From Anaerolineae bacterium (GTDB lineage: Bacteria > Chloroflexota > Anaerolineae > Aggregatilineales > Phototrophicaceae), in NCBI GenBank assembly GCA_022843745.1, contig JALHNB010000002.1, positions 62,001 through 126,000 on the forward strand: a DNA stretch of 64,000 nt, read 5' to 3'. The notes under the pieces are model-generated. The model saw only the letters and a program-made list of their open reading frames with translations. It was not told the origin of the DNA and did no database searches. The position numbers and the translations under genes are program-made. Positions 1 through 64,000 of this stretch are shown here, in pieces. Numbering within the stretch: position 1 is the stretch's first letter; each line of letters begins with the position of its first letter.

Positions 1-588
1 TGTGCGCAGCGTTTGCACAATGTCCACTTCTTCGAGCACCATGTGAAACATCCCGGCAGCGATTTTGACGTAGGCATGATCCTTGATTTTGCGTCGGAAC
101 AGTGCCGCCTGTTCGATCCGATTCATGAAATAAGTCTCGTAGTGGTTGATGGGGAGCATATCGAGTTCGACACCCATCGCATAGGCCAGATCGGAGACTG
201 TGCGCAGCAGCCACACCATCATTTCCGATTCGAGTTCGATGGGCGAACGATAGGGGGTCAGATCGGGCATACGCGGACCACCGAAATGTGGGACAAAAAT
301 CACATGCCTCGCACCGATGTCTACCGCGTCAGTCATCGCCTGCCGCATTTCGCTGATCGCCCGTTCGCGTTCGTGCAATTCTGGCGAGAGATAGCCATCT
401 CGTCGTCCCAGGTTGACGGCGGCTGCCTGGATACCAGTTTCCTGGATAGCCGCCGCGATCTCCGGTACGCGCTCGGTCAACCCCAACGCCCAGAATTCGA
501 CACCTTCAAAGCCGATCATCCGAGCATTTTGCAATTTTTCAATCACGCTGCGCCCCGGCAGCATATCCTCTTGAATAGCGAATTGCAT
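1..588 (-). CDS. Sugar phosphate isomerase/epimerase family protein, 3' end outside window
   Basis: Reading the minus strand from ATG at 588 gives 196 codons open to the window edge, so the C-terminus is missing. The start MQFAIQEDMLPGRS follows an AGGGAAA ribosome-binding site. Residues match the xylose-isomerase-like TIM-barrel pattern: GFEGVEFWA near residue 27, AAAVNLGRRDGYL near 56, ARHVIFVPHFGGPRMP near 94, and ELDMLPINHYETYFMNRIEQA near 142, which corresponds to the family's metal-binding strand with a Glu and the NxYE/NRxE motif, followed by the FHM motif of the HMxxEE strand. The family isomerises or epimerises sugars and sugar phosphates with a divalent metal; the exact substrate cannot be read. 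Divergent from the O-antigen-ligase-like gene with about 125 bases between. The antisense reading frame over the same bases has no domain signature. Confidence 0.85.
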   Translation of the reverse strand, partial: MQFAIQEDMLPGRSVIEKLQNARMIGFEGVEFWALGLTERVPEIAAAIQETGIQAAAVNLGRRDGYLSPELHERERAISEMRQAMTDAVDIGARHVIFVPHFGGPRMPDLTPYRSPIELESEMMVWLLRTVSDLAYAMGVELDMLPINHYETYFMNRIEQAALFRRKIKDHAYVKIAAGMFHMVLEEVDIVQTLRT

Positions 589-716
589 TATTTTTCCCTA
601 TAATTGTTGATTTAAGATTTAGATAAGGGAGAATTAAGTTTTGCTGTATTAATTCAGCATCCTGTTTGCCGATCTGAATCTGTGAATTATAGCAAACAAA
701 AATGAGGTTAGGATTG

Positions 717-2483
717 ATGCGTCGCATACTGTTTCTCGTCGACTTTTTTGTGATCTTATTCGCATTGAGCGCTGTGCTGGGCATGTTAACGGCTTATGAT
801 CGCTCATCGGGTTATGGGCCGATGGTTGCGGTTGTCGGCAGCGCAGTTCTTTATTTAATCATCGCACATCTGGATATGGCCTGGAGCACCGCTCGCCGAA
901 TAAGCGTTCTCTTGCTCTTAGCAGCCACGCTCGTCACCCTGATTTTTATTCTGCAATACCGCTATCAAAACTATACCGATACACCCCGCTTTATTCTGCG
1001 CCTGGGCGGATTTACGACCTTTTTGCCGAATTTGAATTTTTCGCTGCCACACCCTAATGCCGTAGCAACGTTAATCGAGGGGATTTTGCCATTTGGCCTG
1101 GTGCTGGTGGCGTCACGTCGTCGTCTCACAATCTATCGAATACTAGGTTTGGCCTGCTCACTCGTGATGTTGTATGCCCTGCTGCTGACCTTTTCACGCG
1201 GAGCATTTGTCGCAGTTATCGCGTCTGTGTTAATCGCTTTTTTGTCGCGTTCACGGCGCTTCGCTATTGTCGCGGGCCTGGGCATTTTTGTGATGACAAT
1301 TATTTTTTATGTTTTATATGATTTGCAAAGCGTCGCCGTCATTGAGGATGTGTTTTCGTGGGCGATGGGACGCTTGGAACTTTATCAGAACAGCCTCTAT
1401 GTCGCCAGCGATTATCTCTTTACCGGAATTGGCCTGGGCAACACCTTTGCGATGGTCTATTCCCGGTACGGCTTACTGATTCAGGTGCCATTTCTGACCT
1501 ATGCGCATAATCTGCTGCTTTCTGTCTGGATGGGACAGGGCTTATTAGGGTTAGTTGCATTCATCGGACTGCTCATTGCATTTTTTGCACTGGTTATTCG
1601 TGTGATCCGAAGGGCGCATCCTCCTTCGGTATTTTATGGCGCGTGGATGGGTGTTACAGCCACGCTGATTCATGGCTTTTTCGATGCGCGGCAGTATGTC
1701 GAAAGTGCGTGGTTGATGCCAACATTGTTTCTCCTGATCGGCCTGACGGTGACAACGGGACGATTGATGATAGAAGAAGCGATGATTCCAGAGCGCCCTG
1801 TCTCCCCTTTACAAAATGTTCTGGCTGTAGTCGGTGTGGTTGGCGCGATCGCAGCGGTTGGCGTCGTTTTTAATCGCCAGATCGTGGCGGCCTGGAATAC
1901 GAATTTGGGTGCGTTGGAGGAAACGGAGGGTGAACTTGCGGCGGATTTAAGCGACGAGAAGCGTCTTTCGCACTATGAAGTTGCTCGCAGCTATTACCGC
2001 GATGCGCTGGCAGCGGATGAAAGCTGGCCGAACGCGAATCGACGACTCGGCAATCTGGATGTCAGACTAGAGGATTTTGATGATGCTGTGCCTTTGTTGG
2101 AAAAATCCTATGCTCGTGAGCCAGCGAACCCGGCGGCTATTAAGGGCTTAGGTCTGGCTTATACATGGGTTGGGCAAATTGATGATGCCGCACGTATTTT
2201 CAGTTTGATGTCTGACCCCGCCAGGATGGTCGAGGAATTGGATGTCTGGGGATATTATCGCAGCCAGCAAGGAGATTATCTGCTTTCAGCTTACGCCTAT
2301 GAGACGGCGCAGACGATGCGTGGCGATGTCGTCAGCGTTCCTGCCTGGATGCGAATAGGCGGAGTCTATCTCCAGGCAGAGAGGTTGGATGATGCACGGC
2401 GCTGGTATGAGCGTGTGCTGGAAGTTGAGCCGAATAACGCCGATGCGCTGCAAATCCTGGATGAAATCGGCGCGACTGGTTAA
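717..2483 (+). CDS. O-antigen ligase-like (Wzy_C) membrane protein with C-terminal TPR repeats
   Basis: About 588 residues. The N-terminal two thirds (to about residue 400) is a polytopic membrane domain with ten or so hydrophobic segments. LTFSRGAFVAVIASV near residue 160 and AHNLLLSVWMGQGLLGLVAF near 260 match the conserved parts of the O-antigen ligase/Wzy_C superfamily, which transfers lipid-linked glycans in the outer leaflet of the membrane. From about residue 420 the protein is soluble with TPR-type helices (for example DAARRWYERVLEVEPNNADAL-like spacing at the end). I chose ATG 717 because GAGG and AGG sit 4-9 bases upstream; an in-frame ATG at 702 has no ribosome-binding site. Ligase-TPR fusions are common in large-genome bacteria. 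Polymerase, ligase or protein O-glycosylation roles cannot be separated from sequence. Ends 4 bases into the convergent VanZ-like gene. Confidence 0.85.
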   Translation: MRRILFLVDFFVILFALSAVLGMLTAYDRSSGYGPMVAVVGSAVLYLIIAHLDMAWSTARRISVLLLLAATLVTLIFILQYRYQNYTDTPRFILRLGGFTTFLPNLNFSLPHPNAVATLIEGILPFGLVLVASRRRLTIYRILGLACSLVMLYALLLTFSRGAFVAVIASVLIAFLSRSRRFAIVAGLGIFVMTIIFYVLYDLQSVAVIEDVFSWAMGRLELYQNSLYVASDYLFTGIGLGNTFAMVYSRYGLLIQVPFLTYAHNLLLSVWMGQGLLGLVAFIGLLIAFFALVIRVIRRAHPPSVFYGAWMGVTATLIHGFFDARQYVESAWLMPTLFLLIGLTVTTGRLMIEEAMIPERPVSPLQNVLAVVGVVGAIAAVGVVFNRQIVAAWNTNLGALEETEGELAADLSDEKRLSHYEVARSYYRDALAADESWPNANRRLGNLDVRLEDFDDAVPLLEKSYAREPANPAAIKGLGLAYTWVGQIDDAARIFSLMSDPARMVEELDVWGYYRSQQGDYLLSAYAYETAQTMRGDVVSVPAWMRIGGVYLQAERLDDARRWYERVLEVEPNNADALQILDEIGATG

Positions 2484-2908
2484 TCCTGTTTCCTAAGAAT
2501 TTTGGAATGGATCAGCCATGCTGTCAGGCCGATAAAGAGTGTGTTCGTCGCCATGTCGAACCACGATGCGCTCCGGTCTGGCACAAGGGTTTGCGCCCAT
2601 TCGGTGACGATGCCGAGAACCAACCCGATGATGATCGCTTGCTTCAATGCATGGGTTGATCGTGGCGACAGCGCCCACCACCATAAAAATGTCAAAATCG
2701 AGAATGCGACGATATGCCCACTCGTCAGCAATATTTCGCGTTCCAGTGTGGGCGGGCCGGGTGGTGCTGCTGGGCCGACGACGGGGCTGCTGCTGGACTG
2801 TACCAATACCAGGGTTATCAGCGCTGTCCACGATAACGCATAAAGTAACCGCAGCGCCGGATGTTGGAAAATGCTGTCATTGAAGCGGCTGATTAGATTT
2901 TTGACCAT
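2480..2908 (-). CDS. VanZ-like family membrane protein
   Basis: 142 residues with four hydrophobic segments. The motif GHIVAFSILTFLWWWAL (residues about 63-79), the acidic-aromatic TEWAQTLVPDRSASWFDM and the following N-T-L-F-I-G stretch are the hallmark of the VanZ family (GH..aF..L, EwxQ, R..sxxD...N..G). The family is named for a teicoplanin-resistance accessory protein; the function of the stand-alone proteins is unknown. The signature residues (His, Glu, Gln, Arg, Asp, Asn) are all present, so the protein is likely intact. Converges on the O-antigen-ligase-like gene with a 4-base overlap of the stop codons; no terminator is visible between them. Confidence 0.88.
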   Translation of the reverse strand: MVKNLISRFNDSIFQHPALRLLYALSWTALITLVLVQSSSSPVVGPAAPPGPPTLEREILLTSGHIVAFSILTFLWWWALSPRSTHALKQAIIIGLVLGIVTEWAQTLVPDRSASWFDMATNTLFIGLTAWLIHSKILRKQD

Positions 2909-2988
2909 GCGACTATTGTAAGCGCGTTATGAGCTAGAAAAATCGACGGGTCTTCGACGTTTTCCATGTGATGTTGTTTTGTAGGCTG

Positions 2989-3702
2989 TCACTTCATATG
3001 GTCGAGCATACCGAGAAATGTTTTGAGCGTGTTCATGAATCGCTCAAAATCCGGGTGCCACAGCCGATGTCCCGCTTCCTTGAAGACGATCAGCTGGGCA
3101 TGGGGGGCATATTGCAGATATTTTTCGGCGGCATCCGGCTTCAGGCGGGAGGTTTCCTTGCCGCCGCGCAGCACCAGCATCGGACAGGAGAGTTCGGTCA
3201 ATCGCTCCCACAGCGGAATTTCTACCGACTCATGCTGGACACCCAGCGCGGCAGGGACGGGCATTTCGTTGGAGCGCTTCATCATGACCTGCATGATCCA
3301 GTCGGCGGAGATCGCCGGATACTGCGCTGGATACCCGGCGAGAATGAGTCCTGTGATACGATCCGGTTGCTTCAACGTATAGCCGAGGGTGTAGGTGACA
3401 CCGATGGAATGCCCACATAAGCAGAAGCGCGTGAGATTTGCGGCCTCGACAACGGCTGCAATATCGCCTATATGATCATCAAAACTGTAACCCGCTTCTG
3501 GAACGCCGCTTTGCCCACGCCCACGCAGGCTAATGGATAATGCGCGTCGTGACCCTAACGCTTCGATCATGGGGCGAAATTGATCGGCACTGCCTCGCAA
3601 ACCGGGAATAAAAACAATCGGTGTATCTGGCGACTCCGATTGGTTATCGAGATAATGCAGATAAACTTTTTCGTTTCTGACCCATCCGTCAACAATTGTC
3701 AA
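2989..3702 (-). CDS. Alpha/beta hydrolase
   Basis: 237 residues, a single alpha/beta-hydrolase fold domain. The oxyanion region is VFIPGLRGSAD (about 30-40), the nucleophile elbow is GHSIG with Ser99, and the catalytic His is in EAGHRLWHPDF near residue 212; an Asp or Glu for the triad lies in the preceding strand region. No signal peptide, so cytoplasmic. Substrate cannot be deduced. Faces the same way as the NimA-like gene 60 bases upstream and the VanZ-like gene downstream, so it may share a transcript with them. The start (MTIVDGWVRN) is the first ATG of the frame. Confidence 0.88.
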   Translation of the reverse strand: MTIVDGWVRNEKVYLHYLDNQSESPDTPIVFIPGLRGSADQFRPMIEALGSRRALSISLRGRGQSGVPEAGYSFDDHIGDIAAVVEAANLTRFCLCGHSIGVTYTLGYTLKQPDRITGLILAGYPAQYPAISADWIMQVMMKRSNEMPVPAALGVQHESVEIPLWERLTELSCPMLVLRGGKETSRLKPDAAEKYLQYAPHAQLIVFKEAGHRLWHPDFERFMNTLKTFLGMLDHMK

Positions 3703-3762
3703 ATCGCGTTTCTCTCAAAATAATCGCCACTTCTATCATACCCGATCATAGGATGTGCGACA

Positions 3763-4326
3763 TTAAGACTGAGCAGGCTGATACCAGAATGCTCCCGGAA
3801 AATCTGCTTCAACCGACTTTTTCTTACCACTCCACTCGGAAATATTGATGCGGTAGACGGCGGTGCGTGCCAGTTCTTCCTCGACAGGCGGGCGATAATC
3901 CTGCACTGCTTTCAAGTGTGGCGCATATTTGTCGAGCATCAATTGCAGCGCTCGTGTCGCCTCAACCGACTCTTCGACCACCGAGGCCACTCCGAACACG
4001 ATCACACTGGCATATTCGACGCTGAATTCCAGCGCGGTATCGGCAGGCAGCAGCCTTCCCATCTCCATCACACTGAAGCAAACACGCCCGTCTTCATCAA
4101 TATTGGCACGGGTACGTCCGACTCGCGCCGTATGGGTGTAAATGCAGTGGTTCAACTCGTCGTATACAAACAGGTTGCCATTGATGAAAGGCTGACCCTC
4201 GTAAACAGTTGCGAGCGTGCCAATTGCGGCACGGCGTAAAAAGTCACGAATCCAGCCTTCGTCCTCGACGGCGCGGTCACTACGGCGGGTCGCCGTTAAG
4301 GGCAGTGCGGCGTAATCTTTGGGCAT
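3763..4326 (-). CDS. NimA-like pyridoxamine 5'-phosphate oxidase family flavoprotein
   Basis: 187 residues from ATG 4326, chosen because an AGGAGG sits five bases upstream; an upstream in-frame start at 4362 would put this site inside the gene. The split beta-barrel FMN-binding fold is shown by FLRRAAIGTLATVYEGQPFI (residues about 27-46), then YDELNHCIYTHTARVGRTRANI and VCFSVMEMGR, as in the 5-nitroimidazole-resistance (NimA) group of the PNPOx family. A C-terminal segment with EWSGKKK is also typical (W-S-G-K). Family members reduce nitroaromatics or bind FMN/haem; the physiological substrate here is unknown. Divergent from the DUF4260 gene, with the tandem-dyad promoter between them, so a common regulator could act on both. 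Confidence 0.85.
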   Translation of the reverse strand: MPKDYAALPLTATRRSDRAVEDEGWIRDFLRRAAIGTLATVYEGQPFINGNLFVYDELNHCIYTHTARVGRTRANIDEDGRVCFSVMEMGRLLPADTALEFSVEYASVIVFGVASVVEESVEATRALQLMLDKYAPHLKAVQDYRPPVEEELARTAVYRINISEWSGKKKSVEADFPGAFWYQPAQS

Positions 4327-4432
4327 CATTTCCTCCTGATGTGAGCATACTTTTAGCATCATATAATGTGTGAAACCGCTTGTGACCTACCAGCAGAGTC
4401 CAATTTTCTAGCGATAAATGTTAGAGTCATAC

Positions 4433-4461
4433 TTGACAAAACTTCAAAAACTAACTATATT
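4433..4461 (+). promoter_or_regulatory. Sigma-70 type promoter of the DUF4260 gene
   Basis: Perfect -35 TTGACA at 4433-4438, a 17-base spacer, and -10 TATATT at 4456-4461. Transcription would begin near 4468, giving a leader of about 33 bases before ATG 4501. This is the best housekeeping promoter in the first 49 kb. The -10 box lies inside the first of two dyads (see the operator entry), so repression by steric hindrance is the natural reading. Confidence 0.8.
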
Positions 4462-4484
4462 AGTTTTATAGCTAATTGATTTAG
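4451..4484 (+). promoter_or_regulatory. Two phased CTAA-N5-TTAG dyads, candidate operator
   Basis: CTAACTATATTAG at 4451-4463 and CTAATTGATTTAG at 4472-4484. Both are inverted repeats of CTAA and TTAG separated by five bases; their centres are 21 bases apart, two turns of B-DNA, so two dimers would bind on the same face. The first covers the -10 box and the second covers the early transcribed region. The arrangement suits a TetR-, MarR- or PadR-type dimer, but no such regulator gene is in the window. Confidence 0.6.
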
Positions 4485-4500
4485 TTGGGAGATTAACATC

Positions 4501-4893
4501 ATGATCCAGACAGCAGTTCAAACCACAAACACTCGCACTTTAAGCCTGCCGAATATGATGCTGAGGGCAGAAGGGGCAGCGGTGCTGTTCGGTACGGTGG
4601 CGCTCTATGCCAATCAAAGCAGTGATTGGGTCGCGTTTATCCTGCTGCTGTTTGTGCCGGATGTCTCGGCGCTCGGCTATCTCATCAACCCGCGCATTGG
4701 TGCGCTCGGCTACAACATCGGTCATTTTTACGCCCTGCCAATCCTTTTGCTGGTAATCTCTTGGAGTTCTGGTTTGTCGGTTGGCATCCAACTCGCGCTC
4801 ATCTGGCTTGCCCACATCGGCATGGATCGCTTGATGGGTTACGGTCTGAAATATACGACTGAATTTAAAACCACTCATCTACAGCGCGTTTAA
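4501..4893 (+). CDS. DUF4260 domain-containing membrane protein
   Basis: 130 residues with four hydrophobic segments. Residues about 20-118 match the DUF4260 family: LRAEGAAVLFGTVALYA, FVPDVSALGYLINPRIGALG, YNIGHFYALPI and LIWLAHIGMDRLMGYGLKY, with the conserved Pro-Asp, Gly-His-Y and His-x-x-x-D-R-x-x-GYGLKY elements. Function is unknown. The gene has its own strong promoter overlapped by two dyads, and a GGGAG ribosome-binding site about ten bases before ATG. No partner regulator is adjacent. Likely an inducible small membrane protein. Confidence 0.85.
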   Translation: MIQTAVQTTNTRTLSLPNMMLRAEGAAVLFGTVALYANQSSDWVAFILLLFVPDVSALGYLINPRIGALGYNIGHFYALPILLLVISWSSGLSVGIQLALIWLAHIGMDRLMGYGLKYTTEFKTTHLQRV

Positions 4894-4927
4894 TGACCGT
4901 ATAGAGGTAGAGAATTGCGCCTCACAT

Positions 4928-5323
4928 TTGAAGCTGGATACAATCCTGTCATCAAATGATGTGGCGGTGTCTATGGATCAAGCGAAATTATGTGAGGCGA
5001 TTGGCATCCAGCAAGGCGGCTCATTTTTCATCATCGATCTTGGCTTCTTAAACTGGGGCCAGGAGATACGCTTTAACTGCCGTTATGAACCACCAGAATC
5101 CGGCGCTATCGTCTATTTTGAGATGCGCCTAAAAGACTGCCGTGATCTCCAATGGCGTGTCTACGCGCATCTCACCCTCCCAGAAGGTTCGATGCCACCG
5201 CCCGCTGCACTGGTCAATTTACGCCTCGGATCGAGCCAGCATCGTAAGCCATTTCAGATGTTAACGGACTCGTTCGGTATCACGATTCTCTACGGCGATC
5301 TCCTCATCCAGAAAATAGAGTGA
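4928..5323 (+). CDS. Hypothetical protein, unrecognised
   Basis: 131 residues from a TTG start at 4928, or 116 residues from ATG 4973; neither start has a strong ribosome-binding site. I do not recognise the family. The body looks like a soluble beta-rich domain (FFIIDLGFLNWGQEIRFNCRY, AIVYFEMRLKDCRDLQWRVYAHLTL, FQMLTDSFGITILYGDLLIQ) with no signal peptide or membrane segment. It lies 34 bases after the DUF4260 gene on the same strand and could be cotranscribed. The last 30 bases contain one copy of an imperfect 17-base direct repeat (5294-5310) whose other copy is at 5336-5352, just before the iterons of the sigma factor gene. Confidence 0.6.
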   Translation: MKLDTILSSNDVAVSMDQAKLCEAIGIQQGGSFFIIDLGFLNWGQEIRFNCRYEPPESGAIVYFEMRLKDCRDLQWRVYAHLTLPEGSMPPPAALVNLRLGSSQHRKPFQMLTDSFGITILYGDLLIQKIE

Positions 5324-5352
5324 TCTTATCACGCTGGCGATCCCCTCATTCA
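5294..5352 (+). repeat. Imperfect 17-bp direct repeat pair
   Basis: GGCGATCTCCTCATCCA at 5294-5310 and GGCGATCCCCTCATTCA at 5336-5352 differ at two positions and start 42 bases apart. The first copy is inside the end of the preceding gene; the second is in the spacer before the sigma-factor promoter region. Probably a small local duplication. Confidence 0.55.
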
Positions 5353-5364
5353 ACAAACCTCCTG

Positions 5365-5427
5365 ACGAGTTATGAACAGCCTGTAACGAGTTTTGAACAA
5401 TCCCTGACGAGTTTTGAACAACCTCTC
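5365..5427 (+). repeat. Three tandem 21-bp direct repeats upstream of the ECF sigma gene
   Basis: The core ACGAGTTWTGAACAR begins at 5365, 5386 and 5407, exactly 21 bases apart, so the copies lie on the same face of the helix. The first copy has ATG where the other two have TTG. The remaining six bases of each unit vary. The last copy merges into the likely promoter of the sigma factor. Such phased direct repeats usually bind an activator or repressor cooperatively. Confidence 0.75.
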
Positions 5428-5444
5428 CGAAACGTCCGTATAGT
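5415..5444 (+). promoter_or_regulatory. Candidate ECF-type promoter (autoregulatory)
   Basis: Inside the third repeat TGAACA (5415-5420) is followed after 16 bases by CGTA (5437-5440), the TGAAAC-N16-CGTA/CGTC geometry of ECF sigma promoters. The same bases also give TTGAAC (5414-5419) and TATAGT (5439-5444) with a 19-base spacer, too long for an unaided sigma-70 promoter. Either way transcription would start near 5450. Confidence 0.45.
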
Positions 5445-5468
5445 GGGATGAATAAGGAGAATAGCAGC

Positions 5469-6122
5469 GTGCAGCCAGCCCTACTACAGGAAGCGCCCAT
5501 GACAGAAAACACCGCTTCACAACTCGCGCAATTGAGCGAAGATGAACTTCTGCAACGCGCTCAGGCTGGCGATGATGAAGCATTCGGTGTTTTGCTGCTC
5601 AAGGTGGAATCACCTGTACGCCGGTTTATCTGGCGCTTGATTGGGACGCACGATGCTGAGGACGACATTGTTCAGGACGTATTTATCTCGCTCTATAACA
5701 ATCTGGATCGCATCGAGCCTGGACAGGGGCTTCGGCCTTATTTGTTCCGTATGGTGCGCAACCGCAGTTATGACGAACTGCGCAAACTGAGACGGTATGA
5801 GTTTGTGTCGATAGATGATGAGCCAGTCGAAACCTTTGCTTCGTTTAGCTCATTTGTTGACGAAGCCGACCAGCCTGAAGATGTAGCGCACTGGCTGCTG
5901 ATCCAGCTAGAAGTTCGCGAGGCGATGGAACGGCTGCCGGAATTGCAGCGGCAGGCACTCATCCTCTACTCAGAAGAAAACCTCTCCTATGCGGAAATCG
6001 CTGAGGCGATGGAAACCACGATTGGCACAGTGAAGTCGCGATTGTTTCACGCCAAAAAAACACTGCGCCGCCTACTGCGTCCCGATACTCTGCGGGCGCT
6101 GGACATGGAATTTGAAGAATAA
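5469..6122 (+). CDS. RNA polymerase sigma factor, ECF (sigma-70 family)
   Basis: About 217 residues. Region 2 runs from DEAFGVLLLKVESPVRRFIWRL through GTHDAEDDIVQDVFISLY and LRPYLFRMVRNRSYDELRK; region 4 is MERLPELQRQALILYSEEN, LSYAEIAEAMETTIGTVKSR and LFHAKKTLRRLL, a complete helix-turn-helix. A linker of about 35 acidic residues joins them. Three starts are possible: ATG 5448 (no ribosome-binding site and at the predicted transcription start), GTG 5469 (AAGGAGA nine bases upstream) and ATG 5499 (AGGAAG five bases upstream); I prefer 5469 or 5499. The gene is followed 18 bases later by a small protein and then by a pentapeptide-repeat protein, likely one operon. No classical zinc anti-sigma or membrane anti-sigma is next to it; the 79-residue product occupies that place. 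Confidence 0.92.
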   Translation: MQPALLQEAPMTENTASQLAQLSEDELLQRAQAGDDEAFGVLLLKVESPVRRFIWRLIGTHDAEDDIVQDVFISLYNNLDRIEPGQGLRPYLFRMVRNRSYDELRKLRRYEFVSIDDEPVETFASFSSFVDEADQPEDVAHWLLIQLEVREAMERLPELQRQALILYSEENLSYAEIAEAMETTIGTVKSRLFHAKKTLRRLLRPDTLRALDMEFEE

Positions 6123-6140
6123 CGAGATAACGAGGAGATT

Positions 6141-6380
6141 ATGATGTTTAATTATTGGAATGATGCAGCACACGCAGAAGCCCATCGTCAGCAGATTCAA
6201 CAGGAAGTTGATGAAATGCGTCTGGCTGATTCTGTACCCACAGAAAGTGGATTATCCCGCCGCCTGATCTCGGCTGCCGGGAGTGCGCTGGTCGCCGTTG
6301 GCACACGCTTGCAAGAGCAGCAAAATCGTAATGCTAAAACTCCGGCTTATATGCCGAGTATCGAAACCCTAAGTCACTAA
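6141..6380 (+). CDS. Small hypothetical protein downstream of ECF sigma factor
   Basis: 79 residues (or 78 from the second ATG at 6144, which has better spacing from GAGGAG). Predicted helical and soluble to weakly hydrophobic: a charged N-terminal half (AHAEAHRQQIQQEVDEMRLA) and a segment LISAAGSALVAVGTRLQEQQ that could be an amphipathic or membrane-associated helix. I recognise no family. Its position directly after the sigma factor suggests a regulatory partner, possibly an anti-sigma, but no anti-sigma domain is visible. The last nine codons and the stop lie within the first copy of a 31-base tandem repeat. Confidence 0.7.
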   Translation: MMFNYWNDAAHAEAHRQQIQQEVDEMRLADSVPTESGLSRRLISAAGSALVAVGTRLQEQQNRNAKTPAYMPSIETLSH

Positions 6381-6414
6381 AACGCCGAGCATCGAAACTT
6401 TAAGTCACTAAAAT
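6353..6414 (+). repeat. 31-bp tandem duplication across a stop codon
   Basis: Copy one 6353-6383 and copy two 6384-6414 share the pattern GCCGAGYATCGAAAC, two variable bases, then TAAGTCACTAAAA, differing at about four positions. The first copy includes the end of the preceding reading frame and its TAA; the second is untranslated in that frame because 31 is not a multiple of three. Confidence 0.8.
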
Positions 6415-6444
6415 CAATCTGGAATCATTAGAGGAGAAGAGACA

Positions 6445-7518
6445 ATGGACGAAAAAGAAATGCTGGCACTGCGCCAATTGCTCCCAGCACTCAAGGCACT
6501 GGCAAAATCAGTGGAACATGCGCTGTTGACCAACACCTATCAGGGTACAGGCGAGATGGCCGCTAAAAGCTATCGCAGCCTTCACAGCCGTATTTCCGAA
6601 CTTTTGCCAGAGGATTATTATGTCACGCAGGGGCTGGCGCTGGATATTTCGGAAGAAGCAACCGAACAGCAAAAAATCGCTCAGGTAAACCTGGCTGTCA
6701 GTCAGCTTGTGAATTACCTCGAAGGTCAGGTTCGCAGCCAGGGTTTCCCATTTGGCGGCGGTGCGCCCTGGGGTGGCGATATGGAAGATTTGAAGGATAT
6801 GACTCGCGGCTTGCGTGACCGTATCCTGGAGCAGACGAAACAAAGCATTCGCCGTGCGATGGCCGATATTGATGTCCAGATCAATATGGACGATGTGATG
6901 GGTAAATCCAAAGGCAAGCGCCGTGTGGTGATTACATCGGACGAGGAACTGGCTGGCGCTGATCTGAGTGGGCAGGATTTGAGCCACCGTAATTTCTCTG
7001 ACAAAGACCTGACGGGCGCAAATCTGAGTGGCAGTACATTGGATTTTGCCAATTTCTCCGACTCCAACCTGGAAGAAGCGAACCTGAGCGGGGCGAGTAT
7101 GCAGCAGGTCAATTTGTCAGATTGCAAATTGCGCTACGCCAACCTGAGTGGGGCGAATATGCCGGATGCGAACTTGTCAGACTGCGAATTGCAGAACGCT
7201 AATCTCAGCGGGGCGAATCTCGAACGAGTAAACCTCTCCGATAGTGACTTGCGTGAGGCTAATCTGGGCGGCGTACATGCGGAAGATGCGAATTTGCGCG
7301 ATGCTGACCTGCGCAATGCCAATCTGGGTGGCGCTAATCTCTCCCGTGCCAATCTGCGGGATGCTAATCTGCAAGGCGCGAACTTGCAGGATGCCAATTT
7401 GCAGGATGCGAACTTTCGAGATGTTGATCTGAAGGGCGCGACGCTGCCGGATGGCTCAACCTATGAGCGCGGTATGGACTTATCCCGGTTCGGCGCTCGC
7501 GGCAAGTTTGAGCGTTAG
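6445..7518 (+). CDS. Pentapeptide repeat protein
   Basis: 357 residues. The N-terminal part (1-165) is a helical, charged domain that I do not recognise, with a glycine-rich stretch near residues 99-112. Residues about 171-332 are some thirty tandem A(D/N)LXX pentapeptides (ANLSG, ANLRD, ANLQD, VNLSD), which fold as a right-handed quadrilateral beta-helix. There is a superimposed ten-residue periodicity (ANLSGxxLxx). A short tail ends MDLSRFGARGKFER. GAGGAGAAGAG before the ATG is a strong ribosome-binding site. Some pentapeptide proteins mimic DNA and shield gyrase, others are adaptors; nothing here decides. Likely in the operon of the ECF sigma factor. Repetition at DNA level creates long antisense frames that are artefacts. 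Confidence 0.92.
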   Translation: MDEKEMLALRQLLPALKALAKSVEHALLTNTYQGTGEMAAKSYRSLHSRISELLPEDYYVTQGLALDISEEATEQQKIAQVNLAVSQLVNYLEGQVRSQGFPFGGGAPWGGDMEDLKDMTRGLRDRILEQTKQSIRRAMADIDVQINMDDVMGKSKGKRRVVITSDEELAGADLSGQDLSHRNFSDKDLTGANLSGSTLDFANFSDSNLEEANLSGASMQQVNLSDCKLRYANLSGANMPDANLSDCELQNANLSGANLERVNLSDSDLREANLGGVHAEDANLRDADLRNANLGGANLSRANLRDANLQGANLQDANLQDANFRDVDLKGATLPDGSTYERGMDLSRFGARGKFER

Positions 7519-7529
7519 TTCGGGCTTCA

Positions 7530-9356
7530 CTACGAGTAGGGCATGGGTGACTTGTAGTAGAGCAGCAGGTATTGTTTCTCTGGGGGGACATTGTAGGGGC
7601 TGAATGTCCCGCCTTGCAATCCAAAGCGCTCATGCAGCAATGTCAGGGTCGCTGTATCGTCTTTTTCGACAAAAAAAGCATAATCCGTCCCGCCCCAGAT
7701 GATCGCGCCTGATGCGAAAGCCTCTGGTGTTGCGAAAACAAGCTCGACATCCAACCCCCAGAACTGGCTTAAAAAAATCGGCACAGGCGCGAAAATATCA
7801 GGATCATCCGTGACCAGATAAATTTTCGTCCCTGGCCGGAAACCCTGTGCGCGAAAAACAATATCTTGCTGATCGTGCGCTTCCGGCCTGATCTGTATGT
7901 TGTAGAGCGCGAGATGAGGGCCGAAATAATAGGCCACCTGTGCGATCCCCAGGATGCTCACAAAAATGGGCGTTATATATTTTCCGCGAATACGTGAGAT
8001 TCGAGCTAAAGCATCCAGCAAAGCCTTCACGCCGACAGCCATCAGGATCGCCAGCGCCGGAAATGAAACGACAAATCGTGCTGACCACGCATTATCGCTG
8101 ATGAGGCTGTTGCCGAGCGCGGTGAATAGCAGCCACAGCACCAGCAGGCTTCCGGCAACGGACCGTCGAAAAGCCATCAACAAACCTAAAACGAAAAATG
8201 GCAGCATAAACGGCAAAATCAACGCCGTATCACCGCCATAATAAAAATGGCTGTCATCGGGCAGGGTGACGAAGTGCTGAAGGGGCGGTGAAAGCTGGTT
8301 GCGCCAATAGAGTGCCAGCCGCCCCTCGTTTGCGCTGGAAAGCAGCAAATCTGTCCAATAACCAGTGTTCAAGCCCTGATTTCGCAGCCGCATGGTAAAC
8401 GGAATATCCCATGACGACAGCGTGTAATAGACAGGCGCACCGATGAGGATTGCCGCCAACGCCGCGATGAATAACCCCTTCAGCAATTGTTTTCCGTAGG
8501 GGCTGCTCTCAGACCCGCCCTTAATATTTCGACTTTGAGTACCTGATTGAGGTTGCCAAGCCAATGCGCCGATGAACGCCCACGCTAACCCCAACGCCGG
8601 GAACAACAGCCGTCCACCTTCGTAAAAATACTGCGTCAGGCCGATCATCACGCCACCGAGCGCGAAATTGATAGGTCGCCGGGTTTTAAATCCGCGTGCT
8701 AGAAATGCCAGCGCCAGCGTTCCGAACAGTGGGTCGGCAATATTGTTCATTCCCAGGCGGCTGAAATGAATGTGCGGTGGGAAAACGGCCAGCAGGAACG
8801 CTGCCAGCAGTGCCGTTTTGCGATCAAACAGCGTCTTTGCCAGCAGATAAACCGCCGCGACAGTCAGCACACCAAAAGCAGCGCTCACCATGCGCATCCC
8901 GATCAGATTTGCGCCGAAAATCGCGACTGACCCAGACTGCATGTAGGGGAAAATCCAGGTGAAGGCGGCAATATAGTTAAACGGCCCCAGCAAATTGATG
9001 CTCGGCTCTTTCCAAAGTCGCAGAATGCCCTCGACAAAATTGGTTTCATCGACGTAAAAATGGACGGCGTTTTCGAGATTCCAGGTTCTCTGTGCTGTCG
9101 CAATGAGGAGAATGATGATGAGGGTGAAATAGCTTCGAAAATCGCGTTTTGACAGGGTAGGTCTCAGACCTACTCCTACGGATAACTGCCTGCCGCCTAA
9201 CCCCCATGCCAGTAGGATACTCCCGCCCACCAGCAGCGCGAACTGTGCGTGATTCGTGCCGTGTATCAGCCAGGGGATGTCTAAGCGTTCGCCGTTGATC
9301 TCCGCCAGCGCTCCCAGGCACAGCACACCCGCTATCGTCGTGAGCCAGCGTATCAT
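7530..9356 (-). CDS. GT39-type (ArnT/PMT-like) membrane glycosyltransferase, paralogue 1
   Basis: 608 residues with about eleven hydrophobic segments and a soluble C-terminal periplasmic-side domain. The first extracytoplasmic loop carries HFYVDETNFVEGIL, the acidic pair characteristic of GT-C enzymes that use polyprenyl-phosphate sugars. The stretch ALFDRKTALLAAFLLAVFPP, then HFSRLGMNNIADPLFGTLAL and YFYEGGRLLFP are shared nearly verbatim with the next three genes. Compared with them it has two extra loops, around GGRQLSVGVGLRPTLSK and SGTQSRNIKGGSESSPYG, both coded by palindromic repeat-like DNA. Last gene of a four-gene minus-strand set; its ATG overlaps the stop of paralogue 2 (ATGA). Donor and acceptor are unknown; lipid, S-layer or protein glycosylation are possible. 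Confidence 0.85.
   Translation of the reverse strand: MIRWLTTIAGVLCLGALAEINGERLDIPWLIHGTNHAQFALLVGGSILLAWGLGGRQLSVGVGLRPTLSKRDFRSYFTLIIILLIATAQRTWNLENAVHFYVDETNFVEGILRLWKEPSINLLGPFNYIAAFTWIFPYMQSGSVAIFGANLIGMRMVSAAFGVLTVAAVYLLAKTLFDRKTALLAAFLLAVFPPHIHFSRLGMNNIADPLFGTLALAFLARGFKTRRPINFALGGVMIGLTQYFYEGGRLLFPALGLAWAFIGALAWQPQSGTQSRNIKGGSESSPYGKQLLKGLFIAALAAILIGAPVYYTLSSWDIPFTMRLRNQGLNTGYWTDLLLSSANEGRLALYWRNQLSPPLQHFVTLPDDSHFYYGGDTALILPFMLPFFVLGLLMAFRRSVAGSLLVLWLLFTALGNSLISDNAWSARFVVSFPALAILMAVGVKALLDALARISRIRGKYITPIFVSILGIAQVAYYFGPHLALYNIQIRPEAHDQQDIVFRAQGFRPGTKIYLVTDDPDIFAPVPIFLSQFWGLDVELVFATPEAFASGAIIWGGTDYAFFVEKDDTATLTLLHERFGLQGGTFSPYNVPPEKQYLLLYYKSPMPYS
8496..8520. repeat. Degenerate repeat-like element inside a coding sequence
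   Basis: GTAGGGGCTGCTCTCAGACC followed by CGCCC, resembling the GTAGGGG...GGTCTCAGACC...CCC type of dispersed element but with imperfect arms. It codes for the extra loop GGSESSPYG of glycosyltransferase paralogue 1. Confidence 0.4.
9157..9173. repeat. Palindromic dispersed-repeat-like element inside a coding sequence
   Basis: GTAGGTCT-C-AGACCTAC, an eight-base inverted repeat with a one-base centre, inside glycosyltransferase paralogue 1 where the other paralogues have no equivalent residues. It is followed by TCCTAC, a partial third arm. It codes for VGVGLRPTL on the minus strand. Confidence 0.6.
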
Positions 9357-11329
9357 GGCGTGGGTTGCTCACGATGACGCGCGTAATACAGAATATATTG
9401 CTGGCTCGTCGGGATGTCGAACGGGCTGTAAAGCGGGGCTAGTATATCGAATTTATCGCGGAGGAGAAGCTCTAAACCACCTGTTTCCCAATCCAGAAAA
9501 AACGCATGGTCAACATCGGTTCGCATATTTTCGATATATTCCGGTGTGAAATCCCCCATCGTGATGATGTCCATGTTCACAGTATCGCCTGCTAGAAACG
9601 CCAGCAAGCCGCCGGTATAATGCGAATTTGGCGGCGCGTCACTGAGGATGTGAACCTGTGTACCGGGTGGAAAATTAAGCGAACGCAGAACCGCGTCCTG
9701 ACCGTCGCGATGTGGGAGTGCGGCGCGTGATGAAAAATTGTACAGGGGCAGATGCCACGCGAAATAGTAATTGACCTGAGCAATACCCAAGAGAATGGCG
9801 AGTGTACTCATAAGAATGATCTGTAGTCGCATTTTTTCCGGCAAAATGAGCGCTAATGTATAGCGAATTCCCGCAGCGCAGAGCAGCACCAGCGCCGGGA
9901 AAACCACCACATAACGCGCCGCCGTTGTACTTTGCGAGAGGAAGCCGTTGCCAACAGAGGTCGCCATTACCCAGATGATGAGCAGAGAACCGCCGGGAGT
10001 GCGCCAGCGCCAGAGAGCAAATGCCGCGCCCAACAGCAGCATCGGAACCACATAATCCAGCACCAGCGGTGTCTGACCACCATAGAAAAAGGTGCGATCC
10101 GGCTGATTCACGTAAATGAGAAATGGCCCAAGGATATGGAAACGGATATGTAGAGTGAAATCGCCGGACGCGAACAGATTGCGCCAGTATTCACCGTCGA
10201 GCATGACGTTGGGGGTGGACATGCGCGCGGTCACAGGCAAACTATGCGCCACTAATGCGTAGTAGACGGGGACGGCAATGATAAGAGCAACCAATCCAGC
10301 GATGACGATATTTCCGATCTGCGCACGAGGCCGCCACAGGATCAGCATCCCGACAAGCCAGACCAGCGCAACAGGCGTATACAGCACACGCCCGCCTTCG
10401 TGGAAATAGTGCGTCAGGCCGAGCATCACGCCGCCTATCACGATGTCGATACGACGGTTATGCGTGAGTCCACGCGCAAGGAAGGTAAATGCCAGTGTTC
10501 CAAACAGGCAGCTTGCGATTTCGGTGAGTCCGATGCGGCTGAAATGGAGATGTGGCGGGAAAACGGCCAGCAAAAATGCCGCCAGGAGCGCGGTTTTTCG
10601 GTCAAATAATGCTTTTGCGAGCCAGTATAGTGCCGGAATCGTGAGTGTGCCGAGGAGTGCGCTGGCAACGCGCAACCCGGCGAAATTGCGCCCTAAAAGC
10701 TCGACACCGAGCGATTGCCAATAAGCGAATACAAACGGAAACGCCGCCGTGCCTTCCATCGGCAGCAAAATTTCGGCATTGGGATTGGCGCGTAAATTGA
10801 GAATCGCTGTTGTGAACGACAATTCATCGACCAGAAAACGGATCGTTGTGTTAAGCTGCCACAGCCGCAAAAACAGCGCCAGCAGCATGATTGCGGCCAG
10901 CGGCAAAACTGCCCTCCACTTGATGCGGGGCATTGAAAATTGAACCGCGCCCGCGCCAAACGTGATGAGAATCACCCCGAAGAACAGCAATAAAAATTGA
11001 ACGTGTGTCGAAACCCCGGCTGAGATTCCGGGTGCTGTTCCGTTAATTGCCGCCAGCAGTATCAACGCAAAAAAGCCTGCCAGCAGCATGATGACGTGTT
11101 GGCGCTGAAAATTTTCATCCGGCGAGTCAGCTGTCGGAAGGGGCAGCGCTATTTTGTTTCGCCACAGTGCCGCGCCGATGAAAATGATACCGATCAGCAT
11201 CAACCCGGCGGCTTCTTCTAACCACTCATAGGGACTTGCGGGGCGGAAGGCATAGGCGCTGGCGATCATCGAGACGCAGGCAGCAATGGCGAAAAAAGGT
11301 GCTGAGGTTAATACACGGACAATCCTCAT
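9353..11329 (-). CDS. GT39-type membrane glycosyltransferase, paralogue 2
   Basis: 658 residues. About twelve hydrophobic segments, with the two N-terminal ones (ACVSMIASAYAFRP, LIGIIFIGAALW) absent from paralogue 1. The acidic pair is in TIRFLVDELSFTTAIL of the first loop. The conserved block LFDRKTALLAAFLLAVFPPH, HFSRIGLTEIASCLFGTLAF and HYFHEGGRVLYTP is present, and the C-terminal domain ends in the shared SPFDIPTSQQYILYYA. It overlaps both neighbours by ATGA, so translation of the set is probably coupled. The family uses undecaprenyl- or dolichyl-phosphate sugars and works with its active site on the outer face of the membrane. Substrate unknown. Confidence 0.85.
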   Translation of the reverse strand: MRIVRVLTSAPFFAIAACVSMIASAYAFRPASPYEWLEEAAGLMLIGIIFIGAALWRNKIALPLPTADSPDENFQRQHVIMLLAGFFALILLAAINGTAPGISAGVSTHVQFLLLFFGVILITFGAGAVQFSMPRIKWRAVLPLAAIMLLALFLRLWQLNTTIRFLVDELSFTTAILNLRANPNAEILLPMEGTAAFPFVFAYWQSLGVELLGRNFAGLRVASALLGTLTIPALYWLAKALFDRKTALLAAFLLAVFPPHLHFSRIGLTEIASCLFGTLAFTFLARGLTHNRRIDIVIGGVMLGLTHYFHEGGRVLYTPVALVWLVGMLILWRPRAQIGNIVIAGLVALIIAVPVYYALVAHSLPVTARMSTPNVMLDGEYWRNLFASGDFTLHIRFHILGPFLIYVNQPDRTFFYGGQTPLVLDYVVPMLLLGAAFALWRWRTPGGSLLIIWVMATSVGNGFLSQSTTAARYVVVFPALVLLCAAGIRYTLALILPEKMRLQIILMSTLAILLGIAQVNYYFAWHLPLYNFSSRAALPHRDGQDAVLRSLNFPPGTQVHILSDAPPNSHYTGGLLAFLAGDTVNMDIITMGDFTPEYIENMRTDVDHAFFLDWETGGLELLLRDKFDILAPLYSPFDIPTSQQYILYYARHREQPTP

Positions 11330-13479
11330 GATTCACCCCGCGCGAGATAGAGCGTAAACATGCGATGTCCGGGTTTGGCATACGGGCTGAACTGCGGCGG
11401 GTCGAGATGAAAATAATCTTGCAGTTGTTCCAGCGTGGCGGTGTCATCCGGGTCGATAAAAAACGCCTTGTCCGTATCCACTGGCATCGCGTCGAGCGTT
11501 TCTGGCGTGAGCATGTCCGGCGTGAGGGCATAAATGTCGATGCTGCCTGTCATAAAGTTTAAAAGCTGCCAGGCACGATCAGCATCACAGCGTTCGGCGC
11601 TGATGATGTAGGAAATCGTACCTGGCGACAGCTTCGCAGCCCGCATCGTCGCATCTTCGCCATCCCCGCAGCGCCAGATAGCATTGCGAATCTGGACATT
11701 GTAGAGCGTCAGATGTGGCCCGAAATAATAGGCTGTCTGACCAACACCAATTGCCAGTGTGAGAATGCCCATTACGAATGCGGGACGAGTGAATTTCAGA
11801 TGTGTTATCAGTGTATGAATCGCTAGGGCGATCACGATGGCTAAGGCCGGGAAAACGACTCGGTAGCGTGTCGCCACAAGGACATCGCCCATCAAGCTGT
11901 TGCCGATTGACGCTGCCAAAATCCACAGGATCAACAACAGCATACCCGGCCTGCGCCAGCGCCACAGCACATAACCCGCGCCGAACAGCAAAAATGGGAC
12001 GAGCCACTCCAGCACCAACGGCTGCTTGCCGCCATAATAGAGAAAAATGCGCGGCTGGTCGTAATAGTGGACATAAAAGAGAAGCGGCTGCGCGAAGTGA
12101 TTGAGGTAGCTGCCCAGATCGCCTGTGCCGTTGATCGCGCTGAAAAAGCCGGAGATAAAATTCTGATTGATGCCCGCTTCATCCATGCGCAGCGTGAGTG
12201 ATCGATTCCATGAGAGCAGGGTTGTGTAAATTGGAAAGGCGACGAGCGCCGTCACCCCTATGGTGATGAGAATGCCACGCCACGAAGGTTTTTGTCGCGT
12301 GAAAATCGCCAACGCTACCAGCCAGATCAGCGCCAGTGGTGTGTAGAGCAGCCGCCCGCCTTCGTGGAAATAATGCGTCAAGCCCAGCATGACCCCGGCA
12401 AGCGCATAATCCCGCCCATGACCGGATCGCAAAGCGCGCGTCAAAAATGCCAGTGCCAATACACCGAAAAGCGGGTCGGCGATTTCCAGTATTCCGAGGC
12501 GGCTAAAATGCAGATGCGGCGGGAAAGTCGCCAGAATCAGCGCGGCGATGAGCGCGATTTTGCGATCAAAAAGTGTTTTTACCAGAAAATAGAGTGCCGG
12601 AATCGTGAGTGTGCCGAGGATCGCACTGGCTGCCCGCAGCCCGACCAGATTGCGTCCGAAAATTTCGACGGTCAGCAGTTGCAGATAGGCGAAAGTATAG
12701 GGCAGCGGTGTCGTGTGGGTCATCGGGAAAAGCACCATCACGTCATTTGGCTGCGCCCACATCACCGTGATCGCTTCGGCAAAGGCTGTCTCGTGGACAA
12801 GGACGCGCATCGACTCGCCTAACTGCCAGAATCGCAGCACAAACGCCAGGAGTGTAATCGCCAGAATCGGCGCGAGATGTCGCCAGTATGTGGCAGATTT
12901 GCGAGACGATGTGCCTACGGAAACTCCATAGATCAATAGGGCGATACCGCCGCACAACAGCGCCATTTGCAGGTGGATGCTCATGCCGTCGAGCCAGGGC
13001 AGAATCGGTGCCTGACTGTTCGCGCCAGCCAGCAATACGAGCAAAATGATTCCCAATGGTATGGCTGCCCGATTTAGAAGTGCCACATAGGGTCTTCTCG
13101 CGGCCTGGATTTGAACGTTGATTTTTTCTTGAACTGCTGAAAGTTGATTGCTGAAAGCGGATCGTTCATGACGCAATCCGATGCCCATCAACCCCCATCC
13201 GATCACCGTCAGGCCAGCCGCGAAAGGCAAAGCGCTTTCGTCGTTTACAGGGCGAAAAATGTAGGCGCTGACGACGAACAGGCCAAATGTGGATAGGATG
13301 ACGCAGATGCCCCAATTGCGGATGATGATTTGGCGCAGGCCGATCATGACGCTGAACGCCAATATCAGCCACAGCAGCACCGACGCATAGTCACGTGGTA
13401 AAGTGGTCAATAAAATAGCGCAGGCCGCCAACACCAGCGTAAATAAAAGCCAGCGAGTCGAGACATTCAGCCGGGTCAT
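11326..13479 (-). CDS. GT39-type membrane glycosyltransferase, paralogue 3, altered acidic motif
   Basis: 717 residues, with a longer N-terminal membrane region than paralogues 1 and 2. The shared block LFDRKIALIAALILATFPPH, HFSRLGILEIADPLFGVLAL and HYFHEGGRLLYTPLALIW is intact. The first-loop motif reads SMRVLVHETAFAEAI: His-Glu where the other three have Asp-Glu. The codon is CAC, clearly read on the minus strand at about 12794. In GT39 enzymes this Asp is thought to be catalytic, so the enzyme may be inactive, have changed activity or serve as a scaffold. The C-terminus has SPYAKPGHRMFTLYLAR. Overlaps both neighbours by four bases. Confidence 0.83.
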   Translation of the reverse strand: MTRLNVSTRWLLFTLVLAACAILLTTLPRDYASVLLWLILAFSVMIGLRQIIIRNWGICVILSTFGLFVVSAYIFRPVNDESALPFAAGLTVIGWGLMGIGLRHERSAFSNQLSAVQEKINVQIQAARRPYVALLNRAAIPLGIILLVLLAGANSQAPILPWLDGMSIHLQMALLCGGIALLIYGVSVGTSSRKSATYWRHLAPILAITLLAFVLRFWQLGESMRVLVHETAFAEAITVMWAQPNDVMVLFPMTHTTPLPYTFAYLQLLTVEIFGRNLVGLRAASAILGTLTIPALYFLVKTLFDRKIALIAALILATFPPHLHFSRLGILEIADPLFGVLALAFLTRALRSGHGRDYALAGVMLGLTHYFHEGGRLLYTPLALIWLVALAIFTRQKPSWRGILITIGVTALVAFPIYTTLLSWNRSLTLRMDEAGINQNFISGFFSAINGTGDLGSYLNHFAQPLLFYVHYYDQPRIFLYYGGKQPLVLEWLVPFLLFGAGYVLWRWRRPGMLLLILWILAASIGNSLMGDVLVATRYRVVFPALAIVIALAIHTLITHLKFTRPAFVMGILTLAIGVGQTAYYFGPHLTLYNVQIRNAIWRCGDGEDATMRAAKLSPGTISYIISAERCDADRAWQLLNFMTGSIDIYALTPDMLTPETLDAMPVDTDKAFFIDPDDTATLEQLQDYFHLDPPQFSPYAKPGHRMFTLYLARGES

Positions 13480-16046
13480 CGCTCAGAACGATCCGGCCTG
13501 AAGGTGGAATAGCCAGCCCCCTGCGCGAATTTTGCTTCGGAAAAATCGGGGATATAAGGCGCGTAGTATAAGCGGAACTGCCTTTCAATGGGCAGGTTAT
13601 AAGGGCTTTGCTGAGGTGGCATCAGATAATAATAGGTGTTCAGCATGGCCTCGATGCGAAAGTCTTTTGCCTCGATAAAAAAGGCGTGGTCGATGTTCTT
13701 GGGCAGCTTGCTCAGATAAGTGGGCGTGAAAAGATTGCTGGGCAGCGTGTCCAGGTCAATATTGTCGATGAAGAAATGCAGCATTCCATTGGTAAAGAAC
13801 ATATCCGGCGGAATATCGCTGATGACATGCACCTGTGTGCCGGGTGGAAAGTCGATAGAACGTAAGGCAGCGTCCTGTCCGTCGGGATGCGGCCAGTTAT
13901 TGCGGAACTGCTGATTATAGAGTGGCAGATGCTCGTTGAAATAGTAATTGACCTGAATGACCGCCAGCAAAATTGCCAGCGCAGCGACGACAACGGCCTG
14001 AATGGTCGATCTGCCTGGAATCAAGAGCGCTGTCGTGTAGCGAATGCCAACCGCAGCCATGAGCATCAAGGCCGGGAAAACCATGACGTAACGGGGCGAA
14101 CCAATGCTGTCTACCATCAGGCTGTTGCCGAGCGAGGCCGCGATAACCCACATCAAAACGAGCATAAGGCCGGGCATTCGCCAGCGCCAGATGCACTGAA
14201 ATAAGCCCAACAAAAATGCCGGAATCACTGATGTCAGCAGCAGAGCCGTATTGCCGCGATAAAACAGCGTGTTCTCGACTCGCTGGACATAGATGTAAAA
14301 AGCGGGCAATAAATGATATTCGATGTGTCGCTGAAAATCGCCAGCCGCGAACATTTCTCGCCAATACGCGCCATTTAACGCCGAATTATTGTCCACCATG
14401 CGGGCTGCCAGCGAACGCCCCATGCCGATGAGCGTGTAATAAATGGGCGCAGCGACAATGATCGTCGTCAGTACCGCGATCAGAATATTGCGCGGCTGCA
14501 CACGTGGTCGCCAGATGATGATGAGTGCCAGCACCCAGAGGAGAGCCAGCGGCGTATAAAATACGCGCCCACCCTCGTGAAAATAATGGGTCATGCCCAG
14601 CATCGCGCCCCCGGCAGCATAATCTTCGCGATGGTTTTCCAGCACGGCGCGTGAAAGAAACGCCAATGCCAGTGTGCCGAACAACGGGCCAGCGATTTCC
14701 GATATACCCAGGCGGCTAAAATGAACATGCGGCGGGAAAGTCGCTAGCAGCAGCGCGGCGATCAGAGCCGTCTTTTTGTCGAACAACGTGCGTGCCAGCA
14801 GATAGACCGCCGGGATCGCCAATGTGCCGAGGATCGCGCTTGCCCCGCGCAGGCCGACGAATGTCCGCCCAAAAACTTCGACGGATTGCGACATCAGGTA
14901 AGCGAACAAATTCGGGAAGGCCGCGATACTTTCCATCGGCGCGAGAATCGGAACGTACTGATTATGACGGATATTGTAAATGCCATCGCTAAACGCCAGC
15001 TCATCCACAAAAATCCGAACGGTATCGTTCAACTGCCAGAAGCGCACGATCAACGCCAACAACGTGAGTGCGCCAACAGTTAGCAGGGTTTTTCGGTCAA
15101 TCTGTGGCAGCCGCAGCGGAACTTCGCCCACGCCAACGATGACCAGAGTGACGCCGACAAATAACAGCCAGAACTGGACATTGCTCGTCGTCAGATAGAG
15201 CGTTTCGAAGTCGAATAGACCCCCGTTAATTTCCGCCAACAGCCACAATAGCAGGATACCCAGCACGGCAATGAATTTGTAGGTGAGCTTCAGGCCTGGG
15301 ATTTTGAGAAGGCTGAGAGGCGGGACAGGCAGCGCCACAAAATTTGGTGTGGTTGCGCTCAAGCGGATTGCTGCGCCCAGCATCATACCGCCTAAAAAGA
15401 GGAGCGCGGTGGCTTCTTCGATCAGCGGGCGTGGCCCCATAGGACGGAATGTGAGTGCGCTGGCGATCATGAACGTGACCGCGCTCACCGTAAAAATGAA
15501 TGCTAACGCGACGCGATGCGAGGCAACCCAACGCGCGACAACGCTGGTTTGGAGCCAGGTTAGACTCAATCGGAAAACGCGCCACGCCGGACGCGCTGTT
15601 AACCCCCCAACGATCACACCAACCACGCCGACCATGACCAGAGTGGAATAGGGCGGCTGTATATTGAGCATCAACCACATTAGTGCGCCAGTGGTGAGTG
15701 CGAATAACAGCCAGCGCACCCAAGCCAACGGCAGTGTTCGCTGCACCTTCCCGCGCACAAGATTCACATCGCGCATAAAAGGCGATATGGATGAAGTGGT
15801 ATCTGGCGATATGATCTGAACAGGGGCAGCCTGGAATTGGACAGGTGCAGTTTGAGATTGCACAGGGGCAGCTTGGGATTGGACGGAGACAGGTGAAGGC
15901 TGAAGTTTTTCCGGCAGTGGTGGGCGTATGGTGTGACCATTCCGCAGCCGCGCGACAAGCGCCATACAGCCAATAATGACTACACTGATGAGCGCCAACC
16001 AGCGCGCTGTTTTAGGTAAACGGGTGTTGGGCTGCGCCGCTCCCAT
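13476..16046 (-). CDS. GT39-type membrane glycosyltransferase, paralogue 4
   Basis: About 856 residues from ATG 16046 (GAGG five bases upstream); a TTG start at 16061 is less likely. One N-terminal hydrophobic segment (WLALISVVIIGCMALVARL) is followed by a Gln/Ala/Pro linker made of three seven-residue repeats (QSQAAPV type), then additional membrane segments absent in the other paralogues, then the shared core: RIFVDELAFSDGI in the first loop, LFDKKTALIAALLLATFPPH, HFSRLGISEIAGPLFGTLAL and HYFHEGGRVFYTPLALLW. The C-terminal soluble domain ends SPYNLPIERQFRLYYAP. First gene of the four-gene set; the spacer up to the divergent DUF3352 gene should hold its promoter. The set looks like successive tandem duplication with N-terminal growth. 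Confidence 0.85.
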   Translation of the reverse strand: MGAAQPNTRLPKTARWLALISVVIIGCMALVARLRNGHTIRPPLPEKLQPSPVSVQSQAAPVQSQTAPVQFQAAPVQIISPDTTSSISPFMRDVNLVRGKVQRTLPLAWVRWLLFALTTGALMWLMLNIQPPYSTLVMVGVVGVIVGGLTARPAWRVFRLSLTWLQTSVVARWVASHRVALAFIFTVSAVTFMIASALTFRPMGPRPLIEEATALLFLGGMMLGAAIRLSATTPNFVALPVPPLSLLKIPGLKLTYKFIAVLGILLLWLLAEINGGLFDFETLYLTTSNVQFWLLFVGVTLVIVGVGEVPLRLPQIDRKTLLTVGALTLLALIVRFWQLNDTVRIFVDELAFSDGIYNIRHNQYVPILAPMESIAAFPNLFAYLMSQSVEVFGRTFVGLRGASAILGTLAIPAVYLLARTLFDKKTALIAALLLATFPPHVHFSRLGISEIAGPLFGTLALAFLSRAVLENHREDYAAGGAMLGMTHYFHEGGRVFYTPLALLWVLALIIIWRPRVQPRNILIAVLTTIIVAAPIYYTLIGMGRSLAARMVDNNSALNGAYWREMFAAGDFQRHIEYHLLPAFYIYVQRVENTLFYRGNTALLLTSVIPAFLLGLFQCIWRWRMPGLMLVLMWVIAASLGNSLMVDSIGSPRYVMVFPALMLMAAVGIRYTTALLIPGRSTIQAVVVAALAILLAVIQVNYYFNEHLPLYNQQFRNNWPHPDGQDAALRSIDFPPGTQVHVISDIPPDMFFTNGMLHFFIDNIDLDTLPSNLFTPTYLSKLPKNIDHAFFIEAKDFRIEAMLNTYYYLMPPQQSPYNLPIERQFRLYYAPYIPDFSEAKFAQGAGYSTFRPDRSER
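15820..15882 (-). repeat. Three 21-bp tandem repeats coding a heptapeptide linker
   Basis: On the plus strand the units begin ACAGGGGCAG, ACAGGTGCAG and ACAGGGGCAG at 15820, 15841 and 15862. Read on the minus strand each encodes (Q)SQAAPVQ-type heptapeptides in glycosyltransferase paralogue 4, a flexible linker after its first membrane segment. Confidence 0.75.
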
Positions 16047-16132
16047 ATCATCCTCAAACAAAGAATTTCAATCTTCATCATAATAGACGACATGGTTTTT
16101 GGACAATGAAAATTTTGTAACGAAAAGCAGAC

Positions 16133-16144
16133 AAACAATTGTTT
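16133..16144. promoter_or_regulatory. 12-bp perfect palindrome in the divergent spacer
   Basis: AAACAATTGTTT lies between the glycosyltransferase set and the DUF3352 gene. A -10-like TATACT is at 16170-16175 but I find no good -35 at the right distance. Possible operator; weak on its own. Confidence 0.3.
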
Positions 16145-16229
16145 ATGCAACCTTGCCATCTATCAAACGTATACTTTAAGGATAGAAGACATCGATGTCT
16201 TTGCAACGGTCGATTGAAAGGGATACTCA

Positions 16230-18053
16230 ATGAAGAAATTTCTAATTTTGCTTCTGGTTATTGTTGTTCTGGCACTGGGCGCAATGCCAATTCTGGCAGT
16301 TCCGCCAACGGACTTGAACGTGCTGGCGAGTTATTTCCCAGCAGATACGCCGATTTTCGCCAGTACACGCACCGATGACGAGTTTGTTGAAACGCTCGAT
16401 TCGGTACTTGCCAGAATCGGTGCGGCGATTCCTGATGCGATGCCGCCGATGACGATCTCAGAAGGCCTCGATGGGGTTGTCAGCCAGCTTTATGACGATG
16501 GTACATTTGCTGAAAATATTCGCCCCTGGCTGGGAGATACCGCCTCGGTTGCGGTCACATCCCTGGCAATCAACATGGATGAAGTCGCTGATGCAAGCGA
16601 AGCACCTGTGATTTTTGCCCTCAGCATTAAAGATCAGGCCGGAGCCAGCGCGTTCCTGGATGATATGCTGACCAAGAGCGATGTTGCGTTTACGCGAGTC
16701 GAAGAGGACGATTATCTGCTGTTGCTCGATGCCGACGACAGCGATCAGGAAATGGTCATGCAAAGCGCGATCCTGCTGCGCGACGGCGTACTGATGGCGA
16801 CGAATGACGCTTCCAGCCTGCCCACCGATGCCGTACCCGAAAACGCCCTGAGCGATAATGCTGAGTTCACTGCGGCATTGGGTTTACTGCCGGAAGACAG
16901 CTACAACGCTACCGTTTATGTCGCTTTTACCGAAATCCTCCAGAGTGTGATGGAAAACGAACCGGAAGCTGCTGATGCGATGGGCGTATTTGGCAGCATT
17001 TTCGACGCTATTGGGCCGCAGGCCTGGGGTTTCACCATTCTGGACGACGTTTCCCTGACAGTTGACATCGTTCAGCAGCTTGGCGATCTCTCCGCGCTGG
17101 AGGATGCAGGTCTGGTTATGGGAACACCCAAGCCCATTAACCCGGATTTCGCGGTTCATGTTCCAGCGAATGCAACACTGGCTATTTTTGCCTCCGATCT
17201 AAACACGTCGATTGGCGGAGTGTTGGATAATCTGGTCAAGACGACTGAGCTGATTGCCGAGATGCCGAACGCAACGGGCAGCGATATGTCGCCCGAAGAA
17301 TTGCAGCAGGGTATCGGGCAGATTGAAACGGCTTTTACCGCTTTCACTGGCCTCGACTTCCGCAGTGATGTGCTGGACTGGATGAGTGGCGATTATGCGC
17401 TTTTCCTGATGCTCAATCCCGCGCTCGATACCAGCAGTATGATGGGCCTGATGTCAGAATTCCCAGTAGATTTCGGCCTCGCGATTGAAGCGACAGACCG
17501 GGAAGCCGCGCAAAATATGGTTGAAGGGCTGACTCGTGGTTTGAATCAAACGCTGGCGATGGCAGGTTTATCGGATGAAGCGACGGCAGAGCCGGATGAC
17601 GCAACAGAAGAACCAGCTCGCCCACAGCCGAAAGTGGACATTACCACCGAAAACCTGGCTGGGACAGATGTTACGGTCATCACTATCACCGCCCCTGATC
17701 TGCCCTGGCCGATTGAGCTTTTGATGGGCGCGAATGATGAGGTGTTCGCGTTAGGAACACGTACTGCTGTGACCGCGATTTTTAACCCCGATGGCGGTCT
17801 ACCCTCGAACCCGGAATTTGCCCGCGCACAGACGTTTATGCTGGATAATCCGGCCTCGTTAGCATGGCTGGGGACAGAAGGCTTGCTCCCGCTGGCTGAT
17901 CTGGCGGCGGTTTTCGGCCAACGCGGTGATTCAGGCGAAGATATGACCGAACAGATTCGCAGCGTGATCAGCCTGTTCAGTAGTGCCACGATCACCAGTA
18001 CATCGGACGAGAACGGCACTGCCGCGCGTCTGGTCCTGACCTTCAGCGAATAA
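16230..18053 (+). CDS. Secreted DUF3352 domain-containing protein
   Basis: 607 residues. A signal peptide (KKFLILLLVIVVLALGAMPILA, cleavage near residue 24) leads into YFPADTPIFASTRTDDEFVETL, the start of the DUF3352 family, whose members are large exported proteins of unknown function. WLGDTASVAVTSL, FALSIKDQAGASAFLDDML and later DVLDWMSGDYALFLML fit the repeated ferredoxin-like halves of this family. Near residues 450-470 there is an acidic, Pro-rich linker. No membrane anchor or sortase motif at the C-terminus, so released or wall associated. Reads away from the glycosyltransferase set; the ribosome-binding site is GAAAGGGA before the ATG. A possible substrate for surface glycosylation, by neighbourhood only. 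Confidence 0.8.
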   Translation: MKKFLILLLVIVVLALGAMPILAVPPTDLNVLASYFPADTPIFASTRTDDEFVETLDSVLARIGAAIPDAMPPMTISEGLDGVVSQLYDDGTFAENIRPWLGDTASVAVTSLAINMDEVADASEAPVIFALSIKDQAGASAFLDDMLTKSDVAFTRVEEDDYLLLLDADDSDQEMVMQSAILLRDGVLMATNDASSLPTDAVPENALSDNAEFTAALGLLPEDSYNATVYVAFTEILQSVMENEPEAADAMGVFGSIFDAIGPQAWGFTILDDVSLTVDIVQQLGDLSALEDAGLVMGTPKPINPDFAVHVPANATLAIFASDLNTSIGGVLDNLVKTTELIAEMPNATGSDMSPEELQQGIGQIETAFTAFTGLDFRSDVLDWMSGDYALFLMLNPALDTSSMMGLMSEFPVDFGLAIEATDREAAQNMVEGLTRGLNQTLAMAGLSDEATAEPDDATEEPARPQPKVDITTENLAGTDVTVITITAPDLPWPIELLMGANDEVFALGTRTAVTAIFNPDGGLPSNPEFARAQTFMLDNPASLAWLGTEGLLPLADLAAVFGQRGDSGEDMTEQIRSVISLFSSATITSTSDENGTAARLVLTFSE

Positions 18054-18077
18054 TCCGATAAGTTCGATCTCTGTAGT

Positions 18078-18148
18078 GGCGCAAGGCCTTGCGCCCTTCC
18101 CCGTATCAGATCATTTCTATCGTAGGGCGCAGCACGCTGCGCCCCTAC
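18078..18148. repeat. Pair of REP-like palindromic elements
   Basis: GGCGCAAGGCCTTGCGCC at 18078-18095 is a perfect 18-base palindrome. GTAGGGCGCAGC and GCTGCGCCCCTAC at 18122-18148 form a twelve-base-pair hairpin with a two-base loop and one bulged C. I know GTAGGGGCGCAGC...GCTGCGCCCCTAC as a very common dispersed palindrome in Chloroflexota and some other phyla. Together they fill the middle of the 185-base spacer between the DUF3352 and DUF420-like genes and may act as transcription terminators or mRNA ends. Confidence 0.75.
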
Positions 18149-18238
18149 CGATTCCCCTTCGCAAACAATCCATTTTCTGAGAGTTGCGCCGTATTTTATT
18201 TGTCGTCATAATGCACACACATCTCAGGAGATACAAAA

Positions 18239-19015
18239 ATGGATAACCTCTATCTAGAGCCGCAGGGTTTCCTCGGCACAGGCGCTAGTTTGCTGGCTGA
18301 CCTCACATTACTGGCTTATATTTTATTGATTGTTCCGGGAATATTGGCCGGGTTTGTGTTCGCGCGGCGCAAACTGCACAGGCCGCATCACCAGATCGTG
18401 ATGATTGCGATCACCGTGGTGAACTGGCTGCTGATTATTTTCCTGATGGTGACGGCCTATCGCTTCGATGTGATCTCCAATATCAGTTCAGCCCCAAGTA
18501 ATCCCCGCTATCTGATGCCGACGATTCATGGCGTATTAGGGTTAGTGGCGCAGGTTTTGGCGACCTATGTCGTCATACGCATGATTATGGAGGATATCAA
18601 CGTTGCGCGGGCAAAACGGCGCGGCGAGAAAAACCTCTCGCAATATTGGTTCAAAGGTGCGAAGCCGTTTATGTGGGTGATCCTGATCCTGTGGTTGGTC
18701 ACGGCGCTGCTGGGTATTCTGAGCTACGCGATCCGCTATGAATTAATTTCAATCCCCGGCCTCAGCGGAAATGTGCCAGCGCCAGTAGCGACAGAGGAAG
18801 TTGAAGCGCCTGTTATGACAGAAGAAGCGCCTATCGACGAACCCGTAACAACGCCGGAAACGACACCAGAATCCACGCCGGAAATTTCATCTACAGAGGC
18901 GGCTGAACCCGTAGCTACACCTGAAATAACGCCGGAATTCACGCCAGAGGTCGCTGAAACGCCGGAAATCGAAGATTCCGAAAACGAGAATGAAAACGAA
19001 TCAGATAACGATTAA
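18239..19015 (+). CDS. DUF420-like membrane protein with acidic Pro/Glu/Thr tail
   Basis: 258 residues. Five hydrophobic segments fall between residues 15 and 170; HRPHHQIVMIAITVVNWLL and PTIHGVLGLVAQVLATYVV carry conserved-looking histidines, as in the DUF420 family of four-helix membrane proteins sometimes linked to haem-copper oxidases. From about residue 185 the protein is a disordered tail of TPE/TPEST-like repeats (TTPETTPESTPEISS and similar) ending in a run of Asp, Glu, Asn and Ser. AGGAGA eight bases before the ATG sets the start. The family call is moderate; the tail is obvious. Converges on the GT39-like gene with four bases between the stops. Confidence 0.65.
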   Translation: MDNLYLEPQGFLGTGASLLADLTLLAYILLIVPGILAGFVFARRKLHRPHHQIVMIAITVVNWLLIIFLMVTAYRFDVISNISSAPSNPRYLMPTIHGVLGLVAQVLATYVVIRMIMEDINVARAKRRGEKNLSQYWFKGAKPFMWVILILWLVTALLGILSYAIRYELISIPGLSGNVPAPVATEEVEAPVMTEEAPIDEPVTTPETTPESTPEISSTEAAEPVATPEITPEFTPEVAETPEIEDSENENENESDND

Positions 19016-19019
19016 AAAG

Positions 19020-20888
19020 TTACCACGCATCCACCAACAGTGACTTCAGCGGTAGTAAATTTTGATCATCGACACCGGCGGCGGCGAAGCGATCATCCGG
19101 TGTTTGCCAATCGTAAATTGCCAGTTGGATCGCGTAACGGCCAATGACAATCGGATAAGGCAGTGTCAGGATGCGCTCCTCGACGTAATATTGCCCAGGC
19201 TGCCATTGGCTGGTTTCTTTTGGTGGTGGGTTGGCGAATGGATAGATCGGGTCGATCACCTGCGGCGGGCCATCGAACTGCACCATTTCTTGGCCTTCAG
19301 CGCTGGTGATATAGGTCGCCACGCTGTAATCCTGGCTGACGGATTCGTCTACCGACCACCACAGCCGCAAGCGCACTTTTTCGCCCTCACGCCGGATGAT
19401 TGTTGGGCCGGATTCGTAGATTGATGTCGTGTTATCCAGCACGTCAACGCCGTGAAAACGCATTCCATTTTCGAATAAGATGCCGTCCACATCCGGTGGT
19501 GCTTCATAGAGCCGCCATAAAAATTCCGCAGGGCCGACAAAAATTCCGGGGACGCGATTCTCGTTGACAGCAGCCGATGTTTGTGGGTCAGGATTGAGTT
19601 CATCGGTGATGTACCAGATACGGCGATAATTGCCGGGATGATCGACATATTGCAGGCCGTTGGGGAAATAAAGATCGGTGAAATAATCCCATTTTTTGTC
19701 ATCATAAAGTTCGCATGTTTGGGTACAGCCGGGGTCGATCAACACCACGTCGCCCCATTGACTGTGTTCGGATAGCCACTTGAAATTCGTTTCGAACGGC
19801 TCGTCAAAACCCAGCGCGTAATGCAGATGAAAAGGGTAGAGATTCAAGACAATCAGCGCCGCCGTCGCCACGATCAGCCCAGGATGCCTCAGAAAACTTA
19901 ATCCCCAACCGACCCACACACCCATACCGAGCATCAATGCCATTGAGTAATGGAGATAAAACAGGTAAATGATGGGATTGAGCAGGAACATGACCAGCGG
20001 CATCAAGACCAGCCACAGGAAAAATGCTATCGTGTGCCGTGTCAATCGGTGGCGATTGAACAGGATCACGACTGCCGCCAGAATCATCAGAATAGCCCAG
20101 ACCTCAACCGGATAGCCCTCATACTGAAAAACCGTGAACCGCCGAAAGTAATCCTCCATTTGGTCTCTGAATAATCCGAAAAACCAGTCGGAGGAGATGC
20201 GATCAGCGGCTTCGTCCACGCGGAAAAAAAGCAGCGGGAATGCGAAAATCAGCCCCAGCAAACCCGGCAGCCACCAGCGCCAGATCGCACGTCTGTAAAC
20301 GATCAGCGAGTACAGGCCAAGCATCAGAAAGCCAATTGTTCCCGGCAAGTAGGTATAAAAGATGCCTGCCATGCATACTGCCAATGGCAGCGCACGGCGA
20401 AAAGAAGGCTTGGCAAAATAGCGCTCAGTCAGCCAGAAGGCGAACAGATAAAACATATACATCAGCATATAGCCGCGAATCTCGGTGCTGATGCGTATGC
20501 TGAAGCCGAGTGCGCTGAACGCTAATGTCACCAGCACCGCCGCGCCGATGCCACGTAGTCGCCACATGACGCGGAATAACGCCGTCATAGCGAGCATATA
20601 GATGAGCGCGGTCAGCAGGCGCAGAACAAAAGGATGGATGCCGACGAGTTCTTTCCATCCCGCGATCAGCAGAAAATACAGCGGCGGCCAATCATAGGGT
20701 GTCCACTGCAAAATTTGCCGTACCGTACCGTAGCTCTGCCAGATCGACCAGATTTCGTCAGTGTGCATTTCCAGGCCGTGAAAATGGATCAGACGGCTGA
20801 GAAAGAGGAGTAATAAAAGCGCCGTCCCGATAACCAGGCGGTTTTGAGTGCGGTTTGACATGCGTTTTAGTGGATTTTGGTTCAGCAT
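19020..20888 (-). CDS. GT39-type membrane glycosyltransferase, divergent from the tandem set
   Basis: 622 residues, about eleven hydrophobic segments followed by a C-terminal soluble domain from about residue 430. The first loop carries GLEMHTDEIWSIWQSYG, with the Asp-Glu pair expected of ArnT/PMT-like GT-C enzymes, and WPPLYFLLIAGWKELVG follows. It lacks the LFDRKTALLAA block that unites the four genes at 7.5-16 kb, so it is a separate subfamily. The C-terminal domain is beta-rich (VRLRLWWSVDESVSQDYSVA, RYAIQLAIYDW) and resembles a carbohydrate-binding or adhesion-type module; this is inference. Start may be the second Met (residue 10). Divergent from the DUF433 gene. Confidence 0.78.
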   Translation of the reverse strand: MLNQNPLKRMSNRTQNRLVIGTALLLLLFLSRLIHFHGLEMHTDEIWSIWQSYGTVRQILQWTPYDWPPLYFLLIAGWKELVGIHPFVLRLLTALIYMLAMTALFRVMWRLRGIGAAVLVTLAFSALGFSIRISTEIRGYMLMYMFYLFAFWLTERYFAKPSFRRALPLAVCMAGIFYTYLPGTIGFLMLGLYSLIVYRRAIWRWWLPGLLGLIFAFPLLFFRVDEAADRISSDWFFGLFRDQMEDYFRRFTVFQYEGYPVEVWAILMILAAVVILFNRHRLTRHTIAFFLWLVLMPLVMFLLNPIIYLFYLHYSMALMLGMGVWVGWGLSFLRHPGLIVATAALIVLNLYPFHLHYALGFDEPFETNFKWLSEHSQWGDVVLIDPGCTQTCELYDDKKWDYFTDLYFPNGLQYVDHPGNYRRIWYITDELNPDPQTSAAVNENRVPGIFVGPAEFLWRLYEAPPDVDGILFENGMRFHGVDVLDNTTSIYESGPTIIRREGEKVRLRLWWSVDESVSQDYSVATYITSAEGQEMVQFDGPPQVIDPIYPFANPPPKETSQWQPGQYYVEERILTLPYPIVIGRYAIQLAIYDWQTPDDRFAAAGVDDQNLLPLKSLLVDAW

Positions 20889-20958
20889 AGTTGACAGTGT
20901 AGCGTATGGCGATGTGGTAGTATATTAGACGACAGTGAGTTTTGAGAGGGTGAATCAC

Positions 20959-21198
20959 ATGGCGATGAAGGACATACAACTTACTGGACGCATTGTTGTT
21001 TCACGCGATATTTGTCATGGTAAGCCGCGTATTGCAGGTACAAGAATTATGGTCTATTTGATTCTTGATTTACTAGCGGCAGGTAAAATGCCAGAAGAAA
21101 TTATATCTGAGGACTATTATCCTGACCTCACGATTGAGGATGTTTATGCTTGTCTTCACTTTCGTGGCGCTTCGAAGTCCCTTTTAGATACAAAATAA
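20959..21198 (+). CDS. DUF433 domain-containing protein (orphan VapB-type antitoxin-like)
   Basis: About 79 residues from ATG 20959, preceded by GAGAGG at a nine-base spacing; a GTG at 20935 is in frame but would bury that site. The DUF433 signature is complete: ISRDICHGKPRIAGTRI-like start (VVSRDICHGKPRIAGTRIMV), ILDLLAAGKMPEEIISEDYY, then LTIEDVYACLHF. The domain is a winged-helix-like fold often found as the antitoxin or regulator beside a DUF5615 PIN-like toxin. No such toxin lies on either side. The last 71 bases overlap the convergent small membrane protein gene. Confidence 0.82.
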   Translation: MAMKDIQLTGRIVVSRDICHGKPRIAGTRIMVYLILDLLAAGKMPEEIISEDYYPDLTIEDVYACLHFRGASKSLLDTK

Positions 21199-21432
21199 TC
21201 GCGATTGTGATTGGAAGCGCTATCAACCCTGTAATGCCTAGAGAACAAAGCAATACAAACATGAAAGCCAAACCTTGACTTGCATACTCCGGCCCCCAGT
21301 CAGGATTTGCTCTTGCATAAATGATGATCGGCAGCAAAGTGAGAGCGATCCAAATTGCAATTGGTGCAATAACATTTGTGAATAAAAAGCGTATAAACTG
21401 TGCCAGCATAATCAGAATTTGTTTCAACATGC

Positions 21433-21436
<4 letters not shown>
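21128..21436 (-). CDS. Small two-helix membrane protein
   Basis: 102 residues. Two hydrophobic regions (FLFTNVIAPIAIWIALTLLPIII and FMFVLLCSLGITGLIALPITIAIIL) and a charged tail ending KRHESEDKHKHPQS. I recognise no family. Its ATG overlaps the stop of the ABC ATPase (ATGA), which supports real translation and coupling to the transporter operon. Its 3' 71 bases overlap the end of the DUF433 gene on the other strand, which is unusual for this otherwise tidy genome; one of the two C-termini may be shorter in vivo, but both frames look genuine. Confidence 0.6.
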
Positions 21437-22452
<1,016 letters not shown>

Positions 22453-22461
22453 GCCGAAGGT

Positions 22462-24033
22462 TTATCCCTTTAAATTATCCCGCCAGAGCAGAATGGCTAA
22501 CCCAACGCATGATAACCCAATCAGGATGAGTCCGGGCAGTCCGATCAAGGCCAACATGCCCGCCTCGGATGCCATCCAGATGCGGGTCGCCGGGGTGACA
22601 AAGCCGATGGGCGACAGCATCAGGGTTGTCGGCAGTTCTTTCATCGTGTTCAGAAAAACCAACGCCATACCCGCGATGATACTTGCCCAGGTGAGGGGAA
22701 TCGTCACGCGAAAAAGACGCTGCCAGGGACGCAAGCCCAGGCTTTGCGCTGTTTCATCAAAGGCGGGATTTACCCCAGCGAGGGCGCTTCCGGTTGCTGC
22801 GAGGCCGTAGGGTAGGAATCGTACCGTATAGCCCAAAATGAGCAGCGGCAGCGTTTGATACAGTGCTGGCATACTATTCGCGCCGAAAAATACGAGCGCC
22901 AAACCGATAACGATCCCCGGCAGCGCGTTACCGATGTAGGTCAGATTCACCAGTCGGCGACTCCAGTACGACGTGGTACGACGGGCGACAATCGCTAATG
23001 GCAGTGCGGCTAACGCAACGACTACTGCTGTCAGGACACTGGTGGTGACGGCGCTCCAACTAGCCTCACCGAGTTTCATGTCAATCGGGCTGATGACATG
23101 CGGATTTAGCGCCCATCCCAATAAAATGCCAATGGGTAAAAGTGTGCCGATACCGATCAGGACAGCGCAGAATCCGAACGCGGGAATCTGCCAGCGCCCC
23201 AGACGTAGTTTTTTTGTGATGGTTGTCGTGCCTTTTCCGGCGCGGTACGTCTGAGCTTTATGGGTGACGCGCCGTTCAAGCTGGACGAGCAGCAGCGTTA
23301 AGGCGACCAGCACCAGTGCCAGCAGCGCCGCGCGGCTGCGATCAAATGAACTGTTGTAGGTCACATAAATGGCGCGGGCGAAAGCGTTGTAACGCATCAC
23401 CATGACCGCACCAAAATCGCTAAGGGTATAAAGGGCTGTCAGGAGCGCTCCGGCGGCGATGGATGGACGCAGCGCGGGCAGAGTCACTCGCCAGAAAATT
23501 TGCCAGCGTGAACAGCCTAATGATTGTGCTGCTTCTTCCAGGCTGCGATCCATGCCCAGCAGAGCAGCGCGTACAGGCAGCACAAAATAGGGATAGGTGA
23601 AGATCGTAATAGCGAACGACGCGCCAAAAAAACCATAAATTTCTGGCAACCGCCGGATGCCAAGCGGCTCTAAAATTTGCTGGAGATAGCCTACCGGGCC
23701 AAAGGCCGCAACCAAAGTTAGTGCGCCAATATAAGATGGGATCACCATCGGCATGAGGCCGAGAATCAGCACAACACGGCGCATCGGAAGATTCGTGCGG
23801 GTGGTGATCCAGGCAAAAAGTGTCCCGATCACGGCTGACGCAATCACGACGGCAATCGTCAGGAGGATGCTGTTGCTGAGGATCGTCAGTGTTCGGGGTT
23901 GCAGCAGATAGTTAATGCCGTCGATGCCACTGGCGGATGCGCGAAGTACCAGATAAATCAGCGGCAGTGAGACGACAGCGATAATCAAAAAACTGATAAC
24001 TTTTAATCCGGTAAAGCGCGTTCGTATCGTCAT
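22462..24033 (-). CDS. fbpB: Iron(III)-type ABC transporter permease, fused double domain
   Basis: About 523 residues from ATG 24033; a GTG at 24060 would add nine residues and neither has a strong ribosome-binding site. Two homologous halves of six helices each. EEA motifs are clear in both: EEAAQSLGCSRWQIFWRVTL (about residue 180) and DETAQSLGLRPWQRLFRVTI (about 440), each followed by the family's LP.l/PLTWASI region. Fused BPD_transp_1 permeases of this type are the FbpB/ThiP/SfuB class that work as a single chain with two ATPase subunits. Lies between the binding protein and the ATPase; a strong hairpin in the upstream spacer probably lowers its expression relative to the binding protein. 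Confidence 0.87.
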   Translation of the reverse strand: MTIRTRFTGLKVISFLIIAVVSLPLIYLVLRASASGIDGINYLLQPRTLTILSNSILLTIAVVIASAVIGTLFAWITTRTNLPMRRVVLILGLMPMVIPSYIGALTLVAAFGPVGYLQQILEPLGIRRLPEIYGFFGASFAITIFTYPYFVLPVRAALLGMDRSLEEAAQSLGCSRWQIFWRVTLPALRPSIAAGALLTALYTLSDFGAVMVMRYNAFARAIYVTYNSSFDRSRAALLALVLVALTLLLVQLERRVTHKAQTYRAGKGTTTITKKLRLGRWQIPAFGFCAVLIGIGTLLPIGILLGWALNPHVISPIDMKLGEASWSAVTTSVLTAVVVALAALPLAIVARRTTSYWSRRLVNLTYIGNALPGIVIGLALVFFGANSMPALYQTLPLLILGYTVRFLPYGLAATGSALAGVNPAFDETAQSLGLRPWQRLFRVTIPLTWASIIAGMALVFLNTMKELPTTLMLSPIGFVTPATRIWMASEAGMLALIGLPGLILIGLSCVGLAILLWRDNLKG

Positions 24034-24128
24034 GACCAACAGCCCGTCAAGCAGGCACACTCAACCTCATAAAAAGAATAAAACTGACACATCCTGTGTA
24101 CCATCAACTGTCGCTATTTACAGAGCAA

Positions 24129-24165
24129 AACAGGCACAAGTACGCAAAGCGCACTTATACCTGTT
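24129..24165 (-). terminator. Intercistronic hairpin after the binding-protein gene (attenuator-like)
   Basis: AACAGG (24129-24134) pairs with CCTGTT (24160-24165), AAGT (24138-24141) with ACTT (24153-24156), and CGC-AAA-GCG caps the stem. On the minus strand it is followed by only a short T run, so partial termination or a protective 3' end for the binding-protein mRNA is more likely than full termination. Confidence 0.6.
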
Positions 24166-24200
24166 GCTGTTTTTATCGTAATTGAGCGAGGCGGATGCAC

Positions 24201-25223
24201 TTAATCCAGCGCACCACTCTCTTCAATCATTGTCAATGTGGTCTGCAAGTCATCCAGGTCACTCAGATCGATTTCTGGCACTTCGATGGTTTCCAGAGGT
24301 GTCAGCAAAGGATTGAGGATAATACCATCAATCACCGGGTATTCATAAGTCTGTGACGTAAAATATTGCTGCGCGACGGGGCTAAGGAGGAAAGCGACAA
24401 ATTGTTGGGCAGCTTCGGGTTGATCGGAGGTCGCTAAAACGCCCGCGCCTGCAATGTTAATCAGCGAACCGGGGTCTTTGCCAGGGAAGAAATGGTGTGC
24501 CAGCGGTGCTTCGGGGTTATCGGCAAGAATGCCGAACATATAGTAATGGTTGCTGATGCCCATCGGGATTTCGCCATTCGCGACTGCCAGATACAGATTA
24601 GTATTGTTGCTGCCAAAGCCGACGGTTTCATTAGCGACCATATCCGCCAGCCATTGGGCTGCGGCTTCTTCGCCCAGCAGAACGCGCAAAGCCGTGACTT
24701 GCGCCTGGAACGAGGCATTTTCTGGCGCCCAGCCTACCAAGCCTTTATAAACCGGATCGGTCAGATCGAGGATGGAAGCGGGCAGCTCGAGTCCAAGTTC
24801 TTCGACCAGTGCGGGATTATAGACTAACACACGTGCTCGTGCGCTTGTTCCGACCCACAATCCATCCGGTGAACGGAAAGCTGGCGCGACCTGATCGACA
24901 ATTTCGGCAGGAAGCGTCGCCAGCATATCAGCTTTTGCCAATGCGCCCAGTGCGCCCGCATCCTGACCATAATAAACATCGGCAGGGCTGTTTGCACCCT
25001 CTTCCAGAATTTGGTTGGCGACGGCAGCCGTATTCCCATAAACCACTTCTACCGGGATGCCCGTCGTTTCGGTGAACAATGTGATAATCGGCCCAACTAG
25101 GCTCTCGCCGCGCCCCGAATAAATCGTCAATGTTTCTGGTGTGGATTGCGCACTGATCGGCGCGACTGCCAGAACGACGCACGTGAGAAGGATGAGCAGA
25201 AAAATCATTCTAGAAAAACGCAT
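24201..25223 (-). CDS. fbpA: Iron(III)-type ABC transporter substrate-binding protein
   Basis: 340 residues. Signal peptide FLLILLTCVVLAVAPISAQ with cleavage near residue 26, and no lipobox Cys, so released or held by other means. TLTIYSGRGESLVGPIITLF, ADVYYGQDAGALGALAKADM and RARVLVYNPALVEEL match the FbpA/FutA class of periplasmic-binding-protein type II folds. Two adjacent tyrosines in MGISNHYYMF near residue 225 lie where the family's iron-ligating Tyr pair sits. AAGGAGA about ten bases before the ATG sets the start. First gene of the transporter operon. Phosphonate- or thiamine-type substrates cannot be strictly excluded. Confidence 0.85.
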   Translation of the reverse strand: MRFSRMIFLLILLTCVVLAVAPISAQSTPETLTIYSGRGESLVGPIITLFTETTGIPVEVVYGNTAAVANQILEEGANSPADVYYGQDAGALGALAKADMLATLPAEIVDQVAPAFRSPDGLWVGTSARARVLVYNPALVEELGLELPASILDLTDPVYKGLVGWAPENASFQAQVTALRVLLGEEAAAQWLADMVANETVGFGSNNTNLYLAVANGEIPMGISNHYYMFGILADNPEAPLAHHFFPGKDPGSLINIAGAGVLATSDQPEAAQQFVAFLLSPVAQQYFTSQTYEYPVIDGIILNPLLTPLETIEVPEIDLSDLDDLQTTLTMIEESGALD

Positions 25224-25442
25224 CGAGACAAATCTCCTTGATATAAAGTAACCGCGTAAGTGTTATGTGTTCAGGCACAATCACACATATTGTGGAGAGT
25301 TTTCCCCGCAATATCTACGCAGGTAGTCAAGGGAAAAATTTATTAACAAGAAATCGGATTTCGGTCTTGGACGGTTTAAAAATTGCAGTCGGTTAAATAA
25401 GATTTACAGTTGGGAAAACTTAGTTTTAACCAGAAACGCAAA

Positions 25443-25464
25443 GCGCGGGACAATCGCCCCGCGC
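25443..25464 (-). terminator. Rho-independent-like terminator of the secreted-protein gene
   Basis: GCGCGGG (25443-25449) and CCCGCGC (25458-25464) form a seven-pair GC stem with an eight-base loop. On the minus strand it is followed by TTTGCGTTT. It sits 30 bases after the stop of the 25494-26180 gene. The rest of the 270-base spacer (25224-25493) shows no gene; it should hold the fbp promoter, which I could not identify. Confidence 0.6.
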
Positions 25465-25493
25465 CAATTTGAATAGCATGATGTGTTAGTAGG

Positions 25494-26180
25494 TTATTTC
25501 CAGTCGAAAGCGTATGGACTACCGTCAAAATTGGTCGCGTTGATCTGGAATTCGCCAGAGGACAGGCGATAGAGGGTAACACCGTTCGCGCTGTCGATAG
25601 CTGTGTTTGCAGCAGGCGTTTCCCCAACATCGGCAACTTCTTCATCGGTAGCCGTGAAAATCTTGTCGCCGTTTCCGTTGGCAGGGTTAATCAGGTAAAC
25701 ATCCAGCCCTTGCTCGGTGTCATAGACAGCAACGGGTGCACCAAGCTGATCGCCACCATCGTTCAAGCGACCATCACCGATTTTCCCACCCTGGCAGTTA
25801 TCGAGAGATACCTGTCCGTAGCTCAGGATTTCATAAGAGAAGGTAGGGCCGGAAAGGAAGGTGATCGCATACCAACCACTACGCGGGGCAAAACCGAGAA
25901 CGCGAGTATCACGGGTCTCGCCTGGTTGTAAGATGAATGTTTCCACGCTGACAAGTTGAAAGTCGGGGTTAAAACTAAACAAATTCGAATTGATCTCAAG
26001 AGGCTCACTGCCTGTGTTTGTCAAGCGTACTGCCCAAGCGATGCAATAGGTGGGTGAAGGCGTGGTGCTGACAATGGCGCTGGCAGAAGAACTGCCAACA
26101 AACGCGACAGTCGTGAGCATGATGGCTGCAATGAGAATAAGGACGGTTAATTTGCGTGAAGAACGGATGAAAGAGGTCAA
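25494..26180 (-). CDS. Secreted protein, unrecognised
   Basis: 228 residues. A signal peptide (LTVLILIAAIMLTTVAFVGSSSASA) ends near residue 35. The first mature domain (about 45-125) is beta-rich with VRLTNTGSEPLEINSNLF, ETFILQPGETRDTRVLGFAP and GWYAITFLSG, an immunoglobulin-like or CARDB-like sandwich. The C-terminal part, DGRLNDGGDQLGAPVAVYDT followed by GLDVYLINPANGNGD and LSSGEFQIN, resembles a short module I associate with exported Anaerolineae proteins of unknown function; that link is from memory. Single Cys in each half (Cys45, Cys129-region) could form a disulphide. Own terminator downstream. Confidence 0.7.
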   Translation of the reverse strand: MTSFIRSSRKLTVLILIAAIMLTTVAFVGSSSASAIVSTTPSPTYCIAWAVRLTNTGSEPLEINSNLFSFNPDFQLVSVETFILQPGETRDTRVLGFAPRSGWYAITFLSGPTFSYEILSYGQVSLDNCQGGKIGDGRLNDGGDQLGAPVAVYDTEQGLDVYLINPANGNGDKIFTATDEEVADVGETPAANTAIDSANGVTLYRLSSGEFQINATNFDGSPYAFDWK

Positions 26181-26523
26181 GATGTTACTACCTTTCAGGA
26201 GTGTTAAGCATATAAAGGCGCAATGCGTTGATGAAGTTGTCGATGATAAGCGGCATTCAGTGAATGATTTCGCGCTTTCTTGAAGCGTTATCTGACAAGA
26301 TACTATAAAAATCTTCCACCCGATTACGCCGAAACCTCGTTACATTTCGCCTTAATTTCGAAAATATTCATAACCTGTATAGCCAAAGTTCTGCAACTTA
26401 CCAAGCATTTGCGCGTATTAAACGATAATCAAACACCGAATCATTGGGGGACTCTGCGAATCGAGGGCAGCACAGTGGTAAAATAAGAGTGTTGTTTCAT
26501 TCCATTTGAGGAGAACGGATTTC
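26181..26523 (+). promoter_or_regulatory. 343-base non-coding spacer with a candidate promoter of the E2-like operon
   Basis: No convincing gene on either strand. Near its end TGGTAAAAT (26476-26484) reads as an extended -10 (TGN then TAAAAT) without a recognisable -35, 40 bases before the ATG at 26524. The leftward half must hold the promoter of the secreted-protein gene. I see no dyads of note. Confidence 0.4.
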
Positions 26524-26997
26524 ATGGCAGCATGGTGGGGATCGCGGAACAAGGTTGACCCTCGCTTACAGGTCGAGGTTGAAGCGATGCGGGCGACGTT
26601 TGGCAATACATTTAAGCTGGTTGTGCCGCAGTTTGGCCTGTTATATTGGCAGGGTACGGTAGAGGTGAATTTATCGACGCTCAAGTCGCCGGAACACGTC
26701 CTGAAAATTGTTTACCCCAATGAGTATCCAAATCGTCCGGCGGAGGCTTATGTCCTCAAGCCGCATATTTACAGCGAAAAACATCAATACGAAGATGGTC
26801 AGCTTTGCCTGTTCAACCCCAAAGATGGTGAGCAGTATGGCTGGAATCCCGGTCAATCGACAGCCGTCACCATCAGCAAGTGGGCGATTGAATGGCTTTA
26901 TGCCTACTATACCTGGCGCGTGATCGGCGAATGGCCGGGTGTTGAGGAACGGATCAACCCCAAAACGCCGCTGTCCCCACGACGGCGAGGATTTTAA
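26524..26997 (+). CDS. E2 (ubiquitin-conjugating, UBC-fold) family protein
   Basis: 157 residues from ATG 26524, with GAGGAGA nine bases upstream (a TTG at 26506 is possible but unlikely). The UBC pattern is readable: strand pairs LLYWQGTVEVNLSTLKS and HVLKIVYPNEYPNRPAEAYV with the YPxxP turn, then a loop EKHQYEDGQLCLFNPKDG and helices KWAIEWLYAYYTW. Cys95 in DGQLCLF corresponds to the active-site cysteine of E2 enzymes; the usual HPN is HQY, as in other bacterial E2-like groups where a nearby His precedes DG-x-x-C. It would accept a ubiquitin-like protein from an E1 and pass it on. It begins an operon with a JAB protein and an E1/ThiF enzyme, which strongly supports the call. No ubiquitin-like gene is adjacent. 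Confidence 0.8.
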   Translation: MAAWWGSRNKVDPRLQVEVEAMRATFGNTFKLVVPQFGLLYWQGTVEVNLSTLKSPEHVLKIVYPNEYPNRPAEAYVLKPHIYSEKHQYEDGQLCLFNPKDGEQYGWNPGQSTAVTISKWAIEWLYAYYTWRVIGEWPGVEERINPKTPLSPRRRGF

Positions 26998-26999
26998 TT

Positions 27000-28058
27000 A
27001 TGATGCGAGCATTAAATGGGCGAAGTGTGCCTAATCTGGTGATGGCGCAGCGTGTTCTGAACAAGATGGCTGCGGCAGCGCAGCATTACATTGAAGATGA
27101 AACAGGCGAGGCGATGGTCGGGCTGGTTGTGCCGGGGAATCATACCAACGGCGTTCCTACCCTCTATGTACTGGATACGATCTCGCCGGACAGCAGCGCC
27201 GTGCGCCAGATGCACACCTTCCAGCAAGGCGACGAACTGCAATACGACATGTTCGAATGGCTCAATGAAAATTGGAGTCTGTATCGTGTAAAACGGATCA
27301 GTTATGCCGGAAAACAGCTGGCTGCCAAATGGGATGTCCCGCTTTCCCACCTCGGCGATTGGCACAAGCAGCCCGGTTTTATGATCCAGCCCAGCGGTGG
27401 CGACTTGATGACCGCGCTGAACATGCTCGATGACCCTGAAAACGGCTTCGATTTTTTGCTTGTCCCGATTGTAACGCTGGGACATCCCCCAACCATTGCG
27501 GGTGCGGGGGTCAACTTTTTGACGATGCCGCAGGGCGATGGGACAAATATGCGCGTCGATTTCTGGTATATCGACGGTAAATCGCGCCTGTTTCAGCCGA
27601 TCATCCCGGCGGTATATCCCGATCATCTGCTGCCGATGCTGCCGGATTACCCCTGGCATCTGGTTCATCCTGAAAATCTGAATCGCGAGTACAGCAAGCT
27701 GCAAAACGATGGATTGTTTACGTCCGTCGTGTTATGGGACGCGGATGACGAACCGCCGCTGGAAATCTGCCTCATGACTGCACGGGTGGGCGCGGATCGC
27801 ATTTTAATAATCATCACGCCCTGGGATTACCCCAAGCGAGCGCCGCAAGCACGGGTCGCCCCCTTCGTTCAGATGACTGACGATGATGACATGTATGAAA
27901 TTTTTGAGATGCTATGGGAACAGTCCAAACCTGTAGCTGATCCGCCGGGCTGGAAGTGGTCGTCAGAATCGGATTTGCTCACCTATGTTCGGGCTGTCGA
28001 GTCTGCGCTAGGGATTAAATCTGAGGCATCCAGTATGGAAAACAAGGAACAACCATGA
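27000..28058 (+). CDS. JAB/MPN-domain protein with altered metal site, plus C-terminal UBC/RWD-like region
   Basis: 352 residues. Residues 1-145 follow the prokaryotic JAB (Mov34/MPN/PAD-1) layout: ETGEAMVGLVVPG (Glu35 or Glu37), TLYVLDTISPDSS, then SHLGDWHKQPGFMIQPSGGD with His122, Ser132 and Asp135. The canonical motif is H-x-H-P...S-x-x-D; here the second His is Gln124 (codon CAG), so one zinc ligand is missing. Residues about 150-310 hold a second alpha/beta domain with LFTSVVLWDADDEPPLEI and IIITPWDYPKRAPQARV, which resembles the YPxxPP turn of a UBC/RWD fold without an obvious catalytic Cys. JAB proteins remove or process ubiquitin-like proteins. Overlaps the E1 gene by ATGA, three bases after the E2 stop. 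Confidence 0.75.
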   Translation: MMRALNGRSVPNLVMAQRVLNKMAAAAQHYIEDETGEAMVGLVVPGNHTNGVPTLYVLDTISPDSSAVRQMHTFQQGDELQYDMFEWLNENWSLYRVKRISYAGKQLAAKWDVPLSHLGDWHKQPGFMIQPSGGDLMTALNMLDDPENGFDFLLVPIVTLGHPPTIAGAGVNFLTMPQGDGTNMRVDFWYIDGKSRLFQPIIPAVYPDHLLPMLPDYPWHLVHPENLNREYSKLQNDGLFTSVVLWDADDEPPLEICLMTARVGADRILIIITPWDYPKRAPQARVAPFVQMTDDDDMYEIFEMLWEQSKPVADPPGWKWSSESDLLTYVRAVESALGIKSEASSMENKEQP

Positions 28059-28966
28059 GTTGGAATCGTGTGGAACGGCTCATCGGCTCGGATAATCTGG
28101 CGCGGTTGGCAGGCAAGCGCGTCGCGGTTGTCGGACTGGGATCGGGCGGCGGTGCAGTCGCATTGAATCTGGCGATGAGTGGCGTTGGCAATTTTATTCT
28201 GGTCGATGATGACGTGCTGGAAGAAAGCAACGTTGTGCGCCATGTCGCGGATCGACGCTATATCGGGCAGTCGAAAGCTGAGGCCGTCGCCGATCTGATT
28301 CGCCATCGGAACCCGAAAGCCACGATTGAGGTGCGTGTGGGGCGTGTCGAACAAAATATGGACGCGCTCGATCATATCGACATTCTGGTATCCGCTGTCG
28401 ATGGCGAAGGTCCAAAATATGCGCTGAATCAGGCGGCGCTGAATCGTACTCTGACCGCTGTCTACGCGGGTGTTTACGAGCGCGGCGAGGGTGGTGATGC
28501 TGTCGTGATTTATCCGTATGACGGGCCGTGTTATGCGTGCTGGGCGGCTGAACTGCGCGAGGGATTGACCATCACCAGTACGAATACGGGTGAACTGGAT
28601 TACGGCATGATCGGTCCGGAGGGTACATTGGAGGCCGAGCCGGGTTTATGGCTGCACGTCACGCGCGTGGCGACAGTTCAAACACACCTGATTCTCAATG
28701 AATTGTTAAAAGGCACTGACGTTTATGAGCCGATGCCGGGTAACACGGTTATACTGGCAAATAGTGCGCTCGAAATCGTCAATGGACAGGTCAGCCAGCC
28801 ACAGACAGCCGTTTGGGTCACGATTGATCGCGATCCTGAATGTCTGGTGTGCGGGGATAAACTGCGTAACCGCGCTGTCTTGACCGATGGACGCGAAGAA
28901 AGCGGTCTATCGTTGGCAGATTTGATGGATACGACAGGAATCGTATTGCAAGAGGACGAGGACTAA
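28055..28966 (+). CDS. E1/ThiF/MoeB-like adenylyltransferase
   Basis: 303 residues. The nucleotide-binding signature RVAVVGLGSGGGAVALNLA (22-40) and VDDDVLEESNVVRH (50-63, the DxD..xxSNxxR element) are complete, followed by QSKAEAVADLIRHRNP and VSAVDGEGPKYALNQAA. Zinc is probably held by Cys159/Cys162 (GPCYACW) and Cys263/Cys266 (ECLVCG). These are the only cysteines, so there is no candidate thioester Cys in the crossover loop around residues 168-190; activation without an E1 thioester, as in MoeB and ThiF, or a different nucleophile would be needed. Starts inside the stop of the JAB gene (ATGA) and ends one base before the next ATG: one tight operon. The fold call is secure, the partner is not known. 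Confidence 0.88.
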   Translation: MSWNRVERLIGSDNLARLAGKRVAVVGLGSGGGAVALNLAMSGVGNFILVDDDVLEESNVVRHVADRRYIGQSKAEAVADLIRHRNPKATIEVRVGRVEQNMDALDHIDILVSAVDGEGPKYALNQAALNRTLTAVYAGVYERGEGGDAVVIYPYDGPCYACWAAELREGLTITSTNTGELDYGMIGPEGTLEAEPGLWLHVTRVATVQTHLILNELLKGTDVYEPMPGNTVILANSALEIVNGQVSQPQTAVWVTIDRDPECLVCGDKLRNRAVLTDGREESGLSLADLMDTTGIVLQEDED

Positions 28967-28967
28967 C

Positions 28968-29300
28968 ATGGAAGATCAAAATAATATTCCGGTGAACAAC
29001 GAAGAGCCAGAGGCAGGTGGACAAACAGCAGTGCCTCCGCCTGCGCCGCCGGAAGCACCGCACCCCGAACCACCCGTAAGTGCCAGTAATGGTGGTTTTG
29101 ACGACGAGGTGATGACAGATCGGCTGGAACGGCTGGGCGGCGAACCCGCGCCAGTCATTACGCCGGAAGAATTTGCACGTTTGCAGCAGGAGGGACGGGT
29201 GAATATCGACTCGCGAGGCCGCGTGCGTACCACCCGCCGCAGCGATAACGATGCAGGTGTTTCGCTGCGCAAGCGCCGGGCGTGGTATGTCCACCAGTGA
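28968..29300 (+). CDS. Small disordered acidic/proline-rich protein in the E1-E2-JAB operon
   Basis: 110 residues. Residues 1-45 are rich in Pro, Glu, Ala and Gly and surely disordered. A helical patch follows (DDEVMTDRLERLGG, then TPEEFARLQQEGRVNIDSRG), and the end is basic (RVRTTRRSDN, SLRKRRAWYVHQ). No beta-grasp pattern and no C-terminal Gly-Gly, so it is not a recognisable ubiquitin-like protein even though it sits where such a gene might be. It begins one base after the E1 stop (AGGAC before the ATG) and overlaps the next gene by 14 bases. It could be an adaptor or a target of the conjugation enzymes; this is inference. Confidence 0.7.
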   Translation: MEDQNNIPVNNEEPEAGGQTAVPPPAPPEAPHPEPPVSASNGGFDDEVMTDRLERLGGEPAPVITPEEFARLQQEGRVNIDSRGRVRTTRRSDNDAGVSLRKRRAWYVHQ

Positions 29301-30477
29301 CCCAGGGCAGGCGCTCCGCCAGGCACTTGTCCAATCGCTCAAACAAAAAGGCGAGCTAACCGATTCCCTCATGGAGGCGGCGTTTCTGGCTGTGCCGCGT
29401 CATGCTTTCCTGCCGGATATTCCGCTGGAACAGGCTTACGCGGATGACGCGATTCCGGTGAAGCGTGATCCTGATGGCTCTGTCGTCAGCTCCGCCAGCC
29501 AGCCCACCATGATTGCGATGATGCTGCGGCAGCTTCGGCTGAGTCCGGGCGATAATGTGCTGGAAATTGGCGCGGGGACGGGCTATAACGCCGCCCTGAT
29601 GCAGCATATCGTCGGCGAAGAAGGCAATGTCACAACGCTTGAACTCGATAAAGACATGGTGCAGACCGCGCAGGCCAATTTGCAGCGTATTTCCAGCGGC
29701 GATCATATCCGTGTGGTTCACGCTGATGGTGCAGCCGGATATGCCCCGCGCGCATCCTATGATCGCATCATCGCCACCGTTGGCATCTGGGATATTCCAG
29801 TTGCCTGGGTCAAGCAGTTGAAGCCAAAGGGGATTATCGTCGCGCCGCTGTGGGTGGATGCCGGACAGGTGAGCGCGGCGTTTACGATCCAATCGGACAA
29901 TACGCTGTACAGCCCCAATAATCTGCCGTGTGGATTCATTCAATTACGTGGCGCGGCGGCGGGGCCTACTGTGATTCGGCGTGTGGGTAGTTCTTCGTTA
30001 GTCCTGATTTCTAACGACGTTGTTTCGATTGATATGGCGGCACTGCATTCATTATTTTCAGAAGATTTTGAGCAAAGTGTGCTGGATATTCGGCTGAAGT
30101 CTGGGGAATATACGACGGGTTTTCTGCCCTATCTGACATTAAACACCCCCAGAGGTACGACTTTCACGGCCTACACGATCACGACCAACGAACAAGCCTA
30201 TGGGATCAGCGGGCATGGTTTCGGTTTGTTGACTTCGGGCAGCGCGTGTTTTGTGCCGCTGGAAGGTCATGGCGAGGTGCATACATTTGGTGCGCCGGAT
30301 ACCCTCATGGCGCTGCAAGAATCGCTGGCGGCCTGGGATCGGGCTGGACGGCCCGGTGCTAAGGACGTTCGCCTGCGCATGATTCCAATCGAACAGATGA
30401 AACCTGCGATCAACACAGGAAAAGTATTTACTCGTGACGATCACTATCTGCACGTCTGGCAGGACATTGCGAAATGA
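29287..30477 (+). CDS. Protein-L-isoaspartate O-methyltransferase family protein with C-terminal extension
   Basis: 396 residues from ATG 29287, chosen because MSTSDPGQALRQALVQSLKQ aligns with the usual PCMT start; ATG 29251 is also in frame. Residues 20-215 are a PCMT domain: VPRHAFLPDIPLEQAYADDA, SSASQPTMIAMMLRQL, the SAM-binding VLEIGAGTGYNAALMQHI, VTTLELDKDMVQTAQ, then YDRIIATVGIWDIPVAWVKQ and LWVDAG. The enzyme methylates isoaspartate in damaged proteins. About 180 extra C-terminal residues form a beta-rich domain (TAYTITTNEQAYGISGHGFG, EVHTFGAPDTLMALQES) seen in some longer bacterial PCMT relatives. It overlaps its neighbours by 14 and 4 bases, so it is in the same operon as the E2-JAB-E1 genes, but this may only be convenience. 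Confidence 0.85.
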   Translation: MSTSDPGQALRQALVQSLKQKGELTDSLMEAAFLAVPRHAFLPDIPLEQAYADDAIPVKRDPDGSVVSSASQPTMIAMMLRQLRLSPGDNVLEIGAGTGYNAALMQHIVGEEGNVTTLELDKDMVQTAQANLQRISSGDHIRVVHADGAAGYAPRASYDRIIATVGIWDIPVAWVKQLKPKGIIVAPLWVDAGQVSAAFTIQSDNTLYSPNNLPCGFIQLRGAAAGPTVIRRVGSSSLVLISNDVVSIDMAALHSLFSEDFEQSVLDIRLKSGEYTTGFLPYLTLNTPRGTTFTAYTITTNEQAYGISGHGFGLLTSGSACFVPLEGHGEVHTFGAPDTLMALQESLAAWDRAGRPGAKDVRLRMIPIEQMKPAINTGKVFTRDDHYLHVWQDIAK

Positions 30478-31118
30478 TAACGCTTGACGCGGTGCGCACG
30501 GCTGTTCATCTGGTGGACTTTGATACGGTTGCGGCGCAGCGGCGCATGTTTCCCGGCTCGCGTCCGCTGGAAGCGACTAAAACCGAACGTTCGCGGCAGG
30601 CGGGTGTTCTGCTCCTGCTTTATCCCCATGCCAATGACTTGAATATCGTGCTGACGCGCCGGACAGAAACATTGCGCGGTCACAGTGGACAGATCAGCTT
30701 TCCCGGCGGCAGGCGCGACCCTTCTGACGATTCCTTCATCACGACAGCGCTGCGCGAAGCCTGTGAGGAACTGGGTATCTGCGATTCGGTAAATGTCGTC
30801 GGTGCTTTGACTCCTATTTATATCCCGCCCAGCGATTTCGAGGTTTTCCCGATTGTTGGTGCTCTGGATACGCCGCCCGTCTATCACCCAAATCCTGACG
30901 AAGTGGCGGAAGTTTTCGCGGTTTCGCTGGAGGAACTGCTGGACGAACGCCTGAAAATTGAGGAATATCGCGATTTTCAGGGGCAGCGGGTGCTCATTCC
31001 CTACTATGGCTTTCATGGTCACAAGGTCTGGGGCGCGACAGCCATCATGCTCAGTGAATTTGAGCAGCGTTTGCGCTTCGTACTGGAAAAAGAATCACGG
31101 TTGAAGACTCTGCGCTAG
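30474..31118 (+). CDS. Nudix hydrolase, CoA diphosphatase type
   Basis: 214 residues. The Nudix box is GGRRDPSDDSF...ALREACEELGI, with the REAxEELG core at about residues 98-106. Directly before it LTRRTETLRGHSGQISFPGG matches the NuCoA motif (L-T-x-R-x-x-x-L-R-x-H-x-G-Q-x-x-F-P-G-G) of coenzyme A pyrophosphatases, which split CoA into phosphopantetheine and 3',5'-ADP. Cytoplasmic. ATGA overlap with the PCMT gene. The end of the operon: the next 218 bases hold no gene, only a weak CTCACC...GGTGAG hairpin near 31186-31209 followed by T-rich sequence that may terminate transcription. Confidence 0.88.
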   Translation: MITLDAVRTAVHLVDFDTVAAQRRMFPGSRPLEATKTERSRQAGVLLLLYPHANDLNIVLTRRTETLRGHSGQISFPGGRRDPSDDSFITTALREACEELGICDSVNVVGALTPIYIPPSDFEVFPIVGALDTPPVYHPNPDEVAEVFAVSLEELLDERLKIEEYRDFQGQRVLIPYYGFHGHKVWGATAIMLSEFEQRLRFVLEKESRLKTLR

Positions 31119-31185
31119 CACTTCCTGTGCCCCTACTTGTCCTATTCTTACCTCGTAAATCTCTCCTATATTGCTCTCATTCACC

Positions 31186-31225
31186 TCACCTATTCGCTTG
31201 TCGGTGAGTTCTCCTATTTTTTTCT
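31186..31225 (+). terminator. Possible weak terminator after the Nudix gene
   Basis: CTCACC and GGTGAG frame a twelve-base loop, followed by TTCTCC and then a run of T. The six-pair stem is short and the T run is delayed by six bases, so the call is weak. Confidence 0.35.
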
Positions 31226-31336
31226 TATGTTCGCAGATGCAATTTTTATATTTTGCCGATGCCTCTCTTATACGGCGTGGATAGTATAAAGCACATAACC
31301 AACCTTAATTGTAAGACATCAGATGGAGAGAAAACC

Positions 31337-31735
31337 ATGTTTGTGCGTCAACCTTCGTTCGTAAATCCTCGCCGTGTTTATTTCAACGCTGAGAAGGCCG
31401 TTGAGCGCGTCTATCGTCTGCCGGTAGATGTTTATGCCACCGAGGAAAACATTATTCTGACCGCTTCAGTGCCTGGCCTGCGCCCGGAAGACCTGGAAAT
31501 TACCCTCGATGACGATACGCTTGTCATTCGCGGTGAAACCAGCGGTGTGAATGCCGATGCCCATTATCTATTGAGTGAGCGTTTTCACGGTAAATTTGAG
31601 CGCCGCCTGACCATCAACGTCCCGGTTAATATCGCCGCCGCCGAAGCAACCTTTGACAATGGTGTCCTGAATCTGGTGCTACCAAAGGCTGAGGAAGCCA
31701 AACCGCACCGCATTGTGGTCAAATCCGCCGAGTAA
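31337..31735 (+). CDS. Small heat-shock protein, Hsp20/alpha-crystallin family
   Basis: 132 residues from ATG 31337 (GGAGAG before it); a longer in-frame start at 31253 lies in the leader and lacks a site. The alpha-crystallin domain spans residues about 27-128: LPVDVYATEENIILTASVPG, LRPEDLEITLDDDTLVIRGE, then FHGKFERRLTINVPVNIAAA and the G-V-L-N-L-V-L-P signature near the end. The C-terminal I-x-V (IVVKSAE) provides an IXI-like anchor. ATP-independent holdase. Single-gene unit with its own terminator. No CIRCE element is visible upstream. Confidence 0.92.
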   Translation: MFVRQPSFVNPRRVYFNAEKAVERVYRLPVDVYATEENIILTASVPGLRPEDLEITLDDDTLVIRGETSGVNADAHYLLSERFHGKFERRLTINVPVNIAAAEATFDNGVLNLVLPKAEEAKPHRIVVKSAE

Positions 31736-31758
31736 TCGTAAATCTTGTATCAGAAATC

Positions 31759-31787
31759 AAAAGCACACTATAACAGTGTGCTTTTTT
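31759..31787 (+). terminator. Rho-independent terminator of hsp20
   Basis: AAAAGCACACT (31759-31769) pairs perfectly with AGTGTGCTTTT (31775-31785) around the loop ATAAC, followed by more T. The best intrinsic terminator in the window. Confidence 0.92.
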
Positions 31788-31900
31788 GTTTGACGTGGCA
31801 GCTAAATAGAGTGACAATTAAAATGTGGGATAGATACACATCCCGTTCATATCGTCAAAAGCCCGCCTGCAAATGAAGGTTATCGGCAAAGGGAACTTCC

Positions 31901-32833
31901 ATGGACGAACGACACGTACTGGTCATCGGTTCGGCAAGTCGAGATGTCAAAGGCCGCCCCAACACAGAGATCAAACAAGGTGTTTCCAATCCGGGACGTG
32001 TTCACAGACGGGTAGGCGGTGTGGCACGAAATATCGCCGAAAACTTGGCGCGTCTGGAAGTGGAAACTATTTTGCTGACGGCTGTAGGGCGCGATTCCAG
32101 CGGAAAACATGTCATCAAAAACTGTGAGGCCAGCGGTATCAATACCTCACACATTCGCATTATTTCCGGCGCACGAACGAGCAGTTATATGATGTTGATG
32201 CAGGCGAACGGTGATTTGCTGGCGGCGATCAGCGATTTTGAAGTGATCGAGTCGATTGACGCAGACTATCTGGAAAGCTGCGCTGCGCTTTTCCAGAGCG
32301 CGGGCATGATCGTCATTGATGCCACCCTTTCCCCGGCAGCACTGGCGAAAGTTTTTGAGATGGCCGCGCGATATGATGTCCGTGTGTGTGCGGACCCAAC
32401 CTCGCCAATTTTAGCTGGGCGGCTGTGCGACTATATTGGTCAACTCTATATGGTTTGCCCGAATGCCGCCGAGACAACCGCGCTTTGTGGCCTCGATAGC
32501 CCCGCGCATGATTTTGAGAGTGCCATGAATGCTGCCCGGCATCTGGTATCGCTCGGCACGAAAATTGCTGTGGTCACGATGGCTGAAAAAGGTCTGGCGT
32601 ATGCCGATGGCAGCGGCGGTGGTTTTATTCCCGCTATCAATACCCGTGTTGTCGATTCGAGCGGCGCAGGGGATGCCTTTAGCGCGGCGGTCATTTTTGG
32701 CCTGCTCAACGATGTGCCTGTTGATGAAGCCATGCGCCTGGGAGTCACGGCTGCATCTCTGACTCTACAAAGTTCACTGACGGTCTTACCAGATTTGAGT
32801 CAGGAACTGCTCTACGACAAATTAGCGATTTAA
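31901..32833 (+). CDS. PfkB-family carbohydrate kinase, pseudouridine kinase-like
   Basis: 310 residues. PfkB signature one is GGVARNIAENLARL (about 38-51), and signature two is VVDSSGAGDAFSAAVIFGLL (about 250) with the catalytic Asp of GAGDAF. The N-terminal VIGSASRDVKGRP and the ARNIAENLARLE stretch are closest, as I recall, to PsuK, the pseudouridine kinase that prepares pseudouridine for cleavage by PsuG. No psuG lies beside it, so ribokinase- or adenosine-kinase-like sugars remain possible. Stands alone between terminators; GGCAAAGGGAAC precedes the ATG. Confidence 0.85.
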   Translation: MDERHVLVIGSASRDVKGRPNTEIKQGVSNPGRVHRRVGGVARNIAENLARLEVETILLTAVGRDSSGKHVIKNCEASGINTSHIRIISGARTSSYMMLMQANGDLLAAISDFEVIESIDADYLESCAALFQSAGMIVIDATLSPAALAKVFEMAARYDVRVCADPTSPILAGRLCDYIGQLYMVCPNAAETTALCGLDSPAHDFESAMNAARHLVSLGTKIAVVTMAEKGLAYADGSGGGFIPAINTRVVDSSGAGDAFSAAVIFGLLNDVPVDEAMRLGVTAASLTLQSSLTVLPDLSQELLYDKLAI

Positions 32834-32863
32834 CCCGCATAACATCTTTTCCCAAACATCGGC

Positions 32864-32889
32864 GGTGAGATGTTAGATATTTTCTCACC
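32864..32889. other. 7-bp perfect hairpin between the PfkB and TPR genes
   Basis: GGTGAGA (32864-32870) and TCTCACC (32883-32889) with a twelve-base loop. No T run, so it is either a weak terminator or an operator for the following gene. Confidence 0.4.
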
Positions 32890-32954
32890 ATGCAAACCTG
32901 AATTCTGTTGTAAAATGTCAAGCAAACCAATGTGTAATGCGGAAAAAGTGTGCC

Positions 32955-34142
32955 ATGCGCAAGTTTAGCGTTCTCATCGCCTTTATCGTTATGCTAAGTG
33001 TCATCAGTTCGGCTAATGCTCAGGATTCTGGGGAGCAGGCATCGCCCCAAACACAAGAGTCAAGTGTGTCCATCGTGGTTGCCCCCGAACTGCTTTTTAA
33101 AGGGCAAGCGGCACTTGATGAGCAAAGCTTTGATCGAGCCATTATGGATTACAGCCTTTTTATTCTGCTCAATCCCACCTACAGCCAGGGCTATTTTAGC
33201 CGAGGCCTGAGCTATCAGGCATTGGGCGAACTGGACAGCGCATTGAATGATGTTTCGCAAGCGTTGGAATATCCATCGCCTGCGCCAGAATATACGTCTT
33301 TGTTATATTTCACACGCGCTCAGATTTACATTCAGAAAGACGAAATCGATTCCGCACTGAGCGATCTGGATGCTTCGATTGAGGCATATCCGGAATCGAC
33401 TGAGAGCTTGCTGCTGCGGGCGCGTGTCTACAGTTTTCAACAGCGCCTGGATGATGCACTGAATGATTACGCATCTGTGATTCGCATAGAACCTGAGAAT
33501 ACGGATGCTTATCTGGAACGCGGCACACTCAATTATCAACTGCGCCACCTGGATGAGGCGCTGGATGACTATAACCATGCGCTTGAAATTAACCCCGATA
33601 ATATTCAGGGTTATGTTGACCGTGCGATTTTGCACAACGCGAATGCCGATTTTCAATCCGCGTTGGCAGATGTCAATACGGCGATTGACATGAGTCCCAA
33701 TACGGGCAGCCTGTATTTTCTGCGTGGCTCAATCAATGAACAGGCAAAAAATATCCCTCAAGCCGCCTCAGATTATTTTCGGGCGTTAAATTTGGGACAG
33801 ACTCGCATTTTCACAGCCCCGGATTCAGCGACCAGCAGCCAATCTTTTACACTTGAGATGAGCGAAGGCTGGGTTTATCACATTCCATTCGAAGCATCTG
33901 CTGGACAAAAAGTGACCGCTCAGGCCAGTCAAATAAATCCAGATGTGGTTGATCCGCTATTGGTCATTGTCGATGCAAACGAGAATGCTTTGGTCGCCAA
34001 TGATGACGCGGCTGTTGGTAATCTGAATGCCGTAATTGAAGACTACGAAATTCCCGAAGATGGGCTATATACGTTGATCGTCGGTCATGCACGGGGTGGA
34101 TTTAACGGCAACATTACCGTCTCGCTGGATTTTGGCGATTAA
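32955..34142 (+). CDS. Secreted TPR protein with C-terminal PPC-like domain
   Basis: 395 residues from ATG 32955. Signal peptide FSVLIAFIVMLSVISSANA, cleaved near residue 22. Residues about 50-280 contain six or seven TPR units (for example FDRAIMDYSLFILLNPTYSQ, LDDALNDYASVIRIEPENTD, LDEALDDYNHALEINPDN). The last 115 residues form a beta-sandwich like the pre-peptidase C-terminal (PPC) domain: WVYHIPFEASAGQKVTAQA, VVDPLLVIVDANENALVAND and EDGLYTLIVGHARGG. A TPR array outside the membrane suggests a scaffold for surface proteins. No anchor visible. Confidence 0.85.
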   Translation: MRKFSVLIAFIVMLSVISSANAQDSGEQASPQTQESSVSIVVAPELLFKGQAALDEQSFDRAIMDYSLFILLNPTYSQGYFSRGLSYQALGELDSALNDVSQALEYPSPAPEYTSLLYFTRAQIYIQKDEIDSALSDLDASIEAYPESTESLLLRARVYSFQQRLDDALNDYASVIRIEPENTDAYLERGTLNYQLRHLDEALDDYNHALEINPDNIQGYVDRAILHNANADFQSALADVNTAIDMSPNTGSLYFLRGSINEQAKNIPQAASDYFRALNLGQTRIFTAPDSATSSQSFTLEMSEGWVYHIPFEASAGQKVTAQASQINPDVVDPLLVIVDANENALVANDDAAVGNLNAVIEDYEIPEDGLYTLIVGHARGGFNGNITVSLDFGD

Positions 34143-34173
34143 CGGCAGCGACTATTTAACGGTAGCAAACTAT

Positions 34174-35076
34174 CTAACCATAGCGATCCATCGCCCAACG
34201 CATCAGAATGTAAAACGCGGCTGCTCCCGCGAATGGCTCATAGCGCCCCAGTGTTTCTTTCACAACCTGGGGCGCGACTTTGCCCGTTTTCTGATAGAAA
34301 AAGTGCTGCACAGCCGCTTGCAACGCGACATCATTTTCCCCGATATATTGATATTCCCCTAATGCGCGGATGATCGTCCAGGCGGCTGTCCAATGACCGA
34401 TTCCTTTGAAGGATACCAGCGCCTCAAGGATCTCGGCGGCGGGTTTGTGCCGCAGCGCTTCCAAATCAATTGCCCCGGAGACAATCTGCTGTGATACCTC
34501 GATCAATACCTGCATCCGGCGAGTCGTGATTTTCAGCGGCTTGAGATCATCGACAGTGGCGGCGGCGATTTGCTCCGGGCGAGGGAACGTGTAAAAGCGT
34601 TCGCCCTGATATTCAATGGCATTGTCACCCCACTGTACCAACCAGCGTTCACCGCGCTGTGCTAATGAGAGGGCGATTTGCTGCTCGATAATGGTTGTGG
34701 TCAGCGCTTCATAGATCGTTTCCGCCCGCACGTGATTCAGGCCATAAAGTGGCTCGACAATGCTCCATAAAATGGCGTCTGTCCGCGCCCGCTCATAAAA
34801 TGGGGTCATATCGGTGTCGATTCCCATCATGTGGCTGACTTTAGCGAGGAGCGTATCAGCATCCACCTCGCGTGTAGCGTGCATCAAACTGACTTCGAGA
34901 CAGTCAGATTTTTGTGCAATCCGCATCAACGCCAGTGTTTCGCCGATACGCAGCGCACGCCAGCATTCACCATCGCGCACCACATCCAGAACCGTATGAA
35001 AACGTGCTGCGGCAATCGTTTTGCGAAAATCATAGGATGGGGTGGGATAAAGCGTTCCGATTATCATGAACGACAT
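34174..35076 (-). CDS. DNA-3-methyladenine glycosylase, AlkA/HhH-GPD family
   Basis: 300 residues. An N-terminal region (1-110) resembles the AlkA_N beta domain (ARFHTVLDVVRDGECWRALR). The HhH-GPD domain spans about 115-285, with TTTIIEQQIALSLAQRG (the usual I..QQ.S...A), the helix-hairpin-helix LVSFKGIGHWTAAWTIIRALG near 225-245 and the catalytic Asp in GENDVALQ. It excises alkylated bases. It has the conserved KGIGxWTA hairpin and no iron-sulphur cysteines, which separates it from MutY/Nth. Co-directional with the TIR gene 16 bases upstream, so the two are probably cotranscribed. Confidence 0.85.
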   Translation of the reverse strand: MSFMIIGTLYPTPSYDFRKTIAAARFHTVLDVVRDGECWRALRIGETLALMRIAQKSDCLEVSLMHATREVDADTLLAKVSHMMGIDTDMTPFYERARTDAILWSIVEPLYGLNHVRAETIYEALTTTIIEQQIALSLAQRGERWLVQWGDNAIEYQGERFYTFPRPEQIAAATVDDLKPLKITTRRMQVLIEVSQQIVSGAIDLEALRHKPAAEILEALVSFKGIGHWTAAWTIIRALGEYQYIGENDVALQAAVQHFFYQKTGKVAPQVVKETLGRYEPFAGAAAFYILMRWAMDRYG

Positions 35077-35092
35077 TATAAACGATACGGGT

Positions 35093-35767
35093 TTAAATGA
35101 GCAGTTTAAGGAGCTGCTGCAAGCCTGACGTGTAATCCTGGCGGAAATCGATGGGTGTATAGCGCACGTCCAGGTTGCCTACTTTCAGGCTGTCCGTCTC
35201 ATAGGTCTGGTAGATCACAGGCAGGATAATTTTTCCGCTGATCGTGAACTGCTGACGTTCGGCGCGTAAATCGGGGGATTGGAGTGCAGAAGGCGATAGA
35301 ATCATCAGCATCACGCCAGAATGGGTGAGCGCCGAGAGAACTGCGCTTTTCCAATCGACATCTTCTGGCACATCGGTGACATCGAGCCAGACATTGATCC
35401 CTGCCGTGCGCAGGCTTTCGGTCAGATTTACCGCGAATAATTCGTCAGTGCGCGTATAACTGATAAATACACCCGCTTCAGCGGCTTGGGCGATGTGCTG
35501 CGGAGTGGTCAGTCGGGTCAGAGCGTCGGAGATGCGGCGATCTTCGGGCGTGAGCGACAAGGCTTTTCGCAGCGCCGCCCGTTTTTCTTCAATAGTAGAA
35601 GCGACAAACGCCAACCAGACCCAGGCTAAAGCATTATCTGGCTCCTGCACCACAAGCTGCTTGAAAAGCAAGCGTGCCGCTATCGTATCGCCTTTACGAG
35701 CCAAAGCGACAGCATTTTCAAAGGTTAGTGGTGTGTTTTTAAGCCCGGTTGTCGGCACGCGCATCAT
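35093..35767 (-). CDS. TPR-TIR domain protein
   Basis: 224 residues from ATG 35767; a TTG five codons upstream is also open. Residues 10-75 form a short TPR-like helical module (ENAVALARKGDTIAARLLFK, QEPDNALAWVWLAFVASTIE). The TIR domain begins at AGVFISYTRTDELFAVNLTE (about 98-117), continues GINVWLDVTDVPEDVDWKSA and VMLMILSPSALQSPDLRAER, and ends with VIYQTYETD...YTPIDFRQDY. Glu170 in LRAERQQF is the position of the catalytic Glu in TIR NADases. Bacterial TIR proteins often deplete NAD or make cyclic ADP-ribose in phage defence; many with TPR are adaptor-like. No Thoeris or CBASS partner is beside it. Same strand as AlkA and RsmG. Confidence 0.82.
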   Translation of the reverse strand: MMRVPTTGLKNTPLTFENAVALARKGDTIAARLLFKQLVVQEPDNALAWVWLAFVASTIEEKRAALRKALSLTPEDRRISDALTRLTTPQHIAQAAEAGVFISYTRTDELFAVNLTESLRTAGINVWLDVTDVPEDVDWKSAVLSALTHSGVMLMILSPSALQSPDLRAERQQFTISGKIILPVIYQTYETDSLKVGNLDVRYTPIDFRQDYTSGLQQLLKLLI

Positions 35768-35835
35768 TCTTTCGATTATCAATAGGGACGATACAAAGGT
35801 TATACCAGGATCTGTACAAACGATTTATAAACCAT

Positions 35836-35863
35836 ATTATAATTCAGAAAAAACGAAATTGAA
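35836..35863 (-). promoter_or_regulatory. Candidate promoter of the TIR-AlkA pair
   Basis: On the minus strand TTCAAT (35863-35858), a 16-base spacer and a perfect TATAAT (35841-35836). Transcription would start about 60 bases before the TIR ATG. The -35 is poor. Confidence 0.4.
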
Positions 35864-35882
35864 CCGCGAATTAACGTATCTC

Positions 35883-36599
35883 TCAACTAAGCGGCTTATT
35901 GGTAGGGGTGCCAGGTTTGCGGGGATAGGTGTTGGGAGTAGGCGCGATCTTTTCGATCACGACCAGATAATGCTCATCAGTGATGCCGGGGAGTATCACG
36001 GATGCGATGTTTTGCAGGCGGCCACCGAGCAGCTTGATTGCATGTTGTGCGTCTTTGCTTTCCTGGGAAGCTGTTTTTCCTTTCATCGCGATGCAGGTGC
36101 CGCCGACTTTCGCCAATGGAAGCATATATTCGACCAGCGCGGGCAAACGAGCGACAGAACGGGCTATGACTGCATCGTAATTTGCGCGATGCTGGGGCAT
36201 TTGTCCAGCTTCTTCGGCGCGGGCGTGGAGCGTACTTGTGTTCGTAAGCTCCAGAGTGGCGATGATGTGATCGAGAAAGGCCACCTTTTTTCCGGTGGCC
36301 TCCATCAAAACCAGGTGAATTTTAGGGAAAGCGATACGCAGGGGCAGGCCGGGAAAACCCGCACCTGTCCCCACATCAATAATCCGCATTCCGGGCGACA
36401 TCGGCACGGTTTTTGCCACTGTCAGCGAATCAAGATGATGCCGTACCTGTACCGCTTCCGGCTCTGTGATCGCCGTGAGGTTGGTATGAGCGTTCCAGGC
36501 CGCTAGTTCGCGCGTATAAAGGGCAAACTGCACCTCTTGCTCCGGTGTCAGCTTCAGGCCAAGCAATTCTGCCGCCTGCTGAGTCAGTGTCGCCGTCAT
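35883..36599 (-). CDS. rsmG: 16S rRNA (guanine-527-N7)-methyltransferase RsmG
   Basis: 238 residues, the normal length. WNAHTNLTAITEPEAVQVRH (34-53), then MRIIDVGTGAGFPGLPLRIA, the SAM-binding loop diagnostic of RsmG (GxGxGFPGLPL), followed by LVLMEATGKKVAFLDHIIAT and the NYDAVIARSVARLPALVEYM block. It methylates G527 of 16S rRNA, the position linked to low-level streptomycin resistance. In many bacteria the gene sits near mnmG or parAB at the origin; here it does not. Eight bases separate its ATG from the stop of the upstream secreted-protein gene, so they may share a transcript. The long open frame on the opposite strand (35493-36506) is antisense noise. Confidence 0.93.
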   Translation of the reverse strand: MTATLTQQAAELLGLKLTPEQEVQFALYTRELAAWNAHTNLTAITEPEAVQVRHHLDSLTVAKTVPMSPGMRIIDVGTGAGFPGLPLRIAFPKIHLVLMEATGKKVAFLDHIIATLELTNTSTLHARAEEAGQMPQHRANYDAVIARSVARLPALVEYMLPLAKVGGTCIAMKGKTASQESKDAQHAIKLLGGRLQNIASVILPGITDEHYLVVIEKIAPTPNTYPRKPGTPTNKPLS

Positions 36600-36606
36600 T
36601 ATAAAA

Positions 36607-37653
36607 TCAGCGCAGGCTGTACATCTGGTTATAGGTCACGTTCTCGTTATTCGGGTTGCGCGTGACCGTGAATGTGCAGGTGCTGTAGATTTCCTCGTTA
36701 TCCGTCCCCGGCCCATAGTCATCATAGCCATCACTGATGGCCTGCGCCCAGTTCAGCCGGAACTCGACGCCATAGGTGCCAGGAGTGAGCTTTCCAAGAC
36801 TAACGGTGTAAAATATCCAGCGGTTTGCGGTGGGTTGTGTGATCGGGCTGACGTTGACTGGCCCAAGCGGCGCACGATTGAGCTTGACGGCATACTGCGC
36901 GTTCGCCAGATGGTCGTTAATCTGCTGTTCGGTGCGGGCGAACCATGACCAGAAAATCGTTATGTTGTCATTATCATAGACAACACCGGGGGCAGCCTGC
37001 GGCAGATATTGATCGCATTCGGCGAAAATCACACCGGCTGAATCAGAACGACCTTGTTCACGACGCGCACCAATGACGACAATTGGCTCTGGTGTGGCCG
37101 GTGTCGTGCTGTTAATAAAGCCGCCAAATGGCGAACGAATGCTGCCGCCAACAGCTTCAGTACCCGTTGTGCCGCTGCCAGCATCGGCGCTCGATCCAAG
37201 CTGATTTTGCGGATTTGCACACCCATCCTGTAAATCGTTGACGGTGGTGTCATAGATGGTGCTGGAAGAATCCGTTTCACGCCCGATCACGACTCTGGCG
37301 CTGGCAGTTCCACCAGTTGCAACTGTTGAGCCGCTGTTATAGGCCAACCGTTCGCTGAAAGCAAATGTTCCATTGACCTCGACGCGGCGCAGACCTGTAA
37401 TCGCGGTACCTGTGCCACCCGCGCCGGAGAAGACCTGATAAAACACATCGTAGCCAGCTTCCATCGTACCCGTCAAATTCATGATGGTTGCAGTATCACA
37501 GGCGACGAAAAAAATCGTGACGTTTGACGAACTGGCTGTGCTGCCCGCTGCGGGGGTAACAGTGGGTGTGGTGCTTTGTGCTGCACCAATGTTTAAACCG
37601 ATTGCAAGCATAAACAGTAAAACACATAAAATCGCAGGGATTAATTTTCTCAT
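36607..37653 (-). CDS. Secreted protein, unrecognised
   Basis: 348 residues from ATG 37653, which has GGAGG four bases upstream; an earlier in-frame start at 37668 would bury that site. Signal peptide KLIPAILCVLLFMLAIGLNIGAAQ. The mature protein opens with a Thr/Pro/Ala-rich linker, then a beta-rich domain (TIFFVACDTATIMNLTGTM, VFYQVFSGAGGTG, LRRVEVNGTFAFSERL), a low-complexity Gly/Ser/Thr region near 170-190, and a second beta domain (DNDNITIFWSWFARTEQQIN, APLGPVNVSPITQPTANRWI, LTPGTYGVEFRLNWAQAISD). Four cysteines. I recognise no family; the second domain looks like a fibronectin-III-like or carbohydrate-binding sandwich. Upstream of rsmG in the same direction. Confidence 0.75.
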   Translation of the reverse strand: MRKLIPAILCVLLFMLAIGLNIGAAQSTTPTVTPAAGSTASSSNVTIFFVACDTATIMNLTGTMEAGYDVFYQVFSGAGGTGTAITGLRRVEVNGTFAFSERLAYNSGSTVATGGTASARVVIGRETDSSSTIYDTTVNDLQDGCANPQNQLGSSADAGSGTTGTEAVGGSIRSPFGGFINSTTPATPEPIVVIGARREQGRSDSAGVIFAECDQYLPQAAPGVVYDNDNITIFWSWFARTEQQINDHLANAQYAVKLNRAPLGPVNVSPITQPTANRWIFYTVSLGKLTPGTYGVEFRLNWAQAISDGYDDYGPGTDNEEIYSTCTFTVTRNPNNENVTYNQMYSLR

Positions 37654-37971
37654 GCGAGCGACCTCCAATGAACAATGGTAATAATCAGCAGAGACGAGTG
37701 ATAGGTTTCATAGCCTCAATTTGTGGCTTCACTCAATTCTCACTGACTCTGAGTCGGCGGTTCAATTTTTCGGAACCATAAGCCTGAAATATAATTGATA
37801 ATCTCAAAGCTGCCAATCCTGTATTGAAAAAAAGGGAGCATCAAAGCCCGCGAGTCGTTATAATATCGTCTGTAAGGTGGTGTATCTCCCCCTAGAGTAA
37901 CGTGTGCTAACATCTTAAGAACAAAGTATAATAAGCGTAAGAATCAATAGTCTGCCAATTGAGCAATAACA
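37654..37971 (+). other. 318-base spacer between divergent genes
   Basis: No gene seen. It contains GACTCTGAGTC, an 11-base near palindrome at about 37746-37756, and two perfect -10 hexamers TATAAT at 37859-37864 and 37927-37932, neither with a convincing -35 at 16-18 bases. The second is the more likely start for the 1058-residue gene. Confidence 0.4.
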
Positions 37972-40900
37972 GTGACCCAAAAAACTGCAACTTCAGAACT
38001 TTTTAACCTAGAGCATTTTTATTTTGGTCAGTTGATACGCGCAGGCAAGCCTGAAGGTGAACTCCGCGTCCTGGCCGCAACACCTGGGATAAAGGATGAA
38101 ATGGGGGCTGAGGTCGCCAAACAAGCCCTTATCCCACCTGTTAAAGGTGTGCCGGATGGCTCGTGGGCGTTGGTGCGCGGCAAAAAGATGCCGTTCATTC
38201 TGGCACAGTCGCAGCTAGGGGAAGCCGGGCAGTCGATTGTGCATTTCATCCTCACGCCGCCGGAGGTGCTGCGCGTATTGGGTGGCAACCTGGCTGTGCT
38301 GCGGCAGTTGATCGAGCAGAAGATGCCTGATTATGACCGTGTGGGTGCGAAACTGTCGCGTATTGCGCTGCCACAGACCGGGCCGCCGGATAAAGATGCT
38401 CAAATCGACCATATTCTCGAACTCATGACATACACCCGCAATCGCCCGGATGTGATGGAAAATCTGCTATCCGCTATTGTTCAGGGTGTACAGGTGATCG
38501 TTCAGGGTGCGCCGCGTGATCTGAATAGTCGAGTCGGGTTTATTCAAGGGCTATTGGCGCTGCTGCCGCCACCAGCGCGTTTCGGTGTGACCTTTACGAC
38601 TCATAGTGTGCCTTCGACAAAAGTTGATGCACAAATACGCTTTTACGATGATGATGCGCCGCCCGCTGATACATTGGTTTATAACTGGCCTAGTACGAAG
38701 CTTGAAGGTAATCAGGTTGAAGATGCTTACAGCCACTTTATAATCAGTCAGCTTCGTCTGGACGCTGAATTGGTGATCCAGCAAACGCAGGCGCTCACGG
38801 CAGTAGCGGCGTGGCGCATCAAGCGGGGGGATGGGCTGGCTGAGGCGCTGTCTTATGGCTCATACCGCCTGGCTGTCGATAATTCGGTGCGGAACAATTT
38901 GCCAGTAGAAGTCGAGGATATATCAAGAGTGCTGGCGGAAGATCCAACACTGGATGATGATCTGCGTGTGACTTATGCACGCCATTTGTTAGCTTTTGCG
39001 CTGGCATTAGGCGATACACAGCACGCCGACCCGATTTCGATTTTACTGCGACAAAATCCCGAACTCGAACAATCCACACTTCAACAGCTTGGCGATGCGC
39101 TGACCGATGGTAAAGCGGAACTCGTGTATTCCACGCTGTCCCGTTGGTTTGCCAATCCGATGGGGCCAGAAGGTGAAGCCTGGGTTAGGCTGACTCATCG
39201 CTCGATTCTGATGCACATGGACGAGTTGATGAAATCAGATGATCTGGAAGCCGTCAACCGATTCCTGGAGGAAATTCACAGCGTTAACCTGAGTGTTGAA
39301 ATTAGCGGTGTTGTGCCAAAACTGGTCGAGATGGCGCTGCCGTTGAGCGTGCGTGATAAGACGTTGGCGCAGACAACATTTTTGCTGGCGATCAATTATC
39401 TTGATATTGCGCTGATTCAGAAAATACTGGGCGCACCCAAATTTCTCGCCCAACTTCCCAAATCACTGGCGCGTCTGATCCCATATGTGAATGGCAATGA
39501 CCCCAGTCGTCCACCTGCTGGGCTGCTTGCAGAAGTCGCCTCTGCGTTTGGCGAACAATGGAAATCGCTGGTGTTGGTGCGCTTTGCTGAAGCAGCGATG
39601 CGCTCTGAGCGCAAGGATTTATTGGATACATCGGCGCTCGCAGGGCTGGTGCAGGTTGCTCTCTCACCCTGGGGGCTGCAATACGACCAGGTGCTGCTTT
39701 GGATTGTGAATAACCTTTCCACGCCGGAAAGCCTGCAAACACTGGATGACCCAGGGCCGCTTTATCTGCTGCAAATTTTGCTGGCACGTGGGGCATACAC
39801 GGAACTAGCGACTGGAATGATTAACCAGGCGCGTGTTCTCTTCCCCGGCGATCTCCAGGCCGATTATGCGCTGATGGTGCAGCGTTTGTTTGGCGAAACC
39901 CCGATCCCGGTGAATGATATTCCTGCGGCGTTGAATGGGATCGAAAAGGGCGGCATTAAATCGCTGCCTTTAGCAATGGCCTATATCGGCGCGTTGGAGG
40001 CGCAGGATTGGTCGCCAGTTCTTGACCAGATCGCTTCATCGGTAGCCATCAACCTGAATGAAAATCGCAATATTTTAAACGTGATTCATCCCACAGCGAT
40101 GCTCTCACTGTTGAAATTTCATGTGAAACGTGAAGATGTACCGGGCGCGACCCGTTTAGCGAGTCTATTTCCCGAAGTCGCCATTAACCAGGGGACGATG
40201 GGTATGGCGATGATGATTCGCACCTACAAAATGATGGACAAAGACCCCAAGCTTAAAATCGTGTCTATGGAACTGCTGAGGCGCTATGTGCGTCAATCCG
40301 ATAGCACCGTCTCGCGGCAGGCGATAGTCCAGTTTGGGCGAGAATTGGGTTTGCCAGTTCGTCATGCGTTGGAAGCGACACTCAGCCTCAAACGCTTAAT
40401 GGGCGGCGTGGATTTCGTAGATTATGCCGATTTTATCCACGTGACAGCGGAATTTTTGCAGGATACCGCGATGGCCTATACCGATAGAAATAATTTGCCG
40501 AGCCTGGGCGCATTGGCGAATGATATGCAAAGCCTGACAGGTGGGCTGACCGATGAAGATCGCCGCCAGATCGCGCATAATATCATGGCGTTGGGACGCG
40601 CTGTTGTTGTTCTGGGTGAGCAATATCGAGCCAAAACGCCGCGAGATATTGATAAACATATCGAGGGATTGTTGACAGGCAAAGCCGACCCAAAGAGTGG
40701 AGTCGATGTGCTGCGAGCGATGGGCGGATATTTCGCGAAAGGCAAGCGCTATCGCGTCAAACTGGATCGTGCAACGACTCATCCTCTGGGCGAACGTTCC
40801 GCGCCGATGCTGCGCGATCAGGTTGAGATCGTCAATCATCTGCTGCGGGGGATTGTTCAGGCCTTCCCGCCCGACCAGGAGATTGCAATTAGCGCACAGG

Positions 40901-41148
40901 TCATCCGCGATGAGGTCGAAAGTATGTGGGGCGCGATTTCGCTGCACCAACAGCGCGAAATCGTGCGTGGACTGGCGATTGATTTGCAGCGCGTGGCGGA
41001 ATTGGCAGCGCACATCGCGGCGCACGGCGATGAAAAATCGCTTACCGACACGACTATCGGGCGTAAATTGGATACCGGGAAACAACAGCCGAAAAACACG
41101 ATTGAGTTTTATCGCTACGTCCAGGGCTATTTCAAATCGCAGGTGTAG
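37972..41148 (+). CDS. Very large hypothetical protein (1058 residues)
   Basis: GTG start at 37972. No signal peptide and no membrane segment, so cytoplasmic. Residues 1-260 form an alpha/beta domain (SELFNLEHFYFGQLIRAG, LRVLAATPGIKDEMGAEVAK, ARFGVTFTTHSVPSTK, AQIRFYDDDAPPADTLVYNW). The start, F-G-Q then a leading 'L-A-A-T-P-G', reminds me of the N-terminal domain of GTPase-associated protein 1 (GAP1-N) found with small GTPases in multicellular bacteria; I hold this lightly. The remaining 800 residues are almost all helical, like HEAT/armadillo solenoids (SLPLAMAYIGALEAQDW, AIVQFGRELGLPVRHALEAT), ending in a helical bundle. I do not recognise the family as a whole. The DUF4388-MglA pair 8 kb away would be a possible partner. 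Confidence 0.7.
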   Translation: MTQKTATSELFNLEHFYFGQLIRAGKPEGELRVLAATPGIKDEMGAEVAKQALIPPVKGVPDGSWALVRGKKMPFILAQSQLGEAGQSIVHFILTPPEVLRVLGGNLAVLRQLIEQKMPDYDRVGAKLSRIALPQTGPPDKDAQIDHILELMTYTRNRPDVMENLLSAIVQGVQVIVQGAPRDLNSRVGFIQGLLALLPPPARFGVTFTTHSVPSTKVDAQIRFYDDDAPPADTLVYNWPSTKLEGNQVEDAYSHFIISQLRLDAELVIQQTQALTAVAAWRIKRGDGLAEALSYGSYRLAVDNSVRNNLPVEVEDISRVLAEDPTLDDDLRVTYARHLLAFALALGDTQHADPISILLRQNPELEQSTLQQLGDALTDGKAELVYSTLSRWFANPMGPEGEAWVRLTHRSILMHMDELMKSDDLEAVNRFLEEIHSVNLSVEISGVVPKLVEMALPLSVRDKTLAQTTFLLAINYLDIALIQKILGAPKFLAQLPKSLARLIPYVNGNDPSRPPAGLLAEVASAFGEQWKSLVLVRFAEAAMRSERKDLLDTSALAGLVQVALSPWGLQYDQVLLWIVNNLSTPESLQTLDDPGPLYLLQILLARGAYTELATGMINQARVLFPGDLQADYALMVQRLFGETPIPVNDIPAALNGIEKGGIKSLPLAMAYIGALEAQDWSPVLDQIASSVAINLNENRNILNVIHPTAMLSLLKFHVKREDVPGATRLASLFPEVAINQGTMGMAMMIRTYKMMDKDPKLKIVSMELLRRYVRQSDSTVSRQAIVQFGRELGLPVRHALEATLSLKRLMGGVDFVDYADFIHVTAEFLQDTAMAYTDRNNLPSLGALANDMQSLTGGLTDEDRRQIAHNIMALGRAVVVLGEQYRAKTPRDIDKHIEGLLTGKADPKSGVDVLRAMGGYFAKGKRYRVKLDRATTHPLGERSAPMLRDQVEIVNHLLRGIVQAFPPDQEIAISAQVIRDEVESMWGAISLHQQREIVRGLAIDLQRVAELAAHIAAHGDEKSLTDTTIGRKLDTGKQQPKNTIEFYRYVQGYFKSQV

Positions 41149-41155
41149 GCCTGTA

Positions 41156-43414
41156 TTAGCCCTCGGATGTTGACCTAAAGGTCAACTCAAATTGCGCTGC
41201 GCCGTCGGCATCGTCGTTCAGGCCAGAGATAGCGAAAACCAGCAGTTCGTTAGCATCGGCGATGAAATTCCACTCGCCACTGATCGCGTCATCGCCGGGA
41301 GCAATCAATTGGCGCACACTGGGACTTTTCGTTTGTAAGCCGATAGATCCCATTTGCACCAGAAATTGCTGCCTGACGTTGTTATCAACATGCTGCCACC
41401 CGTCCAGTATCCAGGGACTATCGCTGCCCTCCGCATCATCCAGAATATCCAGCTCAGGAATTTCCAGATTATCGAGCGCGATGCCGGGGTTTTCCTGGTC
41501 GGGCAGGCTGATGTATTCGAAGCGCACGAGAATATTTTTGCTCGCATAGGCTGAAAGATCGACTTCCTGTGGCAACCACAGCGGGTCTGGTTCAATAATG
41601 CGCGTGGGATGCGCCCCCAGCAGGACAGGAACGCTGAATCGTTCGTTGCCGCGCTGAATGTAAAGATTGAGTGTATCTCCGGGTTTGTAATTCCCCAGAA
41701 GAGCGATCACATTGGGTGTACCCGGCCATTCCTGCTCATCATAGCCGATGATTTTGTCGTCTGCGCGAATATCGGTTTTGCTAACCGGGCCGTCCGGCAC
41801 AACCTCGTTGACATTCATGCCATCCTCGCCGATGACCACGCCGAGTATCGGGAAGGGACGCGGGCCTTCGGGATTACTGACGCCGGTATAGCCGGGGCCA
41901 TAAGATGCACCAAAGCGGTTTGATGTGGTCGTGGAGTCTGTGGGGATAATATCCCAGCTCTCCCCGTTATCTGCTGAGACTTGCAGATACGCATAATTCC
42001 AATCGACTGCCAGGTCGTACCATACGTCATACTTCAGTGTCGCACTTTCGATTCCGGTTAAGTCAAAGGCGCGGGTCATGGTGATATCCTGGTTGTGCTT
42101 GCGGCCAGACCAATAAAAGCGATTATTCGGATCACTGGTAGCAGGCAGCGCAAGGCGAGGGGTCATCTCACGTCCATCAAAGCGCATTGAAAACCGGACA
42201 GCCTGACTATTTAAAAGATAAACATACTGTGTTCCAAATTGATTCACGCTCAGATTGGAAAACGTACCATCAACCGAGTTGTTTAACGCGCCGCCCACCG
42301 GGAATTGTTCAGCGGTCAATTCGGCAACCGTGTGCTGGTAGCGGCCATCGCCAAACCCGCTGTCGATAGCATTCGCCATCACAAAATCCGCAAATACATC
42401 GCGCCCGGTAATAATTTCGGCGGTCAGTGGATCCGTCACCTGATTTTCGGTCAGTGCAGCGTCAATCGCAGCAACACCCTCACCGGGGCGGCTTAAAATG
42501 TCCTGAACAAAGCCAATCCCAAAGCGCTGAATCAGATAGCCCAAAAATAGCTGCTGCCCACCCTGTACCGCAGCACTCGTTCCCAGTCGGCCTGGATGGA
42601 TCAGCGAGATATTGGGCGCTTGCATAAAAGCATCGGTTGAACCCTGTGGCAGGGCGGCGACCTGAAACTGTATACCCAGGAACAGGCTCATAGCCTCTTT
42701 AAGCCACTGTGCCTGGTCAGGGTTATGATAATCGGTGAGAAATTCGTAGAATCCACGCGCCAGCAATGTGAGATAAGCGCCATCGGACACAGTTGTGCCC
42801 GGATATAAACTGGCGTTAACGGTGATAAGCTCGTGTTGATTGCTGTAACCGCCGGGTGCGATCTCCGCCGGAACAGCATCGTTGAAATTGTAGATGGTCT
42901 CGGTTTCCCCCAGGTCGGCGGCATATAATACATAGATGTGCGGATCGTTATCGACATCGGGCAGCGTTAAAAGACTGGTGGGGTCGCCAATCTGGGCTTC
43001 GTTAGGAAGAATAGTCGGGTCGCCATAAACCTCGCGCAGGCGAAACACATTGAAAATTTGCTCCAATTGCCCTGCAATTTGACTCATTGTACTTGGCGTG
43101 AAAAACAGGCCATTTTCGACCCAGACATAAATATTGGGTGTCGCCGCAGCCAGAGTTGCTGTGATCTTGGTCGGCTCGGTGATTCCAGCTTTGCTGACCC
43201 AGAATTCAGTCGTATCGCCAGGGACATAGAGCGGCGTCGGCAGGGGTATCGCGAACGGCTGGTCAAAGCCCAAGAGGCGCTGCGCCAGTTCCATCGGGTC
43301 ACGGGTCGTGTCATCATCCTGGGCGCTGGCGGATGTGATGATAACCATCACACAGGCTAACAGGCCGATGATGCTGTAACGGCGGAATTTTTTAAACCGG
43401 GTCATACTCGTCAT
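41156..43414 (-). CDS. Secreted metalloprotease-like protein with PDZ domain, active site apparently lost
   Basis: 752 residues from ATG 43414 (AGGAA eight bases upstream). Signal peptide IIGLLACVMVIITSASA. Residues about 90-330 follow the layout of M6/peptidase-MA type enzymes: IYVLYAADLGETETIYNFND, LITVNASLYPG, then TLLARGFYEFLTDYHNPDQAQWLKEAMS. In active relatives the first part reads HExxH and the second WxNEGxS; here HExxH is R220-G-F-Y-E224, so both His and the Glu are gone while the later Glu remains. A MAM-like jelly-roll domain follows (FSMRFDGREMTPRLALPATS, ATLKYDVWYDLAVDWNYAYL, QVSADNGESWDIIPTD) and is interrupted by a PDZ domain (ILGVVIGEDGMNVNEVVPDG, IRADDKIIGYDEQ, LYIQRGNERFSVPVLLG). 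It may now act as an adhesin or binding protein. Confidence 0.75.
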   Translation of the reverse strand: MTSMTRFKKFRRYSIIGLLACVMVIITSASAQDDDTTRDPMELAQRLLGFDQPFAIPLPTPLYVPGDTTEFWVSKAGITEPTKITATLAAATPNIYVWVENGLFFTPSTMSQIAGQLEQIFNVFRLREVYGDPTILPNEAQIGDPTSLLTLPDVDNDPHIYVLYAADLGETETIYNFNDAVPAEIAPGGYSNQHELITVNASLYPGTTVSDGAYLTLLARGFYEFLTDYHNPDQAQWLKEAMSLFLGIQFQVAALPQGSTDAFMQAPNISLIHPGRLGTSAAVQGGQQLFLGYLIQRFGIGFVQDILSRPGEGVAAIDAALTENQVTDPLTAEIITGRDVFADFVMANAIDSGFGDGRYQHTVAELTAEQFPVGGALNNSVDGTFSNLSVNQFGTQYVYLLNSQAVRFSMRFDGREMTPRLALPATSDPNNRFYWSGRKHNQDITMTRAFDLTGIESATLKYDVWYDLAVDWNYAYLQVSADNGESWDIIPTDSTTTSNRFGASYGPGYTGVSNPEGPRPFPILGVVIGEDGMNVNEVVPDGPVSKTDIRADDKIIGYDEQEWPGTPNVIALLGNYKPGDTLNLYIQRGNERFSVPVLLGAHPTRIIEPDPLWLPQEVDLSAYASKNILVRFEYISLPDQENPGIALDNLEIPELDILDDAEGSDSPWILDGWQHVDNNVRQQFLVQMGSIGLQTKSPSVRQLIAPGDDAISGEWNFIADANELLVFAISGLNDDADGAAQFELTFRSTSEG

Positions 43415-43565
43415 AACGGATTCCTGCTGCAATCTGAATGCTTATGTTCAAGTGTAAATGGCTATAATCAATTAAACCATACTCTCTCACACACGGTTAA
43501 GCGAATTTGCCGTTGTGAATTTGCGTTCTATAATCAAATGAGAACCTTCAGCTAAAGGTAACTTT

Positions 43566-45959
43566 ATGGATGTCGGCGTAGAGATTAATCAATATTCGGT
43601 TGTCGAGCATATCGGGCGCGGCGGTATGGCGGATGTTTGGTCAGCGCGTGATAAGCGATTGAATCGCACTGTCGCGATCAAAACCGTCGCCCGTGATCTT
43701 TCGTCCGGTTCGGATGCACAGCCGGTTGAGTTGTTCGAGCGCGAGGCGCAGACCGTCGCCCAGCTTGAGCATCCGCATATTCTACCGATTTACGATTTCG
43801 GTGAGTTCGACGGTCAGTTGTATATCGTTATGCGCTACGTCACGGGCGGATCACTGGAAGATGTCCTTTCCGCTGGCCCGCTTACCGTTACCGAGGCGCT
43901 GCGTATGGCGCGGGCAGTGGGTAACGCGCTCGATCATGCCCACGAGAACCATGTGGTTCACCTGGATATTAAGCCCTCTAATATTTTATTAGACAGCAAT
44001 CGTTCGCCGTATCTGGCGGATTTTGGCCTGGCGACGGTGATCGGGCCGGAAGGCCGCGCGGCGAATCCCGGTTATGGGACGCTGCTCTACATGGCTCCCG
44101 AACAACTGACGGCTGATACGGTTGACCACCGCGCCGATATTTATGCGTTTACGATTCTGGTTTTTCACATGCTCACGGGCGAACTGCCGTTTGATGCGAC
44201 GACCTCGTTGGCGCTCAAGCAGTTGCAATTCCAGGAAGACCTGCCGAATCTGGATACGATCAGCCCGGATTTGCCACTCGCGTTATCGCCCATTTTGCGG
44301 CGTGGTACTGCGCTCGATCTGGCGACTCGCCCGAACTCGCTCCGGGAACTGGTCGAAGAACTGGAAGAAGCGCTGTTGGGTCAAAAGACGACCCAGGGTA
44401 TGCCGACTGACAGCTACCTGAGTGACTCGATTTCGCAGGACAGCAGCGAGATGGAAATCGGAGCCACGATTGATGTCAGCGATATTTTGCAAACGGAAGA
44501 TGCAGCACTGCGCGAGGCTCATGATCTGTATGCAAAAGCGCGTCGTGCCTGGGCGTTTGGTCAGGGGCGCTTCCTGATGGGCATCACTCATTTTATGCTG
44601 GTCAATGACTACTATATGAATGCGCAGAAATACTCGCTTAATCTGGACGAATCCGGCAAGCAGATGCTTCTGCGCGGCGCTCTGGAATATGACCATGAGA
44701 TTGATTATTGGTGGAAACAGCTCGATGACGAAAATCGCCGTTGGGTGACACTCCATGCCATCCGCAGCGACAGCGCTCCGGCGCGTGTTCGTGCGCTGTA
44801 TCGCCTGGAAACGATACCGGACAGTGACCCGCCGAGAATTCCCGGTCTGGTGGCGCAGGCGCTCCAGGTCGAGCGCGATGAAGCGGCCATGCGGGCAGCT
44901 ATTCATGTTTTGACGACGCGGGCGCAGCTTATGGTTCGCACAGGGTATCAACTCAGTGACGATGTTCGCGGGAAGGTGCTCAACACACAGGCGCGTGTCG
45001 GCCTCCAAAGGATCGCACCATCTGTCTGGCAGGAAAAAGTGTATTCGTCGGATATTGACCTGCTGCTGGCGGATACCGCGCTCGAATCACCATTTCCGGC
45101 GATTGCGGAGCAGGCGGCGCGAGCGATTGGTCGCATTCGTTCGCTGACGGCTGTACGCGCGATTGCGGAGCAGCAGGTTGCGGGCAAAAAACATGCGCTG
45201 CGGGCGCTGGCACTGGTGCGTGATGAAGCGCCATTTTTGCCGCCTGTGGTGAGTACCCAGGGACGTTTTTACGCCTGGCTGGATAATACGTGGCGGCGTT
45301 TGAGCGATAAACCGATGGGCATTGTCTGGCGCTATGTGTTTGCCTTTCTGAGTGCCTTCATCGGGATGAGCATTTATGCCTGGGTTAATCTTTCCGGCCC
45401 AGCGATTTTAATCAACGAGATTATCGGGCGCACCCTTTCGACAGGTATCACGTTCGGCGTGTTTATGGGTGTTGTCGTGCTGCTGGCGGGTGAATTTCCG
45501 CTGCGTTTGCGCGGCTTCTGGACGTGGTGGTCATCCCTGATTACCGGACTTATTCTGGGTACGCTGTCCGGTGCTTTCGTCTGGGCGATGTACTCCTGGC
45601 TGCTGCTGTATCTTGAACTGACAACGCTCGACTGGAATCCATTGTTATTTGGTGGGTTGGGTATTGCGCTGGGTTTTACCGTTTCCAGCATTCTCAATCT
45701 GCGTGGATGGATGGCGACGATTTTGACAACGATCACGATTTTCGTGCCGATCTATCTGGCATATACCAACTTTATGCCGCCGATTGTCTATTTCCGTGAA
45801 GATGGTGACTTGTTCACACAGGGGATCATGATCGCGCTGCTCATCGCAATTGGCGGTCATGCACAGGCATTGTGGCGAGATATTCAGCATGTCGTGGTCG
45901 CGCTGCGGGCGCAATCAAAATCGAAGCCGGAGATTCAGAATCCAGCGCCGAATCTCTAA
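43566..45959 (+). CDS. Non-RD serine/threonine protein kinase with HEAT-like and membrane regions
   Basis: 797 residues. Kinase domain 9-275: glycine loop GRGGMADVW, VAIKTVA with Lys39, HLDIKPSN with Asp134, DFGLATVIG and MAPEQLTADTVDHRADIYAF. The catalytic loop has HLD instead of HRD (Leu133, codon CTG), making it a non-RD kinase that should not need activation-loop phosphorylation. Residues 280-580 are helical with HEAT-like repeats (FPAIAEQAARAIGRIRSLTA). From about 595 to 775 there are five or six hydrophobic segments (YVFAFLSAFIGMSIYAWV, GITFGVFMGVVVLLAG, LITGLILGTLSGAFVWAM), so the membrane part is C-terminal, the reverse of PknB-type kinases, and there is no extracellular sensor. TAAAGGTAAC before ATG. 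The partner proteins may be the secreted and YbjN genes around it. Confidence 0.9.
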   Translation: MDVGVEINQYSVVEHIGRGGMADVWSARDKRLNRTVAIKTVARDLSSGSDAQPVELFEREAQTVAQLEHPHILPIYDFGEFDGQLYIVMRYVTGGSLEDVLSAGPLTVTEALRMARAVGNALDHAHENHVVHLDIKPSNILLDSNRSPYLADFGLATVIGPEGRAANPGYGTLLYMAPEQLTADTVDHRADIYAFTILVFHMLTGELPFDATTSLALKQLQFQEDLPNLDTISPDLPLALSPILRRGTALDLATRPNSLRELVEELEEALLGQKTTQGMPTDSYLSDSISQDSSEMEIGATIDVSDILQTEDAALREAHDLYAKARRAWAFGQGRFLMGITHFMLVNDYYMNAQKYSLNLDESGKQMLLRGALEYDHEIDYWWKQLDDENRRWVTLHAIRSDSAPARVRALYRLETIPDSDPPRIPGLVAQALQVERDEAAMRAAIHVLTTRAQLMVRTGYQLSDDVRGKVLNTQARVGLQRIAPSVWQEKVYSSDIDLLLADTALESPFPAIAEQAARAIGRIRSLTAVRAIAEQQVAGKKHALRALALVRDEAPFLPPVVSTQGRFYAWLDNTWRRLSDKPMGIVWRYVFAFLSAFIGMSIYAWVNLSGPAILINEIIGRTLSTGITFGVFMGVVVLLAGEFPLRLRGFWTWWSSLITGLILGTLSGAFVWAMYSWLLLYLELTTLDWNPLLFGGLGIALGFTVSSILNLRGWMATILTTITIFVPIYLAYTNFMPPIVYFREDGDLFTQGIMIALLIAIGGHAQALWRDIQHVVVALRAQSKSKPEIQNPAPNL

Positions 45960-46430
45960 CTAGACGCGCGAGTACAACCGTCCGCTGAATTCGGAAACAA
46001 GCTTGTCGTCCAGTTCGTCCGCCCAGGTGGCGACGGCGTTGATGATGGCGTTGGCCTCGACAATATCCAGGCCATCCAGCGGACGTTCGCTGTAGATATA
46101 GACAACATCCAGATACACGCCGAGCGATATATTCACCAACTGCAAATTGAGTTCGAGCAAACGGCGGTAAATGGGGAGTAAACCACTGGATGGCAGGTGC
46201 ATAATCGGTGAAAGTACCTGGAAAAAGCCACCTGTTTCGTTTTGCGATACATAGACTTCAATCGTGGCCGAGCCACGCCGGAACGACCAGCCGTAGCCTT
46301 CTTCGGTCTGGATGCGAACCTGATCGGGATTGATGCCTAACCCAGCCAGAATTTGCTGAACCGTTTGGGCATACGTGTCAATGCGGATACTGCTATTCGG
46401 CTGGTTACGATTCCGGTTGAGGCTAAACAT
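45960..46430 (-). CDS. YbjN domain-containing protein
   Basis: 156 residues from ATG 46430, with AGGAG eight bases upstream; the longer frame to 46502 runs into the preceding gene without a start site. The YbjN/CesT-like fold is indicated by YGWSFRRGSATIEVYVSQNE, GGFFQVLSPIMHLPSSGLLP, then YRRLLELNLQLVNISLGVYL and VVYIYSERPLDGLDIVEANA. The family resembles type III secretion chaperones; its role in most bacteria is unknown. Last gene of a minus-strand unit with the trypsin-like and single-TM proteins upstream. It converges on the kinase gene with no bases between the stop codons. Confidence 0.82.
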   Translation of the reverse strand: MFSLNRNRNQPNSSIRIDTYAQTVQQILAGLGINPDQVRIQTEEGYGWSFRRGSATIEVYVSQNETGGFFQVLSPIMHLPSSGLLPIYRRLLELNLQLVNISLGVYLDVVYIYSERPLDGLDIVEANAIINAVATWADELDDKLVSEFSGRLYSRV

Positions 46431-46456
46431 GGTTAAATCTCCTGATTTCGTGGATT

Positions 46457-47623
46457 TTATCGCTTCCCGGCAGGGTTTCCAGCAACGCCGCAGCGCAAAC
46501 ATAGATCCTTGTGGAAACCGACACGCGCACCGCAGTTTGTGCAGGTGTCAGGGTGATTTTCCTGGTAATACATCGCCATCTGCGGGGTCGAAATGCGTTG
46601 AATATCTTCGGCGAAGGGCATGGTTGTCCCACAGGTTTCGCAATAAAACCCGCCTGCCGCCGCTGCCCGACTCACGCTGCCACAGCTATGGCAATAAACA
46701 CGATCTCGATGGGTCTGCATTTCCTGGAAAAAATTATCTACGCAGCGTGTGATAGCCGTGATATGGACGCCATGTACGTAAGCCGCCGCATTCGTGTCGT
46801 TGCGCGTCAACATGCCCACAACGTAATGACGTTCGTCGAATACCGGGCAGCCCCCTGCATCCGGCAAAACACTTATATCGGTTGGAAACCAATGCGCAGC
46901 CAGCGCTCTAGTGGTTTCGCGTTTTCGCCCGTTGATGATTTGCCCGCCGTGCGCAATTCCGTTGAGTGCCGCGTTATCGGCAATCGTTGGGAAAGGTGTA
47001 ACCGGCAGCAGGTCATTGACAGGCTGTTCGACATAAACCAGCGCGATGTCCAGGTCAGGATATGAACGGACGACACGCCCCGGAAGCTGTCGCCGGGTTT
47101 CCAATTCCACTGTGATATTTTCAAGCCCGCCCACGACGTAGCGTGTGGTGGCAATGATGCCATTACGCGCTACGAAAAATCCTGAGCCAGTGCCATTCGG
47201 CCCGCCGAGGATGCCGACGATATGATAAGAGGCGGTCATCGACTGCTGCTCGTTCGTGGGAACCAGCGGCCCTGTAACGGGCTTTACGGGCATTCCACCG
47301 CCACCGCCGATATGTGTGGTCGTATAGCCGGGTGGAGGTGGAGGCTGCATCAGGGGATTGTTCGCGGGTGGTTTCATCAATTCCGCGAGCCACTGCTTTG
47401 CCAGATCATTACTGGGATCTGCGGTCAGCGCCTCGGTGTAATAGTTGATTTTTTGCTGAGAATCCCCAGTCGTATTCGCCAGCCAGAGATAAGCTGTTGC
47501 CCGCAGGCTGCCCGTCAGCATTTCATCGCGGAGGGCGATTTTAATCAGACGCGCACCTTCCTGAAAATGCTCGGCCTGGATTGCTGCGATACCCTGCTGT
47601 AAGGAACGGAGGGATGACGACAT
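46457..47623 (-). CDS. Trypsin-like fold protein with zinc ribbons, catalytic residues replaced
   Basis: 388 residues. A short TPR-like helical N-terminus (FQEGARLIKIALRDEMLTGS, INYYTEALTADPSNDLAKQW) is followed by a Pro/Gly-rich linker and a trypsin/HtrA-like barrel (about 130-300): NGTGSGFFVARNGIIATTRY, VVGG, then YPDLDIALVYVE and LPDAGGCPVFDERHYVVGML. The catalytic His should lie in TAxHVV but is Arg161 (CGC); the nucleophile Ser of GNSGGP is Ala256 (GCA). The Asp is kept. The last 90 residues hold two zinc ribbons, CHSC...CETC and CTNC...CLRC. Thus a pseudoprotease with zinc fingers, probably a binding protein. Directly upstream of the YbjN gene. Confidence 0.82.
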   Translation of the reverse strand: MSSSLRSLQQGIAAIQAEHFQEGARLIKIALRDEMLTGSLRATAYLWLANTTGDSQQKINYYTEALTADPSNDLAKQWLAELMKPPANNPLMQPPPPPGYTTTHIGGGGGMPVKPVTGPLVPTNEQQSMTASYHIVGILGGPNGTGSGFFVARNGIIATTRYVVGGLENITVELETRRQLPGRVVRSYPDLDIALVYVEQPVNDLLPVTPFPTIADNAALNGIAHGGQIINGRKRETTRALAAHWFPTDISVLPDAGGCPVFDERHYVVGMLTRNDTNAAAYVHGVHITAITRCVDNFFQEMQTHRDRVYCHSCGSVSRAAAAGGFYCETCGTTMPFAEDIQRISTPQMAMYYQENHPDTCTNCGARVGFHKDLCLRCGVAGNPAGKR

Positions 47624-47718
47624 TTGCGACCATAAGTTTCTCTAGAAACGATCATTTATTCTTGAAAACAGTATAGCAAAATTTTGATTAAAGCGTACTA
47701 ACGTACTGGGAAAGTGTA

Positions 47719-48246
47719 CTAACGCACCGGGGTGGATGTCGCGGAAATAGCAGGCGCGAGTTGATTTTCGGCGCGCATGATGGTGATGCCATCAGAGGTG
47801 CGTACCTCGTAAATCCATTCGCCCTCGACAGGCAGCCACTGCTGTTTTGATACCCACCAATCCTGATAATTTGCGATGTCCGGCGTGAGGTTAAAAACCT
47901 GTACTTTTTGATCGACCTGATAGGGTGCCGGATATGCTGGCAAGACAGGTGGTGCTGTCGCGAGAGCAGGCGCTTCCGGGATGATGTAAACCTCGACAGT
48001 TCGAGTGGGGAAAATCCAGAAAAAAACGCCAGCCAACATAAATACGGCTACGGCTACGACCCCGATCATCAGCCATTGACCTCGAGTCTGGGGCAGCGGA
48101 AAATTAAGTGTGGGCTTGGCTTTGGGTTTACGTTTCTCTTTGATGTCTGGCGCATCCACGATTTTGAGTTTTTCCGGGTAATCGGCAGTACTCGTTCGCG
48201 CCAGATCGCCTAGCGATACCCGATCCGATTCATCCGATGATGTCAT
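47719..48246 (-). CDS. Single-pass membrane protein, unrecognised
   Basis: 175 residues. A basic, Lys/Pro-rich cytoplasmic N-terminus of about 55 residues (with IVDAPDIKEKRKPKAKPTL) precedes one hydrophobic helix (WLMIGVVAVAVFMLAGVFFWIF) and an outside domain of about 95 residues with Pro/Ala-rich linker and WWVSKQQWLPVEGEWIYEVR, SDGITIMRAENQL. I recognise no family. About 95 bases separate it from the trypsin-like gene downstream on the same strand. A TM-anchored partner for the pseudoprotease-YbjN unit is possible but unproven. Confidence 0.7.
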   Translation of the reverse strand: MTSSDESDRVSLGDLARTSTADYPEKLKIVDAPDIKEKRKPKAKPTLNFPLPQTRGQWLMIGVVAVAVFMLAGVFFWIFPTRTVEVYIIPEAPALATAPPVLPAYPAPYQVDQKVQVFNLTPDIANYQDWWVSKQQWLPVEGEWIYEVRTSDGITIMRAENQLAPAISATSTPVR

Positions 48247-48339
48247 AATTTCCCTCCATTTCGCCTCTTTAATTTTATAGGCATCTGCAAAAATGGCGGA
48301 AAATCATCGGTCAGGCGGTGGGAAATTGTCGACTATGCC

Positions 48340-49476
48340 TCACTCGACGCGCAGCCATTCTTCTTCTGGTGTTTGCTGTTCTGGCAGCCGAATGACCTGA
48401 AACCACGTGTTTCCCGGCTTCAGATACAGAAATTGACCGTCATTCGTGCGCAGCGCCATCAGGTCGTAGCGTGTGGGGCGTATCCAGCGGGCATCGTAGC
48501 GCTGACCATCGCGGAACAGGATGGCGTTGCCTTCAAACCACAGCTTGATCTCGATGCTGTAGCTGACGTTGCCCTGAAACTCACTTTCGACAATATCGGT
48601 AAAAGTGTGATCGGCGTAGATCACGACCACGTTGGCGGCGGTGATTTGCTGAAGTGTGTTCGCGTCGAAATGGCCTTCGCCATCGGCAAAGCGGCGATAG
48701 AGTCCGCTGGCAGCGTCATATTCCCAGCGGACGCGGGTCGCCCGGTAGCGCAGGTCGATCATGTTGACCGCGCCCACGCTGCCCGTCGGAGGATCGGGAT
48801 GAAACACCATGCCGTGCAGATTCGGCGGCTGGTTAATGCCTTGTTCTGTCGCTAACTGCCACAGCGCATCGGTATTGGTGAACATATTGTGCGGCACTTC
48901 GATGGATTCGTCGCGCCAGTAATACGGCAGGCCGAACAGCACACCCTTGAAAAGCCGATCCGCGAAATCCGAGGTGTTGAGCTTATCTTCAACGCCAATA
49001 CTCGCGCCCGAAAATGCCAGCATCCCTTGATACATGGGTACAAGTTCATAGTCGATCAACCGTGCGCTGCGAATCGAACCGACACGCTCCGGCGCTTGCC
49101 CATAATAGATCGCTGAGAAGCGTGTTAATCCGCCCTCGGCATAATGTTCATAAACCAGGTCTGCCTCGCCGATGCCTGCCTGCGGACGCACGAGAGGCGG
49201 CGCATTCGAGACCTTGACGACGAGTGGGCGGCGTTGCAATACCGCCGGGTCGCTCACTGCCAACCCGGTCAGCGGATTAATGCCGGGAGCGAATAAATCC
49301 GGCCCGATAGCCCCTGGCAAAAGTTCAGGTGCATTCTCAACTATCGGTGTAGGAATTTCAGTTGTATCATTTGGGAGAGATGTTCGCCCAGTCAGGTTTT
49401 CCGGTGCTGTGAAAGCAAGTGTGCAGCCCGCAAGCAGACTGGCAAGCCATGTAATCATCGTTACACGATGGTGCAT
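48340..49476 (-). CDS. DUF3048 (YerB-like) lipoprotein
   Basis: 378 residues. A signal peptide with lipobox LLAGC near residue 18 (ITWLASLLAGCTLAF) indicates a lipoprotein. The DUF3048 signature follows: PGINPLTGLAVSDPAVLQRR, PLVVKVSNAPPLVRPQAGIG, EADLVYEHYAEGGLTRFSAI, and VGSIRSARLIDYELVPMYQG. The C-terminal DUF3048_C half contains IDLRYRATRVRWEYDAASGL, ADHTFTDIVESEF and the final GNTWFQVI. YerB-type proteins are wall-associated in Firmicutes and of unknown function. Monocistronic; the divergent DUF4388 gene begins 199 bases away. Confidence 0.9.
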   Translation of the reverse strand: MHHRVTMITWLASLLAGCTLAFTAPENLTGRTSLPNDTTEIPTPIVENAPELLPGAIGPDLFAPGINPLTGLAVSDPAVLQRRPLVVKVSNAPPLVRPQAGIGEADLVYEHYAEGGLTRFSAIYYGQAPERVGSIRSARLIDYELVPMYQGMLAFSGASIGVEDKLNTSDFADRLFKGVLFGLPYYWRDESIEVPHNMFTNTDALWQLATEQGINQPPNLHGMVFHPDPPTGSVGAVNMIDLRYRATRVRWEYDAASGLYRRFADGEGHFDANTLQQITAANVVVIYADHTFTDIVESEFQGNVSYSIEIKLWFEGNAILFRDGQRYDARWIRPTRYDLMALRTNDGQFLYLKPGNTWFQVIRLPEQQTPEEEWLRVE

Positions 49477-49559
49477 TTTAAGGACACCTCTTCATACTGG
49501 TCGGAATATCGATTATACCCGACAGTCAATTTGCATTGAATCCTCAATTGGTAAGTTGG

Positions 49560-49588
49560 TTGACTCGCCTATAGGCGCAAGCTATAAT
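49560..49588 (+). promoter_or_regulatory. Sigma-70 promoter of the DUF4388-MglA operon
   Basis: TTGACT (49560-49565), a 17-base spacer and a perfect TATAAT (49583-49588). A second TATAAT at 49594-49599 has no matching -35. The leader to the ATG at 49675 is about 80 bases. Confidence 0.85.
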
Positions 49589-49674
49589 CGAGCTATAATA
49601 GTAAAAGCGTTGATACAGAATAAATTCGTCGCGATTGTGAACTACGCAAAGGCAGACGACGCGGAGGGCCTTAA

Positions 49675-50544
49675 ATGCCGATTCAGGGCAATATCAGGAA
49701 CTTTAGCACGACCCAATTGCTCAACCTGATCAATCTTGCACGTAAGACCGGCACACTCACTTTTTTTGAGGGTGTCCGAACGGGTGAGAAAGACGCGATG
49801 GGCGAGGAAAAAATGGCTCCCGGCAAACCACGCGCGAAAGTGTCGTTTAATACCGGTAAGCTGACTTACGCTGCGCTGGACAACCAGGACGGCAATCTTA
49901 TCTCTGTATTGAATAAAGCGGGCAAGCTGACGGACGAACAAGCACGTATTATTCGCGAACGAGCGAAAAATACGGCGGATAAAGCCCTGGCCTTGCTGCT
50001 GATGAACGCTAACTACGTTTCGCAGAGTGATATTGTCAGCAGTATTCAGCAGCATACGCTGGATGTGATTTACAATTTGCTGACGTGGGCGGAAGGGCCG
50101 TTTCGATTTGATGACGGTATCATGCCCACCAATGATCGAATTCAGGTGCCGATAGACCTGGAAAATGTCATCATTGAAGGCTCTCGGCGCATCCGTGAAG
50201 CTGAAAAACTGAATGAATATCTCCCGAACCTGGATTTTGCGCTCAAATTCCCTGAAAACCCGAAAGAAAAGTTTAAGGGCATTCATCTGAGCGTGGAAGA
50301 ATGGCGGGTGGTGTCGTTCGTCAATCCCAAGAATTCGATCCGCCAGATCGCTAAAGCCAACAACATGTCTGACATCGAAATCCGGCGGATTGTCTATGGC
50401 CTGGAACAAGCTGGCCTGGTCGAACTGGTGAAGCCGCCGGGTATGGAGACGACCACCAGACCGGGACGGCCTGCTGCTGCACGTGCGCCCCAGGTTCAAA
50501 AGAACGTCGTCAATAAGCTGATTGATAAGATCAAGTCTATCTAA
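49675..50544 (+). CDS. DUF4388 (PATAN) domain protein
   Basis: 289 residues. The opening MPIQGNIRNFSTTQLLNLIN is the typical DUF4388/PATAN start, followed by a glycine-and-charge loop and the strand-turn FNTGKLTYAALDNQDGNLIS with LLTWAEGPFRFDDG near residue 140, the paired FxxGxLxxA / GxFxFxxG elements of this domain. A C-terminal winged-helix-like region (WRVVSFVNPKNSIRQIAKAN, EIRRIVYGLEQAGLVELVKP) comes next, then a basic tail. PATAN proteins are adaptors in phototaxis, gliding and Ras-like GTPase pathways. Forms an operon with the MglA-type GTPase 48 bases downstream, under a strong promoter. Confidence 0.9.
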   Translation: MPIQGNIRNFSTTQLLNLINLARKTGTLTFFEGVRTGEKDAMGEEKMAPGKPRAKVSFNTGKLTYAALDNQDGNLISVLNKAGKLTDEQARIIRERAKNTADKALALLLMNANYVSQSDIVSSIQQHTLDVIYNLLTWAEGPFRFDDGIMPTNDRIQVPIDLENVIIEGSRRIREAEKLNEYLPNLDFALKFPENPKEKFKGIHLSVEEWRVVSFVNPKNSIRQIAKANNMSDIEIRRIVYGLEQAGLVELVKPPGMETTTRPGRPAAARAPQVQKNVVNKLIDKIKSI

Positions 50545-50592
50545 CATCCTGAAGTCCGATTAGGGACGTTGTACTGGAAGAGCGGGTACGTT

Positions 50593-51126
50593 ATGCAAAC
50601 TGTGAAAATGGTTATCACTGGGCCGTTTAGTTCCGGCAAGACCGAATTCATCCGTTCGATCAGTGAAATCGAAGTGGTTTCTACCGAGCGCGAAATTTCG
50701 ACGGAAGCGGAAAAACGTCAGAAAGACGCGACAACGGTGGCGATGGACTTTGGTCGTATCACGGTTGACGATGATTTGGTGTTGTACCTGTTTGGTACGC
50801 CTGGACAGCGCCGTTTCGACTTCATGTGGGAAATTCTGGCTGAGGGGATGTTAGGATTTGTGGTGATGGTCGATAGTGCCAAGCCAGAAACCTTCCGCGA
50901 AGCTAAAAGTATTCTGGAAACATTTCGCGCTTATGCCCCCACACCCTATGTGGTAGCTGCGAATAAGCAGGATCACCCCGATGCTTGGGCTGCCGATGAT
51001 TTACGAATCGCGCTGCGCATCGAAGACGGTGTCAAGCTGCTGCCTTGTATCGCTAAAGACAAGGAAAGCGTGAAAAATGTCCTCCTTGAACTGCTCTACT
51101 CCATATTGGAGGAGATGGAAGGCTAA
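50593..51126 (+). CDS. MglA-type small Ras-like GTPase
   Basis: 177 residues from ATG 50593 (a TTG/ATG eight codons earlier at 50569 is less likely). G1 GPFSSGKT (about 10-17), switch region with DATTVAMDFGRITVDDDLVL, G3 LFGTPGQRRFDFMW, G4 AANKQDHPD. The TPGQ and the absent catalytic Gln environment are as in the bacterial MglA/CvnD class that works with roadblock or DUF4388 partners in polarity or signalling. No MglB-type roadblock protein is next to it. Linked to the PATAN protein by position, so they probably act together. Confidence 0.9.
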   Translation: MQTVKMVITGPFSSGKTEFIRSISEIEVVSTEREISTEAEKRQKDATTVAMDFGRITVDDDLVLYLFGTPGQRRFDFMWEILAEGMLGFVVMVDSAKPETFREAKSILETFRAYAPTPYVVAANKQDHPDAWAADDLRIALRIEDGVKLLPCIAKDKESVKNVLLELLYSILEEMEG

Positions 51127-51176
51127 ACGCATTCCTGATTGATCGCCGCGCTTTCACGCAGGGGAATTAATTAACC

Positions 51177-51986
51177 GTGGCAACACTGGTCACTGAACAG
51201 GGAATCGTCCATTATGAGGCTTATGGTCGGGGACGCCCTGTTCTTTTATTACATGGCTGGCTCGGCTCGTGGGCGCTCTGGCGCAGTACGATTGCCGAAC
51301 TTGGCAAAGAATTTCGCACCTATGCCCTGGATTTCTGGGGATTTGGTGAATCCGGCGAACAAGGCGCGGATTTTTCCGTCGATAATTTTGTCCTGCTGGT
51401 CAACGAATTTATGGATCGGCTGGGCATTGTCAAAGCGCCGCTGATCGGGCATTCGATGGGTGGTACGGTGTCGTTGGGTGCAGCCATCCGTCACCCCGAA
51501 AAAGTCGTAAAAGTTATCGTGATTGGCTCACCGATCCAGGGATCATCCCTCAGCCCACTGCTCAGAATAGCCAGTTACAGCGGCTGGATCGGCCTGGCGG
51601 AAACCGCACCGTTTTTGTTTAACGGCTTTATGCGATTGCTGAAAACGGGCGTGCGCGGGGGGTCGTATCTGCTGGCGAAAGATGGCAAGGCGCTGGGAAA
51701 CATGCTGGCTGCCGATATTTCCGGCCTCACTGTCGGGCCATTCTTTGAGAGCATCGGCACACTGCGAAAAACGGATTTGACCGCGCGAATCGGTGAAATC
51801 AAGCTGCCAATTATGGGTGTTTACGGCAAAAAAGATTTAATTGTGCATCCGGGCCAATCCAGAGTGTTAAAGCAATATGCCCCGCAAAGCAAAATCGCCT
51901 GGTTTGAAGGGTCTGGACATTTTCCCATGATGGATGAACCACAGCGGTTTCATGAGACCGTTCGCAGCTTTTTGAACAATGGATGA
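51177..51986 (+). CDS. Alpha/beta hydrolase
   Basis: 269 residues from GTG 51177. HGWLGSWALW forms the oxyanion loop (26-35), the nucleophile elbow is GHSMGG with Ser93, the acid is in YGKKDLIVHPG near 220 and the base in EGSGHFPMMDEPQRFH near 248, so the triad is complete. Cytoplasmic. The cluster HGWLGSW, GFGESG and GHSMGG recalls lipase/haloperoxidase-type hydrolases. It follows the GTPase gene by 50 bases and precedes the beta-helix gene by 96, all on one strand. Substrate unknown. Confidence 0.88.
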   Translation: MATLVTEQGIVHYEAYGRGRPVLLLHGWLGSWALWRSTIAELGKEFRTYALDFWGFGESGEQGADFSVDNFVLLVNEFMDRLGIVKAPLIGHSMGGTVSLGAAIRHPEKVVKVIVIGSPIQGSSLSPLLRIASYSGWIGLAETAPFLFNGFMRLLKTGVRGGSYLLAKDGKALGNMLAADISGLTVGPFFESIGTLRKTDLTARIGEIKLPIMGVYGKKDLIVHPGQSRVLKQYAPQSKIAWFEGSGHFPMMDEPQRFHETVRSFLNNG

Positions 51987-52082
51987 CCAGCCACAAATAC
52001 GCCCGTCGATACCCAATTTCATGACCCCAATCGCTTATGCGTTTACAATTGAAAAACCTCTTGATTAGGTGAAAGCAGGTTT

Positions 52083-53411
52083 ATGATGCAGCAGGTTATT
52101 CACCGTTATACGATTGAAGATCATCGCCCCGTTCCGCCTTTTAATGAGCGTGCCTCCGAGCTAACGATTGGCATCAAGCCCCTGAAGATCCATCAGGAGG
52201 ATTTGTTAGCCGAGTTATTTAAAGAAGGTTTGAAGCTCGGCAATCCGCTGACAGGTCGCCATGAGCTTCCGCAGATTCGCGAGACGGCGATTGTTTATCG
52301 GGATAATCTGTGGTTCGACAAAGAATTTTTAGAGGCGTTTGTGAGCGCTGCCCGTGAATCGAAGCAGGCCTGCCGCGCTGCTTTCCCGGCGGATGACAAG
52401 GCTTATCACACCTACACCCTGCCGCTTGCCACCAGTTTTGAAAAAGGTTTCGATCAGACTGGTAAGGCGATTTATTATGTTGATCTGTGGTTCTTCCCCA
52501 ATGGCTATACGCCGGATGTAAAGCCTATCGTCATCAGCAGCGACGCGCAGGAAAAGGGTTTTTACAGCGTTCCCGATTTTATGACGATGGAACAGGGCGA
52601 TCTGACCCACTATCTGGCGGAACGCGCTGTCGTCTCGATTGAAAGCTGGGTACATGTCTATTTCGCCAGCATTATTTTTGGCGTTTTTTCGCGCGGCAGT
52701 CGTTTTGAGGAATATATCAAGACGCATAATTTCGCGAGTCTCAAGCTGTTCTGGCGTGGGATTATCGAGCAAAAGCAGCTTCTCAACACCTCAGCAGTGG
52801 TCAAAGTCGGCAAGGATACCATTATTCATCCATCTGCCCAGATCAGCGGCCCGACGACCATCGGCGATAACTGTTTTATCGGCCCCGGCGTGGTCATCGA
52901 CAACTGCGCGATTGGCAATAACGTCAGCGTCGATCAGGGCTGCCAGTTGATGCTCAGTACGGTTGCTAACAACTGCTTCATCCCCTTCCGCGCCGCACTC
53001 TATCTGACCGCGCTCATGGAAAGCACGATCATCGCGCAAAATACGTGTTTGCAGATGTGCGTGATCGGTCGCAATAGTTTTGTGGGTGCTGGCAATACAT
53101 TTACCGATTTCAACCTGCTTGCGCAGAAACCGCTGCGGGCGACCAATATCAACGGCGAACTTGAGCCTGTCGGTCAGATCGTCATGGGAAGCGGCATCGG
53201 TCACAACTGTCGTGTTGGTTCTGGCATGGTGATTTTTCCGGGACGCATGATTGAATCCGACGTAGTGCTGGTGGCTTCACCGGATCGCCGTGTCATTATG
53301 CGTAATGTCACGTTTGAGGAAAGCGATCATCATCGTCTGGAAGGCGGGCATGTCCATCGCCGCTTTTATCCGCGCATGAACGAAGCTGAATCGGCACAAG
53401 AAGGCTGGTAA
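52083..53411 (+). CDS. Left-handed beta-helix (hexapeptide) protein, nucleotidyl/acyltransferase-like
   Basis: 442 residues. The N-terminal 240 residues are an alpha/beta domain I do not recognise (ELTIGIKPLKIHQEDLLAEL, YVDLWFFPNGYTPDVKPIVI, SIESWVHVYFASIIFGVFSR). From about residue 245 hexapeptide repeats begin: TIIHPSAQISGPTTIGDNCF, IGPGVVIDNCAIGNNVSVDQ, NTCLQMCVIGRNSFVGAGNT, GIGHNCRVGSGMVIFPGR, giving a left-handed beta-helix as in acyl- and nucleotidyltransferases. Two bases separate it from the acyl-ACP-reductase-like gene, so they are a coupled pair. A role in lipid or fatty-acyl metabolism is inferred only from that neighbour. Confidence 0.8.
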   Translation: MMQQVIHRYTIEDHRPVPPFNERASELTIGIKPLKIHQEDLLAELFKEGLKLGNPLTGRHELPQIRETAIVYRDNLWFDKEFLEAFVSAARESKQACRAAFPADDKAYHTYTLPLATSFEKGFDQTGKAIYYVDLWFFPNGYTPDVKPIVISSDAQEKGFYSVPDFMTMEQGDLTHYLAERAVVSIESWVHVYFASIIFGVFSRGSRFEEYIKTHNFASLKLFWRGIIEQKQLLNTSAVVKVGKDTIIHPSAQISGPTTIGDNCFIGPGVVIDNCAIGNNVSVDQGCQLMLSTVANNCFIPFRAALYLTALMESTIIAQNTCLQMCVIGRNSFVGAGNTFTDFNLLAQKPLRATNINGELEPVGQIVMGSGIGHNCRVGSGMVIFPGRMIESDVVLVASPDRRVIMRNVTFEESDHHRLEGGHVHRRFYPRMNEAESAQEGW

Positions 53412-53413
53412 TC

Positions 53414-54526
53414 ATGACTGACGATACCTTCGCCTTTATTATTCACCCCATCCAGATTAAGAAAGATGTTTCGAGAAAATTCCCGCTGCTCGGCAAAATT
53501 CTGAGCGAAAAGCAGATTAATTTTTTCTCGCGCTTTTTCCCGCCAGTCTACCTTTCCGAAGTAACAGGGATTCGCTCCGCAGAAACGGGACGCGAACTGC
53601 GCGGCTGGTTGATCGCCTGCCCGTTCACGCCGCCGACCATGATGTCCGTACCTGTCGAAACCGCCTATAAGAAAATTATCGCTTGCGGTCATATGGCTGA
53701 AGAACTAGGTGCGCGGATTTTAGGCCTAGGGGCATACACCTCGGTAGTGGGTGATGCAGGGAAGACGATTGCGGATCGGCTCGATATTCCCGTGACCAAC
53801 GGCGACAGCTATACCGTTATCATGGCGGTGGAAGCCGTGCGTAAAGCCGCGCAGGTGATGGACATCGACATGCGTCAGGCGCGGACAGCCGTCGTCGGCG
53901 CGACAGGCACGGTTGGCAAAACCTGTGCGCAGCTTCTCGCCAGGGAATGCGCAGAGCTAATTCTGGTTGGCAAGCGTTCGGATGCGCTGGAAGCGGTTCG
54001 CGAACAATGTGAGGGCCAGGGCGCACGTGTCAGCATCAGCACCGATATGAACGCCATTTATAACGCCGATCTGATTCTCACCGTGACCAGCGCGGTTCAT
54101 GCGGTTATTGAACCGCATCATCTGAAGCCGGGGGCAGTAGTGTGCGATGTCGCCCGCCCGCGTGATGTTTCCAAGCAAGTCGCGGCGCTGCGCGATGACG
54201 TGCTGGTGATCGAAGGCGGCATGGTCGAAGTGCCAGGGCCTGTCGATTTCCATTTTAATTTTGGATTTCCGCCGCGCATGGCCTTCGCATGTATGGCGGA
54301 GACAATGGCGCTGGCGCTGGAAGGCCGCTACGAAGATTACACCATCGGCAAAGACATCGCGATTGCCCAGGCGCAGGAAATCGACGGCATTGCGACCCGG
54401 CATGGCTTTAAACTCGGTGGCTTTCGCAGCTTCGAGCATGAAGTGAGCGCTGAAACTATTGCCACTGTGCGAGAACGCGCCGCACGCAACCTCAAGAATT
54501 GGTCGCCTCTGCCTGAAAGTTTGTAA
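53414..54526 (+). CDS. Long-chain acyl-[acyl-carrier-protein] reductase (AAR)-like protein
   Basis: 370 residues. The order of elements matches cyanobacterial AAR, which reduces fatty acyl-ACP to fatty aldehyde with NADPH: N-terminal FAFIIHP, LGLGAYTSVVGDAGKTIADR then VTNGDSYTV, the Rossmann loop TAVVGATGTVGKTCAQLLAR near 165, the ICDVARPRD-like strand (VVCDVARPRDVSKQV), and MAFACMAETMALALEGRYED with Cys293. In Synechococcus AAR the acyl-thioester Cys is Cys294 in FACFAESM, so the nucleophile is conserved. The end HGFKLGGFRSFE also corresponds to the AAR C-terminus (KHGFKPL). No aldehyde-deformylating oxygenase (ado) gene is in the window. Two bases after the beta-helix gene; no promoter between them. 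Confidence 0.75.
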   Translation: MTDDTFAFIIHPIQIKKDVSRKFPLLGKILSEKQINFFSRFFPPVYLSEVTGIRSAETGRELRGWLIACPFTPPTMMSVPVETAYKKIIACGHMAEELGARILGLGAYTSVVGDAGKTIADRLDIPVTNGDSYTVIMAVEAVRKAAQVMDIDMRQARTAVVGATGTVGKTCAQLLARECAELILVGKRSDALEAVREQCEGQGARVSISTDMNAIYNADLILTVTSAVHAVIEPHHLKPGAVVCDVARPRDVSKQVAALRDDVLVIEGGMVEVPGPVDFHFNFGFPPRMAFACMAETMALALEGRYEDYTIGKDIAIAQAQEIDGIATRHGFKLGGFRSFEHEVSAETIATVRERAARNLKNWSPLPESL

Positions 54527-54544
54527 ATTCTATCAATTTTTCCT

Positions 54545-54596
54545 CAACTGTTTATCAACCTGGTGTAAATTTCGTCATATACTGATTAAACAGTTG
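54545..54596. repeat. 10-bp perfect inverted repeat with 32-base loop
   Basis: CAACTGTTTA (54545-54554) and TAAACAGTTG (54587-54596). The arm centres are 42 bases apart, four helical turns. It is in the spacer between the AAR-like gene and the response-regulator operon and could be an operator for a looped or tandem-bound regulator; the long loop makes a terminator unlikely. Confidence 0.55.
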
Positions 54597-54702
54597 TGTT
54601 TGGATCGGGTAGGGCGAGTTTTTGTGCGGATTTGCGGGTTATCGTGTATAGTTAGATGAGATACTCACAGGCAAATTAGGGATAGTTGGCGAGGGCGATT
54701 TT

Positions 54703-55632
54703 ATGAATAAAGGTCGAATTTTAGTCGTGGAAGACGACTTTGATATTTCGAATATGCTGCGCATTTATTTTGGAGGCCAGGGTTACGAAGTCCAGGTTGC
54801 ACCGCGCGGCAACGATGCCCTGACCATGACCCGCAAGCAGTTGCCGAATCTGATTGTTCTCGACATCATGCTGCCCGATATGAACGGTTATGATGTATGC
54901 CGGGAACTGCGGGAAACCACCCGCACCAGCCACATTCCGATCATCTTCCTGACGCAGAAGGACGAACGCAGCGACAAGATCGCCGGGCTGGAATTGGGCG
55001 CGGACGATTACATCACCAAGCCGTTTGACATCGAAGAACTTAAGCTGCGTGTGCAAAACTCGATCAACGCGACCAACCGCGTGGCGCAGTTAAACCCGAT
55101 CTCCAACCTGCCAATGGGCCGCCTGATCGAAGATCATCTGCGAAACCTGATGCGCTCCAATAAAGGTTGGGCGTATATTGACCTGAAGATCAATAATTTT
55201 GACCCCTTCACCGAAGTCTATCAGTTCGTGGCAGGGGATGATGTGCTGCGATTTATGGCGCTGCTGATGAACGAAGTCGTCGATGAATTGGGTACGCCGG
55301 AAGATTTTCTCGGACACCCTGGCAAAGACAACTTTGTCCTCATTACGCATTCCAAAACCGTCGACCAGTTTAAACAACGGCTGGTCGAGCGCTTCGATAA
55401 TGAAGTGAAGCAGCACTACTCGTTTATTGACCGGGATCGCGGCTATATGCTCGTGCCTGATCCCGAACAGGGTGAGCGCCAGGTGCAGCTTATGAATTTG
55501 TCTGTCGGCTCAGTTTCGACTGAAACCAATCAATTCTCGGATATTCGTGAGATCACGGAACTGGCTGCTGAAGATCGCCGGCGGGGATTGAGTGGAGAAG
55601 ATGCAGGGCCGAAGATTCTGACCTCTTGGTAA
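54703..55632 (+). CDS. Response regulator with degenerate GGDEF domain
   Basis: 309 residues. REC domain 1-125: VVEDDFDISNML, phospho-acceptor Asp53 in LIVLDIMLPDMNGYDVC, Thr in IIFLTQKDE, Lys in YITKPFDIEEL. From about 128 a GGDEF-like domain: NPISNLPMGRLIEDHLRNLM, AYIDLKINNFDPFTEVYQFV, AGDDVLRFMALLMNEV and LGHPGKDNFVLITH, where the signature GG(D/E)EF reads GKDNF. It is therefore unlikely to make cyclic di-GMP and is more likely a binding or output domain. First gene of a signalling operon, 33 bases before the giant histidine kinase. A -10-like TATAGT at 54647-54652 lies 50 bases before the ATG without a clear -35. Confidence 0.88.
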   Translation: MNKGRILVVEDDFDISNMLRIYFGGQGYEVQVAPRGNDALTMTRKQLPNLIVLDIMLPDMNGYDVCRELRETTRTSHIPIIFLTQKDERSDKIAGLELGADDYITKPFDIEELKLRVQNSINATNRVAQLNPISNLPMGRLIEDHLRNLMRSNKGWAYIDLKINNFDPFTEVYQFVAGDDVLRFMALLMNEVVDELGTPEDFLGHPGKDNFVLITHSKTVDQFKQRLVERFDNEVKQHYSFIDRDRGYMLVPDPEQGERQVQLMNLSVGSVSTETNQFSDIREITELAAEDRRRGLSGEDAGPKILTSW

Positions 55633-55665
55633 GTCATCGGAATTGAATAGTAACAGGTAGGGTAC

Positions 55666-58600
55666 ATGGGACTGGCGTTTATTTTATTTATTGGTGGCGC
55701 GGTCATTTTTGCCTGGATATTTTTCTGGTCCCGTCAGCGGCAGCGCCTGGGCTACACGCCCGGTGTGGAGCAGGTCTTGCAGAGTGTGCCGTCGGCCTCT
55801 GGTGACGACGCGGTGCTGGTATCCAGGGAACATGGTCAGGTGGTTTATGCCAATGAACGTGCGCGTCATTGGCTGAATATGAACGGTGGCAATCCCAACC
55901 TGGAATATGTCGCGCAATTGGCACAACCGAGCGACAGTTTTCTCGATTTGTTCGCCAAAGAAGGCCAATCCTCTTTTCAATTAGGCATTCGCTGGGTCGA
56001 AGCTTCATCGCATCGCATCCCAACCGGAAGTGAGATGCGCACGGTTGTCGTGATGCGCGAACTCGGCGCGAATACGATTAACCCCGAAGCGCTCGATTTG
56101 TCGCTGGCGATGTCGATCATCAACGAAATTGGCGAAACCGTGAACGCCAGTCTGAGCGTGGAGCAAGTGCTTCAGGCGCTTTTGTCGATTGTACGCAACG
56201 CCGTACCCGCCGATGCTGGCGAAATCTGCATCTGGGATGAGCAGTCTCAGGTACTTTATCCGCGCGGCTGGGTGGGCGATTCCACCTATGTGCTGTCATT
56301 ATCCGAAGCGGGCGGTATGTACCGTCTGAACGAAGGCATCACGGGCTGGATTGCCCAAAATCGCAAGCCGATTCTGGTCAGTGATAGCACAAGCCGGACA
56401 GCGATCCCCCCAAAGTTGACCAATACGCCCTATAAAGGTTATGTTGGTGTACCGCTTTTGCTGGGCGATAAATTTATCGGCACTTTTGAGCTTTCGTCGA
56501 TTGAGCCGGAACATTTTAACCAGCGCGATATGGCGCTTTTGCAGGCTGTCAGCAAACAACTCGCCACGTCCATCTATAACGCTCAACTTTACACCGAGCA
56601 AGCTCGTCATATCGACGATATGGCGAGTTTGCAGCAGGTGATGCACCAGACTGGCGATGATTATGTGCGGGCGGTCTATCGCGATCTGACAGAACGCCTC
56701 GCAAAACTAGTCGGCGCGGATATGTGCGGCATCCTGCTTTTTAACGAAGCGCGGCAAATGCTGGTTGCCGAGCCGCCTTTCTATGGCGTACCGGATCAGG
56801 TGACACGCAATTATCAGATTTCGATGCCACAAGGTAGCCCACAGCGCGAAGTGTGGGAAAATCAGCAGTATTGGATTTCGAACGATGTCGCCGACGAACC
56901 GCTGATCGAAGCGTTGGGTTTGATGGCACTGGTCAACGCCACAGGTGTTTATAACACCGTGCTGCTGCCGATGCTGGTCGGCGAACGACGGATTGGTACG
57001 GTACAGGTGAGCAACAAGCGTACCGACGGTGGCTTTACGCTGCGTGATGTGCAAAATCTGCGTATCCTGACCGCGCAGGCGGCTGTCGTGGTCGAAAATA
57101 CACGCCTGTATCAACGCGAACAATCACGCGAAACCGAACTGGTTGGCCTGCGGGAGATCACCCAGGCGCTTGGCGCGTTCAGCCAGGAAGAAGAATTTTA
57201 CAAGGTACTCAATGAACGTATCGCCCGGCTGATGAATACCAGCATGTGCGGTATTTTGCTCTATGAAGAGGAAAATAATCGACTTGTTGCTCAGATGCCT
57301 TTTTATGGTGTGGAGAGCGCACATGTTCAGGATTATGAAATCTCGCTGAAACCCGGCAGCATCCTCTACGACATCTGGTTAGAGGTCGAATATTGGTTTA
57401 CCAATAACATGAATAGTGACCGGGTGGTGATCGAAGCCGGATTAGAAGAGTTGGCGACCTCACTCGGTGTCAAACAAACGATGATCGCGCCGCTGTCGTT
57501 GGGAGATCGCCGAATTGGTGTGGTGCAGATTTCCAACAAGCTCGACGGCGAAAATTTTACGGATAAAGATGCTAACCTGCTGACGATTTTTTCTACGCAG
57601 GCGGCTGCGTTGATCGAAAATGCGCGCCTCTACCGCGAGATGCAGCGCCGTGCCGACGAAGCCGAAGGGCTGCGCGATGCGGCTGAAGAACTGCGCCGGA
57701 TCGCGGAACTGGCCGGATCGATTATCACGCCTGAAGAATCGCTGACGCCTGTATTGGCAGAAGTCGGGCGGCTGACGGATAGCCCGCTGGTCTTTGTCAA
57801 TGTTCTGGAGCAGAGTTCGTCGAATCTTGTTACTCATCCTCGTTATGTCTACGGTGTTGAATTGGACGAAGCCATTGTCCAGGATTCTTATACGCCGGGT
57901 TTTGACAAAAGTGTAGCGCTCTCCCGTCACCCGTTCATCAGCAATAACGTCGCGACGGATGAACGTGTTTTGTTCAGCTATCGTTTCATCGCGAAAAAAG
58001 TAGGTATTGAGACGGCGATGCTCGTGCCGTTAGCGGTAGGTGATCGCAGCCTGGGTGAATTGGGAATCGCCAACCGTACCAGTCGCCCCTACACGCTGGA
58101 CGACCTGAAACTGGTCATGTCCATCGCGATTCAGATTTCCGCCACGCTGGATCGTGTCACACTTTACGAGTCCGCCGGGCAAAATCTGAACCAGCGCGTT
58201 CAGGAGCTTGATGCGATCTCCCGCGTCAGCAACGAACTCACGCTCACGCTCAATCTGGATCGCATTCTGGACGTGATTCGCCAGGAGGCTGCGCGCGCGA
58301 CTGGGGCAGACGGCAGCACGGTTGCGCTGCTGAAGCCATCGTCGCAGTGGGCAGAGTTAAGCGTACCGGAGATGTCACGGCGGCTGGGCAGCGAACGCAT
58401 TGCGGATAAGCTGACGGATATTGAGATCGAAGCCGCTGAGGGAAGCGTGAATGCTGTTTTGGTTGCGGATTATGCCGACACCGCGTTGCAGGCACTTCCA
58501 CAAAACGCGCGTTCAGCGGTTGCCGCATCTTTCTTATTTGCCGATGAAATCGTAGGTGTGATTCACCTCTATCATTCAGAAGCCAATCATTTCGATGGAC

Positions 58601-61600
58601 GTGCTTCTGAATTTTTGATGACGCTGGCTTCCAAAGCATCGCTCGGTTATGCCAACGCCATCCGTTATGATGAGCAGCTTGAGCGCAATACCCAACTGCG
58701 GCGGCGTGTCGAGCAGCTCAATCAGATTTTTGAATTGGGGCAGATACTCCAGAGCAATACTGACCCTGTGACCATGCTGGAGGCCATCAGCTACAGTATT
58801 CAGCACAGCATCGGCTATGATGTGGTTGTGGTGCTGCTGGCGGATGAAGACGGATCGGTGCTGCGGCGAGTCACGCAGGCGGGTTTGCCGCTGGATGTTT
58901 TTGAACAGAGCAAGGCCAGCGTGCTGAAACGTTCTCACCTCGATGCACTCTTCAACAAAGAGTATCTTATCAGTGAGTCCTATTTCTTCCCGACGGAAAA
59001 ACGTGCCGAGTGGCGGCGCTTTGGCGATCTGACCGCACTGGGAACGTCCTTTGAAGGCAAGCGGGTGATCGCAAATGGTGACGCGGACTCCTGGCACGAG
59101 GGCGATTTATTCATCGTCCCATTGACCAGTTCAACGGGTTCGCTGCTGGGCCTGATCGTGCTGGATGGGCCACAGGACAACCATCGCCCGAATCGTGGGC
59201 TGATGGAAGTGTTGGAAATTTTCGCGCATCACGCTTCGACCACTATTGAGAACACACGCCTTTACCTCGGTACGATCAGCAATGCCGAGCAGGAAATACA
59301 GTTGAATGAGGTTCTGGAAGCAGCATCCAGCACACTCGATGTCGAGGAAGTGCTGCGAGCGATTGCACATGGTGTATTTCAACTGGCACATTTTAAGCAG
59401 ATGAGTGCCGCGCTGCTGGATAAAGATCAAGGACTTTTTGATATTTACAAGCTGGATGTCGAGTCCGAAGAAAAAATTGTCATCAAACAGGAAACATGGT
59501 CGAGCCTGCAATTTACGGCGCTGGGTCGCACAGTAGATACGGGTCAGGATTATGTCTATCACTCCAACGACAAAGAAGTTGAGCAGTTCAACGATCTGCG
59601 CAATTATCATGAAGGCGATGATTGGGTGGCGATTGCCCTGCCACTGACGGCTGGTGGACAGCGTATCGGCGCTTTGCTCGTCGGTGGTGATCTCACGCCA
59701 GACGTTCACATTAAAGAACTGCGCAGCCTGATTAAACGTATGGCGAATATCGCCTCTGTCGCCATTGAAAATGCCCGCCTCTTCACCGATGCAGTCAATC
59801 TGCGGCTTTTTAACGAGTCGGTTGTTCAGTCTATCCAGCAGGGCATTGTCGTTCTGGATAAATCGGGACGGATTATTTCAGTCAACACGTTTATGTCCCA
59901 GCGCTACGGTTGGGAATCGGAGGAGGCTGTCGGGCAGGATTTATTCGCCTATCGGCCTGAGTTGGTACCCGTTTTGCTCGGTGATGTGCGAACCGCTTTG
60001 GAAACAGGCTTACCGCAGGAGCGCATCGGTCAGCGTTCGAGTGTGGATGGGCGCTCGCTGGTACGCAATTTCTATGCTTACCCATTGGGAGATAGCAGCA
60101 ATATTCGCGGTGTCGTGTTGATGGTGGAAGATGTCACTGACCGCGCCCGGCTTGAGCATGACCTGGAATCACGCGCGAATCAGCTTTCCGTGCTGACCGA
60201 GGTTTCCAGCCGCATCACGGCATCACTCGATCACACCGAGGTGGTCGCGCTGGCATTGAGCGAAATGCACCGTATCGTCACCTACGATACGATGACCTTC
60301 TGGCTGCGCGATGGCGATTACATTATCCTCGAAGCGGCTAAGGATTATGAAGACGATACCATGCCCATCGGTGTCAACGTCAAAATTGACACCCATGCGC
60401 GTATTTCGCAAGTTGTAAAAACTCAAAAAGTATTCTCGATCAGCCGTTTGCAGGGCTGGGATAAGCTGCCGGGTGAAAGTGGCGCACAAAGCTGGATGGG
60501 TGTGCCGCTGGTGAATCAGGGCAACGTCGTTGGTGTCATTGCCTTTGCCAAACTTGAGCCGAGTTTCTACGATGCCCAGGCTGAACAGGCCGCCTTTGCT
60601 TTCGCCAATCAGGTCGCGGTTGCCCTCGCGAATGCCGATCTGTTCCGCGAAGCTGAACACCGCACCCAACGTTTGAGCCTGCTCAATCGCGTGTCTGTCG
60701 CGCTGGTGCAGTCGCTCGATAGCGAGGATATTCTCGAAATCGCGCTGCGTGAAATCTCGCAGGTCTTGCAGGTCGAACACGCCCGCGCTCTGATTTTCGA
60801 GCGTGATGTCCAGATGGGGCGCGTGGTCGTGGAACATCCGCGTGGTGATACGCCACCCGATCAGATTATCGACCTGAAGGACAGCCCTTCGTACCAGCAG
60901 ATTCGCCGCACAGTCAAATCGCTCATCATCGACGATATGGTGAATTTGCAGGGCATGGATGAGATCAAAAATGAACTTGCGCCGCGTAAAATTACCGCTT
61001 ATGCGCTAATTCCGATGGCAATCGGCGGGCAGGTAATCGGCGCGTTTGAGCTGGAAATGTTGAGTACCGCACGCCGCTTTAACCCAGAGCAAACCGATTT
61101 GGGGCGCATCATCGCTAACCAGGCAGCGATTGCCATCCAGAACACCAGCCTGCTGGAACAGACGTTAGTACGCAGTCGTGAACTGGAAACCTTGCTGGAA
61201 GCGGCGCAGGCCACATCCGTCACGCTCGATCTGCAAGAAGTGTTCCGCAGCGTCGTTGAACTGATGATGCACGCGCTTGAAATGGACAACTGCGCGTTGA
61301 TGATGTGGGATGACGTTGACCGGACGGTTGAAGTTCAGGTTGATGCCAGTCGCAGTGGTGACGACTCACGCCTGATGGCAGCCGGGACGCTGATTAGCCT
61401 GACGGGGTATCCAGCCAAGCTGCGTGCGCTCGAAAAACGCGAAGTGATTATCATCAATGAAGAAAATAAAGAGTGGTATCCGAAAGAATATGATGAGCTG
61501 ATGACAAGCGGCATTAACGCCCAAATGCTCGTGCCGCTCATCGTGCGTGATCGCGTAATCGGTCTGGTTCAAATGGAACTGATCTCGGATTATCGAACAT

Positions 61601-63897
61601 TTACGCATCGCGAAATCCGGCTGGCACAGGCACTTGGTGCGCAGGCAGCAACGGCGATTGAAAACGCGCGTCTGTCTACTGAAACGTCATCCCGCGTTGA
61701 GGAATTGTACATCATCAATGACCTCAGCCAGACGGTTTCCTCAACGATCAATATTGATGAGATGATCGAGGTCGTGCATGATCGCCTCCCATCTATTGCG
61801 CATACCGAAGAACTATACCTTGCCCTCTATGACTCTGAAACCCAGACGATTAACTTCCCATTGGCTTTGAGAAATGGGGAAAAATATGAAATTCCGCCGC
61901 GCACTCTGAATACCGATGAAATATCCTATATCATTAAAAATCGCCGTTTGCTGACCATCGGCAGCGATTATTTCAGCACGGATGAACTCCGGCGCAGTCT
62001 GGGAATCAGCCCTGGCGAAGGCGATGTCAAAAGCTATATGGGTGTACCCTTGATCTCCGGTGATGAAGTAGTCGGTGTGCTGGCGCTGCGTGATACGATA
62101 CGCACACGCGCATTCGGTGTCAATACATCGGGTATTCTGACCACGATTGCTTCGCAGCTTGGCGCGTCGATTCAAAACGCGCGTTTGTTCAACAAGCTGA
62201 GTTCACTTAACAAGAACCTGGAACAATCCGTTCAGAACCGCACCGCTGAACTGCTTGAAGAACGTGACCGCATTGACACGCTGTACCGGATTACGTCGGA
62301 ATTGGCGCGAACCCTTGATCTTGAGCGCGTGTTGAGTCGTGCGCTTGAAATGGTCGCCGGAGCAGTCAACGCGAATGATGGCGTGATCTTCCAGATCGAC
62401 CCGACTACCGATAGGCTGCACAGCCGCGCAACATTAGCCCAGACGACAGATAACGAACACGATCAACGCATTGACTTTGAGCACCCAGCGGAGAAACTGG
62501 CTGAATGGCTGATCCAGAATCAGAATGAGCGTGTCGTCGTCGTTGACGATCTGCTGAAAATGGATTTCTGGGACGATACGCTGCTTCTGGACGTGGAAAA
62601 ATGGCGCAGCGCACTGGCAGTTCTGCTGGAAATCAATGACGATATTCATGGTGTCATGATTTTGTTTGGGCGCAAGCGTGCAATGTTTACTGAACCGCAG
62701 GTCAAGCTGGTGGTCGCTGCTGCGAATCAGGTTGCTGCCGCGATCAACAACTCCGATCTGTATTATCTCATCCGCGATCAGGCCGAGCGCCTGGGAATGC
62801 TGGTGCTGTCTGAGCAGGAAGAATCTGAAAAGAGCAACGCCATCCTCGAAGGTATCGCCGACGGTGTGATGCTGGCGAACGCGAAAGGCCAGATTATCCG
62901 CTTTAACACCGCCGCCGAACGCATCCTCGAACTCCCGCGCGATAACGTGCTGGGACAGCCGCTCTCCAAACTTTCCGGTTTGCAGGTTGGTTCAGCGGTA
63001 GGCTGGATGCGGACGATTGATGAATGGTCGCAGTCACCCGACAGTTACCCCACTGGCATTTTCCTGTCGGAACAGCTTGAGATGGACAAAAAGGTGATTA
63101 ACGTTCGCCTGTCGCCTGTACATATCGACAATCAATTCCTGGGTACAGTGCTGGTGTTCCGCGATATTACCAAAGAGGTTGAGGTGGATCGGCTTAAGGG
63201 CGAATTTATTTCGAATGTTTCGCATGAACTGCGCACCCCACTGACACCAATCAAAGGTTTCACCGATCTGATGCTGCTGGGTGCTGCCGGGCAGGTTTCT
63301 TCGCAGCAGGAGTATTTCCTCAAGACGATCAAGTCACACACCCAGCGGCTCGAGACGCTGGTCAACGACCTGTTGAATATCTCCAAGCTGGACGATACCA
63401 AAGAATCGTTGAAGTATGAACCCGTCAAGGTGGCGGAAATCATGGAATCGGTGGTTAAAACAGTAGGCAGTCGCGCTGACCATGAACAGAAAGAAATTAA
63501 AGTTTTAATCGACATTCCAGAGTCGTTCCCGGTCATCTCCGGTGATCCCGGCAAGATTACTCAGATTTTTAATAACCATGTCGACAATTCTTTCAATTAT
63601 ACCTATGCTGGTGGTAGTATAGATATTCAGGGGCGCGTTCAGGACGATCATGTTCTTATCACCGTGAAGGATACCGGGATCGGCATTCCACCGGAATTCC
63701 ATGAACGCATCTGGGAACGATTTGTACGAAATGATGAACATGCGCTGGTGATGGATGTGGCAGGAACCGGCCTGGGGCTGCCCATCGTCAAGAAACTCGT
63801 TCAGATGCACCAGGGTGAAGTTTGGTTTGAGTCTGAAGCTAATAAAGGCACAACCTTCTTCGTCTCATTGCCGATCAACCAGCCGACGAGTAATTAA
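55666..63897 (+). CDS. Giant multi-GAF/PAS sensor histidine kinase (2743 residues)
   Basis: One N-terminal membrane helix (LAFILFIGGAVIFAWIFFW) and a PAS-like segment (about 38-130) are followed by about seven GAF domains (starting near 144, 325, 497, 685, 845, 1020, 1212), a PAS domain (about 1376-1490), five more GAF domains (near 1505, 1672, 1840, 2012, 2205), a second PAS (about 2385-2500), then HisKA with FISNVSHELRTPLTPIKGF (His near 2519) and HATPase_c: N-box NNHVDNSF, G1 VKDTGIGIPP, F box WERFVRND, G2 GTGLGLPIVKKLVQ. GAF units end in the repeated ENARLY-type helix. A coiled-coil lies near 2185-2205. The kinase domains are intact. Between two response-regulator genes, it presumably phosphorylates one or both. 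One of the longest bacterial kinases I know of. Confidence 0.92.
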   Translation: MGLAFILFIGGAVIFAWIFFWSRQRQRLGYTPGVEQVLQSVPSASGDDAVLVSREHGQVVYANERARHWLNMNGGNPNLEYVAQLAQPSDSFLDLFAKEGQSSFQLGIRWVEASSHRIPTGSEMRTVVVMRELGANTINPEALDLSLAMSIINEIGETVNASLSVEQVLQALLSIVRNAVPADAGEICIWDEQSQVLYPRGWVGDSTYVLSLSEAGGMYRLNEGITGWIAQNRKPILVSDSTSRTAIPPKLTNTPYKGYVGVPLLLGDKFIGTFELSSIEPEHFNQRDMALLQAVSKQLATSIYNAQLYTEQARHIDDMASLQQVMHQTGDDYVRAVYRDLTERLAKLVGADMCGILLFNEARQMLVAEPPFYGVPDQVTRNYQISMPQGSPQREVWENQQYWISNDVADEPLIEALGLMALVNATGVYNTVLLPMLVGERRIGTVQVSNKRTDGGFTLRDVQNLRILTAQAAVVVENTRLYQREQSRETELVGLREITQALGAFSQEEEFYKVLNERIARLMNTSMCGILLYEEENNRLVAQMPFYGVESAHVQDYEISLKPGSILYDIWLEVEYWFTNNMNSDRVVIEAGLEELATSLGVKQTMIAPLSLGDRRIGVVQISNKLDGENFTDKDANLLTIFSTQAAALIENARLYREMQRRADEAEGLRDAAEELRRIAELAGSIITPEESLTPVLAEVGRLTDSPLVFVNVLEQSSSNLVTHPRYVYGVELDEAIVQDSYTPGFDKSVALSRHPFISNNVATDERVLFSYRFIAKKVGIETAMLVPLAVGDRSLGELGIANRTSRPYTLDDLKLVMSIAIQISATLDRVTLYESAGQNLNQRVQELDAISRVSNELTLTLNLDRILDVIRQEAARATGADGSTVALLKPSSQWAELSVPEMSRRLGSERIADKLTDIEIEAAEGSVNAVLVADYADTALQALPQNARSAVAASFLFADEIVGVIHLYHSEANHFDGRASEFLMTLASKASLGYANAIRYDEQLERNTQLRRRVEQLNQIFELGQILQSNTDPVTMLEAISYSIQHSIGYDVVVVLLADEDGSVLRRVTQAGLPLDVFEQSKASVLKRSHLDALFNKEYLISESYFFPTEKRAEWRRFGDLTALGTSFEGKRVIANGDADSWHEGDLFIVPLTSSTGSLLGLIVLDGPQDNHRPNRGLMEVLEIFAHHASTTIENTRLYLGTISNAEQEIQLNEVLEAASSTLDVEEVLRAIAHGVFQLAHFKQMSAALLDKDQGLFDIYKLDVESEEKIVIKQETWSSLQFTALGRTVDTGQDYVYHSNDKEVEQFNDLRNYHEGDDWVAIALPLTAGGQRIGALLVGGDLTPDVHIKELRSLIKRMANIASVAIENARLFTDAVNLRLFNESVVQSIQQGIVVLDKSGRIISVNTFMSQRYGWESEEAVGQDLFAYRPELVPVLLGDVRTALETGLPQERIGQRSSVDGRSLVRNFYAYPLGDSSNIRGVVLMVEDVTDRARLEHDLESRANQLSVLTEVSSRITASLDHTEVVALALSEMHRIVTYDTMTFWLRDGDYIILEAAKDYEDDTMPIGVNVKIDTHARISQVVKTQKVFSISRLQGWDKLPGESGAQSWMGVPLVNQGNVVGVIAFAKLEPSFYDAQAEQAAFAFANQVAVALANADLFREAEHRTQRLSLLNRVSVALVQSLDSEDILEIALREISQVLQVEHARALIFERDVQMGRVVVEHPRGDTPPDQIIDLKDSPSYQQIRRTVKSLIIDDMVNLQGMDEIKNELAPRKITAYALIPMAIGGQVIGAFELEMLSTARRFNPEQTDLGRIIANQAAIAIQNTSLLEQTLVRSRELETLLEAAQATSVTLDLQEVFRSVVELMMHALEMDNCALMMWDDVDRTVEVQVDASRSGDDSRLMAAGTLISLTGYPAKLRALEKREVIIINEENKEWYPKEYDELMTSGINAQMLVPLIVRDRVIGLVQMELISDYRTFTHREIRLAQALGAQAATAIENARLSTETSSRVEELYIINDLSQTVSSTINIDEMIEVVHDRLPSIAHTEELYLALYDSETQTINFPLALRNGEKYEIPPRTLNTDEISYIIKNRRLLTIGSDYFSTDELRRSLGISPGEGDVKSYMGVPLISGDEVVGVLALRDTIRTRAFGVNTSGILTTIASQLGASIQNARLFNKLSSLNKNLEQSVQNRTAELLEERDRIDTLYRITSELARTLDLERVLSRALEMVAGAVNANDGVIFQIDPTTDRLHSRATLAQTTDNEHDQRIDFEHPAEKLAEWLIQNQNERVVVVDDLLKMDFWDDTLLLDVEKWRSALAVLLEINDDIHGVMILFGRKRAMFTEPQVKLVVAAANQVAAAINNSDLYYLIRDQAERLGMLVLSEQEESEKSNAILEGIADGVMLANAKGQIIRFNTAAERILELPRDNVLGQPLSKLSGLQVGSAVGWMRTIDEWSQSPDSYPTGIFLSEQLEMDKKVINVRLSPVHIDNQFLGTVLVFRDITKEVEVDRLKGEFISNVSHELRTPLTPIKGFTDLMLLGAAGQVSSQQEYFLKTIKSHTQRLETLVNDLLNISKLDDTKESLKYEPVKVAEIMESVVKTVGSRADHEQKEIKVLIDIPESFPVISGDPGKITQIFNNHVDNSFNYTYAGGSIDIQGRVQDDHVLITVKDTGIGIPPEFHERIWERFVRNDEHALVMDVAGTGLGLPIVKKLVQMHQGEVWFESEANKGTTFFVSLPINQPTSN

Positions 63898-63915
63898 TAA
63901 AGACCGAGGGAATTT

Positions 63916-64000
63916 ATGGCGCGCATTCTTGTGGCAGAAGATGAACGTGATATTCGCGAACTCATCAATTTTACGTTGATGTTTGCCGGGCATGAGGTCA
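63916..64000 (+). CDS. Response regulator, N-terminal fragment cut by window end
   Basis: ATG 63916 with GAGGG eight bases upstream. The 28 readable codons give MARILVAEDERDIRELINFT followed by LMFAGHEV, the start of a REC domain with the paired acidic residues (E-D-E) of the phosphorylation pocket. It follows the histidine kinase by 18 bases, so the operon continues. Its output domain is outside the window. Confidence 0.85.
   Translation, partial: MARILVAEDERDIRELINFTLMFAGHEV

Follow-up and report, generated by a model that had tools for sequence, protein, structure and literature searches.

The window, that is the whole stretch of 64,000 nucleotides analyzed, harbors at 26524-29300 a set of four genes, all called as ORFs on the forward strand and coding for an E2, a JAB protein, an E1 and a small protein (Table 1). 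E2 and JAB are separated by 2 bases, JAB and E1 overlap by ATGA, and a single base lies between E1 and the small-protein gene. The compact E2-JAB-E1 operon reported in a first-pass annotation of this DNA is borne out by the position and strand of the ORFs and by the homologous loci, as 58 out of 60 keep the three genes on the same strand, a clustering beyond chance. The two exceptions lie on contigs of less than 5 kb, and the count of 60 omits a 61st locus, that of a Vibrio ThiF relative.

Table 1. Features of the four-gene set (positions in the window)
Feature	Position	Strand	Length, motifs and basis
E2 (predicted UBC-fold) protein	26524..26997	+	157 aa; ORF, PADLOC E2 model, UBE2L3 profile match
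Codon of Cys95, predicted catalytic residue of E2	26806-26808	+	
JAB protein	27000..28058	+	352 aa, two domains; PADLOC, predicted structure
Predicted JAMM/MPN domain of JAB protein	27015..27635	+	residues 6-212; motif E..HKQ..S..D; structural matches, residue counts
C-terminal domain of JAB protein, possibly RWD/UBC-like	27669..28019	+	residues 224-340; inferred from secondary-structure order and a weak hhalign match
E1/ThiF-type adenylating enzyme	28055..28966	+	303 aa; two CxxC pairs; Pfam ThiF
Small protein	28968..29300	+	110 aa; variable Pro-rich N-terminus, conserved C-terminal module
Conserved module of small protein	29121..29288	+	residues 52-107; LGGEPAP..TPEEFARL..(hairpin)..GVSLRKRRAWY; 22 invariant residues in 24 sequences

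E2, JAB and E1

The E2 protein matches the PADLOC E2 model (1.5e-17), and a profile built from 39 E2 relatives picks up human UBE2L3 entries (from 7.2e-6); the Pfam families RWD and UQ_con match E2 below the cut-off only. Identity to the window E2 is 61-79% in 38 relatives, and Cys95, the Cys of DGQLC, is kept in all 67 distinct E2 sequences. The UBE2L3 match and this conservation sustain the initial description of a UBC-fold protein with a DGxLC active-site Cys and, as judged from its sequence, E2 is a UBC-fold protein with a predicted catalytic Cys. The position Cys+6 is Asp in 66 of the 67 sequences, Cys+13 is Asn in all of them, and Cys+8 is variable, His being absent from the letters listed there. 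No His after Cys95 is present among the invariant or nearly invariant columns of E2.

The JAB protein matches the PADLOC JAB model (2.2e-8) and gave no match in a Pfam scan. Its predicted structure is an MPN/JAMM fold, with a top Z of 14.9 (BRISC, 6h3c_B) and a Z of 13.1 for Cap3 (9ild_A), so that the JAB-type assignment made at first pass holds at the level of the modeled fold. Two features had been missed, a modified metal-binding motif and an additional C-terminal domain. The second metal His is replaced by Gln (HxQ, not HxH) in 66 of 71 JAB sequences, including the window protein, which does not carry the complete JAMM peptidase motif (E, HxH, S, D); HxH is kept in five of the 71, and in addition in the diverged member L144; the lineage of L073 is one that has it. 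This replacement suggests that the peptidase activity is weak, altered or lost in most members. The C-terminal domain has the predicted order helix, four strands, helices, its profile weakly matches that of the E2 in this operon (hhalign E 0.003, probability 10%), and it is possibly RWD/UBC-like; the structural match list of the full-length protein is occupied by the MPN domain, leaving the C-terminal domain with no listed match. Inactive, RWD-like E2 folds occur in operons of type 6e, according to the operon descriptions of Iyer et al. 2006 (PMC1779556).

The E1 protein matches Pfam ThiF (2.5e-32), and its GxGSGG motif, D51, N59, R62, K74, D116 and both CxxC pairs are each present in 70-71 of 71 sequences, D53 in 68. 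In line with the ThiF/E1-type enzyme named at first pass, this residue pattern identifies it as a probable ThiF-type adenylating enzyme with nucleotide-site residues and zinc Cys, the two CxxC pairs being the only invariant Cys. Its sequence matches include MccB-type enzymes, which are ThiF-fold E1 relatives that adenylate a non-UBL peptide; to our knowledge, MccB acts without an E2 or JAMM partner.

The small protein

The small protein had been described as a disordered protein of 110 residues. This holds for about its first half, to which the variability and the disordered appearance are confined; the N-terminal part displays no conservation. The C-terminal module is near-invariant, with 22 invariant positions in the last part of 24 sequences, of which 21 use more than one codon; among the 56 codons of the module, the third position varies in 55 and the second in 24. 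A structure model of low confidence (mean pLDDT 66) contains two helices and one hairpin and no beta-grasp, and no PDB fold match was obtained at E 0.001. Lys102 is present in 67 of 68 distinct cores and is the sole lysine in 12 of the 24 members; full invariance is ruled out by Arg102 in L175. Most members carry R-L-x-x-R-L-[GSA]-G at the end of the disordered part.

The tail beyond AWY ranges from 0 to 16 residues among the 24 members, and the last residue also varies. This differs from the CD-NTases conjugated in CBASS, which end in Gly/Ala in the account given in PMC10097602, and argues against a plain C-terminal donor. The E1-E2 pair may instead activate the C-terminus of another, unlinked non-UBL protein, in the way Cap2 does with its CD-NTase, the small protein being a structural or regulatory subunit only. 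The unfixed C-terminus, the low confidence at which much of the small protein is modeled and the strong conservation of E2 itself all favor this alternative, which we consider unlikely; no further gene is so far known to track E2.

Presence of the small protein tracks that of E2. Among 154 genomes, both are found in 130, neither in 14, E2 only in 5 and the small protein only in 5, counts that amount to only a small number of independent events: three families account for 12 of the 14 genomes with neither, and Fisher's test treats genomes as independent. It does not track the neighboring NUDIX gene, used as a control (both in 121, small protein only in 14, NUDIX only in 15, neither in 4; p 0.24), and the 14 genomes devoid of E2 and the small protein all have NUDIX, one of them as a partial match only. 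NUDIX is also absent from four of the five E2-only genomes, the pattern expected from a missing stretch of assembly.

In the 33 genomes with both JAB and the small protein, the two genes lie within 5 kb in 23, at contig edges in three and apart in seven. In all of these seven, PCMT and/or NUDIX adjoin the small gene, which may therefore belong to a PCMT-NUDIX repair cluster and have no tie to the enzymes. Such an affiliation appears very improbable, given that the small protein follows E2 and not NUDIX across genomes, and that in four related loci with about 7 kb of downstream sequence (L084, L085, L086 and L091) the small gene comes directly after E1, with neither PCMT nor NUDIX found. The small protein is the strongest candidate for the enzymes' missing partner.

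Ubiquitin-like proteins and known systems

No UBL or CD-NTase was recognized among the four genes with Pfam and PADLOC, or among nine neighboring window genes with a Pfam scan, in agreement with the absence noted at first pass. Around 57 homologous loci, 108 further ORFs of 50-180 codons, lying within 3 kb and not overlapping longer ones, were collected; none recurs in more than four loci, which argues against a UBL just outside the set. No match to a ubiquitin-like Pfam family was obtained from 98 representatives of these ORFs, among the 25 listed of 38 families. A hidden gene between JAB and E1 was also discarded, no UBL being seen by eye in the gappy loci L053, L024 and L064. The suggestion of a new conjugation system that attaches something else therefore stands.

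The other early suggestion, that a UBL encoded elsewhere is borrowed, found no support. The host lacks YukD; at E 0.001 it is absent from 128 of the 154 genomes and matched in 26, 16 of them over the cut-off. ThiS/MoaD does not track E2, being present in 152 of the 154 genomes, with or without E2. The enzymes could still conjugate a beta-grasp protein encoded elsewhere, either ThiS/MoaD/SAMP-like or too diverged, with the small protein as adaptor, E3-like docking piece or main target. The near-ubiquity of ThiS-family genes puts a modifier at hand, and archaeal SAMPs serve both sulfur transfer and conjugation. We regard this as rather unlikely in view of the ThiS-family genes in genomes lacking E2, the distribution of YukD, and the second E1-like gene detected in the host, a MoeB-rhodanese protein (named by eye) that likely partners the ThiS/MoaD proteins.

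E2 was found in 135 of the 154 genomes of the host's order, and in 87 of 90 good genomes, with only weak matches outside the order in the class and phylum samples. In the gene tree, sequences group largely by family. The system looks vertically inherited and near-universal in the order, and does not look like a mobile defense cassette. That the set is a variant of anti-phage systems such as Bil or CBASS, as the matches of the PADLOC E1-E2, E2 and JAB models and of Cap3 might suggest, is accordingly highly improbable: besides this distribution, no CD-NTase, UBL or effector was recognized in the set, neither E2 nor the 31-residue tail of the small protein gave a relative in IMG/VR scans, and phage and plasmid records contain no relative of the small protein's last 61 residues (best E 2 and 0.1, respectively). 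IMG/VR scans with A5, the tail profile of the small protein, and with A3 gave five and three pattern-matching stretches, none confirmed. Matches of A5, taken at E 0.01, were attributed to chance in G263 (stop inside), in G265 and G260 (toward the beginning of ORFs that look scaffold-like by eye) and in G201 (within a long Pro/Ala-rich ORF). At the same threshold, A5 also matched two RHS-like ORFs.

CBASS type II handles a protein without beta-grasp fold, as reported in PMC10097602 and PMC12355090, and the set resembles it in joining predicted E1 and E2 functions to a JAMM protein structurally matched by Cap3, and in a candidate client for which the low-confidence model has no beta-grasp. It differs in that E1 and E2 are separate genes and not fused, no CD-NTase or effector was recognized in the set, JAB carries an extra domain and HxQ, the tails of the small protein do not consistently end in Gly or Ala, and the set is almost universal in the host's order. 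Bil (BilABCD) likewise comprises four genes including E1, E2 and a JAMM protein, but no counterpart of its UBL gene BilA was recognized here. The Bil E2 motif CEHH (Cys, +6 Glu, +8 His, +13 His) is lacking, and E1 is a single protein of 303 residues, whereas BilD has two adenylation halves and a Cys domain, in the description drawn from PMC11354881. E1-like, E2-like and JAB genes also occur together in operons 6a-6e of Iyer et al. 2006; however, 6d and 6e have a Ub-like or poly-Ubl protein, in 6d a His following the E2 Cys is conserved, unlike here, and the operon descriptions in PMC1779556 name nothing resembling the small protein. Among the open-access PMC matches listed, no paper reports a Chloroflexota system of such kind.

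A proposed pathway

We tentatively favor, as a reading that falls a little short of probable, an E1-E2-JAMM system that is inherited vertically throughout the order and serves the small protein as its dedicated client, in place of a beta-grasp modifier. Cap2 and its CD-NTase offer a precedent for a client lacking the beta-grasp fold (PMC12355090). E1 would adenylate the carboxylate of a protein and, since its only conserved Cys are those of the CxxC pairs, may hand this protein straight to Cys95 of E2, which would then form an amide bond. The small protein would dock by its GVSLRKRRAWY end and could act as donor, either by a tail ending in WY or as a fragment released at its conserved L-[GSA]-G, or alternatively as acceptor at Lys102. 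The JAMM protein might hold or reverse the complex through its second domain. The set is a concrete candidate, with its proposed client named, that belongs to the core genome of a bacterial order rather than to sporadic defense, and its four proteins are amenable to testing in E. coli. If true, this reading would detach the E1-E2 cascade from the ubiquitin fold as well as from immunity.

A more specific version, which we find somewhat doubtful, is a housekeeping E1/E2 pathway acting on a dedicated, largely disordered non-beta-grasp protein; at its boldest, this version makes the small protein a Pup-like precursor, in which a disordered modifier would be fused to a conserved carrier module holding it at the enzymes. 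The ligase for Pup, PafA, is of the glutamine-synthetase kind. The likeness to Pup lies in a small, mainly disordered candidate modifier, and the difference in the enzymes, which for Pup are of another kind than E1/E2, in the portion of PMC3511204 on this subject. The R-L-x-x-R-L-[GSA]-G motif lies at the end of the part that would serve as modifier in such a precursor. It resembles the LRLRGG end of ubiquitin.

Operon layout and enzymes

ORF calls matched the positions, strand and tight spacing that the first-pass annotation had given for the four genes (table), with a 2-base gap between E2 and JAB, an ATGA overlap between JAB and E1, and a 1-base gap before the small protein gene. The host assembly comprises 7.96 Mb in 117 contigs. 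The E2 gene is preceded, on the opposite strand, by an ORF to which Pfam assigns no family and by an ABC transporter set (ATPase, permease, binding protein). In 22-27 of 61 sources the transporter set likewise precedes E2, a case of conserved synteny. Downstream, the small protein gene overlaps at its end with a PCMT gene, after which come NUDIX and Hsp20 genes.

Coordinates of the operon genes and of other features discussed in the text
Feature	Sequence	Position	Strand	Type
E2	window	26524-26997	+	ORF
JAB	window	27000-28058	+	ORF
E1	window	28055-28966	+	ORF
Small protein	window	28968-29300	+	ORF
ABC transporter set	window	21433-25223	opposite to operon	
PCMT and NUDIX	window	29251-31118		
Second E2-like match	G008:C1	915548-915757		
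Insert between JAB and E1	L053	6283-6828		
Distant cluster	L145	1680-8670		
RHS-like ORF with tail (G303)	L198	3937-5070		
RHS-like ORF with tail (G005)	L197	6933-7574		

The E2 matched general Pfam models only below cut-off (RWD at 0.004, UQ_con at 0.14) and the PADLOC E2 model at 1.5e-17, and an E2 profile of 39 sequences matched human UBE2L3 entries from 7.2e-6. Cys95, within DGQLC, is a cysteine in 67/67 distinct E2 sequences, where His87, Gly92, Asn98, Pro99 and Trp107 are also invariant. Relatives share 61-79% identity with the window protein for E2, 39-63% for JAB and 54-79% for E1. One genome of the same family (G008) carries a second, distant E2-like match (E 4e-11).

The E1 has a Pfam ThiF domain (2.5e-32), and its glycine loop, Asp51, Asn59, Arg62, Lys74, Asp116 and two CxxC pairs are kept in 70-71 of 71 sequences. 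A single further cysteine column filled to at least 30% holds Cys in 56/71 and Ala in the window E1. Since no conserved cysteine for a thioester of its own was found outside the CxxC pairs among the 71 sequences, the adenylate would be passed directly to E2.

The predicted structure of the JAB protein (mean pLDDT 90.5) resembles MPN/JAMM proteins over residues 6-212, among them BRISC (6h3c_B, Z 14.9), an archaeal Rpn11 homologue (6fju_A, Z 14.5) and Cap3 (9ild_A, Z 13.1). Glu34, Glu37, His122, Ser132 and Asp135 are invariant, and the second metal histidine is Gln in 66/71 sequences and His in five (L071, L073, L082, L087, L088), as well as in the diverged member L144 and the distant relative L145. 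This trait changed at least twice on a quick E2+JAB+E1 tree, so that Gln may represent either a stable working state or repeated loss. Residues 224-340 are predicted to form a helix, four strands and helices, in that order, and show a weak alignment to the E2 of this operon (hhalign E 0.003, at 10% probability); they may represent an RWD/UBC-like domain. JAB and E1 form a single 700-codon ORF in L082; in L053 they are separated by an insert with, by eye, a DUF2283-like ORF and another short ORF.

Distribution and co-occurrence

E2 is present in 135 of the 154 genomes of the host's order, and in 87 of the 90 with at least 90% completeness and at most 5% contamination; the small protein was found in 135 and 83 of these, respectively. 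Of 298 genomes sampled evenly across the class, 25 gave E2 matches, 20 from the host's order and five weak (best E 4e-14). An even sample of the phylum gave 5/161, namely the host and four weak matches (best E 9.3e-18), of which L146, L147 and L148 adjoin, by eye, nucleotidyltransferase-like ORFs as in CBASS, the fourth being L145; the small protein was found there in the host alone (1/161). On the gene tree, families f3, f4, f7 and f8 separate from the majority of f1 at a support of 80; the f1 members L027 and L144 sit outside on long branches, and many nodes lack resolution. Given the order-wide presence and a grouping that largely follows family, the operon looks like a core, vertically inherited set.

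Across the 154 genomes, E2 and the small protein are both present in 130 and both absent in 14, with five E2-only (G003, G223, G249, G268, G283) and five small-only genomes (G018, G216, G224, G245, G260, all 74-84% complete); the Fisher value of 4e-12 is to be read in light of the relatedness of the genomes, 12 of the 14 lacking both belonging to families f2, f5 and f6, which points to few underlying events. The NUDIX gene, taken as a control, is present in all 14 of these (G308 by a partial match only) and went undetected in 14 genomes with the small protein (p 0.24), although it was sought with one protein rather than with profiles as for E2 and the small protein, so that its misses may be overcounted. 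Four of the five E2-only genomes also lack NUDIX, a pattern expected from an assembly gap.

Among the first 41 genomes, JAB and the small protein occur together in 33, are both missing in six, and occur alone in two. The 33 include 23 with the genes linked within 5 kb, three at contig edges (G004, G022, G027) and seven with the genes apart (G002, G006, G007, G010, G015, G017, G030). The small core lies inside the fetched stretch in 34 of 60 loci from the GTDB collection and is absent from 26, where the genome survey suggests that it is encoded elsewhere. In all seven genomes with the genes apart, the small gene adjoins PCMT and/or NUDIX, as in the window; it may be linked to repair of damaged proteins or nucleotides.

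Search for a modifier

No ubiquitin-like protein was recognized among the four operon genes by Pfam, NCBIfam or PADLOC, in agreement with the first-pass annotation. A beta-grasp gene lying always just outside the set, the alternative it had raised, did not emerge: in 57 loci, the 3-kb flanks of the operon contain 108 additional ORFs of 50-180 codons (not overlapping longer ones), which form groups spanning at most four loci. Their 98 representatives matched 38 Pfam families, and the 25 of these that were listed include no ubiquitin-like family; one ORF matched DUF2283. Within 8 kb, the 60 largest ORF clusters correspond to the operon genes, the small protein, PCMT, NUDIX, the ABC transporter, antisense ORFs and sublineage genes. 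A modifier borrowed from elsewhere, also proposed initially, is possible, but nothing points to one: YukD is present in 26/154 genomes and absent from the host, and ThiS occurs in 152/154, with or without E2.

The operon is similar in logic to Cap2/Cap3, yet it is not CBASS; it has the same gene number as Bil, but the Bil features tested here fail. Among the papers listed by searches of an open-access library we found no account of such a system, and it may be described elsewhere, for instance in subscription papers or preprints. Prokaryotic RING and YukD conjugation systems are reportedly the subject of a paper by Burroughs and colleagues. The distant relative L145, from another class of the phylum, encodes a JAB with HxH and additional repeats, an E2, an E1, a TPR-like protein and a protein of 323 residues that by eye looks RWD-like at its end; Pfam recognized no ubiquitin-like protein among these five.

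The small protein

Initially described as disordered, the small protein fits this over its first ~50 residues, which are Pro-rich and dissimilar among members, but not over residues 52-107, where 22 positions are invariant among 24 aligned sequences (some differ in L144 and L175, outside that set). Over the 56 module codons, 55 third, 32 first and 24 second positions vary, and 21 of the 22 invariant residues are encoded by at least two different codons, a pattern that indicates selection on a protein. It had no match in the PDB at E 0.001, nor in Pfam, NCBIfam or PADLOC at E 1. The model, of low overall confidence, places helices at 46-56 and 66-74 and a hairpin at 78-88 (mean pLDDT 66 overall, 84-87 in residues 61-90) and shows no beta-grasp.

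We tentatively consider the small protein the most likely molecule handled by E1 and E2, at slightly less than even confidence. A role as donor through its C-terminus is disfavored because the end is not fixed, with 0-16 residues after AWY. Donation through L-[GSA]-G would require cleavage by a JAMM protein mostly lacking one metal histidine. Alternatively, it could be an acceptor through Lys102: lysine is scarce, this being the sole one in 12/24 members, and lysine occupies position 102 in 67 of the 68 distinct cores that passed a text filter (counted without L005, L144, L168, L176 and L165) and, read individually, in L005, L144, L168 and L176. The one exception, Arg in L175, disfavors this role.

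Finally, two ORFs, in L198 and L197, contain the small protein's tail (GR[VI]..G.SLR.RRAWY) ahead of a C-terminal domain, with E 9.9e-7 and 1.8e-4, respectively, for profile A1 and 2.1e-7 in L197 for the tail profile A5; both ORFs are named RHS-like by eye and had no Pfam match. In L197 the tail and the RHS-like core are in separate frames. Both tails resemble, by eye, the small protein of their own lineage, and the tail may be a portable signal.
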